This document shows, piece by piece, positions 1 to 64,000 of a stretch of DNA of 64,000 nt (within the stretch, counting starts at the first letter, position 1; every line of letters starts with the position of its first letter). Source of the DNA: Sinomonas notoginsengisoli (GTDB lineage: Bacteria > Actinomycetota > Actinomycetes > Actinomycetales > Micrococcaceae); assembly GCF_021554725.1 (NCBI RefSeq), contig NZ_JAIZDP010000002.1, forward strand, positions 124,001 to 188,000. The letters run 5' to 3'. Both the position numbers and the translations under genes were made by a program. The notes under the pieces are model-generated. The model did no database searches. It worked only from the letters and a program-made list of their open reading frames with translations, and was not told the origin of the DNA.

Positions 1-272
1 CGCGTGCCGTCGCCCTCCTGGAGGGTCGCGAAGCAGAGCTTGCCCGTGTTCCGGATGAACACGACGCGACCGACGACGCCGACCTTCTCTCCGGTGGCCG
101 CGTCCGGCTCTAGCTCGGGGTACTTCGCCCGGACCTCCGCCAGCGAGTGCGTGCGCGGGAGCGTGACCGGGTACGGCGCCTCGCCGTTCGCCAGCAGCTT
201 CTCCCGCTTGTCGCGGCGAATGTGCATCTGTTCGCTGGCATCGGCGGGCTCCGTGTTGTTCTCTGCGGTCAC
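1..272 (-). CDS. lysS: Lysyl-tRNA synthetase, N-terminal part (cut by window edge)
   Basis: Class II lysyl-tRNA synthetase, which charges tRNA-Lys in the cytoplasm. Only the first 90 or so residues are in the window. They show the family N-terminus, with a helix containing [13 protein letters not shown], then [11 protein letters not shown], then the start of the OB-fold anticodon-binding domain ([19 protein letters not shown]). The start is a GTG (complement of 270-272); an ATG just upstream is followed at once by a stop in its own frame. The gene normally follows panC/panD in this order; here a divergent hydrolase gene intervenes. The identification is firm, but the catalytic domain is off the window. 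Confidence 0.93.
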
Positions 273-325
273 AGCATTCAATTCTAAGCCAGCCGCCGGT
301 GAGGGTTCTGCCCTGCCATTGCCGC

Positions 326-331
326 TAGGCT
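326..331 (+). promoter_or_regulatory. Leaderless-type -10 element of the hydrolase gene
   Basis: TAGGCT lies 6 nt before the ATG at 338 and no ribosome-binding site is visible, so transcription probably starts at or next to the start codon. The same hexamer recurs in this position before other genes of the window. Inferred from spacing only. Confidence 0.5.
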
Positions 332-337
332 CGGTGC

Positions 338-1186
338 ATGGCCGCCCTGCAGCTCGCTTCCTCGACAGTGTCCACCAAGGACGGAGCCACTCTGGAGCTC
401 TTCACCGCCCCGGAGGGGTCGATGACCGCCCGAGGAGGGGTCGTCGTCGTGCACGGCTCGATGGTGACCGCCGATCTGTACAAGGAGTTCGCGCTTCGGC
501 TCGCCGAGGCTCTGCAAGCTCCCGTGCACGTGTACAACCGCCGTGGGCGCGGGGCGTCGTCGCCGCAGCCGGAGGACTACTCGCTCGCGACCGAGATCTC
601 TGACCTTGCCTCGGTCCTCGCGCACACCGGCAGCGACTCCGTGTTCGGCCACAACTACGGCGGCTGCATCGCACTGCACGCTGGCCGGGAGCTAGAGATC
701 GGCCAGCTCGCGGTGTACGACCCGATCATCTCGTTCGAGGGCAGCATCAAGGCCGAATGGCTCCCTGAGTTCGAGGAGGCCGTCGCGTCCAAGGACGAGG
801 AGAAGGCGCTCGCCGTGCTCCTGCGCGGGCTCCAGACCGCCGGGCCCATCGCAAAGCTGCCGCTGCCCGTGCTCACGGTCCTGAACCGGATCGGCAGTCG
901 CATGCCCGTCGGCAAGGTGCTCTCGCGGCTCCTCCCGACCGGGCCGGCGGAGATCCGGGCCGTGGTCGCCGCCGACGCCGAGGCCAAGGGCTTCGACGAG
1001 CTGCCCCTCGAGACGCTCATCCTCGCTGGCGAGGCGAGCCCAGAGTACTTCGCGGAAGCCGCCCGGAAGCTCGACGGCGTGCTGCCCGCCTCCGACTTCG
1101 ACGTCCTGCCCAAACTCGCGCACGATGCGCCTACCCGGCCCGCCAAGGCCCTCATCGACCGGCTTGCACAGTTCTTCTCGAGCTGA
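338..1186 (+). CDS. Alpha/beta-hydrolase fold protein with Asn at the nucleophile position
   Basis: A 282-residue protein with the alpha/beta-hydrolase core: strand plus HG turn (VVVVHGS, about 35-41), RRGRG (68-72), the nucleophile elbow, and a C-terminal LAHDAP that would supply the histidine. The elbow reads GHNYGG, so residue 106 is Asn where active enzymes have Ser (GHSYGG); the codon is AAC. No signal peptide. It stands alone, divergent from lysS and convergent with panC, where panD is often found in relatives. It could be a pseudoenzyme or use another chemistry. The fold is clear; the substrate is unknown. Confidence 0.8.
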
Positions 1187-1210
1187 CGCTTCGCGCAAGG
1201 CCGCGGTGAG

Positions 1211-2173
1211 TCAGCGGGCGCGCAGCGGCATATTGTCAATCAGCCGCACCGGCCCCACCCTGGCCGCGACGATTGCGAGGGCCTCGCCCGTGAACGGGGT
1301 CTCCTTGCAGTTGAACGCCAGCGGCTCGAGGGTGTCGTTGTCCACGACGTCCAGGTAGTCGAGCTCCACGAGATGCTGGGACCGAATGAGGTCTTCTGCG
1401 TCCTCTGGATTGAGGGGCTCGTGTGCCCAGGCCCGGGCCTCGAGGAGCCGCAGCGCCCGCGAGAGGACCAGCGCGGCGTCGCGCTCCGTCGCGGAGAGGA
1501 ACCGGTTGCGGCTCGAGAGGGCGAGCCCGTCGGGGTCGCGCACGATCGGCACGGCCACCACCTCGACGGGGAAGTCGAGGTCCTTTACCATCCGGCGCAC
1601 CACCGCGACCTGCTGGGCGTCCTTCTGGCCGAAGTAGGCGCGGTAGGCGACCCGCGCGCCGTCGAACCCTCCCGGCATCGCCAGATGCAGCAGCTTCGAG
1701 ACCACGGTGCATACGCCATCGAAATGCCCGGGCCGAGAGGCACCCTCCCACTTCGACGCGAGCGGGCCAGCACTCACGCGCACTTCCGGCTCGCCCCCCG
1801 GGTACATCTCCCCCGCTGAAGGTGCGAACACGAGGTCGACGCCGGCCTCCTCCAGCAGCGCCGTGTCCGCCTCAAGCGTGCGCGGGTAGCGTTCGAGGTC
1901 CGTGGCGTCGCCGAACTGGAGCGGGTTGACGAACACGCTCGCGACCACCACGTCGTTGGCCGCCACTGCAGCCTCGGCGAGGGCGCGGTGTCCGGTGTGC
2001 AGGGCACCCATCGTGGGCACGAGCCCGAGGGAAGGGCCGTCGATGGCCCGGCGCACCGTGGCGTTCTCGGCGCCCACCTCAATGGTGCGGGGCGTCTTAC
2101 CCGCGAGCAGCCGCGCGACCGCTGGCTGGAGCTCAGCGCGTGTGTGCACCACCTGGATAGCCTCGCTGGGCAT
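1211..2173 (-). CDS. panC: Pantothenate synthetase
   Basis: Joins pantoate and beta-alanine, using ATP, to make pantothenate for coenzyme A. 320 residues. The nucleotidyltransferase signature [10 protein letters not shown] is at 53-62, followed by [18 protein letters not shown] and the KMSKS-like LSSRNRFLS segment. The N-terminus is about 30 residues longer than in many PanC proteins. Its ATG overlaps the TAA stop of the upstream DUF2520 gene by one base (TAATG), which suggests translational coupling at the end of the long minus-strand operon. No panD follows. Confidence 0.95.
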
Positions 2174-3120
2174 TACCGATCCTCTTCCGTGTCCTCGCCG
2201 GGCTCGCCGGCATCCGCAAGCGCATGCTCAATCTGTTCCCGCACCTGCCCCGTGAGCCGGCCGCGGCGCTCAGCGCGGACGGCCGTGGCATGCGCCATGG
2301 CGCGATACGCCTCAAGGATATCGGCGGAACCCACCCCGCCATCGGGGAGGTCCTCGAGTTCCCTCAGGGCAGCGACGTGCGCCCTGACGGTCCCCACGTC
2401 GCCCCGCGCCACCGGCCCCGTGAGTGCGGACTCGCCGGCGGAGAGCGCGTTGTCGAGCGAGGCCCGCAAGAGGGGTCCTAGCATCGCCGCGGGATCGGCA
2501 ACGCCGATCTGGCCCAGGACCTCGGCCGCCTGCGAAGCGAGCGTGACGAGGTGGTTCGACCCGTGCGCGAGGGCTGCGTGGTAGGCCACCCGATCGCCTT
2601 CCGCAATGACCACGGGCTCGGCTCCCATCTCCACCACGAGCGCCTGGGCCACGGGCAGCATCGCCGGGTCCGCCGTCACACCGAAGCAGCAGTCGGTGAG
2701 GCGGGAGAGGTCCAAGGACATGCCTGTGAACGTCATGGCCGGATGGATCGCGAGCGGGATCGCGCCGGCAGCGCGTACGGGCGCGAGCACACCGACGCCG
2801 TGCCGCCCCGACGTGTGCGCTACGAGCTGCCCGGCCTGCCATGCGCCGAGCTTCGCGAGGCCGTCGACGAGGGGCGCGAGCGCGTCGTCGGGCACCGCGA
2901 GCAGCACCAGCTCGGCGCGCTCCACGATGTCCGGGATCTCCAGGACCGGCACCCCCGGCAGCAGCAGCTCCGCGCGCTCGCGGCTCGCCTCTGACACGGC
3001 GGAGACGCCGACGAGCGCGTGCTGGGCCGCGCGCAGCGCTGCCGCCAAGACGGCACCCACTTTGCCGGCCCCGATGACGCCGATTCCCAAACGTCCGGGC
3101 CGCGCTGGCTGCTGGGTCAT
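2173..3120 (-). CDS. Rossmann-like/DUF2520 protein, candidate ketopantoate reductase
   Basis: 315-residue NAD(P)-binding protein. The Rossmann motif GAGKVG is at 17-22. It is followed by a 6-phosphogluconate-dehydrogenase-like second half (IHPAMTFTG, then the DUF2520 helical domain with [13 protein letters not shown]). Proteins of this family sit next to panC across Actinobacteria, and the architecture resembles ketopantoate reductases. A role in pantoate formation is therefore attractive, but it rests on context only. The ATG overlaps the stop of the PH-domain gene (ATGA), and the stop overlaps panC. Confidence 0.85.
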
Positions 3121-4679
3121 GCTGCTCCTCCTGGAATAGGCTTCTCTGCTACTGGATGTTCGCCAGCTGGAAGTCCGGCTGCGGGACGGGCTTGTCGACG
3201 GGCACGGGCGGCGCGGGCCGCCTGCTCGGCGAACAGGTCCTCGGCCGCCGCCACTGCAAGATGCGGCACGGCCGGACGGACGGGTCCGGGCGTCGAATGC
3301 AGCTCGACACCCGCCAGACCGAGCCGCCGCTCAAGCGGCCCCTGGGTGAGGGAAATGGACTGGGTGCGCTCGTGCGGGACGATCACGAGCCGGCGGGACG
3401 CCGCCCCCGTTCGGCACAGCAGCGCCGTGCGCGTCGCGAGGTACCCGGTGCGCCGCCAGGCAAGCGGATCAAGCCAGCGGGCAGGCGGCGGGGAGCCGAC
3501 GAAGCCGCACCACTCCCCCGTGCCGGTGAGGCCAGCGGCGATGACACCGCGCCCCGTGCCCGGATCCGTCCCGGGATCAGGGAACACGAGGCCTAGTACG
3601 CGGAACACGTCCTCGGACGTCCCGACAGGCAGAAGCGTCGACTTGGAGCCCTCGCGCTCCGATGTGTGCCTGTAGCCGGCCACGTTGACGTGGACAGACC
3701 ACCATCCGAACGGGCGCCACAGGAGCGGCTGGCGGATGAGGATCGCCTGGACGCGCGCCGCCGGGACGGTCTGGCTCCGCGCCTCGAGCAGGCCTCGGGA
3801 GAGCCTGACCCCATCGCCGACGGCCAGGACCCGGAAGTCCCAGAAGGCGCTGACCCGGTTCCACGCGCTGAATGCGCCGCCGAGGAGGGCGGGGATGATC
3901 GCCGCTCCCAGGCCCCGAAGCCCGGTGGACACCTCGAGCAGGATTCCCAATGCACCCACCACCGCGGCAACGATCACGAACGGCGTGAGAGCCGTCGACG
4001 CGAGGATTCGCGCGACGGGTGCCCGGGCCACAAGCGTCTCTGGGGACCCCGTCTCGCCCGAGCCGGCGGGAACGGACGACGGCGTGCCCTCGCCCGGGCG
4101 CCCGGCCTCGGCGTGAGCTGTGGACGCCTTCGCGCCCCCGACCGCCATCGCCGCCGTCGCCGCCGCCGCGAGGACGCTGGCCCTGAGGCGCTGGGCCTCC
4201 GCCTCCGGCAGGAAGGCCAACCGGAGAGCGTTTTCGTGCGCGTCGGCCACCTCGAAGCGCAGCTCGGCCAAGCCGAACACCCGGGCCAGGAACGGCTGCA
4301 CCACATCGACGGCCTGGACCCTGTCGAGACGCGCCTGCCGGTGCTGTCGGAAGAGGATCCCGGTGTCCACGCGCACCATTGTCTCGTCGACGAGGTATCT
4401 CGTGGTCCACCACGAGAGGACGAACCCGCCGCCCACGATGAGGATGACGGCGGCCCCGGCCCACCCGAGCACCGGAACTGGCACATCGCTCCACCAGCCG
4501 CGCATCGGCTCCCCCGTGAGGATCGACTGCAGCCAGTCACGCCCGACCCCCACGAAGAGCGCGAGCAAGAGGATCCAGCCCCGCACCCACGGTGAGAGGG
4601 GGTGCACGCGCTGCCACGCGGCGTCGTGCGCCCCCTCAGCCGGGCCGCGCCCTGGCGCTGCGGGCTGGAGCGGGGTCAC
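3117..4679 (-). CDS. Multi-PH-domain membrane protein (YdbT type)
   Basis: Membrane protein of about 520 residues with two or three bacterial PH (DUF304/bPH_2) domains between hydrophobic segments. Visible parts are transmembrane stretches near GWILLLALFVGVG and VLGWAGAAVILIVGGGFVLS, a PH strand set starting YLVDETMVRVDTG, a second hydrophobic hairpin (LTPFVIVAAVVGALGILL), a second PH domain (VGDGVRLSRGLLEARSQTVP), and a third near the C-terminus (VIVPHERTQSISLTQGPLERRLGL). I start it at the GTG overlapping the stop of the upstream PH gene (GTGA). A longer frame reaching 5150 has no family-like sequence in the extension. Exact function is unknown. Confidence 0.85.
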   Translation of the reverse strand: MTPLQPAAPGRGPAEGAHDAAWQRVHPLSPWVRGWILLLALFVGVGRDWLQSILTGEPMRGWWSDVPVPVLGWAGAAVILIVGGGFVLSWWTTRYLVDETMVRVDTGILFRQHRQARLDRVQAVDVVQPFLARVFGLAELRFEVADAHENALRLAFLPEAEAQRLRASVLAAAATAAMAVGGAKASTAHAEAGRPGEGTPSSVPAGSGETGSPETLVARAPVARILASTALTPFVIVAAVVGALGILLEVSTGLRGLGAAIIPALLGGAFSAWNRVSAFWDFRVLAVGDGVRLSRGLLEARSQTVPAARVQAILIRQPLLWRPFGWWSVHVNVAGYRHTSEREGSKSTLLPVGTSEDVFRVLGLVFPDPGTDPGTGRGVIAAGLTGTGEWCGFVGSPPPARWLDPLAWRRTGYLATRTALLCRTGAASRRLVIVPHERTQSISLTQGPLERRLGLAGVELHSTPGPVRPAVPHLAVAAAEDLFAEQAARAARARRQARPAAGLPAGEHPVAEKPIPGGAA

Positions 4680-5236
4680 AGCCCCGCCAGCCGGGCCTCG
4701 CCGCGCACGGCCAGCTGTTCGCGCAGGCGCGCAGCCTCGCTCGCGGGAAGGCCCGGGATCTCGGCGCGGGTCGCGGCGGCGGCGGTGTGGAGCCTGACGG
4801 TCGCAAGGCCGAGGACGCGCTCGAGCGGCCCCACGGACACATCGACATACTGCATGCGGCCGTAGGGGACCACGCTCACCCGGCGCACGAGGAGGCCGCG
4901 GCGGATGAGCAGGTCGTCCTCGCGCTCGGCGTACCCCGTCGCGCGGACCCGCCGCGGCGTGAGCAGCACGTTGACGAGCCCGGCCAGCAGCGCCGCCGCC
5001 GGAAGGCCTGCTGCGAGCCACCCCGGGGGCGAGGCGAGGCCCAGTGCACCCGCGGCGAGCGGCACAGAGGCGAGCGCTGCCCAGACGACGGCCCCTATGC
5101 CCGCACTGGCTAGACGCAGCGTCCGGTAACGGGGGTCGAGGCTGCGCCACTGGATCCCCGGGGGATCAATGGCCGCGCGTGATTTCTGGCTAGGCAAGGC
5201 CGCCCTCGGTGTCAGGGGCCCTGCCACCGCCCTCAC
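4676..5236 (-). CDS. PH-domain membrane protein (YdbS type)
   Basis: Protein of about 186 residues with two hydrophobic segments (SAGIGAVVWAALASVPLAAGA and GWLAAGLPAAALLAGLVNVLL), then one bPH_2 domain beginning RVRATGYAEREDDLLIRRG and ending in PYGRMQYVDVSVGPLERVLGLATVRLHT. It forms the usual pair with the larger PH protein immediately downstream (4-nt overlap). The start is uncertain. The GTG at 5236 has GAGGGG upstream and overlaps the DUF3180 gene by 47 nt; a TTG at 5197 with GAGGG upstream would overlap it by only a few bases. Confidence 0.82.
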   Translation of the reverse strand: MRAVAGPLTPRAALPSQKSRAAIDPPGIQWRSLDPRYRTLRLASAGIGAVVWAALASVPLAAGALGLASPPGWLAAGLPAAALLAGLVNVLLTPRRVRATGYAEREDDLLIRRGLLVRRVSVVPYGRMQYVDVSVGPLERVLGLATVRLHTAAAATRAEIPGLPASEAARLREQLAVRGEARLAGL

Positions 5237-5699
5237 TCAACCCCTCGTCCTCGTCACCCTCCTCCGGCGGGATCCGGCAGAATCGCTCGACGATGAAGCC
5301 GATCGCGACCATGACGAACCCGCCGGCGATCATGAGCAGCGCCGTCTCCACCGCAGGGGTGCCTGCGCGGGAAGACAGCAGGGGAACCTGGTCCGCGATC
5401 ACGCCGCCGTGCCAGCCCAGGAGGACCGCCCCCGCATACGCGCACGCGTGGGCGAGGACAAGGGTCCGGGCGGCGAAGATCGGGTCGAGCATCCGGGACC
5501 GGTGGCCTGTGCGCCAGCGGAACACGCGGATCCCGAGGACGAGCGTCACGATCGCGATGGCTGCCATTGACCCGAGCGCGCTGATGGGCAGCACCGGCGT
5601 CGGTGCGGAGGACCGCATGGCGAAGACGTTGGCTGCCACACCCACGAGCCCCACCACGATCGCGACGACCACCAGGATCCATGGCTTGAGCGGTGTCAC
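5190..5699 (-). CDS. DUF3180 membrane protein
   Basis: 169-residue integral membrane protein with four predicted hydrophobic helices (about 7-25, 38-57, 77-97 and 118-138) and an acidic, Gly-rich C-terminal tail. It matches the DUF3180 family, which sits between folK and the PH-domain genes in Actinobacteria. The GTG start overlaps the folK stop (GTGA). Its role is unknown; the location only suggests co-expression with folate genes. Confidence 0.85.
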   Translation of the reverse strand: MTPLKPWILVVVAIVVGLVGVAANVFAMRSSAPTPVLPISALGSMAAIAIVTLVLGIRVFRWRTGHRSRMLDPIFAARTLVLAHACAYAGAVLLGWHGGVIADQVPLLSSRAGTPAVETALLMIAGGFVMVAIGFIVERFCRIPPEEGDEDEGLSEGGGRAPDTEGGLA

Positions 5700-6229
5700 A
5701 CGGTCCCCCCGTCAGTCAGCAGGTCATACCCCTCGACGCCCTCGGCATCGGCGCAGTCCTCGAGCAGCCCGACGATGGGGTGGCCCTCGAGGACCGCGAG
5801 CGGATCGATCATGACCCAGGGGAACAGCACGAAGGCGCGCTCCGCGGCGCGCGGGTGCGGGATCGTGAGCTCAGGGTCCTCGAGGCGGAGGGTGCCGTAC
5901 ACGATGATGTCCACATCGAGGGTGCGCGGGCCCCACCGGACGTCACGGGTGCGGTGGTGCTTGGCCTCGACGGCGTGGCAGTGCTCGAGGAGATCATAGG
6001 GGCCGAGCGTCGTCTCGACGATCATCACCATGTTGAGGAAGTCCGGCTGGCCTGAGGGACCGCCCACGGGCTTGGTCTGGACCACCGGCGAGACGTCGAC
6101 GAGGCGCACCTCCGGGCGGTCCACGAGATCCGCGACCGCGTCGGCCAACGTCTCGGCGCGGGCCCCAAGATTGCTGCCGAGGGCCAGGACCGCCCTGACC
6201 CAGTCGTGGTGCTCAGTCTCCACGGGCAC
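5696..6229 (-). CDS. folK: HPPK, 2-amino-4-hydroxy-6-hydroxymethyldihydropteridine diphosphokinase
   Basis: Transfers pyrophosphate from ATP to 6-hydroxymethyl-dihydropterin in folate synthesis. 177 residues. Family motifs are LALGSNLG near the start, PVVQTKPVGGPSGQPDFLNMV, and the signature RWGPRTLDVDIIVYG with two Asp for Mg, then IPHPRAAERAFVL. The GTG at 6229 overlaps folB by 17 nt; a second GTG two codons later is equally possible. It lies in the order folE-folP-folB-folK, so one transcript probably supplies the pterin branch. Confidence 0.95.
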   Translation of the reverse strand: MPVETEHHDWVRAVLALGSNLGARAETLADAVADLVDRPEVRLVDVSPVVQTKPVGGPSGQPDFLNMVMIVETTLGPYDLLEHCHAVEAKHHRTRDVRWGPRTLDVDIIVYGTLRLEDPELTIPHPRAAERAFVLFPWVMIDPLAVLEGHPIVGLLEDCADAEGVEGYDLLTDGGTV

Positions 6230-6599
6230 GCTCCCTGAAGACGGTCACGGACACGTCGGCAAACGGCACGGCGATGGGTGCCTCCGGCTTGTGCACCGTG
6301 AGCTCGACGGCGTCCACGGGGAACTCGGACAGGATCGCCTCGGCCAGGCGCACCGCGAGCGTCTCGATGAGGTCCACCGGCTCGCCCCCGATGATCCCTA
6401 CGATGCGCTCGGCCACTTCGGCGTAGCTCGCCGTCGCCGAGATGTTGTCCGAGGATGCGGCCTCGCCGAAGTCGGTGTGTAGGACCGCGTCGACCACGAA
6501 CGGCTGCCCCTCGCGCCGCTCGAAGTCCAGCACCCCATGGTGTCCGGTTGCCGAGACGCCGGTCAGGGTGATGCGGTCCGGATGGGTGCTCACTGTCAT
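6213..6599 (-). CDS. folB: Dihydroneopterin aldolase
   Basis: Cleaves 7,8-dihydroneopterin to 6-hydroxymethyl-dihydropterin and glycolaldehyde. 128 residues, a normal length. Motifs are ITLTGVSATGHHGVLDFERREGQ at the N-terminus and the conserved VDLIETLAVRLAEAIL segment, then VTVHKPEAPI-type C-terminal residues. The ATG is preceded by GGAGGG at good distance. A longer frame extends 34 codons upstream into the folP spacer, but its sequence is unlike the family. Confidence 0.95.
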   Translation of the reverse strand: MTVSTHPDRITLTGVSATGHHGVLDFERREGQPFVVDAVLHTDFGEAASSDNISATASYAEVAERIVGIIGGEPVDLIETLAVRLAEAILSEFPVDAVELTVHKPEAPIAVPFADVSVTVFRERARGD

Positions 6600-6628
6600 C
6601 CCGCCCTCCGGGGGACGCCCACGTCGTC

Positions 6629-7534
6629 CTAGGCCTTCGCCCTGGCGGCGACCTTGACGGCGTCGAGGTTCGCTACGACGTCGTGCACGCGGACACCCCA
6701 CGCCCCGGCCGCTGCCGCGAGCACCGTGATCGCAGCCGTGGCCCCATCGCGGGCCTGCGGCGGAGCCGCCTTCCCCGCGGTCATGAGGAGCTCGCCGATG
6801 AAGCGCTTGCGGGAGGCGGCCACGAGGACCGGGTAGCCGAGCCCGGTAAACCGGGCCATGTGCTTGACGAGCTCCCAGTTCTGCTCACCGTTCTTGGCGA
6901 ACCCAAGGCCCGGGTCGAGGATGATCCGTGCATCGCTCACGCCCCCGGCCCGCAGGCGGTCGCGCACCTGGAGCGTCTCGGCGATGACATCCTCGACCAC
7001 GTCCTCGTACGAGGCGAGCTTGTCCATCGACTTCGAGTCACCGCGATTGTGCATCAGCACGTAGTGCGCGTCGCGATCCGCGATGAGGCGGATCATCTCG
7101 TCGGTGACGGCGAGGCCAGAGACGTCATTGATGATCGAGGCCCCGGCGTCCAGCACCTTGGCCGCGGTGGTGGCCCGGCGGGTGTCAACGGAGACGAGGG
7201 CACCGGCCTTCACGAGCGCCTCGACTACGGGAAGGACGCGTTCCTGCTCGAGGTCCTCAGGCACCTCGGCGGCACCCGGACGCGTGGACTCGCCGCCCAC
7301 GTCGATGATGTCCGCCCCCGCATAGAGCATGCGCAGGCCCGCCGCGATCGCCGTGTCCGCACTCGCGTACGCGCCGCCATCGCTGAACGAGTCAGGCGTG
7401 ACGTTGAGGATGCCCATGACGACAGCACGGTCGCGGGGCAGGCCTTCGAAGGTAGCCCGCGCGCGCGGCCTGCGCAGCACCGGTAGGGGTGATGTGTTGG
7501 GCCCGGTTCCGGGCGCTGCTGCGAGAGAGTCCAT
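6629..7534 (-). CDS. folP: Dihydropteroate synthase
   Basis: Condenses hydroxymethyl-dihydropterin pyrophosphate with p-aminobenzoate; target of sulfonamides. About 301 residues. Motifs are MGILNVTPDSFSDGG, DIIDVGGESTRPG, IINDVSGL, LDPGLGFAKN and VLVAASRKRFIGEL, all intact. I chose the ATG with AAGGTGA about 8 nt before it; a GTG four codons earlier overlaps the folE stop (GTGA) and is an alternative. Third gene in the folate block. Confidence 0.95.
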   Translation of the reverse strand: MDSLAAAPGTGPNTSPLPVLRRPRARATFEGLPRDRAVVMGILNVTPDSFSDGGAYASADTAIAAGLRMLYAGADIIDVGGESTRPGAAEVPEDLEQERVLPVVEALVKAGALVSVDTRRATTAAKVLDAGASIINDVSGLAVTDEMIRLIADRDAHYVLMHNRGDSKSMDKLASYEDVVEDVIAETLQVRDRLRAGGVSDARIILDPGLGFAKNGEQNWELVKHMARFTGLGYPVLVAASRKRFIGELLMTAGKAAPPQARDGATAAITVLAAAAGAWGVRVHDVVANLDAVKVAARAKA

Positions 7535-7542
7535 AGTCGTGG

Positions 7543-8157
7543 TCACCTTCCGAGAATGAGGCTCATGGCTTCGGCGCGGGTAGCGGGGTCGTGCAGTTGG
7601 CCGCGGACGGCGCTCGTCACGGTGTGCGCGCCTGGTTTGCGCACACCGCGCATGGACATGCACATGTGCTCGCAGCTCACGACGACGATCACCCCGCGGG
7701 GCTTGAGGTGCCGGACGATGGCGTCAGCCACCTGGCTCGTGAGTCTCTCCTGCACCTGTGGCCGGCGCGCGTAGATGTCCACGAGGCGGGCCAGCTTGCT
7801 CAGCCCGGTGACGCGGCCATCGTGCGAGGGAATATAGCCCACGTGGGCAACCCCATGGAACGGCACCAAGTGGTGCTCGCACGTCGAGTAGAACGGGATG
7901 TCTTTGACGAGCACGAGCTCCTCGTGGTCCATGTCGAACGTCACGCCCAGGACCTCCTCCGCGTTCTGGTTGAGCCCGGCGAAGACCTCCACGTACGCCT
8001 TGGCGACGCGCGTCGGGGTGTCCTTCAGCCCGCTGCGGTCCGGATCCTCGCCAATCGCGAGGAGTATCTCCCGCACAGCGGCCTCGATGCGGGGCAGGTC
8101 CATGCCTTCCCCCGCATCGGGCAGCTCGGATACGTCGTCGTCGTCGAAGTGGGTCAC
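7543..8157 (-). CDS. folE: GTP cyclohydrolase I
   Basis: Converts GTP to 7,8-dihydroneopterin triphosphate, the first step of folate synthesis. 204 residues. Zinc and active-site residues are visible in [14 protein letters not shown] and in [25 protein letters not shown] and [23 protein letters not shown] are also typical. Starts at GTG ([12 protein letters not shown] reading). It lies 46 nt after ftsH and begins the folE-P-B-K block. Confidence 0.96.
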
Positions 8158-8203
8158 GGGACGATCCTAGCGGTGCGTTGTTGACAGGTCCTTGTCGGGC
8201 CGG

Positions 8204-10234
8204 TCATGCATCGTCGTGCTGACCCTGTGCGTACTCCTGCTCGCCATGCGGGTGGTGAGCCTGCGCTACGTCAAGGGGCTCCTCGTGGCGGGCCTTCGAG
8301 GCCTCCTCACGGGCCTTGCGCTCGGCCTCCGTCTCGACCGGCGGGCGGTCCTGCACCGGCCGAGTCTCCTTGGAGAGCCAGATCTGCCGGAAGTCGCGCT
8401 TGCGCACGTCCGTGAAGATCTCGGCGATCTCCTTCTGGTTGAGCGTCTCGCGCTCCAGGAGTGCCGAGGCGAGGCGGTCGAGGACGTCACGGTTGTCGGT
8501 GAGGATGTCGTAGGCCTCGTCGTGCGCCTGGTCCATCAGCCGGCGCACCTCCTCGTCCACGACGTAGGCGACCTGGTCCGAGAAGTTGCGCTCGTGCGCG
8601 GCGTCGCGGCCCAGGAACGGCTCCCCGCCGCCCTGGCCGAGCTTCACTGCCCCCACGCGCTCGCTCATGCCGTACTGGGTGACCATCTTCCGGGCCGTTC
8701 CCGTGGCCTTCTCGATGTCGTTAGAGGCACCCGTGGACGGGTCGTGGAAGACGATCTCCTCGGCAACGCGGCCGCCCATCGCGTAGGCCAACTGGTCGAG
8801 GAGTTCGTTGCGGGTCACGGAGTACTTGTCCTCCTCCGGGACCACCATCGTGTAGCCGAGGGCGCGCCCGCGCGGAAGGATCGTGATCTTCGTGACGGGT
8901 GCCGAGTTGCGCAGCGCGGCGGCTACCAGGGCGTGGCCGCCCTCGTGGTAGGCGGTGATCTTGCGCTCGAGGTCCTTCATCACGCGGGAACGCTTCTGAG
9001 GACCCGCCATGACCCGGTCGATCGCCTCATCCAGTGCGCGGTCGTCGATGAGCTGGGCGTTCGAGCGGGCCGTGAGCAGGGCGGCCTCGTTCAGCACGTT
9101 CGCGAGGTCCGCACCGGTGTAGCCGGGGGTCTTCTTCGCCACGGCCCTCAGGTCCACGTTGGACGCCATGGGCTTGCCCTTGGCGTGGACGCTGAGGATC
9201 TGCTCGCGGCCCAGCAGGTCAGGGGCCTCGACAGGAATCTGGCGGTCAAACCGGCCAGGGCGCAGCAGCGCAGGGTCGAGGACGTCCGGTCGGTTGGTCG
9301 CGGCGATCAGGATGACGTTGGTCTTGACGTCGAAGCCGTCCATCTCGACGAGGAGCTGGTTGAGGGTCTGCTCGCGCTCGTCGTTGCCACCGCCGATGCC
9401 CGCCCCGCGGTGCCGCCCAACGGCGTCAATCTCGTCAACGAAGACGATCGCCGGGGCGTTGGCCTTGGCCTGCTCAAACAGGTCGCGGACACGGGAGGCG
9501 CCCACGCCGACGAACATCTCGACGAAATCGGAGCCGGAGATGGAGAAGAAGGGAACGCCGGCCTCGCCTGCGACGGCCCGCGCGAGGAGGGTCTTTCCGG
9601 TTCCAGGGGGGCCGTAGAGCAGAACGCCCTTCGGAATCTTCGCTCCAACGGCCTGGAACTTGCCCGGCTCCTGGAGGAACTCCTTGATCTCGTGGAGCTC
9701 CTCGACCGCCTCGTCGGCGCCCGCGACATCCGTGAAGGTCACCTGTGGCATGTCCTTGGTGATCATCTTGGCCCGGGACTTGCCGAACTTCATCACCTGG
9801 CTGCCGCCGCCCTGCATACGGGAGAGGAGGAACCAGAACAGGGCGCCGAGCAAGACCACAGGGATGAGCAGGGACAGCATCGAGCTGAACCAGTTGTTCT
9901 CCACCGGCTGGTCGGAGAAGCCCTGCGGGAGGCTGGCGTTGTTCACCGCCGTGATCACGTCACCGCCGCGCTGGGTGATGAAGTAGAACTGGACGTTCTT
10001 GCCCTTGTCCTGGCCATCGACCACGTAGTTGTCCTTGAGGACCAGGTCCACGCGCTCATCGCCGTTGAAGATCCTGGCTTGGGAGACCTTGTTGTCCTTG
10101 AGGAGCTGGAGCCCCACCGAGGTGTCCACGCGGGTGCTTCCGCCCGGCGCGAGCGTCCCGAAGGCCAGCAGCAGCAGGACAATCACGACGATGATCCAGA
10201 TGCCCGGACCCTTGACGAAGCTCTTGACTTTCAT
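8204..10234 (-). CDS. ftsH: ATP-dependent zinc metalloprotease FtsH
   Basis: Membrane-anchored AAA+ protease that degrades misfolded membrane proteins and regulatory proteins. Two transmembrane helices flank a periplasm-facing domain (about 10-28 and 119-138 counted from MKVKSF). Walker A GPPGTGKT is near 208-215, Walker B is IVFVDEID, and the zinc site HEGGH is near 430-434. The tail is charged and variable. I start at the ATG of [14 protein letters not shown], the usual beginning in relatives; an ATG 11 codons upstream (10267) is possible. Neither start has a strong ribosome site. Confidence 0.95.
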
Positions 10235-10448
10235 GAACTCGGGGTCAGGCCCCGTCCCTTCTCTCATGCACCGGTACCGTCACGCAGCGCCACTCGTGGC
10301 CACCAGCATGACACCGTTCGGAACCGTTCACGCACGGAACGGCGCAAAAGTTCCCCCGTCGGGAGAAGATCCCGCCGGGGTGCGCTCACGGCGAAACCCG
10401 GACCACGCGCCGTCGTCCGTCGCGGCCAAGGCTGGCGCGGCACCGCCT

Positions 10449-11000
10449 CTATTCGTAGACGTGGGGCGCGAGCGTGCCGACGAAGTCCAGGTTGCGGTAC
10501 TTCTCGGCGTAGTCGAGGCCGTAGCCCACCACGAACTCGTTGGGAATATCGAAGCCCACGTACTTGACATCGATCTTGACCTTCGCCGCACCCGGCTTCC
10601 GGAAGGCGGTGCAGATCTCCACGGACGCAGTGCCGCGGGACTCGAGGTTCGTCTTGAGCCACGAGAGCGTGAGGCCGGAGTCGATGATGTCCTCGACGAT
10701 GAGGACGTGCTTGCCCATGAGGTCGGTGTCAAGGTCCTTGAGGATCCGCACCACGCCCGAGGACTGTGTGCCCGAGCCATAGGAGGAGACCGCCATCCAG
10801 TCCATCGTCACGTGGGAGTGCAGGGCGCGGGCGAGATCCGCCATCACCATGACCGCGCCTTTGAGGACGCCAACGATCAGCAGGTCGCGGCCCTCGTAGT
10901 CACGATCGATCTCCGCGGCGAGCTCCGCGATGCGGTTCTGGATCTCCTCTTTGGACTTGAGGACGTGCTTGAGGTCTGACTGGACGTCGGTCGATTCCAC
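10449..11000 (-). CDS. hpt: Hypoxanthine phosphoribosyltransferase
   Basis: Salvages hypoxanthine/guanine with PRPP to IMP/GMP. 183 residues. The PRPP-binding loop VLIVEDIIDSGLT is at about 99-111, with VGVLKGAVMVMADLAR upstream and VGYGLDYAEKYRNLDFVG at the end. The GTG start has GGAG 6 nt upstream. It lies between tilS and ftsH, the typical order in Gram-positives. A spacer of about 200 bp to ftsH may hold an extra promoter. Confidence 0.95.
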   Translation of the reverse strand: MESTDVQSDLKHVLKSKEEIQNRIAELAAEIDRDYEGRDLLIVGVLKGAVMVMADLARALHSHVTMDWMAVSSYGSGTQSSGVVRILKDLDTDLMGKHVLIVEDIIDSGLTLSWLKTNLESRGTASVEICTAFRKPGAAKVKIDVKYVGFDIPNEFVVGYGLDYAEKYRNLDFVGTLAPHVYE

Positions 11001-11055
11001 CTACGGCTCCTGGGTTACGAGCATGTCTGCTGGGTCTTGGCGGGGCGCGGCTGGT

Positions 11056-12204
11056 TCAGCGGTGCGATACCAAGACTAGCCTCCCATAGGGCTCCGACCT
11101 TCTGGCGCCTTTCCGTCTCGGCTCCCGGTAGGCGCTCACCCGGCCCGGGACCTCGATCGGGCCCGCGGAACCGCGCCGGTCCAGGAGCCGCTCGACGGCC
11201 CCGAGCCGCTCGAAGGTGGGCTGGCCGCCCAGCTCGGTCACGGCCAACGAGAGGACTCTGCCGCGCAGGGCCGATGGGAGCGCCCGGAGGGAGTCGGCGT
11301 CCAGCACAACCCGACGGAGGACGGCGCCCTGCGGCCCGACCTCGGCGCCCTGCGGCCCGACCTCGGCAAGCGCCGTGTAGGCGCGCCGGGCCTCGTCGTC
11401 GAGGTAGTCCGCGTCTGCGCCCAGGAGTGAGGCGGTTCGGGCAAGGCCCTCCGCGACGCCCGGTCCGAGCTCCGCCTCGAGGAAGGGCATGATGGCGCTG
11501 CGCACCCGAGAACGCATGAACGTCGGGTCCTCGTTGGTGGGGTCGAACCACGGCTCGAGGCCCTCTGCGACGCATACATCGAGGGTGTCGGCGCGCCGCA
11601 GCCCCAGGAACGGGCGAACAAAACGGCCGCGCACTCTCCGCATGGCCCCGAGTGCGCGGGGCCCGGACCCACGTGCGAGGCCCAGGAGGACCTGCTCGGC
11701 CTGATCATCCAGGGTGTGGCCGAGCAGCACCGCGTCCGCACCCCGCTCCGTGGCCTCGGCGAGGAGCGCGGCGTGCCGTGCCGATCGGGCTGCGGCCTCT
11801 GGCCCCTCCCCCGCGAGCTGCACCTCGACTGCGACCACCCGCACCGGTTCCAGGCCCAGCTCGGCCAGCACACGCGCCGTAGTGCGCGCTACCTCGCCCG
11901 AGCCCTCCTGCAGCTGGTGGTCGACGACGACGGCCCCCGCCTCGAGCGGATGGCTCCCCCCTCCCGGTGCGGGGATCCGCCCGCGACGCGCGAAGTGCGC
12001 CACGGCCGCAGAAAGCGCGAGCGAATCGGGGCCGCCGGAGCAGGCGACCAGGATCCGGGACGGCCAGCCCGCCTCCTCGAGCGATGCCCTGACGGCGTTG
12101 CGGGCGCTGCCCACAGCCGGGTGCAGCCGTCGACGCGCGGGCGAAGCGGAATCACGGTCGGGGCCCGGCTCGAGACCCTCACCCGACGGTCCGGTTGGGC
12201 TCAC
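11056..12204 (-). CDS. tilS: tRNA(Ile)-lysidine synthetase
   Basis: Adds lysine to C34 of the minor tRNA-Ile so that it reads AUA. About 382 residues. The N-type ATP pyrophosphatase P-loop SGGPDS is at 56-61. LGHTLDDQAEQVLLGLARGSG and the C-terminal substrate-binding region follow. The GTG start overlaps the stop of the DUF2342 gene (GTGA). An exact tandem duplication of 21 bp inside the gene doubles the residues EVGPQGA. Confidence 0.93.
   Translation of the reverse strand: MSPTGPSGEGLEPGPDRDSASPARRRLHPAVGSARNAVRASLEEAGWPSRILVACSGGPDSLALSAAVAHFARRGRIPAPGGGSHPLEAGAVVVDHQLQEGSGEVARTTARVLAELGLEPVRVVAVEVQLAGEGPEAAARSARHAALLAEATERGADAVLLGHTLDDQAEQVLLGLARGSGPRALGAMRRVRGRFVRPFLGLRRADTLDVCVAEGLEPWFDPTNEDPTFMRSRVRSAIMPFLEAELGPGVAEGLARTASLLGADADYLDDEARRAYTALAEVGPQGAEVGPQGAVLRRVVLDADSLRALPSALRGRVLSLAVTELGGQPTFERLGAVERLLDRRGSAGPIEVPGRVSAYREPRRKGARRSEPYGRLVLVSHR
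11323..11364. repeat. Exact 21-bp tandem duplication inside tilS
   Basis: Two identical 21-nt copies (11323-11343 and 11344-11364) encode the heptapeptide EVGPQGA twice on the minus strand. The reading frame is kept. The identity of the copies suggests a recent slippage event. Confidence 0.9.
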
Positions 12205-13307
12205 AGCCCCATCCGGGCGATCCACGCGGCTGGATCGTGGATCTCCTCCTCGGTGGGCAGGTTCTCAGCGGCCTCCCATACGCGGTTGAACCCCTCCATG
12301 CCCACCGCTTCCACCACGTGGCGTACAAACTCCTGCCCGTCCGTGTACTGGCGCATCTTCGCCTCGATGCCGAGCAAGCGGCGGACGAACATCTCGATCG
12401 GGCCGCGGTTCTCGTTGCGGGCCTGGAAACGCTGGCGGATGGTCTTGACGCTCGGCACCACGGACGCGTCGACGGCATCCATGACCACGTTCGCGTGGCC
12501 CTCGAGGAGACTCATGACGGCGGTCAGGTGCGAGATCGCGGCCCGCTCCTCAGGATCCTGGAGCAGGTCCAGGATCGCGCCCTTGCTGGGAAGGTCCGAC
12601 GAGTCCGCGGTGCGGTCCCGCAGGGACTTCGCCGCCGCCGTCGCACGCTCCATGAGGCTGTCCATGTTGCCCACGAGGCTCTCGCTGAGCTTGCTGATCT
12701 GCTCGATCATGTGGCCCCGGAGCCAGGGCGCCGCGGCGAACTGGACCCGGTGGGTCTGCTCGTGCAGGCACACCCACATCCGGAAGTCCTCGGGGTCCAC
12801 CCCCAGCTCGCGCTCGACGTGGACGATGTTCGGCGCCACGAGCAGGAGCCGGCCTGCGGGAGGGAGCGTGGACCCCTCGGCGAGGGCCGCAAACGGCTCA
12901 TACTGACCCAGTACGCGACTCGCGAGGTATGCGAGGATCGCGCCGAGCTGCGTGCCAGTGATGGCGCCGCCCACCCGGGCCGCGGTTGGCGTCAGCTCGC
13001 TGGTCTTCTTCTCGACCAGCTTGGTCAGGACCGGCCCCATCATCACCTCGAACCCCTGGGCGTTCGCCTTGGCCCACGAGGCGCGGTCCACGATGAGGAG
13101 CTGGGAGTCGCGGAGGTCCTCGGCGACGGCGAGTCCCGTGATCCGGTGCACGTGCGGGACCGAGGCATCCGCAAGACGGCGCAGGCTCTCGACCACCTCC
13201 ATCGCGTCCGGCCGGCGCATCGCCGGCCCCGGAGGCGCAAGGCGTGCTGCCGTCGAGGCGGCGAGATCCCAGTTGATCAGTTGGCTGGCCATCTGCGGGG
13301 CATCCAT
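12201..13307 (-). CDS. Zinc-dependent metalloprotease-like protein (DUF2342)
   Basis: 368-residue protein of the actinobacterial DUF2342 family, sometimes called F420-biosynthesis-associated or zinc-dependent metalloprotease. A zinc motif HEQTH is at 182-186, within MWVCLHEQTHRVQFAA. LDVARL-type helical segments surround it, and LEGHANVVMDAVD further on may supply a third ligand. No signal peptide. It lies between dacB and tilS, as in many relatives. Substrate and role are not known. Confidence 0.87.
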   Translation of the reverse strand: MDAPQMASQLINWDLAASTAARLAPPGPAMRRPDAMEVVESLRRLADASVPHVHRITGLAVAEDLRDSQLLIVDRASWAKANAQGFEVMMGPVLTKLVEKKTSELTPTAARVGGAITGTQLGAILAYLASRVLGQYEPFAALAEGSTLPPAGRLLLVAPNIVHVERELGVDPEDFRMWVCLHEQTHRVQFAAAPWLRGHMIEQISKLSESLVGNMDSLMERATAAAKSLRDRTADSSDLPSKGAILDLLQDPEERAAISHLTAVMSLLEGHANVVMDAVDASVVPSVKTIRQRFQARNENRGPIEMFVRRLLGIEAKMRQYTDGQEFVRHVVEAVGMEGFNRVWEAAENLPTEEEIHDPAAWIARMGL

Positions 13308-13381
13308 CCCCCCATTCGATCACATCTGGGTGACAATCCGCTGCGCTGGGCGCCTCCCGGATCCCCTTTCGCCGCCGGCGA

Positions 13382-14881
13382 TCAGCTTCGGCACCCGCAT
13401 CCCGCGAGGGCAGCAACACCTGAATCTATGGCCGCAATGGCCCGCTGGCGGGCGGCCGGGTCCACGCCGTTCGCCACGAGGGAGAACACGAGCAGCCGCC
13501 CGTCCACGTCCACGAGGTACCCGCTCAGCGCGGCCACCGTGTTGAGAGTTCCGGTCTTGGCGCGCACCACGCCGGCCCCGGCAGAGGCCGTACCCCCGAA
13601 CCGGCGGGCGAGCGTGCCGTCGAGCGCGGCGACCGGGAGCCCATCGAGGGCCGCGCGCAGCCGAGAGTCCGCCCCGGAGGTCATCGCGCGGACCACGCCG
13701 GCGAGAGCCGCAGGGGTCACGCGGTCCGCGATCGCGAGGCCACAGGCGTCGACGAGTACGAGGCCGTCCGAGCTGCCGAGGATTCGGCCCGCGGTGGCCT
13801 TGAGCGCTGACACGGCGCCATCGTTGCTCGCCGCGCCGCCGGCCGCATGGGACGCGAGCCGGCCGAGGGCCTCAGCACCGTAGTTGTCCGATTCACGGAG
13901 GACGTAGCCGGTCTGCTCGGCGATCGTCGCGCTCTCAACGGACGCGAGCTCGGCTGCGTTCGCCGGTGCCGCGGCCCGCTCGACCCCGGCCGCGACCTTC
14001 ATGCCGGAGGCGGCGAGCGCCCTGGCCAGTTCAGCGCGGAAGGCCGTGGCCGCCTCCATCGCCGAGTCCCGAGGCCGTGCGCCGGCTGCCCCCGGTGCGG
14101 AGCGGCCGGCGTTGAGCGCAAGCGCATAGAGGGGCGCGATCTCGCCGGCCTCGACGTCCTCAGGCGCCCAGGCCGGGTTGAGGGACGGGCCGGTGAACAG
14201 GGTGTCGTCGAGGCGTACCGTGACCGTGCCGTGGTCCGCGGCAGGTGAGGGACTGGCGCCCGGTGAGCCCGCGGCGTCGTGCGTCCCCGCGAGCGCGGCG
14301 GCAGTCTCGGAGGCGAGCGTTGCCATCCCTGCGCGCCCCATGACGGCTCCAGGCTGCGAGGCGCCCGCACCGAGCATGACGTCGCCGCTGCCCACGAGCA
14401 CCACCGTCCCCGGATCGGCCCCGCGCACCACCCGGGTGCGCAGCGTCGCATCCGGACCGAGCGTGGTGAGCACCGCCGCCGCCGTGAGGAGCTTCAGGTT
14501 CGATGCGGGCACCTGCGGCTCGTCGCCGGACTTCGAGTAGAGCGTCTGGCCGGTCGCGCCGTCGAGCACCGCCGCGGCGATGCTCCCGCTGCCGGGCGTG
14601 AGCCGCTGGTTGAGTTCCCGCGCGAGCGCGGACGCCGCTGGGACGGGGGCGGAGTCGGAGAGGGGCGTCGCACCCCCAATGGTCGGGGCGGACGACGGCG
14701 CAGTGAGCCACGCGGGGACCGTCGCCGTGGGCGTCGGGTGTGGGAAGAGGGCCGCCCGTGTGGCCGTCGCCGTGCCGGAGGAGACCATGGCGACGGCGAC
14801 CAGCACGCACACCACAAAGGCGGATGCGATCAGCGCCCCCAGGCCCCCCACGGGCGTGCGGCGGCCGCGCTCGGGGGTCAT
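13382..14881 (-). CDS. dacB: D-alanyl-D-alanine carboxypeptidase/endopeptidase (PBP4 type)
   Basis: Class C low-molecular-weight penicillin-binding protein that trims peptidoglycan peptides outside the membrane. 499 residues. A cytoplasmic start (about 1-12) is followed by a signal-anchor helix ([20 protein letters not shown]) and a Pro/Ser-rich linker. The SxxK motif is SNLK (127-130), the SxN motif is SDN in [15 protein letters not shown], and KTG is in [18 protein letters not shown]. First gene of the long minus-strand operon; its promoter must lie in the 163-bp gap shared with divergent ppa. Confidence 0.94.
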
Positions 14882-15044
14882 GGAGATCTCCGTCCTCGGG
14901 GTGTGGATGGCCTTGGCGCGGGGATCGAGGGCCCCCGGGGCAGATATCCTTCATGGTAGTCGCCGCCATAGCCCTGCCGTGCGCCGGGCCAGGCGGCCGC
15001 AGATTCGATGCCATCCCGCCCCGACGGGCCACGCAAGGAGCACT

Positions 15045-15533
15045 ATGAAGCACGATGTGACGATCGAGATCCCGCGCGGTTCGCGCGTCAAGTATGAGGT
15101 GGACCACGAGACGGGCCGCGTCCGCCTCGACCGCGTCCTCTTCACCTCGATGCAGTACCCCACCCACTACGGGTACTTCGAGAACACCCTCGGCGAGGAC
15201 GGCGACCCGCTCGACGCACTCGTCTGGTACCCGGACGTGGACCTCTTCCCCGGCATCGTCATGGAGGCCCGCCCGATCGCCATCTTCAACATGGAAGACG
15301 AGTCCGGCGGAGATGCCAAGCTCGTGTGCGTCCCGGCGGACAAGCGCTTCGACCACATCCAGGAGGCCTCTGACCTGGACGAGTGGCTCATCAAGGAGAT
15401 CGAGCACTTCTTCTCCCGGTACAAGGACCTCGAGCCGGGCAAGTGGGTCAAGCCCGCAGGCTGGGCCGACCGCGCAGCCGCCGAGACTGAGCTCGAGGCG
15501 TCCATCAAGCGCTTCGAGCAGCAGGGGCACTAG
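15045..15533 (+). CDS. ppa: Inorganic pyrophosphatase
   Basis: Soluble family I pyrophosphatase, hydrolysing PPi to phosphate. 162 residues. Motifs are [38 protein letters not shown] with the metal-binding Asp cluster, and the C-terminal [13 protein letters not shown]. The ATG has AAGGAG 4 nt upstream. Divergent from dacB; a strong hairpin follows it. Confidence 0.97.
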
Positions 15534-15570
15534 CAGGCACGCTCATCGAGGGTTTGGCCTTCATCGCTGA

Positions 15571-15611
15571 AGAAGTGGCTACTCGACGTGCGCCGTCGAG
15601 TGGCCACTTCT
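15571..15611. repeat. Long hairpin downstream of ppa (palindromic repeat family)
   Basis: Arms 15571-15587 and 15595-15611 form a 17-bp stem with one G-T pair around a 7-nt loop. The core GTCGAGTGGCCA is shared with the hairpin at 30681-30725. A third, partial copy follows at 15617-15633 (GTCGAGTGGCC then GCTTCC). It may end ppa transcription although there is no T-run. Confidence 0.8.
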
Positions 15612-15656
15612 CGTATGTCGAGTGGCCGCTTCCTGCCCCTCACACCGGCCCGCGGC

Positions 15657-15662
15657 TAGGCT
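15657..15662 (+). promoter_or_regulatory. Leaderless-type -10 element of the SatD-like gene
   Basis: TAGGCT lies 7 nt before the ATG at 15670. That is the spacing expected if transcription begins at the start codon. No Shine-Dalgarno sequence is seen. Confidence 0.55.
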
Positions 15663-15669
15663 GGCCGCC

Positions 15670-16299
15670 ATGTACACGGTCACGATCAACCAGCGCGACC
15701 GCGGCGGCGGGGACCGCGTGCCGGAACTCCTCCGGGCGCTGTCTCGGCTGCGCCCTGAGGTGCCGTTCGACCGGACCGTGGGCGACGAGGCCCAGGCAGT
15801 CTTCACCGCACCCGAGCCCGCGCTCGACGCCGCGCTGATCGCCCTCCGGCCGGACGCGTGCGGCGGGGTGCGCTGGAACGTGGGCATCGGCGTGGGGCCG
15901 CTCGAGGAGCCGCTCCCTCTCGGGGTGGGCGAGGTGCGCGGGCCGGGGCTCGTCTACTCGCGCAGCGCGGTTGAGCGCGCCCAGGGCACCGGCGAGGGGC
16001 CTGCGGTGGCCGTCGACGGCGCGGACCCGCGCCTCGCGCACGACGCCGAGGGCGTGCTTCGCCTGCTCGGCCTCGCCATCGTGAAGCGCACCGTCGCCGA
16101 ATGGCGGGTCCTGGACCTGCTGACCCCGGGCGTCCGCGGGCAGCAGAAGGCGGCAGCGGATGCTCTCGGCATTACCACCCAGGCGGTGTCCAAGGCGATC
16201 GCGAGGGCGCACTGGCCCGAGGAATGGGGCGCCCGGCCCGCGGCCGCAAGACTCCTGGGTCTCCTCGACGCGGCAGGCGACGGGTCACCGAGACGGTGA
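15670..16299 (+). CDS. SatD-like protein with C-terminal helix-turn-helix
   Basis: 209 residues. The N-terminal two thirds resemble SatD-family proteins: a GDEAQAVF motif, RWNVGIGVGPLEEPL, then GPGLVYSRSAVERAQ, in the order seen in nucleotide-cyclase-like SatD folds. The C-terminus holds a helix-turn-helix (QQKAAADALGITTQAVSKAIARA, about 163-185). It could sense a ligand and bind DNA, but no target is visible. It lies alone between ppa and a convergent HAD gene. The family assignment is moderate. Confidence 0.6.
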   Translation: MYTVTINQRDRGGGDRVPELLRALSRLRPEVPFDRTVGDEAQAVFTAPEPALDAALIALRPDACGGVRWNVGIGVGPLEEPLPLGVGEVRGPGLVYSRSAVERAQGTGEGPAVAVDGADPRLAHDAEGVLRLLGLAIVKRTVAEWRVLDLLTPGVRGQQKAAADALGITTQAVSKAIARAHWPEEWGARPAAARLLGLLDAAGDGSPRR

Positions 16300-16303
16300 T
16301 CGG

Positions 16304-16322
16304 GCGCCGTCGTGCGCGGCGC
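16304..16322. terminator. Small GC hairpin between convergent genes
   Basis: GCGCCG and CGGCGC (16304-16309, 16317-16322) flank a 7-nt loop in the 22-bp gap between two converging genes. There is no T-run, so a terminator role is only plausible. Confidence 0.35.
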
Positions 16323-17158
16323 TAGAGCAGCGAGCGGAGGATCGCGGCGGCGCCGTCTTCCTCGACCGATGCGGTGACCTCGTTCGCGGCGGCCTTGACC
16401 TCGTCCGGTGCCTGCCCCATGGCCACACCGCGGCCGGCCCACTGGAGCATCTCGATGTCGTTGCGGCCGTCGCCAATGCACACCGTGTCGGCGCGGTCCA
16501 CGTCGACCAGGCTGCGCACGTGCTCGAGGCCGCTGGCCTTGGTCACACCGTGGGCCGCGATGTCGAGCCACGCCGTCCAGCCGACCGAGTAGGTCACGCC
16601 CTGCAGGCCGATCGACTGCACAGCCTCACCGAACTCCTCGGCTGTGGCGTCGGTGGAGAAGACGACGAGTCGGACGGCCTCGGCCTCCAGCAGTTCCCTG
16701 AAGGGCACGCCCTTGGCCTCGACGCCGAAGCTCGCGTCCTGGAAACGCTCGGTGGAGAGGAAGTTGCCGTCGATGTCCTCGAGGGCATACTTCGCGTTGG
16801 GGAGCCGGTGGCGCAGGGCATCGAGCGCGGGCGCCGGATCGAACGAGCGGCGGTCGATCACCGTGTAGCCGCCGTTGGCCCCCGCGTGGATCTGGACGAC
16901 CACCCCGCCGTTGCTGCACACCGCGAAGCCGCGGTCAACCCCAAGGAGCTCGACGACGGGCAGGGTCGCCCCGAGGGAGCGGCCCGTGGCGACGACCACC
17001 TCGTGGCCGGCCCGCACCACGGCGGCGCCCACCTCACGGATGGCCGGGGACATATGGCCGTAGTGGTCGACGAGGGTCCCGTCCACATCGAGGCCGACAA
17101 GCTTGCGGTTCATGGTCTTCAGCTGGTCGTCGATGCCAGCATTCAGTGTTGTTGTCAT
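16322..17158 (-). CDS. HAD-superfamily phosphatase, Cof type
   Basis: About 278 residues. The HAD nucleophile motif is GLDVDGTLVD, followed by VATGRSLGATLP (motif II) and the C2B-type cap. The final motif IGDGRNDIEMLQWAGRGVAMGQAPDEVKAAA supplies Asp for Mg. Such enzymes dephosphorylate sugar phosphates or flavin/pyridoxal phosphates. The ATG at 17158 gives an N-terminus MTTTLNAGI; a second ATG at 17113, just before NRKLVGLDVDG, is equally credible. A substrate cannot be read from sequence. Confidence 0.88.
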   Translation of the reverse strand: MTTTLNAGIDDQLKTMNRKLVGLDVDGTLVDHYGHMSPAIREVGAAVVRAGHEVVVATGRSLGATLPVVELLGVDRGFAVCSNGGVVVQIHAGANGGYTVIDRRSFDPAPALDALRHRLPNAKYALEDIDGNFLSTERFQDASFGVEAKGVPFRELLEAEAVRLVVFSTDATAEEFGEAVQSIGLQGVTYSVGWTAWLDIAAHGVTKASGLEHVRSLVDVDRADTVCIGDGRNDIEMLQWAGRGVAMGQAPDEVKAAANEVTASVEEDGAAAILRSLL

Positions 17159-17268
17159 GGGTACTAGTGAAACATCCCCGCCTGCACGCCCCCTAGGACA
17201 GGCACCACATGGGAGTGAACACGCAATGAACACTCACGTGGTCGTGCGCCTTACCGACGACGGCCCGT

Positions 17269-18555
17269 CTACCGGACGGGGAGGACCTCGAGGCCGCCGA
17301 GGTACGGGCGCAGCGCCGCGGGGACGTTCACCGAGCCGTCCGCGTTCTGGTGGTGCTCGAGGATGGCCACGATCCAGCGGGTGGTCGCGAGGGTGCCGTT
17401 CAGGGTCGCGACCGCGCGCGTCCCGCGGGACGAGCCCTCGGCGTCGAGCACCCGCTCGCGGATGTTGAGGCGCCGGGCCTGGAAGCCCGTGCAGTTGGAG
17501 GTCGAGGTGAGCTCGCGGTAGCGGCCCTGAGTGGGGACCCAGGCCTCGCAGTCGAACTTGCGCGCCGCGCTCATGCCGAGGTCGCCCGCGGCGGTGTCGA
17601 TCACGCGGTAGGGCAGCTCCACCTTGGCCAGCATCTCCTCCTCCCACGCGAGCAGCCGTGCGTGCTCCGCCTCGGCCTCCTCCGGGTTGCAGTAGACGAA
17701 CATCTCGACCTTGTTGAACTGGTGCACGCGGATGATCCCGCGGGTGTCCTTGCCGTGCGAGCCGGCCTCGCGGCGGTAGCACGAGGACCACCCGGCGTAC
17801 CGGACCGGCCCGGCCGTGAGGTCGAGAATCTCGTCCGCGTGGTACCCGGCAAGGGCCACCTCGGACGTGCCCGTGAGGTAGAGGTCATCCTCGGCGAGGC
17901 GGTAGATCTCGGCGTCGTGCTTGACGTCGAAGCCCGTGCCCTGCATCGTCTCGGGACGCACGAGCGTGGGGGTGAGCATGGGGATGAAGCCGTTCTGGAT
18001 GGCCTGGTCCATCGCCATCTGCAGGAGCGCCAGCTCAAGCCGCGCCCCCACCCCGCGGAGGAAGTAGAACCGCGAGCCGGAGACCTTGGCGCCGCGCTCC
18101 ATGTCAATCGCCCCGAGGAGCTCGCCGATCTCGAGGTGGTCGCGCGGCTCGAAGCCCTCAGCCGCGAAGTCGCGCGGCGTTCCGACCGTCTTGACCACGG
18201 CGTAGTCGTCCTCGCCGCCGGCCGGGATGCCGTCGATGATGAGGTTGGGCACGACGCGCATGAGCTCGTCCATCTCGGCCTGCGCCTCATCGGCCGAGCC
18301 CTGGGCGGCTTTGACCTTCTGCGAAAGGTCCTTCACCTCGGCGAGCAGGGCCTGCTTCTCCTCGCCCTTGGCGGCGGCGACCTTCTTGCCGAACACATTC
18401 TGCTCGGCCCGGAGCGTCTCATACTCGGTCAGGGACGCACGACGCCGCGTATCGGCTGCGATGATCGAGTCCACCAGGGCTTCGTCCGCCCCGCGCGCCA
18501 GCTGGCTCGCACGGTACTTGTCGGGGTTCTCGGTAAGGTCCTTGACGTCGATCAC
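17269..18555 (-). CDS. serS: Seryl-tRNA synthetase
   Basis: Class II synthetase that charges tRNA-Ser. 428 residues. An N-terminal long coiled coil (about 30-100, [24 protein letters not shown] region) binds the tRNA arm. Motif 2 is around [28 protein letters not shown] and motif 3 is [15 protein letters not shown]. Starts with GTG. Monocistronic in appearance, divergent from the lipid-kinase-like gene. Confidence 0.96.
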
Positions 18556-18641
18556 GAGTCCAAGACTAACCGGACACCCTGCCGGGGCGGGACTCGGCAG
18601 GGTGGAGGCCGTAGGCGCCGGAAGGGGTGTGCGGGCCGGGT

Positions 18642-18647
18642 TAGAGT
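18642..18647 (+). promoter_or_regulatory. Probable -10 element of the DAG-kinase-like gene
   Basis: TAGAGT lies 9 nt before the ATG at 18657, leaving at most a 2-3 nt leader. No ribosome-binding site is visible. Confidence 0.4.
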
Positions 18648-18656
18648 GGGGACATC

Positions 18657-19703
18657 ATGCGCGGGTGGATCATAGCGAGTGCCGTTGCCGCTGCTGGCGG
18701 CGTCGCCGTCGCCAGCTGGTGGGGCGTGCGCAGGCTCCAGGTGCAGCACGCCCGATCCGCGGTCGGCGAGCCAGCGGTCGCACCGCCGCCGGGGCCGCAG
18801 CAGGTCGCCGTGGTGCTCAACCCGATCAAGTACCGCGCACACGAGGCACGGATGCTCATCGAGGCCGCGTGCCGTGGGGCCGGGTGGCCCGAGCCGCTCA
18901 TCTTCCACACCACGAAGGCCGACCCTGGCCACACAGCGGCGCGCCGGGCAGTGGAGGCGGGCGCCGACGTCGTGATCCCGTGCGGCGGGGACGGCACCGT
19001 ACGAGTGGTCGCGGAGGTCCTGGCGGGGACGGACACCGCAATGGGCCTCGTGCCCCTGGGCACGGGAAACCTTCTGGCCCGCAACCTCGACCTGGACGTC
19101 ACGCACCTGACCCGGTGCGTCTACACCGCGATCTTCGGGCGCCAGCGCCGCATCGACACGGGAACCATGACGCTGACGGCCCCGGACGGCGAGACCTCGA
19201 CGCACACGTTCCTCGTGATCGCGGGTGTGGGCATGGACGCTGAGATCCTCAACGACACGAGCGAGGACCTGAAGCGGGTGGTGGGCTGGATGGCCTACAC
19301 GGAGGCGGGAATCCGGCATATGCCCGGCCAACGGCGCCGCCGCGTGGAGATCTCGCTCGACGATGCCGACTTCCAGACCCGCCGCGTGCGCAGCGTCCTG
19401 TTCGCGAACTGCTCCAAACTGCCCGGCGGAGTGGACTTCATCCCGGATGCATACATCGACGACGGGATCCTGGACGTCGCCATCATGAGCCCGCGGAGCC
19501 TCATCGGCTGGGTCGCGATGTATGTGAAGATCATGGTCCAGCACAAACGTCAGCTGCCGGTCATGCAGTTCTACGGCGCCCGCAAGGTCTCCATCCGCGT
19601 GCCCGAGCCGATCCAGACGCAGGCGGACGGCGACGTCGTGGGCCCCGCCACCCAGGTGGACGTCGAGGTGCACCCGGCGAGCCTGCTCGTCCGGGTCACC
19701 TGA
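18657..19703 (+). CDS. Diacylglycerol kinase family lipid kinase
   Basis: 348 residues. An N-terminal hydrophobic segment (4-22) probably anchors it. The catalytic domain starts VAVVLNPIK and contains the nucleotide-binding motif GGDGT (110-114) and PLGTGNLLARNL. The C-terminal beta domain includes GVGMDAEIL and GGVDFIPDAYIDDGILDVAI. Family members phosphorylate diacylglycerol, sphingoid bases or related lipids. Convergent with the N-acetyltransferase gene, 9 bp apart. Confidence 0.9.
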   Translation: MRGWIIASAVAAAGGVAVASWWGVRRLQVQHARSAVGEPAVAPPPGPQQVAVVLNPIKYRAHEARMLIEAACRGAGWPEPLIFHTTKADPGHTAARRAVEAGADVVIPCGGDGTVRVVAEVLAGTDTAMGLVPLGTGNLLARNLDLDVTHLTRCVYTAIFGRQRRIDTGTMTLTAPDGETSTHTFLVIAGVGMDAEILNDTSEDLKRVVGWMAYTEAGIRHMPGQRRRRVEISLDDADFQTRRVRSVLFANCSKLPGGVDFIPDAYIDDGILDVAIMSPRSLIGWVAMYVKIMVQHKRQLPVMQFYGARKVSIRVPEPIQTQADGDVVGPATQVDVEVHPASLLVRVT

Positions 19704-19712
19704 GGGCTCGGC

Positions 19713-20588
19713 TCAGGCCGAAGACGCCACCCGGTAGGCGCGGGCCCAGTCGAGGGAATCGTCCTCGATACGGAACAGGCCGCGGGCCGCCTCACGGAGC
19801 TCGTCGGGACTGCCGAGGGTGTGCTTCTCGACGGTCGAGGACCCATCCGCGGCGTAGGTCCGCACGGAGAGCGCGAGGTTGGCCAGGGTGAGCCGCTGGG
19901 TGGGCGTCGTGATGGCGAACATGAGCGAACGGGTGAACGGCGGGATCGACGAGGTGGAGACGAACCAGTTCGCAACCGCGAAGTCCGAGGGCGCGTTGGG
20001 CCGCAGATCCACCCCGTAGAGGTTTGTCCACGCGTTCCCGATCCGGGCCTGGACCATGAGGTCGATCGTCGCGGTGTCGCCCTGAGGAAGTCCTGCTGCG
20101 GGGACGTCCACGACGCGGAACGTGCCCAGTGGCGTCACGACCTCCGTGCCACGGGCCTCCGGGTCGATCGGCAGGGCGCCCGAGGGATTGAACCCCCCGA
20201 AGCCGGCGTCGAGGAGGTACCGCGCGCCGTCGTGCGTGAAGACGGTGGCCTGGTGGGTCCGCGCGGGCGCGCCAGTGCCCGGCTCGCGCTGCCAGTAGAC
20301 GCGTCCGAGATGGTTCTCGACGCCCTCCGCTCCCAGCTCGGTCAGGGCCCGGGAGAGCAGGCCGCCGTGCTGGAAGCAGTAGCCGCCACGGCTGCGGCGG
20401 ACGAGGGCGGCCTCGATCCCCTCGGGTGAGATGTCCACCGCAGTGCCCGTGGCCGGAGAGAGGTTCTCGAACGGGATCGCCCGGATGTGGTGGGCGTGGA
20501 TCGCCGTGATGTTCTCCAGCGTGGGGGCGGCCTCCCCGGCATAGCCGATGCGCGCCAGATAGGCGGACAGGAAGTCCTCAGCCACCAA
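19713..20588 (-). CDS. Arylamine N-acetyltransferase
   Basis: Transfers acetyl from acetyl-CoA to arylamines or hydrazines. 291 residues. The Cys-His-Asp triad is in place: RGGYCFQHGG (Cys71), RTHQATVF (His112) and YLLDAGFGG (Asp127). PFENLSPATG near residue 40 is also typical. The TTG at 20588 has GGAGG 6 nt upstream; a GTG one codon later is possible. It overlaps the end of pheA by about 11 nt, so the two are probably co-transcribed. Confidence 0.92.
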   Translation of the reverse strand: MVAEDFLSAYLARIGYAGEAAPTLENITAIHAHHIRAIPFENLSPATGTAVDISPEGIEAALVRRSRGGYCFQHGGLLSRALTELGAEGVENHLGRVYWQREPGTGAPARTHQATVFTHDGARYLLDAGFGGFNPSGALPIDPEARGTEVVTPLGTFRVVDVPAAGLPQGDTATIDLMVQARIGNAWTNLYGVDLRPNAPSDFAVANWFVSTSSIPPFTRSLMFAITTPTQRLTLANLALSVRTYAADGSSTVEKHTLGSPDELREAARGLFRIEDDSLDWARAYRVASSA

Positions 20589-21501
20589 GGATCGCCTCCA
20601 CCCAGTCCCGCGCCGAGGCGAACGAGTCGTCGGACACGTAGTCCTTCACCTGGGGACGGGCGCCGTCTGAGCGAGGGTACGAGCCGAGGAATCTCGTCTC
20701 AGGGCTGATGCGGTGGAGGCCGCGGAGAGCATCGGCGATGCGGGCGTCCTGGACGTGCCCGTCGACGTCGATGGAGAAGAAGTAGTGCCCCAGGTACCGG
20801 CCGGTGGGGCGGGACTCGATGCGGGAGAGATTGACGCCTCGGGCGGCAAACTGCTCGAGGATCTCCATCAGGGCGCCGGCCCGGTCCTCCGGCAGCGGCA
20901 CGGCCACGGAGGTCTTGTCGGCGCCGGTGCGCGGCGGGAGGGCGCCCGGGCTGGACACGAGGACGAAGCGGGTGACGGCGCCGGGGTTGTCGCCGATGTC
21001 GGACGCGAGGACTTCGAGCTCGGGGTGCTCCTCGGCCACGATGGGGGCGCAGATCGCCGCGTCCCCGGCAGGCGAGGCCGGGTCGAGGAGGGCGAGCGCA
21101 CCCGCAGCGGTCGAGCTCGCGGCGAGATGGACGGCGTCGGGCGCGTTTGCGGCGGCCCAGCCGCGGCACTGGGCCCACGCGTGCCCGTGGGTCGAGATGC
21201 GGCGCACCTCCGAGATGCGGGTCCCGGGCCGGGCGACCAGCACGAACGTGATGGGCACGACCTCCTCGCGGACGATCCGCAGCTCTCCTCCCGTGGAAAT
21301 CGCGTCCAGGGTCGCCGTCACGCCGCCTTCTACCGAGTTCTCGATGGGGACCATCGCTGCGTGCGCGGCACCGTCGCGCACCGCGTCGAGCGCGGCGTTG
21401 ACATTTGTCGCGGGGACCCGCGCGGCGTCGCGGGCGCCGGGGACCTTGAGGAGGGCAGCCTCGGTGAACGTGCCCTCGGGGCCGAGGAATGTGTAGATCA
21501 T
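20578..21501 (-). CDS. pheA: Prephenate dehydratase
   Basis: Converts prephenate to phenylpyruvate in phenylalanine synthesis. 307 residues, monofunctional. The catalytic part begins YTFLGPEGTFTEAAL and includes VPIENSVEGGVTATLD and SSTAAGALAL. The regulatory ACT domain (VPLPEDRAGALMEILEQFAARGVNLSRIESRP) carries the Phe-binding ESRP motif. Starts 10 nt after the rhodanese gene. Confidence 0.95.
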   Translation of the reverse strand: MIYTFLGPEGTFTEAALLKVPGARDAARVPATNVNAALDAVRDGAAHAAMVPIENSVEGGVTATLDAISTGGELRIVREEVVPITFVLVARPGTRISEVRRISTHGHAWAQCRGWAAANAPDAVHLAASSTAAGALALLDPASPAGDAAICAPIVAEEHPELEVLASDIGDNPGAVTRFVLVSSPGALPPRTGADKTSVAVPLPEDRAGALMEILEQFAARGVNLSRIESRPTGRYLGHYFFSIDVDGHVQDARIADALRGLHRISPETRFLGSYPRSDGARPQVKDYVSDDSFASARDWVEAILGG

Positions 21502-21511
21502 GGAGTCGGCG

Positions 21512-21838
21512 TCAGAGGACGGTGGGGGTCTGCCCGTTCTCGGCGACCATGGGCTTTCCCGCCGTGAGCCAGGCATCCATGCCGCCGGCCACGTTGACCG
21601 CGGAGTAGCCGTTGGCGACGAGCCACTGGGTGGCCCGGGCCGAGCGGCCACCGGTACGGCAGATGACGAGGAGGTCGTCATCCGGGTCCAGGTCGTCGAG
21701 GCGCGCGGGCAGCTGCTCGAGGGGAATGTGGACGGCGCCCTCGGCGTGGCCGGCCTCCCACTCGTAGTCCTCGCGCACATCGAGCAGGATGCCGCCCTCA
21801 GGCAGCGAGTCGACGCGGACGGTCTCGAAATCAGACAT
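21512..21838 (-). CDS. Single-domain rhodanese
   Basis: 108-residue rhodanese-like sulfurtransferase with the active-site loop CRTGGRS (Cys60) after VREDYEWEAGHAEGAVHIPL. Small cytosolic proteins of this kind carry persulfide sulfur; the partner is unknown. The ATG has a GGAGG-type site upstream. It precedes pheA and is divergent from the amidase gene. Confidence 0.92.
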   Translation of the reverse strand: MSDFETVRVDSLPEGGILLDVREDYEWEAGHAEGAVHIPLEQLPARLDDLDPDDDLLVICRTGGRSARATQWLVANGYSAVNVAGGMDAWLTAGKPMVAENGQTPTVL

Positions 21839-21928
21839 TCTTCGCCTCCGGAAGTGGTTTCCTCCCAGCCTATAGTGGTTCTCACGACGGGTCAGCGCGT
21901 CGGCGGGCAGCGACACTGACGGAGGACC

Positions 21929-23389
21929 ATGGCGATGCCCGAGGGCGCCTTCGGCTCCGCGACCGGACTCCGGGACGCGCTCCGGACGGGAGAGGTGTCC
22001 GCCCGCGAGGCGGTTGCGTCCTTCCTCGGGCAGATCGAGTCCCAGAACCGCCTCCTCGGCGCCTACCTGACCGTCACGGCAGAACACGCGCACGACGCCG
22101 CCGCTGCCGCCGACTCCCTGCATGCGCGGCTGTCCCGCTCGGGGCGGCTCGACGAACTGCCCGCGCTGCACGGGATGCCCACGGCGTTCAAGGACCTCAC
22201 CGACGTGGCCGGGGTGCCGACCACCCACGGCTCCGCGGCTCTCGACGCCCGCCCCGCGCCCGCCGACTCGCCGATTGCCGCGCTCCTGCGAGGCGCCGGT
22301 GCCATCTCGCTCGGCAAGACCCAGGTGCCGGAGTTCGGCCTCACGGCCTACTCGGAGAACCGGATCGCGCCGCCCTCACGGAATCCGTACGGGCCCGCGC
22401 TGAGCTCCGGAGGCTCCTCGGGCGGCTCGGCCGCGGCCGTGGCTGCGGCTCTGGCGCCGTTCGCCCCCGGCTCCGACGGCGGAGGGTCCATCCGCATCCC
22501 TGCCGCCGCCTGCGGGATCATCGGGCTCAAGCCAGGACGCGGGCTCATTCCGGAGGGGCAGAGCACTGGGGACGCCGCGCGGCTCGTCGTGGCCGGGCCC
22601 CTGGCCCGCAGCGCCAAGGATGCCGCGCTGATGATGGATGTGCTCCTCTCCGGGGAAGCCCGAGGCGAGAACCCCCATTCGGGGCGGCACGCTGGGACGT
22701 TCGTGGACGCCGTCGTGCGCGAACCGAGGAGGCTGAGGGTCGCCGTGAGCCTCGCGAGCCCGTGGGATGCGCGGTACGAGGTACGCGCGGACCCTGAAGC
22801 ACGGGAGGCGCTACGGCGCGGGGCGGAGATGCTCGCGGCGGCGGGGCACCTCGTCGTCGAGCAGGACGTGCGGTTCGACAACCGCTACCCGGACGCATTC
22901 ACGGCTGCTTGGACCGCCGGAGTCGGGGCCGCGCGGATCCGGCCCGAGCGCGAGCCGCTCCTCACGCCGCTTACGCGCTCCTTCCGGCGCCGGGCGCAGC
23001 AGCGCTCCCACGCGAAGCTCGAGGAGGCGCTCGCGTTCCTGCGGCAGTTCGAGCGGGACGTCGTGGCCCAACTCTCACGGTGGGACGTGCTGCTCTCCCC
23101 CGCGCTCGCGCAGACAGCGCGGCCGGTCGGCTGGTTCTCCGGGCCGGAATGGCGGTGGACGGCGGACGAGGACTACCGGCGCCAGTGCGAGTTCGCGCCG
23201 TGGTCGTCATGGGTCAACGTGTGCGGCCTGCCAGCCGTCGTCGCGACCACGTACTGGACGGAGGCCGGGCTGCCGATGGGCGTGCAGGCCGTGGGGCATC
23301 TGGGCTCGGAGGCGGTGCTGCTACAGCTCGCGCGCCTGCTGCACCTTGCGGAGCCACCCAGCGGGCCTGCCGGCAGCCCCCGTCAGTAG
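21929..23389 (+). CDS. Amidase signature enzyme
   Basis: 486-residue hydrolase of the amidase/GatA family. The Ser-cisSer-Lys triad is visible: Lys88 in AFKDLTD, the Gly/Ser-rich segment SSGGSSGGSAAAVAA (159-173), and the nucleophile Ser187 in GSDGGGSIRIPAA. It is probably a broad amide or nitrile-pathway hydrolase, not part of the tRNA amidotransferase, because no gatB/C neighbour exists. GGAGG precedes the ATG. Its end overlaps the convergent DUF4190 gene by 7 nt. Confidence 0.9.
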   Translation: MAMPEGAFGSATGLRDALRTGEVSAREAVASFLGQIESQNRLLGAYLTVTAEHAHDAAAAADSLHARLSRSGRLDELPALHGMPTAFKDLTDVAGVPTTHGSAALDARPAPADSPIAALLRGAGAISLGKTQVPEFGLTAYSENRIAPPSRNPYGPALSSGGSSGGSAAAVAAALAPFAPGSDGGGSIRIPAAACGIIGLKPGRGLIPEGQSTGDAARLVVAGPLARSAKDAALMMDVLLSGEARGENPHSGRHAGTFVDAVVREPRRLRVAVSLASPWDARYEVRADPEAREALRRGAEMLAAAGHLVVEQDVRFDNRYPDAFTAAWTAGVGAARIRPEREPLLTPLTRSFRRRAQQRSHAKLEEALAFLRQFERDVVAQLSRWDVLLSPALAQTARPVGWFSGPEWRWTADEDYRRQCEFAPWSSWVNVCGLPAVVATTYWTEAGLPMGVQAVGHLGSEAVLLQLARLLHLAEPPSGPAGSPRQ

Positions 23390-24078
23390 GTGTATTGCGA
23401 CGCCGACGCGACCACGATGATGATGAAGGCCAAACCCAGTACCGTGAGCGCGATCCCGACGTACCCCATGATCAGTCCTGCCAGCGCCATGGGGCGGCCC
23501 GCCGGCTCGCGTGAAAGGGCCATATGCCCCAACACGACCGCCGCGATCTGCGGGAGCACGAAGAACCCGAAACCGATGTAGACCGAGATGCCGCACACCA
23601 TCGCGGCGATGCTGAGCCCCTTCGGCTCGGCGGCCATGTACCCGTACTGGGGGTAGTCCGGGGGCATCGCTGCCGCTGGGTAGCCCTGCTGACCGGGGTA
23701 GCCCTGCTGGCCCGGGTAGCCCTGCTGGCCCGGGTACGGGACGCCGGGGTACGGGGGCTGCGCGCCCGAGGAGGGCTGGCTGAAGTCATGCCCGCCCTGA
23801 CCGTACGCGGTGTCGCCGGGATACGGACTATCGGTGGGGGCGCCGGGCGGGAGCGGCTGGGTGGGATTGCTGGGGATGGGTTCGGTCGGGTTGCCGCGGT
23901 CCTTGTCCAGGGTCACCGGCGGGACGTACGGCGGCGGCGTGTGCCTGGGGCGTTCGGCATGCGGGACGCCGTTCTCGGGTTCGCCTGGGCTGGACTCCCG
24001 AGGGTTCGCGGCGTCGCGTCCACTGGTGGATTCGGCGCCCTTGGGCTCTTCCGGCTGCTGCGACGGCTCGTGCGACAT
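23383..24078 (-). CDS. Pro/Gly-rich DUF4190 membrane protein
   Basis: 231 residues. The N-terminal half is disordered, rich in Pro, Glu and Gly, with three YPGQQG repeats (about 116-133). The C-terminal half is a two-helix DUF4190 domain (GLSIAAMVCGISVYIGFGFFV and ALAGLIMGYVGIALTVLGLAF). Such proteins are common in Actinobacteria and of unknown function. Divergent from the nuclease gene. Confidence 0.85.
   Translation of the reverse strand: MSHEPSQQPEEPKGAESTSGRDAANPRESSPGEPENGVPHAERPRHTPPPYVPPVTLDKDRGNPTEPIPSNPTQPLPPGAPTDSPYPGDTAYGQGGHDFSQPSSGAQPPYPGVPYPGQQGYPGQQGYPGQQGYPAAAMPPDYPQYGYMAAEPKGLSIAAMVCGISVYIGFGFFVLPQIAAVVLGHMALSREPAGRPMALAGLIMGYVGIALTVLGLAFIIIVVASASQYTY
23678..23731. repeat. 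Three tandem 18-bp repeats in the DUF4190 gene
   Basis: Copies at 23678, 23696 and 23714 share GGGTAGCCCTGCTG. The last two are identical and the first differs in a few bases. On the minus strand they encode YPGQQG units. Confidence 0.85.
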
Positions 24079-24191
24079 GACCTGCCCCTCCCCCTGACCT
24101 GTGCTTGCCCTCAGACTACCCTCACGGTGACTGCCGATCGGCGGTTTCCCTGCCCTGAGACGGCACGTCGGCAACGCTACGAGGATTGTCA

Positions 24192-25121
24192 GTGCGCGAT
24201 GCAATGCTGGAGGCATCTCGCACCAGCGGAAGGGGCAAGACCAAGACCATGTCCAGCACCCACGAAGCTATGCCGCGCAAGAAGCCCAAGCCTTTCCCGG
24301 GCGGCTCGGGATATGACCCGGCCTTCCTCGGCACGCCGGATCCTGTGCCGGTGCCGACCGGCCCGGGGCTCATCGAACTCCCGTACACGCACTTCACCAT
24401 CCATCAGGATCCGGTCCGCCGCCTGCCTGCGGCGACGGCCGTGAACATCGACGGGCCGACCCTCGTGGACATCCCCCGCGGCGGCGAGGCGTGGAACTTG
24501 GATCCGCGCATCGGCAAGGAGCAGCAGTGGGGTGCGGAGCTGTACTCGGAGAACAGGTTCGACCGCGGGCACCTTGTGCGCCGGCAGGACCCGCTGTGGG
24601 GCGACCAGGCCACGGCGGAGAAGGCGAATCTGGACACGTTCCACTACACCGTGTGCGCGCCGCAGGCGGACTACTTCAACCAAGGCCGGGAGCTGTGGCT
24701 CGGCCTCGAGGACTACATCCTCGGCCACGCCGGCGCGCACCAGCAGCGGCTCTCCGTGTTCTCCGGTCCGGTGTTCGACGTGGGCGACCCCGAATACCGG
24801 GGAGCGAGGATCCCCCGGAAGTTTTTCAAGATCGGTGCCTGGAACACCGGGCCCGGGGAGACCGGCGCAGTCCTGGCCTGCACCGGGTACATCCTCGACC
24901 AGTCCAATGGTCTCGACGCCGTCCTGCACGAGGCCGCCCGGGAGGCCCCGCCGCTCGGCCCATTCAGGACCTTCCAAGTGCCCGTGGTGGACATCGCCCA
25001 GCTCACCGGTCTGGACCTCGGCCCGCTCACGGCCGCGGACCGCTACTCGGTTCCCCGGGGCGCGCGCGCCATGACGGAGCGTTGGCGGGAGATCGGAAGG
25101 TTCGCCGATGTCCAGCTCTGA
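24192..25121 (+). CDS. DNA/RNA non-specific endonuclease (NUC1 family)
   Basis: About 309 residues of the beta-beta-alpha-metal nuclease family. The DRGH motif with catalytic His is at 124-127 (RFDRGHLVRRQDPLWGD), and NLDTFHYTVCAPQ supplies the metal-ligand Asn region. No signal peptide or toxin-delivery domain is seen; the first 40 residues are Lys/Pro-rich. The GTG at 24192 has GAGGA 6 nt upstream; TTG 24186 and ATG 24204 are alternatives. It overlaps the M4 peptidase gene by 14 nt, so the two are coupled. Confidence 0.9.
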   Translation: MRDAMLEASRTSGRGKTKTMSSTHEAMPRKKPKPFPGGSGYDPAFLGTPDPVPVPTGPGLIELPYTHFTIHQDPVRRLPAATAVNIDGPTLVDIPRGGEAWNLDPRIGKEQQWGAELYSENRFDRGHLVRRQDPLWGDQATAEKANLDTFHYTVCAPQADYFNQGRELWLGLEDYILGHAGAHQQRLSVFSGPVFDVGDPEYRGARIPRKFFKIGAWNTGPGETGAVLACTGYILDQSNGLDAVLHEAAREAPPLGPFRTFQVPVVDIAQLTGLDLGPLTAADRYSVPRGARAMTERWREIGRFADVQL

Positions 25122-26397
25122 TCGGGCCAAGCTCCTTGGGCCCCCCAGCTCGCCCAGTAGGCGGACGACGGCGGGTGGCGCGCCGCCGTCGTCCGCCCCG
25201 TCTCGTGCCGTCCGGACAGAGCGGCACCAGGGCGCAGTGCCGCCCTACCTCCTGGAGCACCTCGCCACGTGCGACGAACGGCGGGCGCGGGCTCTCCGCG
25301 GGGACGGTCCTCCGAACGGCTGGGTCGAGGACACACGGGGGCTCGAGGCGGTCGCGGAGCTCGCCAGGCGGACGCTCCTCGAAGATCACCGCCTACGTGA
25401 GCGACGCGAGGCGCACACGCGCGGGCCTGGTATGCACGGAATCCTCCGGGAACACGGGACGCTCCACCGGGAGATCAGCGACGCCGAGAGGACCCAGTCG
25501 CTGCCCGGGAAACTCGTGCGCAAGGAGGGCCAGGAGCCGGCAGCAGACGCCGACGTGAACCGTGCCTATGACGGGCTGGGTGAGACGTACCGGTTCCTGG
25601 AGGAGGCCTTCGCCCAGTCCAGCATCGATGGTGCGGGCCTCGCACTCGAGGGAACCGTGCACTACGGAATCGGGTACGACAACGCCTTCTGGGACGGTTC
25701 CCGGATGGTCTTCGGCGACGGGGACGGGAAGGTGTTCGGCTCGTTCACCAGTTCGCTCAGCATCATCGCCCACGAGCTCGGGCACGGGCTCATGCAGCAC
25801 ACCACGGACCTGAGATACGACGGGCAGTCGGGAGCGTTGAACGAATCCTTCGCGGACGTCTTCGGCGTCCTCGTCGAGCAGTTCTCCCGAGGCGACACAG
25901 TCGAGTCGGCGAGCTGGATCGTGGGCGAGGGCATCTTCCTGCCCGGAATCCATGGCGAGGGCGTGCGCTCGATGAAGGCGCCCGGCACGGCGTACGACGA
26001 CCCGGCGCTCGGGAAGGACCCCCAGCCCGGGCACATGGACGGCTATGTGCGCACTCGGGAGGACAGCGGTGGTGTGCACGTCAATTCAGGAATTCCCAAC
26101 CGAGCGTTCTACCTCGCTGCGGAGGCGCTCGGCGGCCACGCGTGGGAGCGGGCGGGCCGGGTGTGGTTCGAGACGATCGCACTGCGCAAGCTCCCCCTCG
26201 ACGTCGACTTCCGTGGCTTCGCGCGGGAGACTGTGCGTGTGGCACGGTCCCTGTACGGCCGCGAGTCCGCGGAGGAACGGGCCGTGCGTGGAGGATGGCG
26301 CGGCGTGGGGATCACAGTGCGGCTCACCGAACCCGGAAGCGGAGCCGCTGGCAAGGGCCCGGACCGCAACGGGAAGCCGGCCCGCGCCAAGCCCTAG
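25108..26397 (+). CDS. M4 metallopeptidase of the protealysin type
   Basis: Thermolysin-like zinc peptidase. HELGH is at 222-226, the third ligand Glu246 in NESFADVFG, and GGVHVNSGIPNRAF further on carries the active-site His. The short propeptide contains PPYLLEHLA (45-53), the hallmark of protealysin-like precursors. No signal peptide. The ATG has GGAAGG 7 nt upstream and overlaps the nuclease gene. The first 43 residues are low-complexity and cross a strong DNA hairpin, so a GTG at 25237, directly before PPYLLEH, is a possible start. Followed by an emfourin-type inhibitor gene. Confidence 0.92.
   Translation: MSSSDRAKLLGPPSSPSRRTTAGGAPPSSAPSRAVRTERHQGAVPPYLLEHLATCDERRARALRGDGPPNGWVEDTRGLEAVAELARRTLLEDHRLRERREAHTRGPGMHGILREHGTLHREISDAERTQSLPGKLVRKEGQEPAADADVNRAYDGLGETYRFLEEAFAQSSIDGAGLALEGTVHYGIGYDNAFWDGSRMVFGDGDGKVFGSFTSSLSIIAHELGHGLMQHTTDLRYDGQSGALNESFADVFGVLVEQFSRGDTVESASWIVGEGIFLPGIHGEGVRSMKAPGTAYDDPALGKDPQPGHMDGYVRTREDSGGVHVNSGIPNRAFYLAAEALGGHAWERAGRVWFETIALRKLPLDVDFRGFARETVRVARSLYGRESAEERAVRGGWRGVGITVRLTEPGSGAAGKGPDRNGKPARAKP
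25161..25196. repeat. Perfect 14-bp inverted repeat at the 5' end of the peptidase gene
   Basis: Arms GCGGACGACGGCGG (25161-25174) and its complement (25183-25196) enclose 8 nt. It lies after the nuclease stop and before the protealysin-like part of the next gene, so it could act in RNA as an attenuator or processing site. Confidence 0.8.
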
Positions 26398-26405
26398 GAG
26401 GCGCG

Positions 26406-26732
26406 TTGAAGGTCGAGGTCACCCGTTCTGGCGGCGTCGCGGGGATAGCCCGGACGGGCGCCGTCCACTTCGCCATGCGCGGGGCCAGGGAACAGTCCGA
26501 CGACGAGTGGGCCGCGCTCTACAGGCAGGCACGCAGCGAACGGGAACGGCTTCCTGTCGCCGAGAGCGCGGGGGGCTCGGGGCCCCGCGGCGGTGAGGGA
26601 CCGGCGTCGCACGTGAGGGACGCGTTCCAGTGGACGCTCCGCCTCGGGCGCGAGCGCATCGAAGTCCCCGACAGCAACCTCGCGGGGGCGCTCCGCGAGC
26701 TCGCGGAAAGGGTCCTCGCCGAGGGTCAGTGA
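26406..26732 (+). CDS. Emfourin-type inhibitor of the protealysin-like peptidase
   Basis: 108 residues, starting at a TTG with GGAGG 4 nt upstream, 8 nt after the peptidase stop. The start KVEVTRSGGVAGIARTG matches the N-terminal strand of emfourin-family proteins, which are small slow tight-binding inhibitors encoded beside protealysin genes. A variable middle and a C-terminal strand-helix (FQWTLRLGRERIEVPDSNLAGALRELAERVL) follow. Role inferred from family and position: to hold the M4 peptidase inactive in the cytoplasm. Confidence 0.82.
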   Translation: MKVEVTRSGGVAGIARTGAVHFAMRGAREQSDDEWAALYRQARSERERLPVAESAGGSGPRGGEGPASHVRDAFQWTLRLGRERIEVPDSNLAGALRELAERVLAEGQ

Positions 26733-26860
26733 ATCGAGGGCAGTGAAACAAGGAAGTGAATAAGGGTCGGTGAAGCCAGGAGGAGAGGGGTGGGTGACAG
26801 CCTGCCGAAATCTTTACCCTGCCGACACCCATTGTTGGCCTTGTCTGCAAAGCTAGGCAC

Positions 26861-28513
26861 ATGGCGAACCGTGCAGGCACTCTTGCCCTCCCCAACGACC
26901 TCGTGGACATCACCGCGCTCCTGGACGCGTACTACGACGTGTCCCCGGATCTGAACGATCCCGGCCAGCGCGTCGCCTTCGGGACGTCGGGCCACCGGGG
27001 CTCGAGCCTGAAGGCCTCGTTCAACGAGAAGCACATCGCCGCCATCACCCAGGCCATCGTGGAGTACCGCGCCGGTCAGGGCATCGAGGGCCCACTGTTC
27101 CTCGCGAAGGACACGCACGCCCTCTCCGAGCCCTCCACCAACACTGCGCTTGAGGTCCTCGCCGCCAACGGCGTCCAGGTCCTGGTCGACGCCCGGCATG
27201 GCTACACACCCACGCCTTCGGCGAGCCACGCGATCCTCAAGTACAACGCCGGCCGCGCCGAGAACGACCCGGGCCGCGCGGACGGGATCATCGTGACGCC
27301 GAGCCACAACCCGCCCTCGGACGGCGGTTTCAAGTACAACCCGCCGCACGGGGGCCCCGCGGACACGGACGCCACCGGCTGGATCGCGAACCGGGCCAAC
27401 GAGCTGCTCGAGGCAGGCCTCTCGGGCGTCAAGCGCGTGCCGCTTGCCGATGCCCTCGCAGCGGACTCCACCGGCCAGTTCGACTTCCTCTCCTCCTACG
27501 TGGACGACCTCCCGCAGGTCCTGGACCTGGACGCCATCCGCAACGCCGGCGTTCGCATCGGCGCCGACCCGATGGGCGGCGCCTCGGTGGACTACTGGGG
27601 CGAGATCGGCGAGCGCCACCACCTCGACCTCACCGTGGTCAACCCGACCGTAGACCCGCAGTGGGCGTTCATGACGCTCGACTGGGACGAGAAGATCCGG
27701 ATGGACTGCTCCTCCCCGTTTGCCATGGCCTCGCTGATCCAGAAGGTCTCCCAAGGCGCGAACTACGACATCGCGACGGGCAACGACGCCGACGCCGACC
27801 GCCACGGCATCGTCACCCCGGACGGCGGGCTCATGAACCCCAACCATTACCTCTCGGTGGCCATCGACTACCTCTACCGCCACCGCACCGGCTGGCGCCC
27901 GGACACCGTGGTGGGCAAGACTCTCGTGAGCTCGTCCATGATCGACCGAGTCGCCGACGGGCTCGGAAAGAAGCTCGTCGAGGTCCCGGTGGGCTTTAAG
28001 TGGTTTGTCCCCGGCCTGTTGAGCGGTCAGGGCGCATTCGGCGGTGAGGAGTCCGCGGGCGCGAGCTTCGTCAAGCGCGACGGCGGCGTGTGGACCACGG
28101 ACAAGGACGGCATCCTCCTGTGCCTCCTCGCCTCCGAGATCAGGGCCGTCACCGGCAGGTCCCCGAGCGAGCTCTACGGTGAGCTGACCGCGAAGTACGG
28201 CTCGCCGTCGTACGCCCGGATCGACGCCGCGGCGAGCCGGGAGCAGAAGGCAAAGCTCGGCAAGCTCTCCGCCGAGGACGTCACCGCGACCGAGCTCGCG
28301 GGCGAGCCGATCACGGCCAAGCTCACCGAGGCGCCGGGCAACGGCGCGAAGATCGGCGGCCTCAAGGTCACCACCGAGAATGCGTGGTTCGCGGCACGGC
28401 CTTCCGGGACGGAGGACGTGTACAAGATCTACGCCGAATCATTCAAGGGCGACGACCACCTCAAGCAGGTCCAGGCGGAGGCCAAGGCGCTCGTGGACTC
28501 GGTCATCGCCTAG
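26861..28513 (+). CDS. pgm: Phosphoglucomutase (alpha-D-glucose-specific)
   Basis: Interconverts glucose 1-phosphate and glucose 6-phosphate, linking glycolysis to glycogen and sugar-nucleotide synthesis. 550 residues. [10 protein letters not shown] is at 40-49. The phosphoserine loop [13 protein letters not shown] has Ser148. The metal loop is [12 protein letters not shown], sugar-specificity loop [10 protein letters not shown], and the phosphate-binding tail [17 protein letters not shown]. Monocistronic. All motifs are intact. Confidence 0.95.
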
Positions 28514-28559
28514 CCGTTCAGCGTGATCTACCCCAAGCGTCGGGGTGACACAGCACATA

Positions 28560-28578
28560 TCATTAGCGTGGCTAATGA
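28560..28578. promoter_or_regulatory. Palindromic operator upstream of the MarR gene
   Basis: TCATTAGC and GCTAATGA form perfect 8-bp arms around GTG, ending 2 nt before the -10-like TAGGCT at 28581. The position fits autorepression by the MarR protein. Inferred from symmetry and place. Confidence 0.6.
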
Positions 28579-28580
28579 GC

Positions 28581-28586
28581 TAGGCT
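28581..28586 (+). promoter_or_regulatory. -10 element of the MarR-MFS operon
   Basis: TAGGCT lies 8 nt before the ATG at 28595. With no ribosome site in between, this gives a leaderless or nearly leaderless message. Confidence 0.5.
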
Positions 28587-28594
28587 AAGTATCA

Positions 28595-29062
28595 ATGGCT
28601 CCCCCGAACGCAACTGACATCGAACCCGACGCAACCACAACACCCGGCATCCTCGAACTCGCCGCCGAGCTGCGAGCCGCGATCATGCGCACGTCACGGA
28701 TCCTGCGCACGCAGGCGAGCGGCGACGCCGTCAGCCCCAGCCAGCTCACCGTCCTCGCCCTCCTGCACAAGCGCGGCCCGCTCACCATGCGCCAACTCGC
28801 GGACATCGAACACGTGCAGGCCCCGAGCATGACCCGGACCGTGAACCACCTGTGCGAAGGCGAGTTCGTGGCCCGGGCCGAGCACCCGACGGACGGCCGG
28901 CAGGTCGTGGTCTCCCTGACCGAGGGCGGCCGGCAGGTCCTCGAGGAATCCCGGCGGCTGCGCGCGGCGTGGCTCGCGGGGCGCCTCGAAGGCCTTCCGC
29001 CCGCCGACCAGGCCACACTGCACCGCGCCGCCGAGCTGCTGCTGGAGATGAGCGCCCGATGA
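28595..29062 (+). CDS. MarR-family regulator
   Basis: 155-residue winged-helix repressor. The recognition region is LTMRQLADIEHVQAPSMTRTVNHLCEGEFVARAEHPTDGRQVVVSLTEGG (about 65-113), with the wing rich in Arg and Asp. Such proteins release DNA on binding phenolic or lipophilic compounds. Its stop overlaps the transporter start (ATGA), so it probably controls that exporter together with itself through the palindrome just upstream. Confidence 0.9.
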   Translation: MAPPNATDIEPDATTTPGILELAAELRAAIMRTSRILRTQASGDAVSPSQLTVLALLHKRGPLTMRQLADIEHVQAPSMTRTVNHLCEGEFVARAEHPTDGRQVVVSLTEGGRQVLEESRRLRAAWLAGRLEGLPPADQATLHRAAELLLEMSAR

Positions 29063-30582
29063 GCCGCATGTTCCGCGCCCTCCGGCACCCCAACTACCGC
29101 CTCTGGGCCGCTGGCGCCCTCGTCTCCAACGTCGGCACGTGGATGCAGCGAGTGGCCCAGGATTGGCTGGTCCTGACCCAGCTCACCGACCACGACGGCG
29201 CCGCCGTGGGAATCACCACGGGCCTCCAATTCCTGCCGATCCTCCTGCTCGGACCCTACGCGGGGCTCCTCGGCGACCGCCTGGACAAGCGCAAGCTGCT
29301 CCTCGCCACCCAGTCGGCGATGGGCCTGCTCGCACTCCTGCAGGGCGTGCTCGTCCTCACCGGAACTGCGCAGCTGTGGGAGATCTACGCGATTGCCCTC
29401 GCACTGGGCGTGGCCAGCGCACTTGACGTCCCGCCCCGGCAGGCGTTCGTCTCGGAGCTCGTGGGCCGCGCGGACGTGCCGAATGCCGTGGCCCTCAACT
29501 CCGCCTCATTCAATCTCGCGCGGCTTGCGGGCCCGGGGGTCGCGGGCCTGCTCATCGGCGCCATCGGCACCGGCTGGGTGTTCATGCTCAACGCCGCGAC
29601 GTTCCTAGCCGTCCTGATCTCGCTCACACGCCTCCGGGAAGACCTGCTCCACCGCACACCGCCGCTGCGACGCGGCAAGGGCCAGATCCTCGCGGGCATC
29701 CAGTACGTGCGGACACAGCCGAGGATCCTGCTCATCCTGGTCATGGCTGGGCTCGTCGGGACGTTCACTCTCAACTTCCAGGTCACCAACGCGCTCATGG
29801 CGGCCGACGTGTTCCACACCGGCGCCGACGCCTACGGGCTCCTCGGCTCCATCCAAGCCATCGGCACCCTGGGTGGCGCCCTGCTCGCGGCGCGCCGGAA
29901 GCAACCACGGCTCACGCTGCTCGTCGCCTCCGCCGTGGGCCTGGGCGTGGCCACGATGGCTTCAGCGGCGATGCCGAGCTACATCGCCTATGCGGTGCTC
30001 CTCGTGTTCGTGGGCGTCACGGCGCTCACGTTCCTCAACAGCGCCAACACGATCATCCAGCTCACCACAGAGCCCGAGTACCGAGGCCGTGTCCTAGCCC
30101 TCTACATGGCCGTGATCCAAGGCGGGACCCCCATCGGGGCGCCCCTTGTCGGATGGATCGCGAACGCGGTCGGGACCCGGTGGGCGCTGCTCGCAGGAGG
30201 GCTGGCGGCGCTCATCGCAGGCCTCGTGGGCGTCTGGGCCCTCGCCCGCTGGGGCGACGGGACGCTCCGCGACCAGCTCCGTGCCGCCTGGACAGCCCGC
30301 CGCGCCGAGCAGATCGCCACGGGAACGCTCCCGGTGGTCGTCCCCGATGCGGGGTCACGTCCCAGCGTTGAGGGGTCACGTCCCAGCGTTGCGGGGTCAC
30401 ATCCCAGCGATGCGGGGTCACCGGCCGCGCACGACGGCGGCCACTCGCCCCTCGCGGGAGCGCCCAGCCCCGCCCGCGCCACGGCACGACCACCGCGCAC
30501 ACCGCTGGCGACGGGGCAGCACCCGGCCGTCACCCTGCGGCCCGAGCAGCCGCGGAAGGGCGCGCCGGCACCTGGCCATTGA
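29059..30582 (+). CDS. MFS exporter with repeat-built C-terminal tail
   Basis: 507 residues. The first 410 or so form a 12-helix major facilitator of the MFS_3/DHA3 type, beginning MFRALRHPNYRLWAAGALVSNVGTWMQRVAQDW and with GLLGDRLDKRKLL as the loop 2-3 motif. The last 95 residues are Pro/Ala/Ser-rich and disordered. They include three 7-residue units (GSRPSVE, GSRPSVA, GSHPSDA) encoded by 21-bp DNA repeats that also occur inverted downstream of the gene. Translation is coupled to the MarR gene, so drug or metabolite efflux is likely. The tail may derive from intergenic repeat DNA. Confidence 0.9.
   Translation: MSRMFRALRHPNYRLWAAGALVSNVGTWMQRVAQDWLVLTQLTDHDGAAVGITTGLQFLPILLLGPYAGLLGDRLDKRKLLLATQSAMGLLALLQGVLVLTGTAQLWEIYAIALALGVASALDVPPRQAFVSELVGRADVPNAVALNSASFNLARLAGPGVAGLLIGAIGTGWVFMLNAATFLAVLISLTRLREDLLHRTPPLRRGKGQILAGIQYVRTQPRILLILVMAGLVGTFTLNFQVTNALMAADVFHTGADAYGLLGSIQAIGTLGGALLAARRKQPRLTLLVASAVGLGVATMASAAMPSYIAYAVLLVFVGVTALTFLNSANTIIQLTTEPEYRGRVLALYMAVIQGGTPIGAPLVGWIANAVGTRWALLAGGLAALIAGLVGVWALARWGDGTLRDQLRAAWTARRAEQIATGTLPVVVPDAGSRPSVEGSRPSVAGSHPSDAGSPAAHDGGHSPLAGAPSPARATARPPRTPLATGQHPAVTLRPEQPRKGAPAPGH
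30351..30422. repeat. 21-bp tandem repeats inside the MFS gene tail
   Basis: Units start at 30351, 30372 and 30393, with a partial fourth at 30414. All begin GGGGTCAC and the first two differ in one base. The period of seven codons keeps the frame open. Confidence 0.9.
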
Positions 30583-30600
30583 CACCTCAACTCACCGGAC

Positions 30601-30679
30601 GTGACCCCTCAACGCAGGGAGGTGACCCCTCAGTGCAGGGAGGTGACCCCTCAGTGCAGGGAGGTGACCCCTCAACGGG
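30601..30679. repeat. 21-bp tandem repeats downstream of the MFS gene, inverted copy
   Basis: Units start at 30601, 30622 and 30643, with a partial one at 30664. Each begins GTGACCCCTCA, and the second and third are identical. The reverse complement matches the units inside the MFS gene at about 19 of 21 positions. A short relic (GGTGACCCCT) recurs at 30735. Confidence 0.9.
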
Positions 30680-30680
30680 A

Positions 30681-30725
30681 AAGATCTGGCCACTCGACCG
30701 CTGAATGGTCGAGTGGCCAGATCTT
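30681..30725. repeat. Perfect 19-bp hairpin between convergent genes
   Basis: Arms 30681-30699 (AAGATCTGGCCACTCGACC) and 30707-30725 are exact complements around a 7-nt loop. It lies between the ends of the MFS and nitroreductase genes and may end transcription from both sides. The core is shared with the hairpin at 15571. Confidence 0.88.
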
Positions 30726-30762
30726 CGCTGTTGGGTGACCCCTGTCGCGGGCCGCGCCGGGA

Positions 30763-31371
30763 TCAGATGGTCTCGACGACGTCCTCGTACGCGAACTTGG
30801 TCTTGGCCGGGCCCCAGGCGTCCTCCCCGGGCTGGCCGATGTTGACCACGAGGAAGCTCTTGCGGCCGCCCTGCGGGAAGAACTCTGCGTCAATCGCTGC
30901 GAAGTCGGCGCCCGTCATGGGGCCGGCGGCCAGACCGAGCGCGCGGACGGCGATGATGAAGTAGCCGGCCTGCAGATGCCCGTTGTCCCGCCCGGTGCCG
31001 TACCGGAGGGAATCGTCCGCCTCATACGTGCCCTTGACCCACTCGGCCGCGGCGGGCAGGAATGTGTCGGCACCCTCGTGCCACTCGGTGTCGAACGAGA
31101 GCACCGCGACGAGCGGCGCGGCCAGGGTCTTGGACGCGTTGCCGCCGCTCATGTGCGCCACGAGGCGCTCGCGCGCCTCCGGCGTGCGCACGTACGTGAT
31201 GCGCAGCGGCTGGTTGTTGAATGCGGTCGGGCCGAACTTGGTCAGCTCGTAGATGGCCTGCGCCTGCTCCTCGGTCACCTCGCCGGTGAACGTGTTGGCC
31301 GTGCGTGCCTCGGCGAAGAGGGCGTCGACTGCGGCGGCGTCCAGCGCGGCTTCCTGATGGGCGATGCTCAT
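30763..31371 (-). CDS. Malonic semialdehyde reductase/nitroreductase family (RutE-HadB type)
   Basis: 202-residue flavin enzyme. The start ALDAAAVDALFAEARTANTF and the motif ELTKFGPTAFNNQPLRITYVRTPEARERL are typical of the RutE/HadB subgroup, with RGTGRDNGHLQAGYFIIAVRALGLAAGPM-like residues later for FMN and NADPH. In E. coli the relative RutE reduces malonic semialdehyde from uracil breakdown; here no other rut genes are near. It is divergent from the TetR-led catabolic cluster. The substrate remains open. Confidence 0.85.
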   Translation of the reverse strand: MSIAHQEAALDAAAVDALFAEARTANTFTGEVTEEQAQAIYELTKFGPTAFNNQPLRITYVRTPEARERLVAHMSGGNASKTLAAPLVAVLSFDTEWHEGADTFLPAAAEWVKGTYEADDSLRYGTGRDNGHLQAGYFIIAVRALGLAAGPMTGADFAAIDAEFFPQGGRKSFLVVNIGQPGEDAWGPAKTKFAYEDVVETI

Positions 31372-31484
31372 ATGTGTCTCCTCACGGCGGCCCGGCGGTC
31401 GCCTCCGAAAGAGGGAACACGCCGTCGTGCGCTCCCCTTCCCAGAGGGGACGGTGAGTTCCACCACATCCACGAGCGGGATGCC

Positions 31485-31513
31485 TTGACTAACGTGAGCC
31501 CGATCACTAGTCT
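31485..31513 (+). promoter_or_regulatory. Sigma-70-type promoter of the TetR-led catabolic cluster
   Basis: TTGACT (31485-31490) and TAGTCT (31508-31513) are separated by exactly 17 nt. The predicted start point, near 31520, falls at the left edge of a perfect palindrome, so a bound repressor would block transcription. Confidence 0.75.
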
Positions 31514-31518
31514 CAAGG

Positions 31519-31542
31519 GAGTGAATGAAGATTCATTCACTC
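31519..31542. promoter_or_regulatory. TetR operator: perfect 11-bp inverted repeat
   Basis: GAGTGAATGAA (31519-31529) and TTCATTCACTC (31532-31542) are exact complements with 2 nt between. It resembles the operator type TGAATGA-N-TCATTCA known for FadR-like TetR repressors of acyl-CoA catabolism in Bacillus. It lies at the predicted start point. Confidence 0.8.
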
Positions 31543-31569
31543 TGAATCCGGACTCATTATGGAGTGCAC

Positions 31570-32238
31570 ATGCAGACCAGCGAAGCCCGCATCGACGCCG
31601 CGGAGGCAGCACGCACCGCGCTCGTGGACTCCCGCAGGAGGCAGCTGCTCAATGCGGCCGCACGGCTCCTGGGCCGCGCTGGCTCCCAATCCGTGTCCAT
31701 GCAGAACGTCGCGGACGAGGCCGGTGTGAGCGTCGGGCTCATCTACCGGTACTTCGGCAACAAACAGGAGCTCGTGCAGGCGGTCATCGAAGACGTGCTG
31801 CATGAGTTCAGCGTCCGCGTCGCCGAACCCGTTCAGGACGAGGCCGACCCAGTCCGGCGCATCGCCGCAGCGTTCGCGGGCTACTGCTCCGTGGTGCAGG
31901 AGCTCCGGGACGCCGCCGTCCTCGCCTACCAGGAATCCAAGACGCTCGAACCTGAAGGCCGCGAGACCGTCAAGGACCTCGAGGTCGAAAGCGCTGAGCC
32001 CCTCATGGCCGCCACCCGCGAGGCGATCCACGCCGGCCTCCTCCGCGATGTGAATCCGCGCCTCTTCGCCTACGACCTCCTCACCACGGCTCATCTCTGG
32101 GCCCTCAAGCGCTGGTACTTCAGCCGCTTCATGACCCATGGGGAGTACGTGGCCCAGCACACCGCGCTCTCCCTCTCCTCGGTACTGCGGCCCGAACACC
32201 GCGCCGACTACGCAGACCTCCTCGGCCCCCTCGCCTGA
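31570..32238 (+). CDS. TetR/AcrR-family regulator of the acyl-CoA cluster
   Basis: 222 residues. The N-terminal helix-turn-helix (VADEAGVSVGLIYRYFGNKQELV, about 48-70) is followed by an all-helical ligand domain. The ATG at 31570 has GGAG 5 nt upstream; the GTG two codons earlier lacks a site. It lies 12 nt before the badI-like gene and behind its own promoter/operator. It probably represses the whole cluster and is released by an acyl- or cycloalkyl-CoA; the ligand is an inference. Confidence 0.9.
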   Translation: MQTSEARIDAAEAARTALVDSRRRQLLNAAARLLGRAGSQSVSMQNVADEAGVSVGLIYRYFGNKQELVQAVIEDVLHEFSVRVAEPVQDEADPVRRIAAAFAGYCSVVQELRDAAVLAYQESKTLEPEGRETVKDLEVESAEPLMAATREAIHAGLLRDVNPRLFAYDLLTTAHLWALKRWYFSRFMTHGEYVAQHTALSLSSVLRPEHRADYADLLGPLA

Positions 32239-32250
32239 AAGGACACCGCC

Positions 32251-33093
32251 ATGACTGACCAGACCACCGCCGTCAGCGCACCGACCGCCCCCGCGGTCCC
32301 AGCGTTCGAGGACATCATCTACGAGCGCCGCAACGCTGCGGCGGTCATCACCATCAACCGACCGGAGCGGTACAACGCCTTCCGCGGCAAGACCGTCGAC
32401 GAGCTCATCAAGGCCTTCCGCCTCGCGTGGGCCGACCGCGGAGTCCAGGCCGTCATCCTCACGGGCGCCGGCGAGAAGGCCTTCTGCACCGGCGGCGACG
32501 TCAAGCAGCGGGCCGAGACCGGCGACTACGGGCCCACCGAGTCCGGCATGTTCGAGATCGGGAACCTCCACAAGCTCATTCGGGACATCCCGAAGCCCGT
32601 CATCGCGGCCGTCAATGGCGTCGCGGTGGGCGGCGGGCACGTACTGCACGTCCTGTGCGACCTCACGATCGCGTCCTCGACCGCCCGCTTCGGGCAGGCC
32701 GGCCCCCGCGTCGGCTCGTTCGACGCCGGGTTCGGCTCGGCCTACCTCGCGAGGGTGGTCGGCGAGAAGCGAGCCCGCGAGATCTGGTACCTGTGCCGCC
32801 AGTACGACGCCGCGACCGCCGAGCGCTGGGGCCTCGCCAACGCGGTGGTCGAGCCGGAGCGTCTCATGGAGGAGGCGATGGCGTGGGCCGACGAGATCTC
32901 GGCGAAGAGCCCGACGGCGATCCGCTTCCTCAAGCAGTCCTTCAACGCGGACACCGACCACCAGGCCGGACTGAGCAATATGGCCATGTCCGCCCTCGAC
33001 CTGTTCGTGGCCTCGCCCGAGGGAATGGAGGGGGCGGCGGCCTTCGCCGAGAAACGCACGCCCGACTTCGCCAGCAAAGTCCAGTACCACTAG
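32251..33093 (+). CDS. badI: 2-ketocyclohexanecarboxyl-CoA hydrolase (BadI-like)
   Basis: Crotonase-fold enzyme predicted to add water and open the ring of 2-ketocyclohexanecarboxyl-CoA, giving pimelyl-CoA. 280 residues. YNAFRGKTVDELIKAF, AFCTGGDVKQ, GQAGPRVGSFDAGFGSAYLARVVGEKRAREIWYLCRQYD and DHQAGLSNM resemble BadI of Rhodopseudomonas from memory. The two Glu of true enoyl-CoA hydratases are absent, as in BadI and its homologue MenB. MenB is the main alternative, but no other menaquinone gene is near, whereas BadH-, AliA- and AliB-like genes follow. AAAGGA precedes the ATG. Confidence 0.82.
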   Translation: MTDQTTAVSAPTAPAVPAFEDIIYERRNAAAVITINRPERYNAFRGKTVDELIKAFRLAWADRGVQAVILTGAGEKAFCTGGDVKQRAETGDYGPTESGMFEIGNLHKLIRDIPKPVIAAVNGVAVGGGHVLHVLCDLTIASSTARFGQAGPRVGSFDAGFGSAYLARVVGEKRAREIWYLCRQYDAATAERWGLANAVVEPERLMEEAMAWADEISAKSPTAIRFLKQSFNADTDHQAGLSNMAMSALDLFVASPEGMEGAAAFAEKRTPDFASKVQYH

Positions 33094-33102
33094 GGGGCAG
33101 CC

Positions 33103-34248
33103 ATGGACTTCACGCTCACCGAACCACAGCAGCAGTTCATCAAGGAGGCCCGCGAGGTCGCCGCACAGATCGCGCCCGGCTACAAGCAGCGCGAAGCCGA
33201 GCGCCGCATCGAGCCGGAGGTGCGTCGCGAGATGGGCGCCCGGGGCCTCATCGCCCCCGAGCTTCCGGTCGAGCTCGGAGGCCGCGGGGAACAGCGCCTC
33301 ACGTCCGGCCTCATCACGGAGGAGATCGCCCGCGGCGACTTCAACGTCGCGTACGTCCAGGTGGTCGGCTCGCTCGTGGGCCAGATCCTCGCGGCCAACG
33401 CGGCCCCGGAGGTCGTGGCCAAATACGTCCCTCGCATCACGAGCGGCGAGGGCATCGTAGCGATCGGGCTCTCCGAGCCCAACGCGGGCTCAGACGCCGG
33501 CAGTCCCTCCCTCACGGCCCGCCGTGAGCGCGGCGGCTGGGTCCTCAACGGGACGAAGTCGATGTCCTTCGCCCTCCAGGCGGACGCCGCCGTGGTCTTC
33601 GCGAAGACGGATCCCGAGCAGGGTCGCGGCCGAGGCATCAGCGCCTTCGTCACTGACCTGCATGCCGACGGCGTGGAGCTCGAGGCCGTGGACGACATGG
33701 GCACGAAGGCCGTGACGCGGGGCTTCGCCCACTACACCGAGGCGTGGATCCCGGACGAGAACCTCCTCGGCGCCGAAGGCCAGGGCTTCACCCAGGTCAT
33801 GCACGGGTTCGACTTCTCGCGGGCACTCATCGGCCTGCAGTGCCTCGGAACCGCGGCCGTGACCGTCGAGGAGACGTGGGAGTACGTCAAGGGCCGAGAG
33901 GCCTTCGACAAGCCGCTGAGCACATTCCAGGGCGTCGCGTTCCCCCTCGCCGAGAGCGAGACGCTCCTCGCCGCAGCCCGCCTGCTCTGCCACCAGACGC
34001 TGTGGCTGAAGGACAACGGGCTGCCGCACACCGCCCAAGCCGCCATGTGCAAGTGGTGGGCGCCGAAGACGGCGTACGACGTCATCAACTCGTGCCTCCT
34101 CCTGCACGGCCAGTTCGGCTACCGCACGGACAAGCCGATCGAGCAGCGCCTCCGGGACGTCCTGGGCCTGCAGATCGGCGATGGAACCGCCCAGATCATG
34201 AAGATGATCATCGCCAGGAACATCGCGGGCCGCGCCTACGCGCCCTGA
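33103..34248 (+). CDS. aliB: Cyclohexanecarboxyl-CoA dehydrogenase-like acyl-CoA dehydrogenase (AliB type)
   Basis: 381-residue FAD-dependent acyl-CoA dehydrogenase, predicted to make cyclohex-1-ene-1-carboxyl-CoA. IGLSEPNAGSDAG is the flavin loop, then GWVLNGTKSMSFALQADAAVVFAKTD. The segment that normally reads YEGT reads IGDGT, so the catalytic-base position is Asp360 instead of Glu. Context with BadI- and BadH-like enzymes supports an alicyclic substrate. Starts 9 nt after the badI-like stop. Confidence 0.8.
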   Translation: MDFTLTEPQQQFIKEAREVAAQIAPGYKQREAERRIEPEVRREMGARGLIAPELPVELGGRGEQRLTSGLITEEIARGDFNVAYVQVVGSLVGQILAANAAPEVVAKYVPRITSGEGIVAIGLSEPNAGSDAGSPSLTARRERGGWVLNGTKSMSFALQADAAVVFAKTDPEQGRGRGISAFVTDLHADGVELEAVDDMGTKAVTRGFAHYTEAWIPDENLLGAEGQGFTQVMHGFDFSRALIGLQCLGTAAVTVEETWEYVKGREAFDKPLSTFQGVAFPLAESETLLAAARLLCHQTLWLKDNGLPHTAQAAMCKWWAPKTAYDVINSCLLLHGQFGYRTDKPIEQRLRDVLGLQIGDGTAQIMKMIIARNIAGRAYAP

Positions 34249-34275
34249 GCCCCCGCACCCATTCAAAGGAGAACC

Positions 34276-35022
34276 ATGGGAAAGCTCGAGAACAAGATCG
34301 CGATCGTCACGGGCGGTGCCTCCGGCATCGGGAAGGGCATCGCCACCAAACTCGCAGCGGAGGGCGCCACCGTCGTCGTGAGCGACCTCAACGAGCCCGC
34401 CGCGAAGGAGACCGCGGCAGCGCTCGGCAACCGGTCGATCGGCGTGCGCACCGACGTCACGGCGCGCGAGTCCGTCGACGAGATGATCCGGTCCGTGAAG
34501 GAGGAATTTGGCCGCATCGATGTCCTCGTGAACAACGCAGGCTGGGACAAGGTCGGCCCGTTCGTGGACAGCGAGGTCGCAGACTGGGACCGCGTCGTCG
34601 CGATCAACCTCTACGGGACGCTGCACTGCAGCCAGGCGTTCCTGCGTGCCGCGGAGGGCCAGGAACGGGCGGCGATCGTGAACATCGCGTCCGACGCCGG
34701 CCGGGTCGGCTCCTCGGGCGAGGCCGTCTACTCCGCCGCGAAGGGCGGCATCATCTCGTTCAGCAAGACCCTTGCCCGCGAGACCGCCCGCCAGGGATTC
34801 ACCGTGAACTGCGTGTCCCCTGGCCCCGCCGATACGCCGCTGTTCGCAGGGATCAGCGCCGAGAACCCCAAGCTGCGGGCGGCCCTTGAGAAGGCCATCC
34901 CGCTGCGCCGCCTGGCGCAGCCCGAGGACCTCGCCAACGCCGTCGCGTTCCTCGCCTCGGACGAGGCGGCGTACATCACCGGCCAGACCCTCTCGGTCTC
35001 CGGCGGACTCACGATGGCGTGA
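34276..35022 (+). CDS. badH: 2-hydroxycyclohexanecarboxyl-CoA dehydrogenase-like SDR (BadH type)
   Basis: 248-residue short-chain dehydrogenase predicted to oxidise 2-hydroxycyclohexanecarboxyl-CoA to the 2-keto form with NAD. TGGASGIG is at 12-19 and NNAG at 86-89. The catalytic residues Ser139, Tyr152 and Lys156 are all present (NIASD, GEAVYSAAKGG). NNAGWDKVGPF and ASDAGRVGSSGEAVY closely resemble BadH of Rhodopseudomonas from memory. Ends TGQTLSVSGGLTM, as BadH does. Confidence 0.85.
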   Translation: MGKLENKIAIVTGGASGIGKGIATKLAAEGATVVVSDLNEPAAKETAAALGNRSIGVRTDVTARESVDEMIRSVKEEFGRIDVLVNNAGWDKVGPFVDSEVADWDRVVAINLYGTLHCSQAFLRAAEGQERAAIVNIASDAGRVGSSGEAVYSAAKGGIISFSKTLARETARQGFTVNCVSPGPADTPLFAGISAENPKLRAALEKAIPLRRLAQPEDLANAVAFLASDEAAYITGQTLSVSGGLTMA

Positions 35023-35060
35023 GCCGGATCCCCTCCCCGACTAGCCGAACGGACCCCACC

Positions 35061-36725
35061 ATGAGCTCGCCCTTCGAGATGCTCCCGCTTCCCGCGGACG
35101 CGGACGACTTCAGGACCCACGGGTACTGGAGGGACCGCCTCCTCATCGACTACTTCGACGACGCCGTCGCTGCGGATCCGGGCAAGGTCGCCTCGATCGA
35201 CTCCTCCGGCGCGACGACCTATGGCCAGATGGCGCAAGAAGTCGAGGCCGTCGCCGCCGGCCTCCTCGACCTCGGGGTGGAGGCCGGTGACACCGTGTCG
35301 ATCCAGCTCTCGAACCGGCACGAGTGGATTGTGGCGCACCTCGCCGTCGAGCGCGTAGGCGCGGTCACCAACGCGCTCATCCCGATCTACCGCGACCGCG
35401 AGATCGAGTACATGGCCGCGAAGGCGCGCGCCAAGGTCATCTTCATCCCGGACACGTTCCGAAACTTCGACTACGCGGCGATGATCGGACGGCTGCGCGC
35501 TTCGCTGCCCGAACTGCGCCACGCCGTCGTGCTCGGAACGCCCCCCGCGCAGGAGCGAGGCCTCTTCCTCTCATGGGCGGACCTCGCCGAGCGCGGCCGC
35601 GCACGCGGCATCTCCGCGGAAGAGGTGGTGGCGCGGCGCCCGTCCCCGGACGATCTCGCGCTCATCATGTTCACGTCCGGGACAACGGGCCGGCCCAAGG
35701 GCGTCATGCACAGCCACAACTCTGTGCTCTCTGGCGCGCTGCCATGGCCCGACCGGCTCGGGATGGGCACTGACTCGGTGATCCACATGGCCTCGACGTT
35801 CGGCCACCTCACCGGGTACCTCTTCGGCGTCGCGCTGCCGATCATGCTCGGCGGGACGGCCGTTTTCCAGGAGGTCTGGAAGGCCGCAGAGTTCGTCGAG
35901 CTAGTCGAGAAGCACGGCATCCAGCACACCTCCGGCGCCACGCCGTTCCTCCAGGACATCCTCACCGCGCCGAACCTGGCCGACCACGACGTCTCGAGCC
36001 TCGCCCGGTTCTGCTGCATGGGCGCCCCGATCCCCCGGGCAGTCCTCCACGCCGCGAAGGAGAAGCTCCCCAGTCTGAACGTGTTCGGCGGCTGGGGCCA
36101 GACCGAGTGCTGTCTCGTGACAATGGGCAGCCCGGCGGACCCGGTAGAGAAGGTCCTCGACTCGGACGGCCGGGTGCTGCCGGGAATGAAGCTGCGCATC
36201 GTGGACTATGACGGCACTGCAGCCCCCGCCGGAACCGAGGGCAGGATCCAGATCCATGGCTCTTTCCTCTTCCGCGGCTACCTCGAACAGCTCGACGCGA
36301 CGCTCAACGAGTTCGACGGCGAGTGGTTCGACACCGGCGACCTCGGCACGCAGGACGAGGACTCCTACGTCCGGCTTGCGGGCCGGACAAAGGACATCAT
36401 CATGCGCGGCGGCGAGAACGTCCCCGTCGCCTACGTGGAGAACGTCCTCTACGAGCACCCGCGGATCGCGGCCGTCGCGCTCGTGGCAGTCCCCCATCCT
36501 CGCCTCCAGGAGATCGGCGGCGCGGTGGTGCAGCTCAAGGACTCGGACCCGTTCACACTCGACGACCTCAAGGTCTTCCTCGAGGCCAAAGGCCTCGCGA
36601 AGCCGTACTGGCCGGAGATCCTCAAGGTCGTTGATGAGCTGCCCAGGACGCCCAGCGGGAAGATCCAGAAATTCAAGATCCGGCAGGAACTGTCGGTGGA
36701 GTCCAAGCAGGAGGCACAGGCGTGA
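35061..36725 (+). CDS. aliA: Acyl-CoA synthetase, probable cyclohexanecarboxylate-CoA ligase (AliA type)
   Basis: 554-residue AMP-forming ligase that would activate the alicyclic acid as its CoA thioester. The P-loop is IMFTSGTTGRPKGVMHSH, then GGWGQTECCL (A5), FDTGDLGTQDEDSYVRLAGRTKDIIMRGGENV (A7-A8 hinge) and the C-terminal Lys in PRTPSGKIQKFKI. I chose the ATG at 35061; a GTG at 35019 overlaps the badH-like stop (GTGA) and would add 14 residues. The ring-acid substrate is inferred from neighbours. Confidence 0.85.
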   Translation: MSSPFEMLPLPADADDFRTHGYWRDRLLIDYFDDAVAADPGKVASIDSSGATTYGQMAQEVEAVAAGLLDLGVEAGDTVSIQLSNRHEWIVAHLAVERVGAVTNALIPIYRDREIEYMAAKARAKVIFIPDTFRNFDYAAMIGRLRASLPELRHAVVLGTPPAQERGLFLSWADLAERGRARGISAEEVVARRPSPDDLALIMFTSGTTGRPKGVMHSHNSVLSGALPWPDRLGMGTDSVIHMASTFGHLTGYLFGVALPIMLGGTAVFQEVWKAAEFVELVEKHGIQHTSGATPFLQDILTAPNLADHDVSSLARFCCMGAPIPRAVLHAAKEKLPSLNVFGGWGQTECCLVTMGSPADPVEKVLDSDGRVLPGMKLRIVDYDGTAAPAGTEGRIQIHGSFLFRGYLEQLDATLNEFDGEWFDTGDLGTQDEDSYVRLAGRTKDIIMRGGENVPVAYVENVLYEHPRIAAVALVAVPHPRLQEIGGAVVQLKDSDPFTLDDLKVFLEAKGLAKPYWPEILKVVDELPRTPSGKIQKFKIRQELSVESKQEAQA

Positions 36726-37942
36726 CCGTCAACAGCACCGGCTCGGTCTTCGGGCCCGCCGACCTCACGGGCCTCGACGGCCAGCTCAACGCCGAGGAGA
36801 AGGACCTCGCCCTCGCGGTACGTGGTCTCGTCGACGAACACATCCGCCCGAACATCGCGGGCTGGTATGAGAAGGCCGTCTTCCCGAAGGAGATCATCCC
36901 CGAGCTTGCCGAGCTCCGCCTGCTCGGCATGCACCTGAAGGGCTACGGCTGTGCCGGACGCTCCGCGGTGATGTATGGGCTCGCCGCCTCCGAGCTCGAG
37001 GCCGGCGACTCCGGGCTGCGCACGTTCGTCTCCGTCCAGGGCTCGCTCGCGATGTCCGCGATCCACAAGCACGGCTCCGAGGAGCAGAAGCAGCGCTGGC
37101 TGCCCGAGATGGCGGCGGGACGGGCTGTCGGCTGCTTCGGGCTCACGGAGCCGACGGCGGGCTCGGACCCGGCCTCGATGCGCACCACCGCCGTGCAGGA
37201 GCCCGGCGGGGACTGGGTGCTCAACGGCGCGAAGCGGTGGATCGGCCTTGCCGCGATCGCCGACGTCGCGATCATCTGGGCGCAGACCGCCGAGCACGGC
37301 GATGCACGGGGCGTCCGCGGGTTCGTGGTCCCCACCGATACCGCGGGATTCAAGGCGGAGGCGATCGAGCCCAAGCTGTCGATGCGCGCCTCGGTGCAGT
37401 GCGACATCACGCTCGAGGACGTCAGGCTTCCGGCCGACGCGATCCTCCCCGCGGAGAGCGCGATTGGCCTCAAGGGCCCGTTCTCGTGCCTCAACGAGGC
37501 CCGCTACGGGATCATCTGGGGCGTCATGGGTGCGGCCCGGGACAGCTTCGAGGAAGTGCTGCGCTACAGCTCCGAGCGGACCCAGTTCGGCCGCCCGCTC
37601 TCCGCCTTCCAGCTGACCCAGGCCAAGCTGGCGGACATGTCGCTTGAGATCACAAAGGGCTACCTCCTGGCGCTCCAGATCGGCCGGGCGAAGGACGCGG
37701 GCAACCTCACCCCGACTATGATCTCGGTGGGCAAGCTCAACAACTGCCGCGAGGCCATCAAGATCGCCCGCGACGCGCGGGAGATGCTCGGCGGCAACGG
37801 CATCACACTCGACCATTCGCCCCTGCGGCACGCTAACAACCTCGAGTCGGTGCGCACCTACGAGGGCACCGACGAAGTCCATCAGCTCATTTTGGGCCGC
37901 GCGCTCACGGGTGTCGGCGCGTTCCAGGCCGCGGGGAGGTAA
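36722..37942 (+). CDS. gcdH: Glutaryl-CoA dehydrogenase
   Basis: 406-residue flavoprotein that oxidises and decarboxylates glutaryl-CoA to crotonyl-CoA. GCFGLTEPTAGSDPASM, WVLNGAKRWIGLAAIADVAIIWAQT, SMRASVQCDI and LNEARYGIIWGVMGAARDS are typical of the GcdH subgroup. The catalytic base is Glu381 (TYEGTDEVH). Arg100 (GLRTFVSVQ) sits where the substrate-carboxylate-binding Arg of GcdH is expected. The GTG start overlaps the ligase stop. It fits the end of pimelyl-CoA breakdown. Confidence 0.9.
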   Translation: MTVNSTGSVFGPADLTGLDGQLNAEEKDLALAVRGLVDEHIRPNIAGWYEKAVFPKEIIPELAELRLLGMHLKGYGCAGRSAVMYGLAASELEAGDSGLRTFVSVQGSLAMSAIHKHGSEEQKQRWLPEMAAGRAVGCFGLTEPTAGSDPASMRTTAVQEPGGDWVLNGAKRWIGLAAIADVAIIWAQTAEHGDARGVRGFVVPTDTAGFKAEAIEPKLSMRASVQCDITLEDVRLPADAILPAESAIGLKGPFSCLNEARYGIIWGVMGAARDSFEEVLRYSSERTQFGRPLSAFQLTQAKLADMSLEITKGYLLALQIGRAKDAGNLTPTMISVGKLNNCREAIKIARDAREMLGGNGITLDHSPLRHANNLESVRTYEGTDEVHQLILGRALTGVGAFQAAGR

Positions 37943-37946
37943 CGCG

Positions 37947-38741
37947 GTGGAAACGACCTCCGAGACGATCACCACGTCGATCAGCGCGACGGGCACTGGC
38001 GCCATCGGGACCATCACCATCAACCGGCCCGAGGTCCGCAACGCCCTCTCGAAGACCGTCCTCGCCGAGATCGGCGCGGTCCTCGACTCGTGGGAGGACG
38101 ATCCCGCTGTCGGTGCCATCGTGTTCACCGGCGCCGGCGAGAAGGCGTTCGTGGCCGGTGCGGACATCAGCCAACTCGCCGGCTACGACCTCGCGTACGG
38201 CCTCGCAGCACACATGCAGAAGCTCTACGACCGCATCGAGGACTACCCGAAGCCCACCATCGCGGCGATCAACGGCGTGGCGATGGGCGGCGGCCTCGAG
38301 CTCGCCATGAGCTGCGACATCCGCATCGCGGCCGACGGCGCGCGGATGGGCCTACCCGAGGCCACCCTCGGCGTCCTCCCGGGCGCCGGCGGGACGCAGC
38401 GCCTCACGCGTCTGGTCGGCACCGGCCGCGCCGTCGAGATGATCCTCACGAGCCGGGTACTGACGGCGGCCGAGGCCGAGCGCTACGGGCTCGTGACCGC
38501 CGTCGTACATCGCGAGGAGCTCGAGGCGACCGCCGCCGCGACTGCCGCGACGATCCTGTCGAAGGGCCCACTCGCGGTGCGGCTCGGCAAAATTGTGATC
38601 CGCCAGGGCGCCGAAACGGACCAGAAGACCGGCCTCCTGCTCGAGCGGCTCGCGCAGACGCTCCTGTACACGACCGAAGACAAGGCCGAGGGCGCCGCGG
38701 CGTTCCTTGCGAAGCGCACGCCAGAATTCGCGGGACGGTGA
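37947..38741 (+). CDS. Enoyl-CoA hydratase, candidate cyclohex-1-ene-carboxyl-CoA hydratase (BadK role)
   Basis: 264-residue crotonase. Both catalytic Glu are present, in GGGLELAMSCDIRIA and GLPEATLGVLPGAGGTQRLTR, so it should hydrate a 2-enoyl-CoA. It could serve the ring step (BadK), the linear pimelyl steps, or both. The GTG has GGAGG 7 nt upstream, 4 nt after the gcdH stop; the stop overlaps the next gene (GTGA). Confidence 0.85.
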   Translation: METTSETITTSISATGTGAIGTITINRPEVRNALSKTVLAEIGAVLDSWEDDPAVGAIVFTGAGEKAFVAGADISQLAGYDLAYGLAAHMQKLYDRIEDYPKPTIAAINGVAMGGGLELAMSCDIRIAADGARMGLPEATLGVLPGAGGTQRLTRLVGTGRAVEMILTSRVLTAAEAERYGLVTAVVHREELEATAAATAATILSKGPLAVRLGKIVIRQGAETDQKTGLLLERLAQTLLYTTEDKAEGAAAFLAKRTPEFAGR

Positions 38742-39604
38742 TTGGGGTGGATGTGCGGAAGATCCTCGTGGTCGGCTCGGGCGCCATGGGCCGGCAGATC
38801 GGTATGGCAGCGGCCGTTGCGGGATTCACGACGGCGGTGCGCGACCTGAGCGCCGACGCCGTCGCCGCTGCCGAGGCGGACATGCGGCGCTGGCTCGATG
38901 GACGGGTCGCGAAGGGCCGGCTCACCGAGGCGGACGCCGCGGAGGCGGGGGAGCGCCTGACGTTCACCACGGACCTCACGGGCGCTGCGGCGGACGCGGA
39001 CCTCGTAATCGAGGCCGCCACGGAGCGGCTTGACATCAAGCGGGCCATCTTCGCCGAGCTCGACGAGCTCGCCCCGGCCCACGCGATCCTCGCGACAAAC
39101 TCCTCGACCCTGGCCTCCTCGACGGTTGCGGACGCGACCGACCGGCCCGAGAAGGTCTGCAACATGCACTTCTTCAACCCGGCGCTCGTGATGAAGGCCG
39201 TGGAAATCGTGCGGAACCCGCAGACCTCGGACGAGACCGTTGCGACGGTCATCGGCGTGGCCCGTGCGATGGGCAAATCCCCGGTGCTCCTGAACAGGGA
39301 GATTCCGGGGTTCGTGGCGAACCGGCTGATGGGGGCGGTTCGCGACGAGGCCCTGGCCCTGTACGCCGCAGGCGTCGCCTCGCTCGAGGACATCGACACC
39401 GCGGCCAAGGACGCGCTCGGGTACCCGATGGGCCCGTTCGAGCTCATGGACCTCGTGGGCCTCGACGTCACGTACCTCATCCGCCAAGCCGCCTACGCCC
39501 AGACCGGGGACGAGAAGGACCTTCCCCACCCGCTGATCACCGCCAAGTACGAGGCCGGCCAGTTCGGCCGCAAGACCGGGAAGGGCTGGTACACGTATGG
39601 ATGA
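38738..39604 (+). CDS. 3-hydroxyacyl-CoA dehydrogenase
   Basis: 288-residue NAD enzyme of the 3HCDH family. The Rossmann loop is GSGAMGRQI, catalytic His is in NMHFFNPALVMKAVEIV, and the C-terminal dimer domain has EIPGFVANRLMGAVRDEALALYAAGVA. It would oxidise 3-hydroxypimelyl-CoA or 3-hydroxybutyryl-CoA. The GTG overlaps the crotonase stop; two later in-frame GTG codons are alternatives. Its stop overlaps the next gene by 8 nt. Confidence 0.9.
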   Translation: MIGVDVRKILVVGSGAMGRQIGMAAAVAGFTTAVRDLSADAVAAAEADMRRWLDGRVAKGRLTEADAAEAGERLTFTTDLTGAAADADLVIEAATERLDIKRAIFAELDELAPAHAILATNSSTLASSTVADATDRPEKVCNMHFFNPALVMKAVEIVRNPQTSDETVATVIGVARAMGKSPVLLNREIPGFVANRLMGAVRDEALALYAAGVASLEDIDTAAKDALGYPMGPFELMDLVGLDVTYLIRQAAYAQTGDEKDLPHPLITAKYEAGQFGRKTGKGWYTYG

Positions 39605-40868
39605 GCTGCTCGACGCCGGGCCAGGAACCGGCTTCGCCGAGACGGACGAGTACCTCGCGGCGCTCCGCGAGCGCCTCACCGTTCCGCGGGACACGGACTA
39701 CATGCTCCTCGGCGAGAACCTCCCGGCGGACGCCGCAGACGCGCGGGCCCGTATGCGCGCGTTCGTGGACGCAAAGGTGCTGCCGGTGATCAACGGGTAC
39801 TGGGAGCGCGCCGAATTCCCGTGGGAGCTCCTGCCGCACCTCGCCGCGACCGGCCTCGTCGGCGGCGTCATCAAGGGCCACGGCGCCGCGGGCCTCTCGC
39901 GACTCGCCGCGGGGCTGGCCACCGCGGAACTAGCGCGCGGCGACGGGTCGGTCAACACATTCCTGGGCGTCCAGGCCAACCTGACCATGGGCACCATCAA
40001 CCTCCTCGGCTCTCAGGAGCAGAAGGACCGCTGGCTGCCCGGCATGGTGCGCCTGGAGAAGGTCGGCGCGTTCGCGCTCACCGAGCCACGGCACGGCTCC
40101 GATTCCGCGCACCTCGAGACGACCGCGCGCCGCGAGGGCGACTCATGGGTGATCAACGGCGCCAAGCGGTGGATCGGCAACGGCTCGATGGCCCATCTCG
40201 TAGTGATCTGGGCCCGCGACGAGGCGGACGGCGAGGTCAAGGCCTTCGTCATGGAGCGCGAGGACCCGCGCGACCCGAAGAGCCTGCCCGCGGGCTTCTC
40301 CGCGCGCACCATCGACGGGAAGGTCGGCAAGCGCGCCATCCTCCAGGCTGATCTCGCCTTCGACAACCTGCGCGTCCCGGACGCCAACCGGCTCCCGGAG
40401 GCGAACAGCTTCCGCGACACGAGCCGCGTGCTCGCGACGACGCGCGGCGGAGCGAGCTGGGAGGCCCTCGGGCATGGGATCGCGTGCTTCGAGGCGGCCG
40501 TCGCATACACGGAGATCCGCGAGCAGTTCGGTCAGCCCGTCGCGAACTACCAGCTGGTCCAGGCCACGCTCGCATCGATGCTCTCGGAGCTCACGGCCAT
40601 GCAGCTCCTGTGCTTCCGCACGGCAGAGCTGCAGGAGGCCGGCACGTGGAGCGGAACGATGGCTTCGATCGCGAAGATGCACACGTCGAACAAGGCCCGC
40701 ACCATCGCCCAGCAGGCCCGTGACCTCCTCGGCGGCAATGGCCTGCTCCTCGACTTCCACGTGGCCCGGCACCTCACGGACATGGAGGTGGTGCACACGT
40801 ACGAGGGGACGGAGTTCGTCCAGTCGCTCCTCATCGGGCGCAAGGTCACCGGGAAGTCGGCATTCTGA
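39597..40868 (+). CDS. Second GcdH-like acyl-CoA dehydrogenase
   Basis: 423 residues. FALTEPRHGSDSAHLETTA, VINGAKRWIGNGSMAHLVVIWARD and the base motif HTYEGTEFVQ place it near glutaryl-CoA dehydrogenases. At the position of the substrate-carboxylate Arg it has Asn120 (GSVNTFLGVQ), so its substrate probably lacks that carboxylate or is held differently. It might act on a ring or medium-chain acyl-CoA of this pathway. The ATG overlaps the upstream stop and the TGA overlaps the next ATG (TGATG). Confidence 0.82.
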   Translation: MDELLDAGPGTGFAETDEYLAALRERLTVPRDTDYMLLGENLPADAADARARMRAFVDAKVLPVINGYWERAEFPWELLPHLAATGLVGGVIKGHGAAGLSRLAAGLATAELARGDGSVNTFLGVQANLTMGTINLLGSQEQKDRWLPGMVRLEKVGAFALTEPRHGSDSAHLETTARREGDSWVINGAKRWIGNGSMAHLVVIWARDEADGEVKAFVMEREDPRDPKSLPAGFSARTIDGKVGKRAILQADLAFDNLRVPDANRLPEANSFRDTSRVLATTRGGASWEALGHGIACFEAAVAYTEIREQFGQPVANYQLVQATLASMLSELTAMQLLCFRTAELQEAGTWSGTMASIAKMHTSNKARTIAQQARDLLGGNGLLLDFHVARHLTDMEVVHTYEGTEFVQSLLIGRKVTGKSAF

Positions 40869-41638
40869 TGGGAACCTTCGAGGGCCGGCGCGTCCTGCTC
40901 GTGGGCACCGGCGGGATTGGCGCCGCGGTCGCGGGGCGGCTCGCGGGCGAGGGCGCGCGCGTCTTCGGCACGTACCGCTCCGATCACGACGGCGCCGCCG
41001 CCCTCGGTGCCCTGCTCCCTGCCGGCTCGTGGGCGGGTTCCGCACCGCTCGACGCCGCAGATCCCCAGTCCGCGCACGACGTCGCGGGGCCGGCCGGGAG
41101 GGCCGCCGCCGCCCTCGGGGGACTCGACACCCTCGTGGTCACCACCGGCCACCGCCACCCGCTCGCGCTCTTGACGGCCACCGCACCGGACACTCTCGAA
41201 GACATCGTCCGCACCGAACTGCTTGGCCCCCTGCTGCTCGTGCGGGCAGTGCTCCCGGGCATGCTCGAGGCGGGCTTCGGACGGATCGTCCTGGTGGGGT
41301 CAGACAGCGGCAAGGCGGGCACCCTCGGCGACGCCGCGTCGTCGTCCGCCCGGGCCGGACTGCACGGGCTCGTACGTGCAGTCGCCCGCGAGACGGCCCG
41401 GAAGGACGTGACCATCAACGTGGTCTCCCCCGGCCCCACCGACACCGGGCTCCTCGAGGGCATGCTCGCCGCCGACGGCCTCACCGGGAAGGTCATGGCC
41501 GGGACGGTCAAGGCCGTGCCGAAGGGCCGGGCGGCGCGCCCCGAGGAGATCGCCGCGGCGGTCGCGTACCTCGCCTCCACCGACGCCGGATTTACGACGG
41601 GCCAGGTCCTGTCCGTGTCCGGCGGCCTCACGATGTAG
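40868..41638 (+). CDS. Degenerate short-chain dehydrogenase lacking Tyr and Lys
   Basis: 256-residue SDR-fold protein. The nucleotide loop is shortened (GTGGIGAAVAG), the NNAG motif is VVTTGH, Ser145 is kept (VGSDS), but the YxxxK motif reads SSSAR, with Ser158 for Tyr and Arg162 for Lys. The tail VSPGPTDTGLLEG and GFTTGQVLSVSGGLTM match BadH-type SDRs, so it looks like a diverged paralogue of the 34276 gene. It is unlikely to be a normal dehydrogenase; it could be a binding subunit or do other chemistry. Coupled at both ends. Confidence 0.8.
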   Translation: MGTFEGRRVLLVGTGGIGAAVAGRLAGEGARVFGTYRSDHDGAAALGALLPAGSWAGSAPLDAADPQSAHDVAGPAGRAAAALGGLDTLVVTTGHRHPLALLTATAPDTLEDIVRTELLGPLLLVRAVLPGMLEAGFGRIVLVGSDSGKAGTLGDAASSSARAGLHGLVRAVARETARKDVTINVVSPGPTDTGLLEGMLAADGLTGKVMAGTVKAVPKGRAARPEEIAAAVAYLASTDAGFTTGQVLSVSGGLTM

Positions 41639-41652
41639 ACCCAGGAGACCCA

Positions 41653-42078
41653 TTGGACGCCGCACCCTTCGACCCGACCCGGGTCACGACCTTCCGCAAG
41701 ACGGTCACGGAGACCGACCTCGTGCTGTTCGCCGGCATCACCGGTGACTTCGCGAGCAACCACACCGACGAGGAGTACATGCGGGGCACCCCGTTCGGGA
41801 CGCGCCAGGTCCACGGGGCGCTCCTCGTCGGGTTCATGTCCGCCGTCGCGGCGCGGGCGCTCGAGGACGCGCGGCCCGCGGGGCTCACGCCGGTCTCCCT
41901 CGGCTACGACCGCATCCGCTTCATCCGGCCCGTATTTCCAGGCCAGACCCTCGCGCTGCGCCACGAGTGGGCGGACTACGATGCGGACGCCGGGCGGGCC
42001 ACAGCGGACGTCGAGTTGCGCGCGGACGGCGAGGTGACCGCCGTGGCCCGCCACGTGGTCAAGTGGGTTCGGGGATAA
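41653..42078 (+). CDS. MaoC-like hydratase
   Basis: 141-residue hot-dog protein with the R-hydratase motif in FAGITGDFASNHTDEEYMRGTPFG (catalytic Asp and His). The TTG start has AGGAG 6 nt upstream. Last enzyme of the cluster. It may hydrate an enoyl-CoA of the pathway, giving a second option beside the crotonase. Confidence 0.85.
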   Translation: MDAAPFDPTRVTTFRKTVTETDLVLFAGITGDFASNHTDEEYMRGTPFGTRQVHGALLVGFMSAVAARALEDARPAGLTPVSLGYDRIRFIRPVFPGQTLALRHEWADYDADAGRATADVELRADGEVTAVARHVVKWVRG

Positions 42079-42121
42079 AATATCCCCCGACCCGCCCACT
42101 CCGCCGCTCGAAAGGCGCCCC

Positions 42122-43423
42122 ATGAGCATGCTCGGAACCACATGGACCCTCCACGGGGACGGCCGCTCGGTGCGCCCCGGCGAGGTTGTCACGCCGAACG
42201 AGCGCCTCGCGTGGCCGATCACTGTCGGCGTGGGCCTCCAGCACGTCGTGGCGATGTTCGGAGCGACGTTCCTCGTGCCCATCCTCACGCACATGCCTCC
42301 GGCCACGACCCTGTTCTTCTCGGGTATCGGCACGCTGCTGTTCCTCGTCGTCACGCGCGGACGGGTTCCGAGCTACCTGGGTTCATCGTTCGCGTTCATC
42401 GCCCCGATCCTGGCCTCGCAGCAGCAGTTCGGGGTGGCCGGGGCGCTCGGCGGGGTGGTCGTGGCCGGCGTCGTGCTCGCGGCGGTGGGAGCCGTGGTGC
42501 AGGCTTTCGGGGCACACTGGATCAACATCGTCATGCCGCCCGTGGTGACCGGCACGATCGTGGCCCTGATTGGGCTCAACCTCGCGCCCGCGGCGAAGCA
42601 GAACTTCGACGCCGCGCCGGTCACGGCGCTCGTCACCCTTGCCGCGATCATCCTCGTCTCGGTGCTCTTCCGTGGGATCCTGGGCCGGCTGAGCATCCTC
42701 GTCGGCGTAGTGGTCGGATACCTCGTGGCCGTGTGGCGCGGGGAAGTGGACTTCTCCAAGGTCGACGCGGCTGCCTGGATCGGACTTCCCCAGTTCCAGA
42801 CACCGGCGTTCCACCTGGGCGTGCTCGGGCTGTTCGTGCCCGTGGTGCTGGTGCTGGTCGCCGAGAACGTGGGGCATGTGAAGAGCGTCGCGGCAATGAC
42901 CGGCGCGAACCTCGACGACATGGCCGGCCGCGCCCTCATGGCCGATGGCGCCGCAACCGTCCTCGCGGGGTTCGGCGGCGGCTCCGGCACCACGACCTAT
43001 GCCGAGAACATCGGGGTCATGGCGGCAACGAAGGTGTACTCGACGGCCGCGTACTGGGTCGCGGGCATCACGGCACTCCTGTTGAGCTTCTCTCCCAAGT
43101 TCGGCGAGCTCATCGCCACCGTCCCCGCCGGCGTCCTCGGGGGCGCCGCGACGATGCTGTACGGCATGATCGGCGTGCTCGGCGTGAAGATCTGGGTGCA
43201 GAACCGGGTCAACTTCTCCAACCCGGTGAACATCACCACGGCGGCAGTGGCGTTGATCGTGGGCATCGCGGACTACACGTGGAAGATCGCGGACCTCGCG
43301 TTCGCCGGGATCGCGCTCGGCTCCGCCGCCGCCCTCGTGGTCTATCACGGCATGAGGGCGCTCGCCCGGTGGCGCGGGACAGCGACGGACGATGCCGTGG
43401 AGCCCGACGTCCGCAGCCGCTGA
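42122..43423 (+). CDS. NCS2 (uracil-xanthine) family permease
   Basis: 433 residues with about 14 membrane segments of the UraA type. VGLQHVVAMFGATFLVPIL opens the transporter core. LVLVAENVGHVKSVAAMTG and GGGSGTTTYAENIGVMAATKVYS carry the conserved Glu residues of helices 8 and 10. Nucleobases are the usual substrate. It lies 43 nt after the MaoC gene on the same strand, but nothing in its sequence suggests an alicyclic acid. Confidence 0.88.
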   Translation: MSMLGTTWTLHGDGRSVRPGEVVTPNERLAWPITVGVGLQHVVAMFGATFLVPILTHMPPATTLFFSGIGTLLFLVVTRGRVPSYLGSSFAFIAPILASQQQFGVAGALGGVVVAGVVLAAVGAVVQAFGAHWINIVMPPVVTGTIVALIGLNLAPAAKQNFDAAPVTALVTLAAIILVSVLFRGILGRLSILVGVVVGYLVAVWRGEVDFSKVDAAAWIGLPQFQTPAFHLGVLGLFVPVVLVLVAENVGHVKSVAAMTGANLDDMAGRALMADGAATVLAGFGGGSGTTTYAENIGVMAATKVYSTAAYWVAGITALLLSFSPKFGELIATVPAGVLGGAATMLYGMIGVLGVKIWVQNRVNFSNPVNITTAAVALIVGIADYTWKIADLAFAGIALGSAAALVVYHGMRALARWRGTATDDAVEPDVRSR

Positions 43424-43454
43424 GCCAGGCGGCCACAGCTGGGAGAATAGACGG

Positions 43455-43997
43455 ATGGCCAGTGCGGAGAACATCACCGAAGAGCTCGTGCAGCTCATGG
43501 ACGACGACGGCACCCCCCTCGGCACCGCGCCGAAGGCAGCCGTCCACACCGAGAACACGCCACTTCACCTCGCCTTCTCGTGCCACGTGTTCAGCTGGGA
43601 CGGGCGTGTTCTCGTGACGCGGCGGGCGCTGTCGAAGAGGACGTGGCCCGGGGTCTGGTCCAACGCGTTCTGCGGGCACCCCTCGCCGGGCGAAGCGTTC
43701 GAAGAGGCGATCCGGCGCCGCGCGGAGCAGGAGCTCGGGCTCTCGGTCGACGCGATCGAGCCCGTGCTTCCGGACTTCCGGTACCGGGCGGTGGATGCGT
43801 CCGGGATTGTCGAGTTCGAGATTTGCCCGGTGTTCCGGGCCGTAGCCGCCGCGGATCCGGCGCCGAACCCGGATGAGGTGGCCGAGTGGGCCTGGTCTGA
43901 TCCCGAGGAGTTCCGCTCCGCCGTCGCGGCGGCGCCCTACGCCTTCAGCCCCTGGCTGGTCCTGCAGCTCGACGCGTTGGCGGCCCAGGGGCAATAG
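43455..43997 (+). CDS. idi: Isopentenyl-diphosphate delta-isomerase, type 1
   Basis: Interconverts IPP and DMAPP for isoprenoids such as carotenoids and quinones. 180 residues. Metal and catalytic residues are visible: His31 and His38 (VHTENTPLHLAFS), Cys73 in WSNAFCGHPSPGE, a NUDIX-like EEAIRRRAEQELGL, and Glu in EFEICPVF. Starts at 43455 with no strong ribosome site. Convergent with glycerate kinase. Confidence 0.94.
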   Translation: MASAENITEELVQLMDDDGTPLGTAPKAAVHTENTPLHLAFSCHVFSWDGRVLVTRRALSKRTWPGVWSNAFCGHPSPGEAFEEAIRRRAEQELGLSVDAIEPVLPDFRYRAVDASGIVEFEICPVFRAVAAADPAPNPDEVAEWAWSDPEEFRSAVAAAPYAFSPWLVLQLDALAAQGQ

Positions 43998-44023
43998 ACG
44001 CGGTCGGTGCGGCACAACGCCGT

Positions 44024-45139
44024 TCAGGCGCCAGCGAGGAGCTCCGCGACCGCGCGGCGGAGGTACTGGGCGCCGTCCGCCATCGCCTCAGCGGGACTGG
44101 GCGCGAGGTCCACGAGGGCACCGGCCGCCTCGATGCCGTGCGCTGCCAGCTGCTCGGGGGTGGCAAGAATTCGGCCCGCGACGGCGATCACCGGTATTCC
44201 GCGGGCACGCGCCCGATCCGCGAGCGCAATCGGCGCTTTGCCGGTGAGCGACTGCTCATCCAAGGAGCCCTCGCCCGTGATGACGAGGTCCGCTCCATCA
44301 AGCTGGACGTCGAGCTCCACGAGCTCGGCCACGAGGTCGAACCCGCTCTCGAGCCGCGCGTCGGTGAAGGCCAGGAACGCGGCCGGGAAGCCGCCGGCTG
44401 CACCCGCGCCGGGGATGTCGACATCGCGGCCCGTCGCGTCGGCGAGCGCCTTCGCCCACGTCCGCAGGCCGGCGTCGAGCACCTCCACCGTCTCCGGATC
44501 GGCGCCCTTCTGCGGACCGAACACGTGGGCCGCACCATCCGGTCCGACGAGCGGGTTGCCGACGTCGACGGCGATGCGCAGCGCAGCAGCAAAGAGGCGC
44601 GGATCGAGCGCGGACGCGTCAATGGAGGCGATGTCCGCCAGCGCCGCCCCACCCAGGGGAACAACGTTCCCGGCGGCGTCGAGGGGCAGCAGCCCGAGCG
44701 CCCGGAGCGCGCCGGACCCGCCGTCGGTCATCGCAGAGCCGCCGAGGCCCAGCAGGATCTCGGTGGCCCCCGCATCCAGCGCCGCGGCCACGAGCTGGCC
44801 CGCGCCGTAGGAGTGCGCCCGGCGGGCGGTCTGGGCATCGGGATCGGACCCGAGTGCCGCGAGGCCGGACGCCTGCGCCGTCTCGATGACCGCGGTCGTG
44901 CCGCGAATGGCCCATGCCGCTCCCACCGGCTTGATGAGCGGCCCGGTGACAGCCCTGATGCGCTCCTCGAACCCCGCCGCGAGGGCCGCCTCGAGGGTGC
45001 CCTCGCCGCCATCGGCGACTGGGACGCGCGTGATCGCGGCGTCCGGGTAGACGCTCAGCGCGCCCTCCGCCATGGCCTCCGCGGCCTCGGCAGCGGTAAG
45101 GGAGCCTTTGAACTTGTCCGGGGCGATGAGAATGTGCAT
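44024..45139 (-). CDS. Glycerate kinase (GarK/GlxK family)
   Basis: 371-residue kinase phosphorylating glycerate. The start MHILIAPDKFKGSLTAAEAAEAM, VADGGEGTLEAAL, GLGGSAMTDGGSGALRALG and ITGEGSLDEQSLTGKAPIALADRAR are family signatures. It links glyoxylate or serine breakdown to glycolysis. Single gene; no glyoxylate carboligase or tartronate reductase gene is near. Confidence 0.93.
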   Translation of the reverse strand: MHILIAPDKFKGSLTAAEAAEAMAEGALSVYPDAAITRVPVADGGEGTLEAALAAGFEERIRAVTGPLIKPVGAAWAIRGTTAVIETAQASGLAALGSDPDAQTARRAHSYGAGQLVAAALDAGATEILLGLGGSAMTDGGSGALRALGLLPLDAAGNVVPLGGAALADIASIDASALDPRLFAAALRIAVDVGNPLVGPDGAAHVFGPQKGADPETVEVLDAGLRTWAKALADATGRDVDIPGAGAAGGFPAAFLAFTDARLESGFDLVAELVELDVQLDGADLVITGEGSLDEQSLTGKAPIALADRARARGIPVIAVAGRILATPEQLAAHGIEAAGALVDLAPSPAEAMADGAQYLRRAVAELLAGA

Positions 45140-45217
45140 TGCCTCATCCTGCCAGCCGCTGCCGACAGTCGTGGAGCCCTGTGTCCGGACCTTGACTCGC
45201 GGTGGTTCAATGAGCGC

Positions 45218-45808
45218 GTGGAGACCACCCGCGTCGAGGCGTTCAGCGACGGCGTCCTGGCCATCGCGATCACCATCATGGTCCTCGAGCTCAAGACCCC
45301 GCAGACCCCCGACCTCCACGGGCTCCTCAGCGTCCTGCCGACCCTGCTGACCTATGTGCTGAGCTTCGTGTACATCGGGATCTACTGGACCAACCACCAC
45401 CACCTCATGAATCTCACGCAACGGGTGGACGGAGCGTCCCTGTGGGGGAACCTCAATCTGCTGTTCTGGCTCTCGGTGGTGCCGTTCACCACCCGCTGGA
45501 TGGATGAGAGCACGCTCGCGACCCTGCCCGTGCTCGTGTACGGCGTCAATCTCCTCGGCGCAGCCGTGTCGTATTCGATCCTGCAGAGGCGGCTGGTCCA
45601 CGTCCAGGGTGCGGAAAGCCGCCTGGCCCGGGCCATCCGTAACGACACGAAGGGCAAGTGGTCGATGGCCCTCTACGTTCTCGGGTGCGCCAGCGCGTTC
45701 CTGTCCGTGTGGGTGAGTGTGGCGGCGTACATTGCGGTCGCCGCGATGTGGATCGTGCCGGACCGCCGGATCGAGCGCGCTCTCGCCGCGGGCGACGCCG
45801 ACGCCTAG
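45218..45808 (+). CDS. TMEM175-family potassium channel-like protein
   Basis: 196 residues with five or six membrane helices. The family motif RVEAFSDGVLAIAITIMVLEL is at the N-terminus; bacterial TMEM175 proteins use the FSDG helix as the pore-lining segment. WTNHHHLMNL and the C-terminal GCASAFLSVWVSVAAYIAVAAMW helix follow. Starts at GTG. Confidence 0.88.
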   Translation: METTRVEAFSDGVLAIAITIMVLELKTPQTPDLHGLLSVLPTLLTYVLSFVYIGIYWTNHHHLMNLTQRVDGASLWGNLNLLFWLSVVPFTTRWMDESTLATLPVLVYGVNLLGAAVSYSILQRRLVHVQGAESRLARAIRNDTKGKWSMALYVLGCASAFLSVWVSVAAYIAVAAMWIVPDRRIERALAAGDADA

Positions 45809-45851
45809 GCGCCGCGGCACCTCACCGCCGCTCCCCTCGCCCGCCGGCTCA

Positions 45852-46625
45852 CTACCTGGGCGGCCAGGTGCCCCTGGCCTCGAGCACCGAGCGCAGCACA
45901 TCGGCCCTGTCTGTCAGGAGGCCGTCCACGCCAAGGTCGAGGAGCCGGTTCATGTCCCCGGCCTCGTTGACGGTCCACACGTGCACCTGCAGCCCGAGCC
46001 GGTGCGCCCGGGCGAGGAACGGGGGCGTGACCACGCGCAGGCCCCGGAAGTACTCGGGCACCTGGAGGGCGCCGATGTCCCTCACCGCGCGGCGCAGCAG
46101 CGCACCCGGCAGCGGCGCCCCGAGCAGCCGCACGGCGCCGGCGGATTCCACTCCCGAGGACGACTCCACCGGCCGTGACAGCCGCGCAAGCACCGCCCGC
46201 CGTCGCGCATCCGAAAACGACGTGACAAGCACCCGCTCGTGCAGCCCCATCCACTCGATGAGCTCCGCAAGGGGCGCCACTGCCTCAGCAGACTTCACAT
46301 CCACGTTGAAGTATGCATCGGGCAGGTCCTCCGCAAGCTCCGCGAACAGGGGGACGCGCTCTGCGGCGCCGATTCTCGCGGCGGCCACGGAGGCCCAATC
46401 CAGCTGTGCCACCGCCCCGGACCGGTCCGTGACGCGGTCAAGCCTTTCGTCATGGAAGGCGACCAACGCGCCGTCGTGCGTGGCCCGCACATCCGTCTCG
46501 AGGTGCGTGAATCCCAGATCCCACGCGGCCCGGAACGCGGTGAGGGTGTTCTCCAGCCCGTCGCGGGAGAATCCCCGGTGCGCGAACGCCATCGGCGCTG
46601 AATGCAGGAACGCCACGCGCCCCAC
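45852..46625 (-). CDS. Glycerophosphodiester phosphodiesterase
   Basis: 257-residue TIM-barrel enzyme that releases glycerol 3-phosphate. AHRG (15-18), ENT (25-27), HLETDVRATHDG with Glu43 and Asp45, and FHDERLDRVTD with His58 are catalytic or Ca/Mg ligands. No signal peptide, so it is cytosolic. Divergent from the NUDIX gene. Confidence 0.93.
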   Translation of the reverse strand: MGRVAFLHSAPMAFAHRGFSRDGLENTLTAFRAAWDLGFTHLETDVRATHDGALVAFHDERLDRVTDRSGAVAQLDWASVAAARIGAAERVPLFAELAEDLPDAYFNVDVKSAEAVAPLAELIEWMGLHERVLVTSFSDARRRAVLARLSRPVESSSGVESAGAVRLLGAPLPGALLRRAVRDIGALQVPEYFRGLRVVTPPFLARAHRLGLQVHVWTVNEAGDMNRLLDLGVDGLLTDRADVLRSVLEARGTWPPR

Positions 46626-46635
46626 GCTACGCCGG

Positions 46636-46641
46636 TAGGCT
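46636..46641 (+). promoter_or_regulatory. Leaderless-type -10 element of the NUDIX gene
   Basis: TAGGCT is followed by exactly 7 nt and the ATG at 46649. Spacing fits transcription starting at the start codon. Confidence 0.55.
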
Positions 46642-46648
46642 GGAAAGC

Positions 46649-47134
46649 ATGGAGCAGCTGAGCCCAGTAAGCATCCAGTACTACCGCACCCTCCCCCGCA
46701 GGCGCCTGGCCGCCGGCCTCGTGATCAGGGACGGGAACGGCTGCGTGCTCGCGGTCAAGCCCAATTACAAGGACGGGTGGCTCCTTCCGGGCGGCACGGT
46801 GGACCCGGGCGAGGCACCCCGCAAGGCCGCCCGCCGCGAGGGCCGCGAGGAGCTCGGGCTGGACGTCGAGCCGGGCGCGCTCCTCCTGATCGCGCACTCG
46901 GCATTCCCTGACCCGATCGGGGACGGGCTGAGCTTCCTGTACGACGGCGGCAGCCTCCCCGAGGGGGCGCACGTCACCCTCCAGGAGGAGGAGCTGACGG
47001 AGTGGAGGTTCGTCGGGCCGGATGAGTTCGAGACGTACTTCGGAGACCACGGCGCGCTGCACATCCAGGCCGCGCTCACAGGTCTCGCGGAGGCCCGCAC
47101 GCTTGAGCTCGAGGACGGCGTCGAGGTGCTGTAG
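46649..47134 (+). CDS. NUDIX hydrolase
   Basis: 161 residues. The complete NUDIX box runs from GGTVDPGE to REGREELGL (about 48-71), within RLAAGLVIRDGNGCVLAVKPNYKDGWLLPGG. It hydrolyses some nucleoside diphosphate derivative; the substrate cannot be read. Convergent with the HtrA-like gene. Confidence 0.92.
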   Translation: MEQLSPVSIQYYRTLPRRRLAAGLVIRDGNGCVLAVKPNYKDGWLLPGGTVDPGEAPRKAARREGREELGLDVEPGALLLIAHSAFPDPIGDGLSFLYDGGSLPEGAHVTLQEEELTEWRFVGPDEFETYFGDHGALHIQAALTGLAEARTLELEDGVEVL

Positions 47135-47166
47135 GGCGGTCGAGCCAGACCGACGCCGTCCGCCCT

Positions 47167-48111
47167 TCAGTCGACGAGTTCGGTGGGCTCCGTGACAACG
47201 TCCACCATCGCCTCGCCGCGCAGCACCGTGATCTCAGTCCGCCGGCCGATCGCGTCGGCGAACATGTGCTTCTGCAGGGACTGGGCGTCCTTGAGGGGAG
47301 CACCGTTGACCGCGATGAGCAGGTCCCCGGCCCGGACCCCGCTCGTCTCCGCGGGGCTGCCCCCCACCACCTCGGCGACCCGCAGTGCCCTCCGGGTCCC
47401 GGTACGGGCAGCCCAACGCTCCTCGAGAGGCGTCGGCACAGTCACGAGCCCCAAGTAGGCGCGCCGCACCCGTCCGTCCTCGCGCAGGGAGTCGAGGATG
47501 CGGCGGGTCGTTGCGTTGATCGGCACAGCGAGGCCCAGTCCGAAGCCCGCGACAGCCGTGTTGATCCCGATGACCCGGCCGTGCGAGTCGGCAAGTGCGC
47601 CGCCGGAGTTGCCGGGGTTCAGCGCGGCGTCAGTCTGGATGACGTCCTCGATGAGGCGCGACGCCGTGCGCCCCCTCGCGGGCATGGACCGCCCCAGAGC
47701 GCTCACCACCCCCGCTGTCACGCTGCCCTCAAGGCCGAGCGGACTCCCCACGGCGACCACGAGGGACCCGACGAGCAGCATGTCCGCGTCGCCGAACTCG
47801 GGAGGCTCGGGCACCGCGATCCCAGTGCACAGCACGGCGAGGTCGGACAGCGGGTCGCGGCCCACCACGCCGAACGGCCCGCTTGTACCGTCGGCGAACG
47901 CGACCTCGCCGTGATTGGCTCGCCCCACCACGTGGGCGTTTGTCACGAGATGGCCTAGGGCGGTAAGCACGACGGCGCTCCCCGCCCCGCGCTCCGTCCT
48001 CACCGAAGCGACGCGAGGGGTCACATGCCTCGCAACCCCCGTGACCGTGCGCGAGTACGCGTCCAGGTCCGCGTCGTCAGTGATGTGGCGCCCGTCACGA
48101 TCTTCACTCAT
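47167..48111 (-). CDS. HtrA/DegP-like S1C serine protease without signal sequence
   Basis: 314 residues. The trypsin-type triad is His60 (VTNAHVVG), Asp90 (DPLSDLAVL) and Ser169 (NPGNSGGALAD). A PDZ domain follows (AEVVGGSPAETSGVRAGDLLIAVNGAPL). Most actinobacterial HtrA proteins have a membrane anchor; this one starts MSEDRDGRHITDD, with no hydrophobic segment, and seems cytosolic. GAGGA precedes the ATG. An upstream start at 48177 would not add a signal peptide. Confidence 0.9.
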   Translation of the reverse strand: MSEDRDGRHITDDADLDAYSRTVTGVARHVTPRVASVRTERGAGSAVVLTALGHLVTNAHVVGRANHGEVAFADGTSGPFGVVGRDPLSDLAVLCTGIAVPEPPEFGDADMLLVGSLVVAVGSPLGLEGSVTAGVVSALGRSMPARGRTASRLIEDVIQTDAALNPGNSGGALADSHGRVIGINTAVAGFGLGLAVPINATTRRILDSLREDGRVRRAYLGLVTVPTPLEERWAARTGTRRALRVAEVVGGSPAETSGVRAGDLLIAVNGAPLKDAQSLQKHMFADAIGRRTEITVLRGEAMVDVVTEPTELVD

Positions 48112-48260
48112 GCCATCCTCAACGACACACAATTGGCTGGGATGCCTGATATCGCCTGAGGCGAACGCGGCTTCCATGGATGTTGTTTGGGATCTCGCAT
48201 GCCGGGAAAGCTTACGATTACGTCCGCACGGACTATCCGCACCGACCTAAGGAGACCACC

Positions 48261-48410
48261 GTGCTGTTGTGGATCGCTGTCATCCTGTTCGTCCTCTGGC
48301 TACTCGGCTTCATCGCGCTTCCGAGCCTTGGCGGTATCGTGCACATCCTGATCGTCCTCGCGGTGATCGCCCTGATCGTGCATTTCGTCATGGGGCGCAG
48401 GGCCACCTAG
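48261..48410 (+). CDS. Small lmo0937-family membrane protein
   Basis: 49 residues: LLWIAVILFVLWLLGFI, a short Gly loop, then GGIVHILIVLAVIALIVHFVMGRR. This two-helix pattern is the lmo0937 family, often linked to general stress in Firmicutes and Actinobacteria. The GTG has AAGGAG 6 nt upstream. Confidence 0.85.
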   Translation: MLLWIAVILFVLWLLGFIALPSLGGIVHILIVLAVIALIVHFVMGRRAT

Positions 48411-48543
48411 GAGGACACTGGCGGCACCGCGGCATCTATGCCGTATCAGTAGACAGCTCCCCGCACGTCGTGTCGGGGCATAGTCAAGAACGTCCTCCAA
48501 TGGTCACAATGTGGGCATTGGACACCAATCAAGGGAGTTCGCG

Positions 48544-48693
48544 ATGAAGCTGTTGATATGGGGCCTGGTGCTTCTGGCCATTTTCGCTCTTGGCCTGTGG
48601 GCGAATATCGGCGACGGTGTCTTCATGTTCCTGTGGGTCGGTCTCATCGTCGTGGTCCTCGGGGCCATGAAAGTGGCCAGACCCGCCGGCTAA
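48544..48693 (+). CDS. Small two-helix membrane protein
   Basis: 49 residues (MKLLIWGLVLLAIFALGLWANIG, then FMFLWVGLIVVVLGAMKVARPAG). AGGGAG lies upstream of the ATG. It is not recognised beyond being a small hydrophobic protein; its neighbour, also 49 residues, suggests a related envelope or stress role. Confidence 0.7.
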   Translation: MKLLIWGLVLLAIFALGLWANIGDGVFMFLWVGLIVVVLGAMKVARPAG

Positions 48694-48714
48694 CATTCGC
48701 ACAGGCCAGTAACG

Positions 48715-48757
48715 AGTGAGGGCCCCGGGTGCATCTATTGCACCCGGGGCCCTCACT
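48715..48757. terminator. Strong bidirectional terminator hairpin
   Basis: A 19-bp perfect stem with arms 48715-48733 and 48739-48757 around a 5-nt loop, GC-rich, followed by TTAT. It lies between the small membrane-protein gene and the convergent surface-protein gene. Confidence 0.88.
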
Positions 48758-48775
48758 TATGTCCAGCTGTGCAGG

Positions 48776-49474
48776 CTACTCGTGTCCGCCGCGGCGGCGC
48801 TTCATCCAGAGGGTGAGTGCGAGCCAGGCACCCAGGAGTGTGCCGGAGCCCATCAGCAGTCCGGGCACCGTGTAGTCCGCCGGGGCGGTGTTGGCGGACG
48901 TCTTGGCCGAGACGGCCATCGACTTCGCCGGGGCCGGCTTTACCGCAGCGGGGCCCTTAGCTGGCGGCGCCTTCGTGGTGGCCGGAGGCACTACAGCGGG
49001 GGAGGAGGACGAGGCCGGAGGCTTCACTCCCGAGGGCGGCGTCGAGTGGGTCCCCGGCGGAGTCGACGTCTCGGTGGCCGGTGGCGTCGTTTCGGTCGTA
49101 GGCGGCTTCACGACGACCGGTTTGCAGTCGTTGTTCAAGATTGCCTCGTTCGCGGGGGTCCAGTTCTGGCCAGCGAAGCTGATCGTTTGACCTTGTCCAT
49201 TCATATAGCTGAACGGCGGGATGATGTCGTCCGCATACTGGTGGTCGAGGTGGCCGTCGTAAACCCCGGAAGCATCCGGGGTGATGACTCTATACGGGTC
49301 CTTCGTGTCTCCCACGTGATGGCAGATGGTCACCGGGGTGTGTCCAACGCCGTTGTCGTTGCCATTTGCCGCGACGGCCGCCGGCATAGTGAGGAAGCCG
49401 CCCGCCAGGAGGCCCCCGGCTGCGGCGGCAATGAGTCCAGTCTTCTTCTTGCTAATTGTGGAGAGCAGCGCCAC
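48776..49474 (-). CDS. Secreted Pro/Thr-rich surface protein with C-terminal membrane anchor
   Basis: 232 residues. A signal peptide ([23 protein letters not shown]) is followed by a small Cys/His domain (VTICHHVGDTKDPYRVITPD, GHLDHQYADDIIPPF) seen in many actinobacterial exported proteins, a Pro/Thr/Ser linker (120-190) and a C-terminal helix (PGLLMGSGTLLGAWLALTLWM) ending KRRRGGHE. This is the layout of a sortase substrate, but no LPXTG or LAXTG is seen before the helix; the segment is NTAPADYTVPG. The GTG at 49474 has AAGGAGG 8 nt upstream. A sortase-like gene lies 72 nt upstream. Confidence 0.8.
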   Translation of the reverse strand: MALLSTISKKKTGLIAAAAGGLLAGGFLTMPAAVAANGNDNGVGHTPVTICHHVGDTKDPYRVITPDASGVYDGHLDHQYADDIIPPFSYMNGQGQTISFAGQNWTPANEAILNNDCKPVVVKPPTTETTPPATETSTPPGTHSTPPSGVKPPASSSSPAVVPPATTKAPPAKGPAAVKPAPAKSMAVSAKTSANTAPADYTVPGLLMGSGTLLGAWLALTLWMKRRRGGHE

Positions 49475-49546
49475 GCCCCCCACCTCCTTTCAATCTTTCA
49501 ACGATGAATGCGCGCGCTCGGCGCGGAACTCCTTGTGCCACATGAT

Positions 49547-50284
49547 TCAGGTGCATTGGCCACACCTGAAGGTCACGAGGGTGATGGCGTCATCGGGCCG
49601 TTCGAAATTGCAGGTGAACAGCACGACGAGGCACGGGTCGTTCGGAAACGAGAACTGCTTGGACTTGTCGACGAGGCTCCTTTCCTCAAGGGTGCACGGA
49701 AGTACGGTGCCGCGGGCGTCCCTGATGGACGCCGGCTGGCCAACGGCCCAGCTGTCGGAGCTGAGCCGGTTGAACGGGAAGGTCGAGTCGGTGCACAGCG
49801 GGACGCCGGCGTGGCAGGTGTGCGCGGATAGCACCACCGGCAACTGGTCCTCGGACTGACCGGTGCCCTTGAGCCAATGCGCCACGGGGTCAAAGCCGTT
49901 GGCGTCCAAGGGCGGGTTGACTGGTACTGCCGGGTCCCAGTCCGTCGGCACGATGTTCACGGCGAGCCCCGCGGCGGGCCACGAGAAGCTGGCCGGCGGG
50001 AGCGCAACGTCCGTCCGGGCTGGCTTCTGCGTGGCGGCTTGGCTGGGGCTAGGCGCGGGCGCTTTCGCAGAGGGTGCTGGCGAGGCAGTAGTCGGCGGGG
50101 CCGGAACAGCGGCAACCGAGGCAGAGGCGGCGAGCTCGTTCGCGGCATCGATGCGTCGGCGCTGTTCCGAGTCCCGAGCGCTTTGGTAGACCATCGCGGC
50201 CACGGCAAGGATCACGGCGAGGCCGAGCGCGGTGGCCCGCAGCCATCGCCACCCTGGGCTCACCCTCCTTGTGTGTCGACCCAC
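49547..50284 (-). CDS. Sortase-like transpeptidase
   Basis: About 245 residues. An N-terminal anchor (ATALGLAVILAVAAMVYQ) and a Pro/Ala linker precede a beta domain with the sortase residues: His155 in VVLSAHTCHAG, Cys225 in CLVVLFTCNFERP, and Arg229 or Arg240. Extra Cys at 157, 164, 197, 218, 241 and 244 are unusual. It would attach the neighbouring surface protein to the wall. The GTG at 50284 is chosen for its AGGGGG site and short basic N-terminus; GTG 50263, overlapped by AAGGAGG, and upstream ATGs are alternatives. Class uncertain (E or F). Confidence 0.65.
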   Translation of the reverse strand: MGRHTRRVSPGWRWLRATALGLAVILAVAAMVYQSARDSEQRRRIDAANELAASASVAAVPAPPTTASPAPSAKAPAPSPSQAATQKPARTDVALPPASFSWPAAGLAVNIVPTDWDPAVPVNPPLDANGFDPVAHWLKGTGQSEDQLPVVLSAHTCHAGVPLCTDSTFPFNRLSSDSWAVGQPASIRDARGTVLPCTLEERSLVDKSKQFSFPNDPCLVVLFTCNFERPDDAITLVTFRCGQCT

Positions 50285-50612
50285 TCGCCCCCCTGCCGTT
50301 TCGGATCGTGCCGCTTCTCGAGGGAGGGGTTGACGTTCCAACCGATGCCCCCGCAGATGTACCCGTCGGAATTCGTGGAGCATCGACAGACGGGTGCTTC
50401 TAGCGACACTGTATGTCGGCGTGGAAGCAGTGTCCAACGAATGGGGCTAATGCACGCCCACCCCACATTGGAGAGTCAAGCCGCCGCACAAATCGGAGAC
50501 CACACCTTACCTTCCTCGACAATCGCCGTCAGGTGCCGCACGGATCTTGAATCGGGCCACGACGCGAGCCGATCATTCTCTCGGGGAGGACCAAACCCAA
50601 AGGTGGATTACA
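50285..50612. other. 328-bp gap between divergent sortase and DUF4231 genes
   Basis: Less GC-rich than its surroundings. It should hold the promoters for both directions. A 68-codon minus-strand frame (50260-50466) fills part of it but has no recognisable features. No repeat or RNA structure was recognised. Confidence 0.5.
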
Positions 50613-51140
50613 ATGGCAGCTGACTCAGCAGATACGCCGGCCACGGTATCGCCGCTCCCAACGGCGGCTCCCGGGGCCGTCTCCCAGACAGCGGAAGCCG
50701 CGGCGGTGCGCCGCGCGAGGACCCAGGCTGCCTGGTTCGCCCAGCATGCAACAAGGTCACGAATCGGGTATGTGACCATCAAGCTCGCCCAGATTGTGTC
50801 AGGCGCGCTCGTCCCGTTCGCCGCTTCCGTCCAGACCGCCAACGCGGGCTGGGTGGCGGTCACCGCAGCCCTGGGCGTCGTCATCGTGGTCCTCGAGGGC
50901 GTCCAGCAGCTCTTCCAGTTCCATACGAACTGGTACCGGTACCGCTCGGCGAACATCGCGCTCGCCTCACAGCTCGCCCTGTTCACTGCGGGGGCCGGCG
51001 AGTACGGCGCCGCGCCCAACCCCGCGGCGCTCTTCGCCCAGCGCACCGAGGGCGTAGTCATGAGCGAGAACTCGTCCTGGATGATGACGGACAAGGGCAG
51101 TACGGGCGCTCCTGCTGAGCCACAGGCCAAGGGGGCGTAG
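50613..51140 (+). CDS. DUF4231 (SLATT-like) two-helix membrane protein
   Basis: 175 residues. Cytosolic flanks surround two membrane helices (YVTIKLAQIVSGALVPFAAS and WVAVTAALGVVIVVLEGVQQLF), followed by FQFHTNWYRYRSANIALASQLALF, typical of DUF4231. This domain is related to the SLATT group, which others predict to form pores in bacterial conflict systems. AGGTGG precedes the ATG. It lies 2 nt before the subtilase gene, which indicates an operon. Confidence 0.8.
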   Translation: MAADSADTPATVSPLPTAAPGAVSQTAEAAAVRRARTQAAWFAQHATRSRIGYVTIKLAQIVSGALVPFAASVQTANAGWVAVTAALGVVIVVLEGVQQLFQFHTNWYRYRSANIALASQLALFTAGAGEYGAAPNPAALFAQRTEGVVMSENSSWMMTDKGSTGAPAEPQAKGA

Positions 51141-51142
51141 GC

Positions 51143-52681
51143 ATGGTTGGGATCGGGTCCGGGCAGGAGGCCAAGTCACGGATTGTGGGCAACCTCACCG
51201 TGCCGCCGTCGGGCGCCCGTGGCCTCGACAGCCCCGATCCGGACGAGCCCATCGATGTGGTGATCGAGCTCGACGCGCGGCGCCCAGGACCGGCGACCGC
51301 TACCCACGAAGCGTTCGAGGCCCTGTGGCACCAGTTCATGGAGCAGGCCGCCCCGGACGGTGCGGTGCCGAAGGTGCTGTTCCAGAAGACCAAGATCTCC
51401 CGGAAGCTCTACCAGTGCGTCCTGACCCGGGCCACCCTCTCGCTGCTCATGGACCTCGACGTGCCGGGCCCCGCCGGCGCGCGGATCATCTTCCGTGCCT
51501 GGCCGGACTACGAGCTGTACCCGCACATCGACCGCTCCGCGCCCACGGTGAAGATCGACGCAGTGCACCGCTCCTTCAGCGCGGTCGGCGACGGAATTGT
51601 ATGGGCTGTTGTCGACACGGGCATCGACGCGGCACACCCGCACTTCTCCTCGCTCGAGCTCGCACGGGAAGGGAAGCACGACGCCGCCCCCTCGCCACGG
51701 ACGGGCGGGCTCCACCGCGACTTCTCCGGGCTCGTGCACCCGAGCCTCGGGGTGCCGACCGCGCCGGAAGCGCCGCTCGTGGACGAGGAGGGCCACGGGA
51801 CGCACGTGGCGGGGATCATCGCCGGCGCCTGCCCCGAAGGACGCATCGCGCACGTCGCATCTTCGGACGAGGCGCCGGACGGAGGGTTCGTGGCGCGCGC
51901 GCACACCGGAATGCTGAGTGGGATGGCGCCGCGCTGCGAGCTCGTGAGCCTGAAGGTGTTCCGGCGCGTTGCCGGGGTGGCCGTGACGTCGTCCTCCGCT
52001 GTCATTGCCGCGATCGAGTACCTGCTGACCGAGGTCAACGTGACCCGTGCACCGCTACGCGTGCACGGAGTGAACCTGAGCCTGGGGTGCGAGTGGGACC
52101 CGAGCCACTACGCCGCTGGTCAATCGCCCCTGGACCAGATGCTCACCGAGCTGGTCTCCACGGGGGTGAACGTGGTGGTGTCCGCGGGGAACAACGGCAG
52201 CGCCGCGGCGGCGCAGTCCGCCAACCAGTCCACGGGCGTGCTCGCCTCGATCACTGAGCCGGGGCACACCGCCGCCGTGGTGACGGTCGGGTCAACGCAC
52301 CGGGATGCGCCGCACGCCTTCGGGGTCTCCTGGACGTCCTCCAAGGGACCCACGCTGGACGGGCGGCCCAAGCCGGACGTCGTCGCGCCCGGCGAATGGA
52401 TCTGCTCGGCCGCGACGGGGGCCGTGCGGACCCGCGCCGGCTTCGCTGCGCTCACGGGCGACGACGCCTCCCTCACCTACGCGGAGCTGTCCGGCACGAG
52501 CATGGCGGCACCGCATGTTTCGGGGATCATCGCCGCGTTCCTGTCCGGGCGGCCCGAGTACATCGGCCGCGCAGCGGACGTGAAGGCGCTGCTGATGCGC
52601 ACCGCCCTGGACCTCGGCCGTGATCGGTACGCCCAGGGAGCAGGGCTCGCGGACGCGATGGCGATGCTCTTGGACTATTGA
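51143..52681 (+). CDS. Subtilisin-like serine peptidase without signal peptide (S8)
   Basis: 512 residues. The catalytic triad is Asp158 (VVDTGID), His218 (GHGTHVAG) and Ser453 (SGTSMAAPHVSG). The first 140 residues (VVIELDARRPGPATATHEAF, then FRAWPDYELYPHIDRSAPTVKID) look like a propeptide or regulatory domain. No signal sequence or membrane helix, so it should act in the cytoplasm. It lies between a DUF4231 membrane protein and an alpha/beta-hydrolase on the same strand. Confidence 0.9.
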   Translation: MVGIGSGQEAKSRIVGNLTVPPSGARGLDSPDPDEPIDVVIELDARRPGPATATHEAFEALWHQFMEQAAPDGAVPKVLFQKTKISRKLYQCVLTRATLSLLMDLDVPGPAGARIIFRAWPDYELYPHIDRSAPTVKIDAVHRSFSAVGDGIVWAVVDTGIDAAHPHFSSLELAREGKHDAAPSPRTGGLHRDFSGLVHPSLGVPTAPEAPLVDEEGHGTHVAGIIAGACPEGRIAHVASSDEAPDGGFVARAHTGMLSGMAPRCELVSLKVFRRVAGVAVTSSSAVIAAIEYLLTEVNVTRAPLRVHGVNLSLGCEWDPSHYAAGQSPLDQMLTELVSTGVNVVVSAGNNGSAAAAQSANQSTGVLASITEPGHTAAVVTVGSTHRDAPHAFGVSWTSSKGPTLDGRPKPDVVAPGEWICSAATGAVRTRAGFAALTGDDASLTYAELSGTSMAAPHVSGIIAAFLSGRPEYIGRAADVKALLMRTALDLGRDRYAQGAGLADAMAMLLDY

Positions 52682-52733
52682 CACCCTTCTTTGCCCTTGC
52701 CTTTGCCTTTGCCCGGAACAGTGAGAGGAGCAC

Positions 52734-54014
52734 ATGGTGGACGGTTCAGCGAGCGACTACTGGCAGCTGCATTTCGACGAGAACGGCACGGCCACGGATT
52801 CCGCCGGCCTCGTGGCCGAGATCGCCGCGAGCGGCGCCGCCGAGTTGTTCTTGATGAGCCACGGCTGGAACAACTCCGAAGGCGATGCCGAGGCCCTGTA
52901 CTCCGGAATGTTCCCGCTCATCGACGCGGCTCCCGGCGTCCCACCGCAGTCGCGCTACCTCGGGGTGTTCTGGCCCTCGATCTGGTTCCCCGACCCGCCC
53001 GCCGGCGGGACGGACGCCGCACTCTCGGGGGCACAGATCGCCACGTCGCTCGCCCGCAGCGTGCCCGAGGCCGCGGCACCGCTGGCCACCATGGGCTCGC
53101 TCATCGACACCGGACTCGGGCACGTCGAAGCGGGCACCGCCACCCCCGCCGAGCAGGGCGCCGCCGTCGACCAGTTCCACGGCCTGCTGCAGAACGTGTT
53201 CGGCGGAACCACGGCGAGCACGGAGGACGACGGCGAGAGCGCCCTCATCGCGAGCGAGAACCCCAAGCGGGACTACGCCGCGCTGGCGACGACGATGGGC
53301 AGCGCCCAGCCGGCCGGGGACACCGAGGGCCTCGGCGACATCTTCGGCCCCGTCTGGAACGGAGCCAAGGACGCGCTGCGGGTCGCATCGTTCTATCAGA
53401 TGAAGGCCCGAGCAGGGACCGTCGGCGCCAAAGGCCTGGGCCCGTTCCTGACGCAGCTGCATGCCGCCGCGCCGGCGCTGCGGGTGCACCTGATCGGGCA
53501 CAGCTTCGGCGCCCGGCTCGTCTCCTTCGCGCTCAACGGAATCGGCACCCCGGGCGAGAGCCCGGTCGCCTCTGTCACCCTCCTCCAGGGAGCATTCTCG
53601 CACTGGTCCTTCACCCAGGCCGCGGACAGCCCGTTCGCGGAAGCCGGGGCCCTGTGCGCGGTGGCGGACCGCGTGGCCGGACCCCTGATGTCCACGTTCA
53701 CCGCTGCCGACTGGGCTGTGGGCAAGTGGTACCCGAAGGCATCCTTCCTCGCCCAGCAGGACAACCAGGACACCTCCGCGCCGGACCGGTGGGGTGGCTT
53801 GGGCTCTGACGGATACCAGAGCGTCACCCCGAGCGCCGACATCTCCCTCCCGCTTCGACCCGGGACGCCGCTGGCCGCGGGGACCTTCTACCGCGCCGAC
53901 GCCAACAGCGTCATCAAGGACACGTCCCAGTCGTCCTTCGCCGGGGCGCACTCGGACATCCAGCACCCCGAGGTGGCGGGGCTGATCGTCGCGGCGGCGA
54001 CGGCGGGCACCTAG
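52734..54014 (+). CDS. Lipase-like alpha/beta-hydrolase in the subtilase operon
   Basis: 426 residues. SHGWNN near residue 42 and the nucleophile elbow GHSFGA (Ser257) define a serine hydrolase similar to class 3 lipases or DUF900 proteins. The C-terminal GAHSDIQHPEVAG may supply the His. No signal peptide. GAGAGGAG precedes the ATG. Its substrate (lipid or ester) is unknown; the operon context hints at a joint role with the protease and membrane protein. Confidence 0.82.
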   Translation: MVDGSASDYWQLHFDENGTATDSAGLVAEIAASGAAELFLMSHGWNNSEGDAEALYSGMFPLIDAAPGVPPQSRYLGVFWPSIWFPDPPAGGTDAALSGAQIATSLARSVPEAAAPLATMGSLIDTGLGHVEAGTATPAEQGAAVDQFHGLLQNVFGGTTASTEDDGESALIASENPKRDYAALATTMGSAQPAGDTEGLGDIFGPVWNGAKDALRVASFYQMKARAGTVGAKGLGPFLTQLHAAAPALRVHLIGHSFGARLVSFALNGIGTPGESPVASVTLLQGAFSHWSFTQAADSPFAEAGALCAVADRVAGPLMSTFTAADWAVGKWYPKASFLAQQDNQDTSAPDRWGGLGSDGYQSVTPSADISLPLRPGTPLAAGTFYRADANSVIKDTSQSSFAGAHSDIQHPEVAGLIVAAATAGT

Positions 54015-54051
54015 GACGACAGGGACATAGGCGGGCACGCGCCGTCGTCCG

Positions 54052-54561
54052 TCATGCCCGCTTGACCTCGATCCGCGGCGGCCGCTTGAGGGACTGGGCC
54101 ACGACGCAGTAGCGGTCGGCGACGGTGGCCAGCTTCTCGAGCTCCTCATCGCTTGCGTCAGTGTCGAAGGTCGCGATGATGCGGGCGTCCTGGATGCCCA
54201 CCTCCGCCTCGCGGTCCACGCCGAGCGTGCCGCGCGCGTCGAAGACGCCGTCCCCGCGGATCTCCCCGGACCTGATCGTGAGGTTCATAGCAGTGGCGAC
54301 ACTGCGCAGCGTGACGCTCGCGCAGGCGACGAGAGCCTCCATGAGCATGTCCGCCGAGCACGCATCGCTTCCATCTCCGCCCACGGCGCGGTGCAGGCCC
54401 GCGCGGACGGGCCCGGTCCACGTCTGAACCGTGGCCGTGATGCCTGGCTCGGACCACGTGGCAGCCCCCGAGATCGGGGTGATAGCCAAATTGGGGTCTT
54501 CCCGGTACTGCTGCTTGAGGGGGGCCTGGGCAGCCCGGAGCTCCGCGCGTGTGGTGATCAT
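54052..54561 (-). CDS. OsmC-family protein
   Basis: 169 residues. The first redox Cys is Cys80 in ADMLMEALVACASVTL and the second Cys152 in DRYCVVAQSL, matching the peroxide-reducing pair of OsmC/Ohr proteins. An extra Cys68 is present. It probably reduces organic hydroperoxides. Convergent with the hydrolase gene. Confidence 0.9.
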   Translation of the reverse strand: MITTRAELRAAQAPLKQQYREDPNLAITPISGAATWSEPGITATVQTWTGPVRAGLHRAVGGDGSDACSADMLMEALVACASVTLRSVATAMNLTIRSGEIRGDGVFDARGTLGVDREAEVGIQDARIIATFDTDASDEELEKLATVADRYCVVAQSLKRPPRIEVKRA

Positions 54562-54628
54562 GTGCCCATGATCCGCGCGAATCCGAGCGTGGACCAGAGT
54601 GCGGCCAGACTCTCGCGGTGCCCGCCGC

Positions 54629-55516
54629 TCAACTCGCGCGGCGGGGTTTCGACTCCACCCCGCTCCGCTCCACCGCCGTGGCCAGCTTCCGCTCCAGAAC
54701 CTGCGCGACGCCGTCGTCCTCGATGCCCGGTGCGTGCAGCTCGGTGGCAGCGAGCGCGTCGGGATGGCCCGAGGACATCGCATAGCCCTCGCCCGCCCAG
54801 GCGAGCATCTCGACGTCGTTCGGCATGTCGCCGAACGCGACCACTTGCGCCGAAGCGATCCCGAGAGCGTGCGCGTACTCGGCAAGGGTGACGGCCTTGT
54901 TGACGCCGAGCGGTGCCATCTCGAGCATCGTCATGTCCACGGCCGAGTGGGTGATGGAGACGAGGTGCGCCACGTGCGGGGCGACGACGCGGAGATATTC
55001 CTCAGCGGTGATGCCCTCGATCTTGGCCATGAACTTCACCACCTCGTCGCCGTCGATGAGGTCCCCGAGGTCGCCGTGGCGCACCTCGGCCAGGAGCCGC
55101 TGGTGCCGGGGCTCGGCGAATGCGTCCTCCATGACGAACTCTGCGGGCGTCTCGGCGGCGAACGCCGTCTCAGGAAACAGCCCGCGCACGATCTCGCGGA
55201 CCTCCAGCATCGTCTCCTTGCGGATCGCCTCCGAGGAGACCACGGACATGGTCTCGAGGTCATACACGAGCGCGCCGTTGGAGCAGATCACTGTCCCCGA
55301 GTGCCCCAGCTGCTCACTCAGCGGCGTCAGCCAGCGCGCTGGCCGGCCGGTGACGAACACGAGCTCGACGCCGGCCGCCTCGCACGCGTGCAGGGCCTGC
55401 ACCGTGCGCTCGGTGATCCGACCGTCGCGGCGCAGGATCGTGCCGTCGATGTCGCTCGCCACGAGGCGCATGAGCTGCTCGACGGCGCCAGCCCGCACGC
55501 TGCCCAGACCGCCCAC
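54629..55516 (-). CDS. HAD-superfamily hydrolase, Cof type
   Basis: 295 residues. VASDIDGTILRRDGRIT carries the nucleophile Asp, VFVTGRPARWLTP is motif II, and VAFGDMPNDVEMLAWAGEGYAMSSGHPDA is motif IV. A large cap lies between. The GTG at 55516 directly follows the YbhB stop; an ATG at 55471 just before RLVASDIDG is possible. Part of a pfkB-ybhB-HAD unit on the minus strand. Confidence 0.88.
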   Translation of the reverse strand: MGGLGSVRAGAVEQLMRLVASDIDGTILRRDGRITERTVQALHACEAAGVELVFVTGRPARWLTPLSEQLGHSGTVICSNGALVYDLETMSVVSSEAIRKETMLEVREIVRGLFPETAFAAETPAEFVMEDAFAEPRHQRLLAEVRHGDLGDLIDGDEVVKFMAKIEGITAEEYLRVVAPHVAHLVSITHSAVDMTMLEMAPLGVNKAVTLAEYAHALGIASAQVVAFGDMPNDVEMLAWAGEGYAMSSGHPDALAATELHAPGIEDDGVAQVLERKLATAVERSGVESKPRRAS

Positions 55517-56035
55517 TCAGCGGACCTCGTAGGTGCAGGTGATGCTCGCGGCCGCGAGCTCGTTGGCCTCGATGTCCCTGATCACCCGCGAGCCCTTGCT
55601 GCGCGGCGTCCCCGGCACCACCTCGGCGGAGAGCGCGTGCACCGTGAACACGTACCGGTGCGGGCCGGATCCGCGCGGCGGCCCGGCGCCCACGAAGCCG
55701 GTGAACCCGGCATCGTTGAGCAGCTCGAGCGAGCCGTTGGGCAGGCCCGCGTCGGTGTCCGCCGGTCCCATCCCGTCCGGCGAACCACCGGCGCCCTCAG
55801 GCAGCTCGTCCACCTCGTCGGGGATGTTCACCACCGCCCAGTGGCAGAAGCTCCCGGCACGCGGCGCATCCGGGTCCATGACGGTCACGGCGAAGCTGCG
55901 CGTCCCCTCCGGCGCACCGCTCCACGCGAGGTGCGGCGAGAGGTCCTGCCCATCGAGCCCGAAGTACGCGCTCACCTGCGCACGCGGGAGCTTGCCGCCG
56001 TCCACGAGGTCCTGGCTGCCGAGTTGGAATGTCAC
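55517..56035 (-). CDS. YbhB/YbcL family (Raf-kinase-inhibitor-like) protein
   Basis: 172 residues of the phosphatidylethanolamine-binding fold. Motifs are DLSPHLAWSGAPEGTRSFAVTVMDPDAPRAGSFCHWAVVNIP and GPPRGSGPHRYVFTVHAL. Biochemical role in bacteria is unclear. The GTG start overlaps the pfkB-family stop (GTGA). Confidence 0.92.
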   Translation of the reverse strand: MTFQLGSQDLVDGGKLPRAQVSAYFGLDGQDLSPHLAWSGAPEGTRSFAVTVMDPDAPRAGSFCHWAVVNIPDEVDELPEGAGGSPDGMGPADTDAGLPNGSLELLNDAGFTGFVGAGPPRGSGPHRYVFTVHALSAEVVPGTPRSKGSRVIRDIEANELAAASITCTYEVR

Positions 56036-56988
56036 TGCGCACCTCCGGTCTGCGCGCCGCCTCCGGCGCGGATCTCAACGCGCGACGGCGGGTTCGCGCC
56101 GGGACGCGAAACGGTCACCGCTGCCGCGCGCGCGGCGAACTCGAGGATGCGACCCAGCTCGCGGATGTCGAGGCGCCGTAGCTCGCTGCGCCGCTGCGCG
56201 CCGTCGAGCTCCCTGTCCACGATTGCCGAGAGCAGCGCGGCCATGAAGGAATCACCCGCACCCACGGTGTCCACCACCCGGACAGGCGGCGCGGGGACTG
56301 ACACCTCACCGCTGTGCCCCACCGCCCATGGGCCCTGGGCCCCCCGCGTCACGACCACGAACGCCGGTCCCTCGGAGCCGCCGAGAGTGAGCCAACGCCG
56401 TGCGGAGTCCAGCGGGTCCGCGCCCGGGTACAGCCACGCGAGGTCCTCGTCCGAGGCCTTGACCACATCCGCGAGCCCCACAAACCGCTCCACGCGCCCC
56501 CGGACCACATCCGCATCGCTCGTGATCGTGGGGCGGCAGTTCGGGTCGAAGCCAATCGTGGCGCGAGGCCGGGCACGCTCCACCGCGTGCAGCACCTGGT
56601 CCGCGCCCGGCTCGAGGACCGACGCGATAGACCCGGTATGCACGAGGGTCGTGGCACCGAGAAGAGTGTCGAGGCGGTCGCGCAGGTTTGGCAGGTACCA
56701 GTCCAGCTCGAAGTGGTAGGTGGCCGCACCGCGGTGGTCCAGCTCGGCTGTCGCCACGGGGGTGGGGCTCGCATCCGGCGGCAGCGGGACGAGGACATTG
56801 GCGCCACGGAGGTGGTCCGTGAGCATGCGACCGTTCGCGTCGTCTCCGTAGCGGCCGATGAACTGGACAGGGTGGTCTAGGCGCGCGAGGCCGACGGCCA
56901 CGTTCAGCGGGCTCCCGCCGGGGTGCGCCTCGGTGCCCCCAGGGCGCCGGACCACGTCGATGAGGCCCTCGCCGATGACTGTGAGCAT
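56032..56988 (-). CDS. PfkB-family sugar kinase, fructokinase-like
   Basis: 318 residues. GEGLIDVVRRPGG and GGSPLNVAVGLARLDHPVQFIGRYGDD form the sugar site, and VDTVGAGDSFMAALLSAI has the catalytic Asp and anion hole. It probably phosphorylates fructose or a related sugar. No ribosome site precedes the ATG. A strong inverted repeat lies in the gap upstream. Confidence 0.9.
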   Translation of the reverse strand: MLTVIGEGLIDVVRRPGGTEAHPGGSPLNVAVGLARLDHPVQFIGRYGDDANGRMLTDHLRGANVLVPLPPDASPTPVATAELDHRGAATYHFELDWYLPNLRDRLDTLLGATTLVHTGSIASVLEPGADQVLHAVERARPRATIGFDPNCRPTITSDADVVRGRVERFVGLADVVKASDEDLAWLYPGADPLDSARRWLTLGGSEGPAFVVVTRGAQGPWAVGHSGEVSVPAPPVRVVDTVGAGDSFMAALLSAIVDRELDGAQRRSELRRLDIRELGRILEFAARAAAVTVSRPGANPPSRVEIRAGGGAQTGGAQ

Positions 56989-57148
56989 GGGAATCACGGT
57001 AACAGCCGTCGCCCCCCGGGAGCACTTGGCGGCGCGGCTGAGACGCGCACCACGAGCCGGGGCTCGCTGCACCGGCGCGGTCTACCTCTGGGCACAAGAA
57101 GTAGGGGGCCCGTACGGCAGTGCGTCCGCTCCTGCTCGGGTCGACGGT

Positions 57149-57185
57149 GATCACCGGCGTGTCGATCTGCGACACGCCGGCGATC
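57149..57185. promoter_or_regulatory. 16-bp inverted repeat upstream of the sugar kinase
   Basis: Arms 57149-57164 and 57170-57185 match at 15 of 16 positions around ATCTG. The inner 11-bp arms (CCGGCGTGTCG) are perfect. It is placed between two divergent genes, so it may be an operator or an RNA hairpin. Confidence 0.55.
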
Positions 57186-57295
57186 TGCGCTTGGCGGCGG
57201 GCCAATTGAGCAGGAAGGGACGCTCAGCAACGGGCGGCGCCGCTGGACGCGCCGCGTGTGGCCGCCGGGCCGGCCCACGTGTCGGTGCCGGTTGC

Positions 57296-57301
57296 TACCG
57301 T
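57296..57301 (+). promoter_or_regulatory. Leaderless -10 element of the alarmone synthetase gene
   Basis: TACCGT is followed by 7 nt and then the ATG at 57309. No Shine-Dalgarno sequence is present. Confidence 0.55.
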
Positions 57302-57308
57302 TTTGGGC

Positions 57309-58409
57309 ATGGCCTCCAATTACGACCGCCTTGACGCCGGACAGCGCGCCAGTGTGGACGCGTCCGTCGCGACGTACGCGCGGGTGCGGCCCGAACTGAA
57401 GAACGTCACGAGGGACGTGCTCGTAACCCTCATCGCGATGTTCAAGGACGCCGAAGTCGATCCGCTGTTCATCACCGGGCGGACCAAGACCATCGAGTCG
57501 TTCAGGGAGAAGGTCTCGCGGCTCGATCCGCCGTCACTTGCTGGTGGCGAGCCCACCCTCAAATTCCCCGATCCCTTCCGCACGCTCAATGACATGGTGG
57601 GAGTCCGGGTGATCACCAAGCTGCCCGCCGAGAACGCCGTGGTGGCGAACCTCATCAAGCGCCAGCGGCAGATCTTCGACTGCCGCGGGGACCGGGAGAA
57701 GGCCATTGGCTCGATCGAGTCGGGCACATACGGGTACTCGAGCCGGCACCTGATCCTGCGCACCCTTCAGAACGACACCGTGCGCGCCTACCAGTCAGTG
57801 TTGAACCCCGAGCTGCCGGCCAACGGCTCGTACTTCTTCGAGTGCCAGATCCGCACAGTGTTCGCGCACGCGTGGAGCGAGATCGAGCACGACATCCGTT
57901 TCAAGGGCCAGGACCCTCGCGCGTGGAGCCCCCAGTTCGACCGGCAGTTCACGGCCACCGCCGCGATGCTCGAGGTCGTGGAGAAGGAGTTCGCCGACCT
58001 GCACGACCGGTACGAGAAGGTGCGGGGCTTCTGGGACGAGGCCGGGGAGGGCGCTGGGCCGCTCACGCCCGACCGGATCCGCGACGTCTGGCTGACCCTC
58101 CTGCCGCACGTGGACCGCAAGGTGGACGACGACTGGGGCTGGGCTGCCGAACTCGTCGGCGCCCACGGCCTCACCGAGACCCGCCAGCTCATGGAGCTCC
58201 TCGACTCGGACCGGATCACCGAGGTCCGCAAGGCCCTCGATCACCGGTACTCCCCCGGGCCCGACCGTCTCCTCGACGACCTCCTCCTGTGGCAGTACGG
58301 ACCCCGGCACATCGAACTCACGGCGGAGCCGGCCGACGCCGAGTCCCACCCGCGGCGCGACTCCCTCCAGCGGCGGCTCAAGCAGATCGAGCGCTACAGG
58401 CTGACGTGA
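57309..58409 (+). CDS. Stand-alone RelA/SpoT-type alarmone synthetase
   Basis: 366 residues with only the (p)ppGpp synthetase domain. FITGRTKTIESFREKVSRL, RTLNDMVGVRVI, GYSSRHLILR and FECQIRTVFAHAWSEIEHDIRFKG are the catalytic and GTP-binding segments. The HD hydrolase and the TGS/ACT domains of full RSH proteins are missing; a C-terminal extension of about 150 residues is helical. It would raise (p)ppGpp under stress independently of Rel. Confidence 0.9.
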   Translation: MASNYDRLDAGQRASVDASVATYARVRPELKNVTRDVLVTLIAMFKDAEVDPLFITGRTKTIESFREKVSRLDPPSLAGGEPTLKFPDPFRTLNDMVGVRVITKLPAENAVVANLIKRQRQIFDCRGDREKAIGSIESGTYGYSSRHLILRTLQNDTVRAYQSVLNPELPANGSYFFECQIRTVFAHAWSEIEHDIRFKGQDPRAWSPQFDRQFTATAAMLEVVEKEFADLHDRYEKVRGFWDEAGEGAGPLTPDRIRDVWLTLLPHVDRKVDDDWGWAAELVGAHGLTETRQLMELLDSDRITEVRKALDHRYSPGPDRLLDDLLLWQYGPRHIELTAEPADAESHPRRDSLQRRLKQIERYRLT

Positions 58410-58424
58410 CGCCGGCGCGCGAGC

Positions 58425-60020
58425 TCAGGGAGCCGTGGTTGTGGTCACCGCCTTCAGCAGGGCCGTGCCGTCCGGGGAGCCGAGGCCCGTGCAGGCGTCC
58501 CAGCCTGGCCCCGCGTGGTACGTGCCGTTGTTGCCTACGGTGATGTCCCGAAAGCCGGTGCCCTGCGCGTACAGCATGGGCTGGATGAGGCCGAAACGCT
58601 TGCCGGTGGCCTGGGCCAGCCGCGCGACGAGCGCCGCCCACAACGGGGCGACGGCGCTCGTGCCGCCGATCACCATGTCCGCGCCGTCCACGCGGACCCG
58701 GTAGCCGGTCTGGGGATCGGCCACGGCGCTGACGTCGGGGACGCCGCGGCCGTGCGGCTTGGGGCCTGGGGTCGGCTTCGGCTTGCGATGGGCCGCGGGC
58801 GCCGCAACGGACGCCTGCCACGTCGGGACGGGGAAGACGTCGCTGTACCCGCCACCCGTAGCGGAGGTGGTCGGCGAGTCGTTCCAGACGGTCTCCGCGG
58901 TGATGGCGCCGGTCGCCGGGTCGGCCTCGAGGCGGGTGCCGCCGCAGGCCAGCGCGTGGGGGCTCGAGGCGGGGAAGTCTGCGTGGTCGTGGCCGTCACC
59001 GACGCCATCTGTGCTCCCGCGATCACCGGCCGCGGCCGTGACCGTGACGCCGAGTGCCGCGGCGTCCGCGAGCGCCTGGTCGAAGGCATTGCGGGCCTGG
59101 GCCGTCCAGGCGTCCTCGCTCTGGCCCCAGCTGATGCTGATGGCCGCGGGAGCAGGGGTCGCGTGCGAGGCCTGGGCGAGCGCGTCGAGGAACCCGGCGT
59201 CCGTGTTGGGCGCGAAGTACACGAGCACACTGGACCGGGGTGCCAGCGCGCCGACCACTTCGATATCGAGCAGCACCTCACCGTCCGCACCGTGCGGATC
59301 CTGTCCGGGCTGGTTCGCGGCGCCGTCGACCCCCACAGCCGTCACCGTCGGCGTAGCGAGCCCAAGCCCCTTGAAGTACGCGTCGAGGTCCGCCTGCCCG
59401 AAGCCGCCGCCGAGCTCGAGGATCGCCACAGTCTGGCCCGTGCCGTCCGTGTTGGCGGGGAACTTGTAGATCTTGCCGAGGTCCGTGGGCGTGTAGCTAG
59501 TGCTGGCCCCGGCCAGCGGGATCGCACGGAACTGGGCGCGCGCCTGGGGCCGGTTGTCGAGGCCAAGCACAGCGGTGACCACCCCGTCAAGGGCCGCGGG
59601 GATGCTCAGGCTCCCCGTGCGGTGACGGTGCTCGACCTCCTGGCCATGGGACCCCTCGCTGGTCACCGTCTCGAGGCTCGTGCCGAAGATGCTGCTGAGC
59701 CCGCCGACCGTCCCTGCCAGGCGCAGGCGCCGCGAGGCGGCGTCCGCTTCGATCACCTCGGCGCCAAGCCGGGTGAAGGTCTCGGTGGCCAGCCGCACGT
59801 CATCGTCGGAGGCGCCGTGGCCTTCGGCGAGCGCCTCGCGGGTCAGGTGCCCCTCGGGCCGCTCTGGCAGCGGGGCCTTCCTGCGCAGGACAACGGTGAC
59901 CTCGATCCGTTGCTCGGGGTCAGCGAGCCCGCGGGCTGTGAGCCCCGGGGCCGGCGGGCGCTCGGACCCCTCGAGCGGGACGCTGGGCTCGGGAGTGGGG
60001 CCTGCTGGGCGGTTCGTCAT
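58425..60020 (-). CDS. Sedolisin-type serine-carboxyl peptidase (S53)
   Basis: 531 residues. An N-terminal pro-domain (about 38-170, with LTREALAEGHGASDDDVRLATETF) is followed by the peptidase domain, which starts YTPTDLGKIYKFP. The catalytic Glu/Asp pair is in GEVLLDIEVVGALAP, and Ser is in GGTSAVAPLWAAL, with the Ca site near GWDACTGLGSPDG. No signal peptide is seen, as in several bacterial S53 proteins. Acid-active endopeptidase by family. Convergent with the alarmone synthetase. Confidence 0.92.
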   Translation of the reverse strand: MTNRPAGPTPEPSVPLEGSERPPAPGLTARGLADPEQRIEVTVVLRRKAPLPERPEGHLTREALAEGHGASDDDVRLATETFTRLGAEVIEADAASRRLRLAGTVGGLSSIFGTSLETVTSEGSHGQEVEHRHRTGSLSIPAALDGVVTAVLGLDNRPQARAQFRAIPLAGASTSYTPTDLGKIYKFPANTDGTGQTVAILELGGGFGQADLDAYFKGLGLATPTVTAVGVDGAANQPGQDPHGADGEVLLDIEVVGALAPRSSVLVYFAPNTDAGFLDALAQASHATPAPAAISISWGQSEDAWTAQARNAFDQALADAAALGVTVTAAAGDRGSTDGVGDGHDHADFPASSPHALACGGTRLEADPATGAITAETVWNDSPTTSATGGGYSDVFPVPTWQASVAAPAAHRKPKPTPGPKPHGRGVPDVSAVADPQTGYRVRVDGADMVIGGTSAVAPLWAALVARLAQATGKRFGLIQPMLYAQGTGFRDITVGNNGTYHAGPGWDACTGLGSPDGTALLKAVTTTTAP

Positions 60021-60262
60021 GGCATGCTCCGTTCGTCAGTCCGGCCGGCGGCCGGGGTGCTGAGGGAGGGTGCGGTCGGTTCACCCCGAGGATAGGCGCG
60101 GCACGGCGCGGTGGCCACAGTCGGCACGGCGACCCGTGCCATCGGTTTCTTGACTTGATCCGACATCCAGTGGGGCAGAAGGAGGCCTCCCTGTTCCGAG
60201 GCCTCGTCGCGCATCATGATCGTCAGTTGCGCTATTTAGGTGCCCGATGCAACGATGTGGCC

Positions 60263-61249
60263 ATGTCCACCCAGACCCAGCAGCACTCCCCCGCGCCCTC
60301 GGCCGCCGACCGTGACGCGAAGCTCGCCGTCACCATCTTCCCGGTCCTCGTGATCCTCGCCGGACTCACAGGGTTCCTGCTCCCGGACACCGTGAAGGCA
60401 GGCGCCACGGCCGTACCGTACCTCCTCGGCGTGATCATGTTCTGCATGGGGCTCACGCTCACGCCCCCGGACTTCGCGTCAGTGGCGAAGCGGCCCTGGG
60501 CCGTGGCACTCGGGCTCGTGGCACACTACGTGATCATGCCCAGTGCCGGCTGGGTCATCGCGATGGCCCTGCAGCTGCCGCCCGAGCTCGCGGTCGGCGT
60601 GATCCTCGTGGGCTGCGCGCCGTCCGGCACAGCGTCCAATGTCATGGCATACCTCGCCAAAGGCGACGTCGCGCTGTCGGTGGCCGTCGCGACCGTCTCG
60701 ACGCTGGTCGCACCTCTCGTGACGCCCGCCCTCACGCTCCTCCTCGCAGGCTCCTTCCTCCACGTCGATGCGGGCGGGATGATCCTGGACATCGTCAAGA
60801 CAGTGCTGCTGCCCGTGGTCCTCGGCCTCGCTGTGCGCGTGTCCCTCAAGAAGGCCGTAGCCAAGCTGCTTCCGGCGCTGCCGTGGATCTCAGCCCTGGT
60901 CATTGCCGCGATCGTGGCAATCGTGGTGGCCGGCTCGGCGTCCAAGCTCGTCGCCGCGGGCGGGATCGTGCTCCTCGCGGTGGTGCTGCACAACGGGTTC
61001 GGGCTCGGCCTCGGCTACCTCGCCGGCAGGGTGGGCCGGCTCGACCACAAGGCCCGCCGCGCCCTCGCGTTCGAGGTGGGCATGCAGAACTCAGGGCTCG
61101 CTGCAACGCTCGCCGCCGCGCACTTCAGCCCCCTCGCAGCACTGCCCTCAGCCGTGTTCTCGGTATGGCACAACCTCTCAGGCGCAGTGGTTGCTGCGTG
61201 GCTCGCGCGGAGGCCGCTCCCCGCTCAGGAGTGGGCCGCCGAGCACTGA
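60263..61249 (+). CDS. Bile acid:sodium symporter family transporter (BASS)
   Basis: 328 residues, about ten membrane helices. GVIMFCMGLTLTPPDF, VGCAPSGTASNVMAYLAKGDVALSVAVATVST and EVGMQNSGLAATLAAAHFSPLAALPSA are the family core motifs. Bacterial members move bile acids, pantoate or other organic anions with sodium. No ribosome site precedes the ATG. Confidence 0.9.
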   Translation: MSTQTQQHSPAPSAADRDAKLAVTIFPVLVILAGLTGFLLPDTVKAGATAVPYLLGVIMFCMGLTLTPPDFASVAKRPWAVALGLVAHYVIMPSAGWVIAMALQLPPELAVGVILVGCAPSGTASNVMAYLAKGDVALSVAVATVSTLVAPLVTPALTLLLAGSFLHVDAGGMILDIVKTVLLPVVLGLAVRVSLKKAVAKLLPALPWISALVIAAIVAIVVAGSASKLVAAGGIVLLAVVLHNGFGLGLGYLAGRVGRLDHKARRALAFEVGMQNSGLAATLAAAHFSPLAALPSAVFSVWHNLSGAVVAAWLARRPLPAQEWAAEH

Positions 61250-61319
61250 CCCCCCAGTTTTCGGGCGGTCGGCTTTGGGGTAAAGCAAGCTGTATACCCC
61301 GAAGCGAAAGGACTTTCCC

Positions 61320-61776
61320 ATGAAGGCAACCGAGGAACTCTCGAACGGCCTGCAGGCGGTGCTCGTGGACCTGGTCGAGCTCTCTCTTCTGGGCAAGCAG
61401 GTGCACTGGAACCTCGTCGGGACCAACTTCCGCGACCTGCACCTCCAACTCGACGAGATCGTCGCGGCTGCGCGGCTGCACGCGGACGAGGTCGCCGAGC
61501 GCCTGCGCGCCCTCCATGCCGTGCCGGACGGCCGCACCGCGACCATCGCGAAGACCACCTCGCTGGAGGAGCCCGCCGGGGCTCATCAGCACCTCCGACG
61601 CCGTGGACGCGACCGTGGGGGCCATCGAATCCGCATGCGCCACGGTGCGCGGAGTCTACGACGCGGTAGAGAAGGACGATCCCGCCACGACGGACATCCT
61701 CAACCAGATCCTCCTGGACCTCGAGAAGCTCGCCTGGATGGTCCGCGCCGAGAAGGAGAAGACCATCACACCGTAG
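61320..61776 (+). pseudogene. dps: Dps/ferritin-like protein gene broken by a one-base insertion
   Basis: The first 86 codons encode the Dps N-terminus ([37 protein letters not shown], with His29, His41 and Asp45 of the ferroxidase site, then [17 protein letters not shown]). After LEEPAG the frame is wrong; the next frame continues perfectly with [16 protein letters not shown] and ends [13 protein letters not shown] at 61776. Deleting one G from the GGGG at 61578-61581 restores a 151-residue protein of family length. It may be a true lesion, phase variation or a sequencing error. Confidence 0.88.
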
Positions 61777-61805
61777 CGCCCCTGGCCCTGTGCGCGACGG
61801 CAGGT

Positions 61806-62717
61806 TCATGCGGGCAGGAGCGCGCCGGCCGTTTCCTCGAGGGCCTGCCGCACAGCCCGCATAACCGGGTTCTTGGTGCTCGAGGAGCGCATCGCGGTGA
61901 AGACGCTTCGCTGCGGGGCCCCCTCCAGCCCGAGGAGCCGGGCCCCGGGGGTGCGCCCCACCCACACGAGGTCCGGCAGGAGCGCCACGGCGTTGCCGGA
62001 CTCGACGAGCTGCACGTGCGCCTGCAGGTCAGCGGTCTCGTAGCGGACATCCGGCTCGAACCCCGCCATTCGGCATGCCTGCTCCGCCCAGTGCCGCGAC
62101 GCCGCGCCGTGGGGTTCCATGACCCACGCGAGGCGCGCGGCGTCGGGAAGCCGCCACACGGCGTCGGACGCCGCGTCCGTTCCGAGCGGCGGGACAGCCA
62201 GCCGGATGGTGTCCCGCGTGAGCCCCTGCCGCTCGAGCCCTTCATAGTGCGGTGCCGCATGGTGCGGGTACTGCTCCGCCACCACCAGGTCGAAGCTGCG
62301 GGCCCAGGTCTCCCGCAGCGCAGTCTCAGGCTCGTGCTGGACCATCTCGACCCGCAGCTGGGGATGGCGCTCGCGCAGGGCCCTGAGCGCGGAGGGCATG
62401 AGCGCGAGCGCGGCGGTCTGGAACACGGCGAGCCGCACGGTCCCGCTAACCTCGCTCTGGCTCGCGGCGAGCGCGGCCTCGGTTCGCTCGAACGCGTCGA
62501 GGAGCTCCTCGGTGTGGGCGACGAGGAGCTGTGCCTGCGGGGTCAGGAGCACGCCGCGGCCGGACTTCCTCATGAGCTCCACCCCGGTCTCCTTCTCGAG
62601 CAGCGCGAGCTGCTGGGAGACCGAGGACGGGCTGTAGGCGAGGGCCTCGGCCACCTCCGCGAGGGTGCCGCGGATGCTCAGCTCGCGCAAGAGGCGCAGG
62701 CGGCGGATCTCCAGCAT
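61806..62717 (-). CDS. LysR-family regulator
   Basis: 303 residues. The N-terminal winged helix ([49 protein letters not shown]) and a periplasmic-binding-like effector domain ([31 protein letters not shown]) are clear. GAGGAG precedes the ATG. Divergent from putA, so it may control proline use; no ligand is evident. Confidence 0.88.
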
Positions 62718-62757
62718 GGGGCGCTCCTCAAGCGTTCTCTTCCCTTCGGCTTTACCA

Positions 62758-62779
62758 ATGATTATCCATCGGAAATCAT
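62758..62779. promoter_or_regulatory. Dyad between the LysR and putA genes
   Basis: ATGATT (62758-62763) and AATCAT (62774-62779) are complementary with 10 nt between, in an AT-richer 100-bp gap. The T-N11-A-like layout suits a LysR-type operator. Confidence 0.45.
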
Positions 62780-62817
62780 CGCTTCTCCTTGCGTATTCTC
62801 CGTCACATACTGGCTTC

Positions 62818-64000
62818 ATGACCACCCCGAACTACGCCGCGGCCTCCCCCACCCCGCAGACGCCACCCGCGGCCCACATCCGCCCGCAAGACCTCGCCGA
62901 GACGGCTGTCGCCCAGGTGCGCACTTGGCTCGACGCGGCGGCGGAGTACCCGGTCGATTCCTCGGCCCAGCAGCTTGCCGGCGTGCTCAGGGACCCCAAC
63001 GGGCTGGCGTTCACAGTGGGCTTCGTGGACGGCGTGGTGCGCCCGGAGGACCTTGCCGTCGCAGCCCGCAACCTGAAGGAGCTCGCGCCGAAGGTCCCGT
63101 CGTTCCTCCCGTGGCCGCTGCGCAAGGCGGTCGGGCTGGGCGGTGCGCTGGCCCCGGTGGCGCCGAGCGTCGTCGTGCCCGTGGCCCGGCGGGTGCTGCG
63201 CGAGATGGTGGGCCACCTCATCGTGGACGCCTCCGACGCCAAGCTGGGTCCCGCCATTGCGAAGATCCGCAAGCCCGGAATCCACCTCAACGTGAACCTG
63301 CTCGGCGAGGCCATCCTTGGCCAGCACGAGGCGGACCGCCGTCTCGACGGGACGCGCCGGCTGCTCGAGCGCGACGACGTGGACTACGTCTCCATCAAGG
63401 TCTCCGCGACCGTGGCCCCGCACAACCACTGGGCGTTCGATGAGGCGGTGGAGCACATCGTGGACTCCCTCGCCCCGCTCTACCGGCTCGCCGCAACCTC
63501 CCGCACGCCGAAGTTCATCAACCTCGACATGGAGGAGTACAAGGATCTGGACCTGACCATCGCGGTCTTCACCCGGCTCCTGGAGCACGAGGACCTCCGC
63601 GGCCTCGAGGCCGGGATCGTGCTCCAGGCATATCTCCCCGACGCCCTCGGGGCGATGATGCACCTCCAGGAATGGGCGGCCGCGCGCGTCGAGGCGGGCG
63701 GGGCCCCGATCAAGGTACGCGTAGTCAAGGGGGCCAATCTCCCCATGGAGCACGTGGACGCCGAGATCCACGGCTGGCCTGCGGCAACGTGGCCCACCAA
63801 GCAGCACTCCGACACGTCCTACAAGGCGGTCCTGGACTTCGCCCTCCACCCCGAGCGGCTCGCCAACGTCCGTGTGGGCATCGCCGGGCACAACCTGTTC
63901 GACGTCGCGCTCGCATGGCACCTCGCCAAGGCCCGCGGGGTTGAGACGGGGGCTTCGGGTGGCCGTGCCCTCGTGGAGTTCGAGATGCTCCTTGGCATGG
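62818..64000 (+). CDS. putA: Proline dehydrogenase part of PutA (cut by window edge)
   Basis: First 394 residues. The proline dehydrogenase barrel shows [93 protein letters not shown] and [15 protein letters not shown]. In Actinobacteria this form is usually fused to a C-terminal pyrroline-5-carboxylate dehydrogenase, which would lie beyond the edge. It oxidises proline to glutamate. The ATG is chosen as the only start near the LysR gap. Confidence 0.92.

Follow-up and report, generated by a model that had tools for sequence, protein, structure and literature searches.

The closest described relatives of the locus analysed here are clusters for the CoA-dependent degradation of cyclohexanecarboxylate (CHC). 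The chcpca cluster of Rhodococcus aetherivorans BCP1 has the gene order badI-badH-aliA-gcd-aliB-tetR and, according to the accessible part of its description, is induced on CHC and on cyclopentanecarboxylate (PMC5906575). In the bad-ali systems of Rhodopseudomonas palustris and Aromatoleum sp. CIB (with aab), as far as the accessible text describes them, AliA, AliB, BadH and BadI are joined to a lower pathway for pimelyl-CoA; the same source reports that TetR replaces MarR in CHC clusters of other Gram-positive bacteria and that badK is absent from many published clusters (PMC9795900). An aerobic actinobacterial version of the route has already been published (PMC5906575 and PMC9795900, in their accessible parts). 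Another precedent concerns a single enzyme: BbsCD of anaerobic toluene degradation is a hetero-tetrameric short-chain dehydrogenase (SDR) with an inactive subunit, BbsC (chain 7PCS; cited in the accessible part of PMC10818641).

The operon described here lies in a 64-kb stretch of Sinomonas notoginsengisoli DNA, the whole of which is called the window. Like the BCP1 cluster as described in the accessible text, it unites badI, badH, aliA, a glutaryl-CoA dehydrogenase gene, aliB and a tetR gene in one aerobic actinobacterial cluster, and because of this resemblance to a CHC-induced cluster we do not regard the pathway itself as new. Unlike that cluster, it has a different gene order with one tetR, located upstream, has the crotonase gene within the run, and adds genes for a 3-hydroxyacyl-CoA dehydrogenase (HAD), a second acyl-CoA dehydrogenase (ACAD2), a pseudo-SDR (SDR2) and a MaoC-like protein. 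With the bad-ali systems it shares homologues of AliA, AliB, BadH and BadI, together in one operon, and the joined lower pathway; it differs from their accessible description in having TetR rather than MarR, altered BadI active-site residues, no separate badK, a pseudo-SDR, and scores below the equivalog cut-offs. The earlier note's statement that the cluster equals the Rhodopseudomonas route is thus too strong, since the BadI active site differs, badK and a thiolase gene are missing and a pseudo-SDR is added. Very probably, the operon represents the known bad-ali pathway in an actinobacterial form, with a dicarboxylyl-CoA/glutaryl-CoA module attached. The name of the genus lends no support to this assignment, as had been suggested: Sinomonas (Corynebacterium) cyclohexanicum shares the genus and the putative substrate, but its reported CHC route, in the accessible text, is an oxygenase/aromatization route via 4-hydroxybenzoate (PMC9795900). 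No protein of the window's own genome scored above the ChcB2 cut-off (best 233 vs 350 bits).

Layout, putative operator and probable mobility of the operon

Table 1. Features of the operon and its surroundings (positions in the window)
Feature	Positions	Strand	Basis
Accessory cassette, tetR to maoC, ~10.7 kb	31404..42080	+	between nitroreductase-family gene and NCS2 permease gene
Perfect palindrome TGAATGAAGATTCATTCA, putative TetR operator	31522..31539		pattern search
TetR-family regulator	31564..32238	+	PF00440 and PF17932 above cut-off; GTG 31564 or ATG 31570
BadI-like ring-opening crotonase-fold hydrolase (2-ketocyclohexanecarboxyl-CoA hydrolase-like), altered active site	32251..33093	+	TIGR03210, tree
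AliB-like cyclohexanecarboxyl-CoA dehydrogenase	33103..34248	+	TIGR03207
BadH-like 2-hydroxycyclohexanecarboxyl-CoA dehydrogenase	34276..35022	+	TIGR03206; alignment
AliA-like cyclohexanecarboxylate-CoA ligase	35019..36725	+	TIGR03208; PF00501
Glutaryl-CoA dehydrogenase (Gcd), decarboxylating type	36722..37942	+	PDB glutaryl-CoA dehydrogenases, E 6e-149
Enoyl-CoA hydratase (crotonase)	37911..38741 (start maybe 37947)	+	PF00378; NCBIfam enoyl-CoA hydratases, below cut-off
3-Hydroxyacyl-CoA dehydrogenase (HAD)	38738..39604	+	PF02737 and PF00725
Second acyl-CoA dehydrogenase (ACAD2), GCDH/ACX4-like	39597..40868	+	best PDB match ACX4
Pseudo-SDR (SDR2), BadH family, tetrad E117-S145-S158-R162	40868..41638	+	alignments, tree, dN/dS
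MaoC-like hydratase	41653..42078	+	PF01575, 62.9 bits; likely TTG start

The eleven open genes, all on the + strand between 31564 and 42078, overlap by 1-8 bp (32 bp for the crotonase gene with a start at 37911) or have 4-27 bp between them, in the order TetR-badI-aliB-badH-aliA-gcd-crotonase-HAD-ACAD-SDR-MaoC. Of 20 loci examined in relatives, six show the complete order again (L031-L036, with L031 and L033 from near-identical strains), and three more (L037-L039) have the first ten genes in the same order; since the order recurs, the operon is not a chance arrangement. The same-strand operon and the gene families proposed earlier were confirmed, the latter by profile searches, while the tetR start placed at 31485 has to be moved to one of the two codons in Table 1. 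For maoC there is no start codon at 41635, and the TTG at 41653 is the most likely start. The gene following maoC, for an NCS2 permease (42122), lies outside the cassette. A scan for sigma-70 promoters and terminators gave nothing above chance.

A new observation is the perfect palindrome ahead of tetR, which close relatives retain. It is the sole match in the 64 kb, where 0.03 matches with up to three mismatches would be expected. Upstream of tetR, 7/15 related loci have a best site with no more than one mismatch; in the other eight the matches have 2-4 mismatches and do not stand out clearly from chance. TetR probably represses its own operon through this palindrome and would be released by an acyl-CoA.

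Also new is that the segment is an accessory cassette. In 12 of 15 same-genus genomes its site is empty and both flanking genes adjoin each other; two of these 12 have the cassette elsewhere. When the window was compared with six of these empty sites, the match ended at 31403 (five genomes) or 31371 (one) and started again at 42080-42101.

Putative upper and lower pathway enzymes

In the comparison with TIGRFAM models proposed earlier, the best NCBIfam models for AliB, AliA and BadH are CHC models, but the equivalog cut-offs are missed by AliB (TIGR03207, 477 vs 575 bits), AliA (TIGR03208, 504 vs 792) and BadH (TIGR03206, 300 vs 431), as well as by BadI, whose best models are MenB models (see below); hence none of the four reaches its cut-off. 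AliB has the stretches IGDGTAQ/FDFSRALIGLQ in common with Rhodopseudomonas AliB, and of the 49 relatives with ≥38% identity, 48 have the aspartate of GDGT, the 49th not being readable there. The N-S-Y-K tetrad of BadH is intact in the alignment. One relative, G598 (locus L196), has the BCP1 order badI-badH-aliA-gcd-aliB-tetR and a BadI 78% identical to that of the window; the window's AliB shares 51% identity with Rhodopseudomonas AliB and only 30% with the protein at the aliB position of G598. The operon contains one general crotonase, which may catalyse the BadK, pimelyl and crotonyl hydration steps, and no second one (badK).

Gcd keeps residues that we take to be E87, R94, Y369 and E370 of human GCDH, with S95 replaced by T, as in the decarboxylating type. 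At the positions of E87 and R94, ACAD2 has Ala and Asn (alignments to 2eba and 3sf6, with the human frame transferred via the Gcd alignment); judged by these residues, it is GCDH/ACX4-like but not a glutaryl-CoA dehydrogenase, as it lacks the glutarate-binding Arg. No thiolase, including a dedicated 3-oxodicarboxylyl-CoA thiolase, is encoded within the operon of the window. There are 12 Thiolase_N matches elsewhere in the genome, and among the three scanned with NCBIfam is a PcaF-like thiolase on another contig (405 bits; pcaF cut-off 597). In a relative of another family (G588, locus L197), the order is BadI-AliB-BadH-AliA-thiolase-Crot-HAD-ACAD-Gcd, and its thiolase scores above the pcaF equivalog cut-off (609 vs 597 bits), which points to a dicarboxylyl-CoA beta-oxidation module within the same gene run.

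In the route that we propose, AliA would make the CoA ester of the ring acid and AliB would desaturate it, after which the crotonase would hydrate the product, BadH would oxidise the alcohol, and the BadI-like enzyme would open the 2-ketocyclohexane ring to give pimelyl-CoA. Pimelyl-CoA could be converted to glutaryl-CoA by ACAD2 or a different acyl-CoA dehydrogenase, together with the crotonase, HAD and a thiolase whose gene lies outside the operon; Gcd would then decarboxylate glutaryl-CoA to crotonyl-CoA, which crotonase, HAD and thiolase would take to acetyl-CoA.

The BadI-like enzyme and the likely substrate

The BadI-like protein scores 327 bits against the badI model TIGR03210 (cut-off 467.6) and 346 and 330 bits against two MenB models (cut-offs 380 and 343). 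In a tree of 53 of the 110 collected rows, which carries long-branch warnings, it falls in an actinobacterial clade (SH-aLRT 100). In E. coli MenB numbering, Gln88 and Tyr258 are both replaced by Val and are absent from all 14 rows of this clade, whereas all 32 other BadI/MenB rows in the comparison have both, a count that omits one divergent row (L179); K89, R91 and Y97 are kept. These altered residues are described here for the first time. Tyr258 has a catalytic role in MenB, and Thr155 is also absent from the BadI-like protein. The 12 rows called MenB are E. coli MenB, nine MenB-type matches of actinobacterial genomes and two rows that group with them (L046, L178); two of the 12 were run against the MenB models (L184, L178), and both pass. 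Four of the 20 other BadI rows (L076, L085, L091, L103) group nearer MenB (92), so that BadI outside the actinobacterial clade is not one clade.

With a probability of about 75%, we read the operon as laterally mobile, TetR-repressed and catabolic, its substrate being a carboxylic acid with a saturated ring, most likely CHC or a close analogue. Mobility and repression are suggested by the empty sites and the operator. The ring-acid assignment, and with it the earlier proposal of a CoA-dependent alicyclic route that feeds into glutaryl-CoA degradation, draws on the CHC models for AliB, BadH and AliA, the AliB stretches, the GCDH residues, the conserved gene order, the PcaF-type thiolase module of L197, the BCP1-like order of G598, and a BadI in a clade of its own in a genome whose MenB is another protein. 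Against it stand the missed equivalog cut-offs, the lost BadI residues, the lack of a thiolase in the operon, the missing Arg of ACAD2 and the low AliB identity to G598.

Since two otherwise invariant residues are lost from BadI, its substrate or chemistry may differ. It is possible, though we think it rather unlikely, that a pathway of the same type acts in nature on another ring acid, one that bears substituents or has a different ring size (alkyl- or carboxy-cyclohexane, cyclopentane or terpenoid-derived), for which the BadI site was changed while K89, R91 and Y97 were retained. The induction of the BCP1 cluster on cyclopentanecarboxylate would suit such a substrate, and MaoC and ACAD2 are left unexplained by the CHC route; however, the AliB stretches are those of Rhodopseudomonas AliB, and Gcd and, in the relative, the PcaF-type module suit a C7 dicarboxylate. 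That the protein is the menaquinone enzyme MenB itself has next to no probability: the MenB models do come slightly ahead of the badI model, and each of the ten solved sequences retrieved at E 1e-40 bears a name of the MenB/naphthoate synthase type, but both MenB cut-offs are missed, Tyr258 and Thr155 are absent, and another protein of the genome (C31:7574) exceeds the MenB cut-offs (556 vs 378 and 386 vs 343 bits) and clusters with MenBs of the same family, so that we reject the identity on the tree and this separate protein. Best matches of the BadI- and BadH-like proteins to MenB and ordinary SDRs, which the earlier note would have counted against the alicyclic route, were thus obtained for BadI and not for BadH.

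The pseudo-SDR and the wider meaning of the operon

In SDR2, correctly called degenerate before, E-S-S-R replaces the N-S-Y-K tetrad that defines classical SDR oxidoreductases. The replacement is seen in each of the 13 homologues from Micrococcaceae, of which one is truncated, whereas fold motifs and the TGQxxSVSGGLTM end have been retained. The SDR2 clade lies inside the BadH family (tree of 76 of 145 collected rows), and dN/dS against four relatives is 0.14-0.20, which falls within the spread seen for the rest of the operon. SDR2 is therefore a BadH-family pseudo-dehydrogenase under purifying selection, which is new. Among 394 class-level genomes (six candidates scored in each), 36 have a match at E 1e-58; of the 41 matches outside the window's own genome, 29 were read, giving one more E-S-S-R (L254), 26 N-S-Y-K and two not readable. 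No SDR2 match was found on plasmids at E 1e-30. The predicted structure (mean pLDDT 78.7; below 50 at residues 190-220) has FabG-type and other SDRs as its best 50 fold matches, and the best 60 of 596 in a PDB profile search include FabG-like chains and no BbsC. A literature search on pseudo-SDR hetero-tetramers gave no match.

Most plausibly, SDR2 takes part in the BadH/BadI steps as a partner that either has no catalysis of its own or has been turned to a new use. As in BbsCD, in the accessible account, an SDR without its catalytic residues and an active SDR occur in one acyl-CoA oxidation operon, and we tentatively entertain a BbsC-like subunit forming a hetero-oligomer with BadH. Such a role would fit the uniform tetrad with retained fold motifs and C-terminal end, the origin in the BadH family, the joint presence or absence with BadH and AliB in 15/15 same-genus genomes, and BbsD being the sixth-best solved sequence for BadH. 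On the other hand, G266 has an intact SDR2 without BadH or AliB. In G082 and G059, nine genes of the cluster are present, that for BadH among them, yet no SDR2 was seen in the 18 kb read, and the best match to SDR2 in these genomes is BadH itself. The C-terminal match between SDR2 and BadH (22/32) is equalled by another SDR of the genome and hence does not discriminate as proof of pairing. Orthology with BbsC is rejected because of its tetrad (GDVR) and the tree, in which it pairs with BbsD on long branches; BbsC is the closest precedent, apparently of separate origin.

It is slightly more doubtful that SDR2 has gained a non-redox activity, with E117, S145, S147, K149 and R162 as the new site. 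E117, S145, D146, S147 and R162 are invariant, and K149 and S158 nearly so, in 11 rows from Micrococcaceae, other Micrococcales and Pseudomonadota, which is more than a mere structural subunit needs; four distant rows were picked by their E-S-S/T-R motif, which makes those positions, though not S147 and K149, partly circular. HRH at 95-97 is invariant in 12 close homologues but lost in distant members, the orphan copy of G266 has a dN/dS of 0.08 against that of G005 but its orphaning could be recent, and no reaction has been proposed. A decaying BadH duplicate is very improbable: catalytic residues are lost and the G196 copy is truncated to 188 aa beside a BadI remnant, which is decay in one genome, but the dN/dS values speak against it and the same replacement residues occur throughout.

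Naphthenic ring acids are pollutants of hydrocarbon deposits. Expression evidence for the aerobic actinobacterial CoA route comes, in the accessible literature, from one Rhodococcus cluster, and the operon represents this route in Micrococcaceae in a compact and mobile form, for which natural pairs of strains with and without it make the function testable. More speculatively, Actinobacteria might open the alicyclic ring with a BadI lacking the Tyr and Gln that all other BadI and MenB proteins in the comparison retain, and a subset might have gained, on a mobile cassette, a BadH-derived E-S-S-R pseudo-dehydrogenase as a second, independently evolved obligate partner or new enzyme in a CoA-dependent ring-cleavage complex. 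The BadI clade without the tyrosine questions the transfer of the name BadI to Actinobacteria, and the uniform pseudo-SDR would be a second case, beside BbsC, of an SDR without catalytic residues that is kept in an acyl-CoA pathway.

A variant of a known route, probably for ring acids

The operon encodes a modified version of a pathway that is already known, and no new pathway. Two features were not expected: an actinobacterial clade of BadI with an altered active site, and a uniform, selected pseudo-SDR (SDR2). Within the window, which covers 124001-188000 of contig C12 of the 3.59 Mb genome, its eleven genes form a single run; neighbouring genes overlap by 1-8 bases or are separated by 4-27 bases; three start codons are uncertain, and the crotonase gene would overlap its neighbour by 32 bases if it starts at 37911. 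The earlier note had read this cluster as degrading a ring acid of the cyclohexanecarboxylate (CHC) type, and the degenerate SDR and other gene identities that it gave were borne out on inspection of the genes. The NCBIfam comparison that it proposed gave a mixed outcome: the CHC models are the best matches for AliB (477 bits; equivalog cut-off 575), BadH (300; 431) and AliA (504; 792), but all of these scores fall below the cut-offs, and the BadI-like protein scores higher with two MenB models (346 and 330 bits; cut-offs 380 and 343) than with badI (327; 468).

The GDGT aspartate of AliB is present in 48 of the 49 relatives with at least 38% identity, the 49th not being readable there; these relatives include the AliB of Rhodopseudomonas pseudopalustris, which is 51% identical and shares the stretch FDFSRALIGLQ. 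When Gcd is aligned with human GCDH, whose functional residues include E87, R94, Y369 and E370, these four are kept and S95 is replaced by T. The second acyl-CoA dehydrogenase (ACAD2) is closest to ACX4; in its alignments to 2eba and 3sf6, E87 and R94 are replaced by A and N. No thiolase gene is present in the operon. Elsewhere in the genome there are 12 Thiolase_N matches, and a PcaF-like protein among the three of these scanned with NCBIfam reaches 405 against the pcaF cut-off of 597. In the equivalent gene run of a genome from another family of the same class (G588), a thiolase that passes this cut-off (609) is encoded between AliA and the crotonase, which supports the view that a dicarboxylyl-CoA stage would follow ring opening.

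Coordinates of the features discussed (window coordinates for the window, locus coordinates for the other loci)
Feature	Sequence	Position	Strand
Cassette	window	31404-42080	+
TetR to MaoC gene run	window	31564-42078	+
ACAD2	window	39597-40868	+
SDR2	window	40868-41638	+
End of homology to empty sites, left	window	31403 (five sites), 31371 (one)	
Restart of homology to empty sites, right	window	42080 to 42101	
BadI-BadH pair	L193	13992-15534	
Orphan SDR2	L041 (G266:C11:299000-316000)	5976-6755	
Truncated SDR2 and BadI fragment	L042 (G196:C8:455000-472000)	~5100-6100	
Gene run with pseudo-SDR	L056	6257-12788	

The active site of the BadI-like protein

A phylogenetic tree built from 53 crotonase-type proteins places the BadI-like protein of the window in a clade of 14 actinobacterial rows (SH-aLRT 100), apart from the MenB of its own genome (C31:7574; 556 bits, cut-off 378), which groups with the other MenBs. 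The other BadI rows form no single clade, and 4 of the 20 are nearer to MenB, in a tree that carried long-branch warnings. The active sites were compared in an alignment of the 14 actinobacterial, 20 other BadI and 12 MenB-type rows, from which one divergent row was left out, using E. coli MenB numbering. Two columns only, Gln88 and Tyr258, show no variation across the 32 other rows and never contain those residues in the actinobacterial clade, where position 88 is Val in 14 of 14 and position 258 is Val (7), Thr (4) or Ala (3). Asp163, Ser161, Lys89, Arg91 and Tyr97 are kept in these 14 rows. Among nine further matches outside the tree (L193-L200 and L202; 59-82% identical), Tyr258 is missing in all except L200 (59%), but Gln88 is present in five, so that the loss of the tyrosine is the wider one. 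In MenB and BadI, this tyrosine has a catalytic role. Judged from these residues, the actinobacterial BadI would use another ring-opening mechanism or act on a different substrate.

The cluster of R. aetherivorans BCP1, reported to be induced on cyclohexane- and cyclopentanecarboxylate (PMC5906575), has the gene order badI-badH-aliA-gcd-aliB-tetR (Table 2 of that paper), which is matched by G598. The BadI of G598 is 78% identical to that of the window and has Val88 and Thr258; the protein at its AliB position is only 30% identical to the window AliB.

A Mycobacterium dioxanotrophicus plasmid (L193) carries a pair of genes for BadI and BadH, with 82% and 50% identity to the window proteins; genes for alcohol/aldehyde dehydrogenase and for groEL lie directly upstream of this pair. 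Three genomes (G072, G020 and G109; loci L044, L045 and L047) have AliB (66-73% identical) and BadH (61-65%) as a gene pair, and in each of them the badI model matches only a MenB-type protein at E 1e-50; in the BadH of these loci, Ser replaces the tetrad Asn.

A uniform pseudo-SDR

SDR2 and BadH share 36% identity, and BadH is also the best NCBIfam model for SDR2, at 165 bits far below the cut-off of 431, but the catalytic tetrad of SDR2 is E-S-S-R instead of N-S-Y-K. The altered tetrad is present in all 13 Micrococcaceae homologues, including that of the window (L031-L042, of which L042 is truncated), and a single further copy was found among the 29 read of 41 matches in 394 class-level genomes. 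A contig scan of 80 loci yielded E-S-S/T-R in eight and N-S-Y-K in the other 72. Four of the eight (L051-L054) are Micrococcaceae clusters already counted, or their kin; the others are from a Micrococcales MAG (L055), Pollutimonas (L056), a Polaromonas MAG (L057) and a Pseudomonadota MAG (L117, with T). The 14 motif-bearing rows form one clade within the BadH family (SH-aLRT 94), four distant members of which had been selected by the motif itself; BbsC and BbsD of Aromatoleum toluolicum pair together outside it (83, long branch).

The dN/dS values of SDR2 between the window and L031, L034, L035 and L036 (0.14, 0.14, 0.17 and 0.20) are in the same range as those of the remaining genes in the operon, and the L040/L041 pair gives 0.079 (0.0518/0.658). 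This last pair bears on the possibility that SDR2 serves purely as a partner of BadH: the genome carrying L041 (G266) keeps an intact SDR2 and has no BadH or AliB match, which is a natural argument against such a role unless the loss was recent. The genes flanking this orphan, membrane transporter-like and EfeU-like as named from sequence alone, are those bordering the whole cluster in G005.

In Pollutimonas nitritireducens (L056), the gene run encodes an AMP-dependent CoA ligase, an SDR, an acyl-CoA dehydrogenase, the E-S-S-R protein, an arylmalonate decarboxylase/EutA-like protein and a thiolase-domain protein; the SDR without this motif is 35% identical to BadH, with a glucose 1-dehydrogenase type model as its best match. 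Here, too, the E-S-S-R gene lies in a putative acyl-CoA type gene run.

Distribution and regulation of the cassette

Homologues of SDR2 with at least 47% identity over nearly the whole length are present in 12 of 295 family genomes, including that of the window, and a truncated one is present in G196. Among the 20 loci examined, the complete ordered set of eleven genes occurs in six (L031-L036), and three others (L037-L039) contain its first ten. Nine of the genes are present in L048 and L049; no match to SDR2 or MaoC was found there or in 18 kb re-reads (L140, L141). L040 contains TetR-BadI-AliB-BadH-AliA-Crot-SDR2, L041 has SDR2 without the rest, L042 has remnants, and the remaining six are different loci. 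What remains in L042 is an SDR2 of 188 aa together with a BadI fragment, whose 43 residues share 86% identity with the window protein.

Leaving out weak generic SDR matches (G162, G186) and a 40% BadH-like match (G175), 5 of the 15 same-genus genomes have all three of BadH, AliB and SDR2, and the other 10 have none of them. A nitroreductase-family gene and an NCS2 gene adjoin in 12 of the 15, including G061 and G104, which carry the cassette at another site; the two genes are separated by the cassette in G197, in G226 and in the window. Since G197 and G226 are very similar, these three carriers should not be counted as three separate events. The cassette is presumably mobile, and no transposase or integrase is encoded among its eleven genes.

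Inside the cassette, at 31522-31539 and 24 bases before the TetR start, is a perfect palindrome, TGAATGAAGATTCATTCA, the sole match in the window at up to three mismatches (0.03 expected). When ~500 bases surrounding the start of tetR were scanned in 15 other loci, the best match had no mismatch in four, one in three, two in two, three in three and four in three; in L140, L196 and L197 other parts of the locus contain matches of the same quality, and the weaker matches are therefore not clearly above chance. The palindrome resembles the FadR-type acyl-CoA repressor box, which makes it likely that repression at this putative operator would be relieved by an acyl-CoA.

No prior description of the pseudo-SDR or the altered BadI was found among the open-access papers searched, which include PMC9795900, PMC5906575, PMC10818641 and PMC6257245. 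Both features are directly testable, and strains of the same genus with and without the cassette exist.
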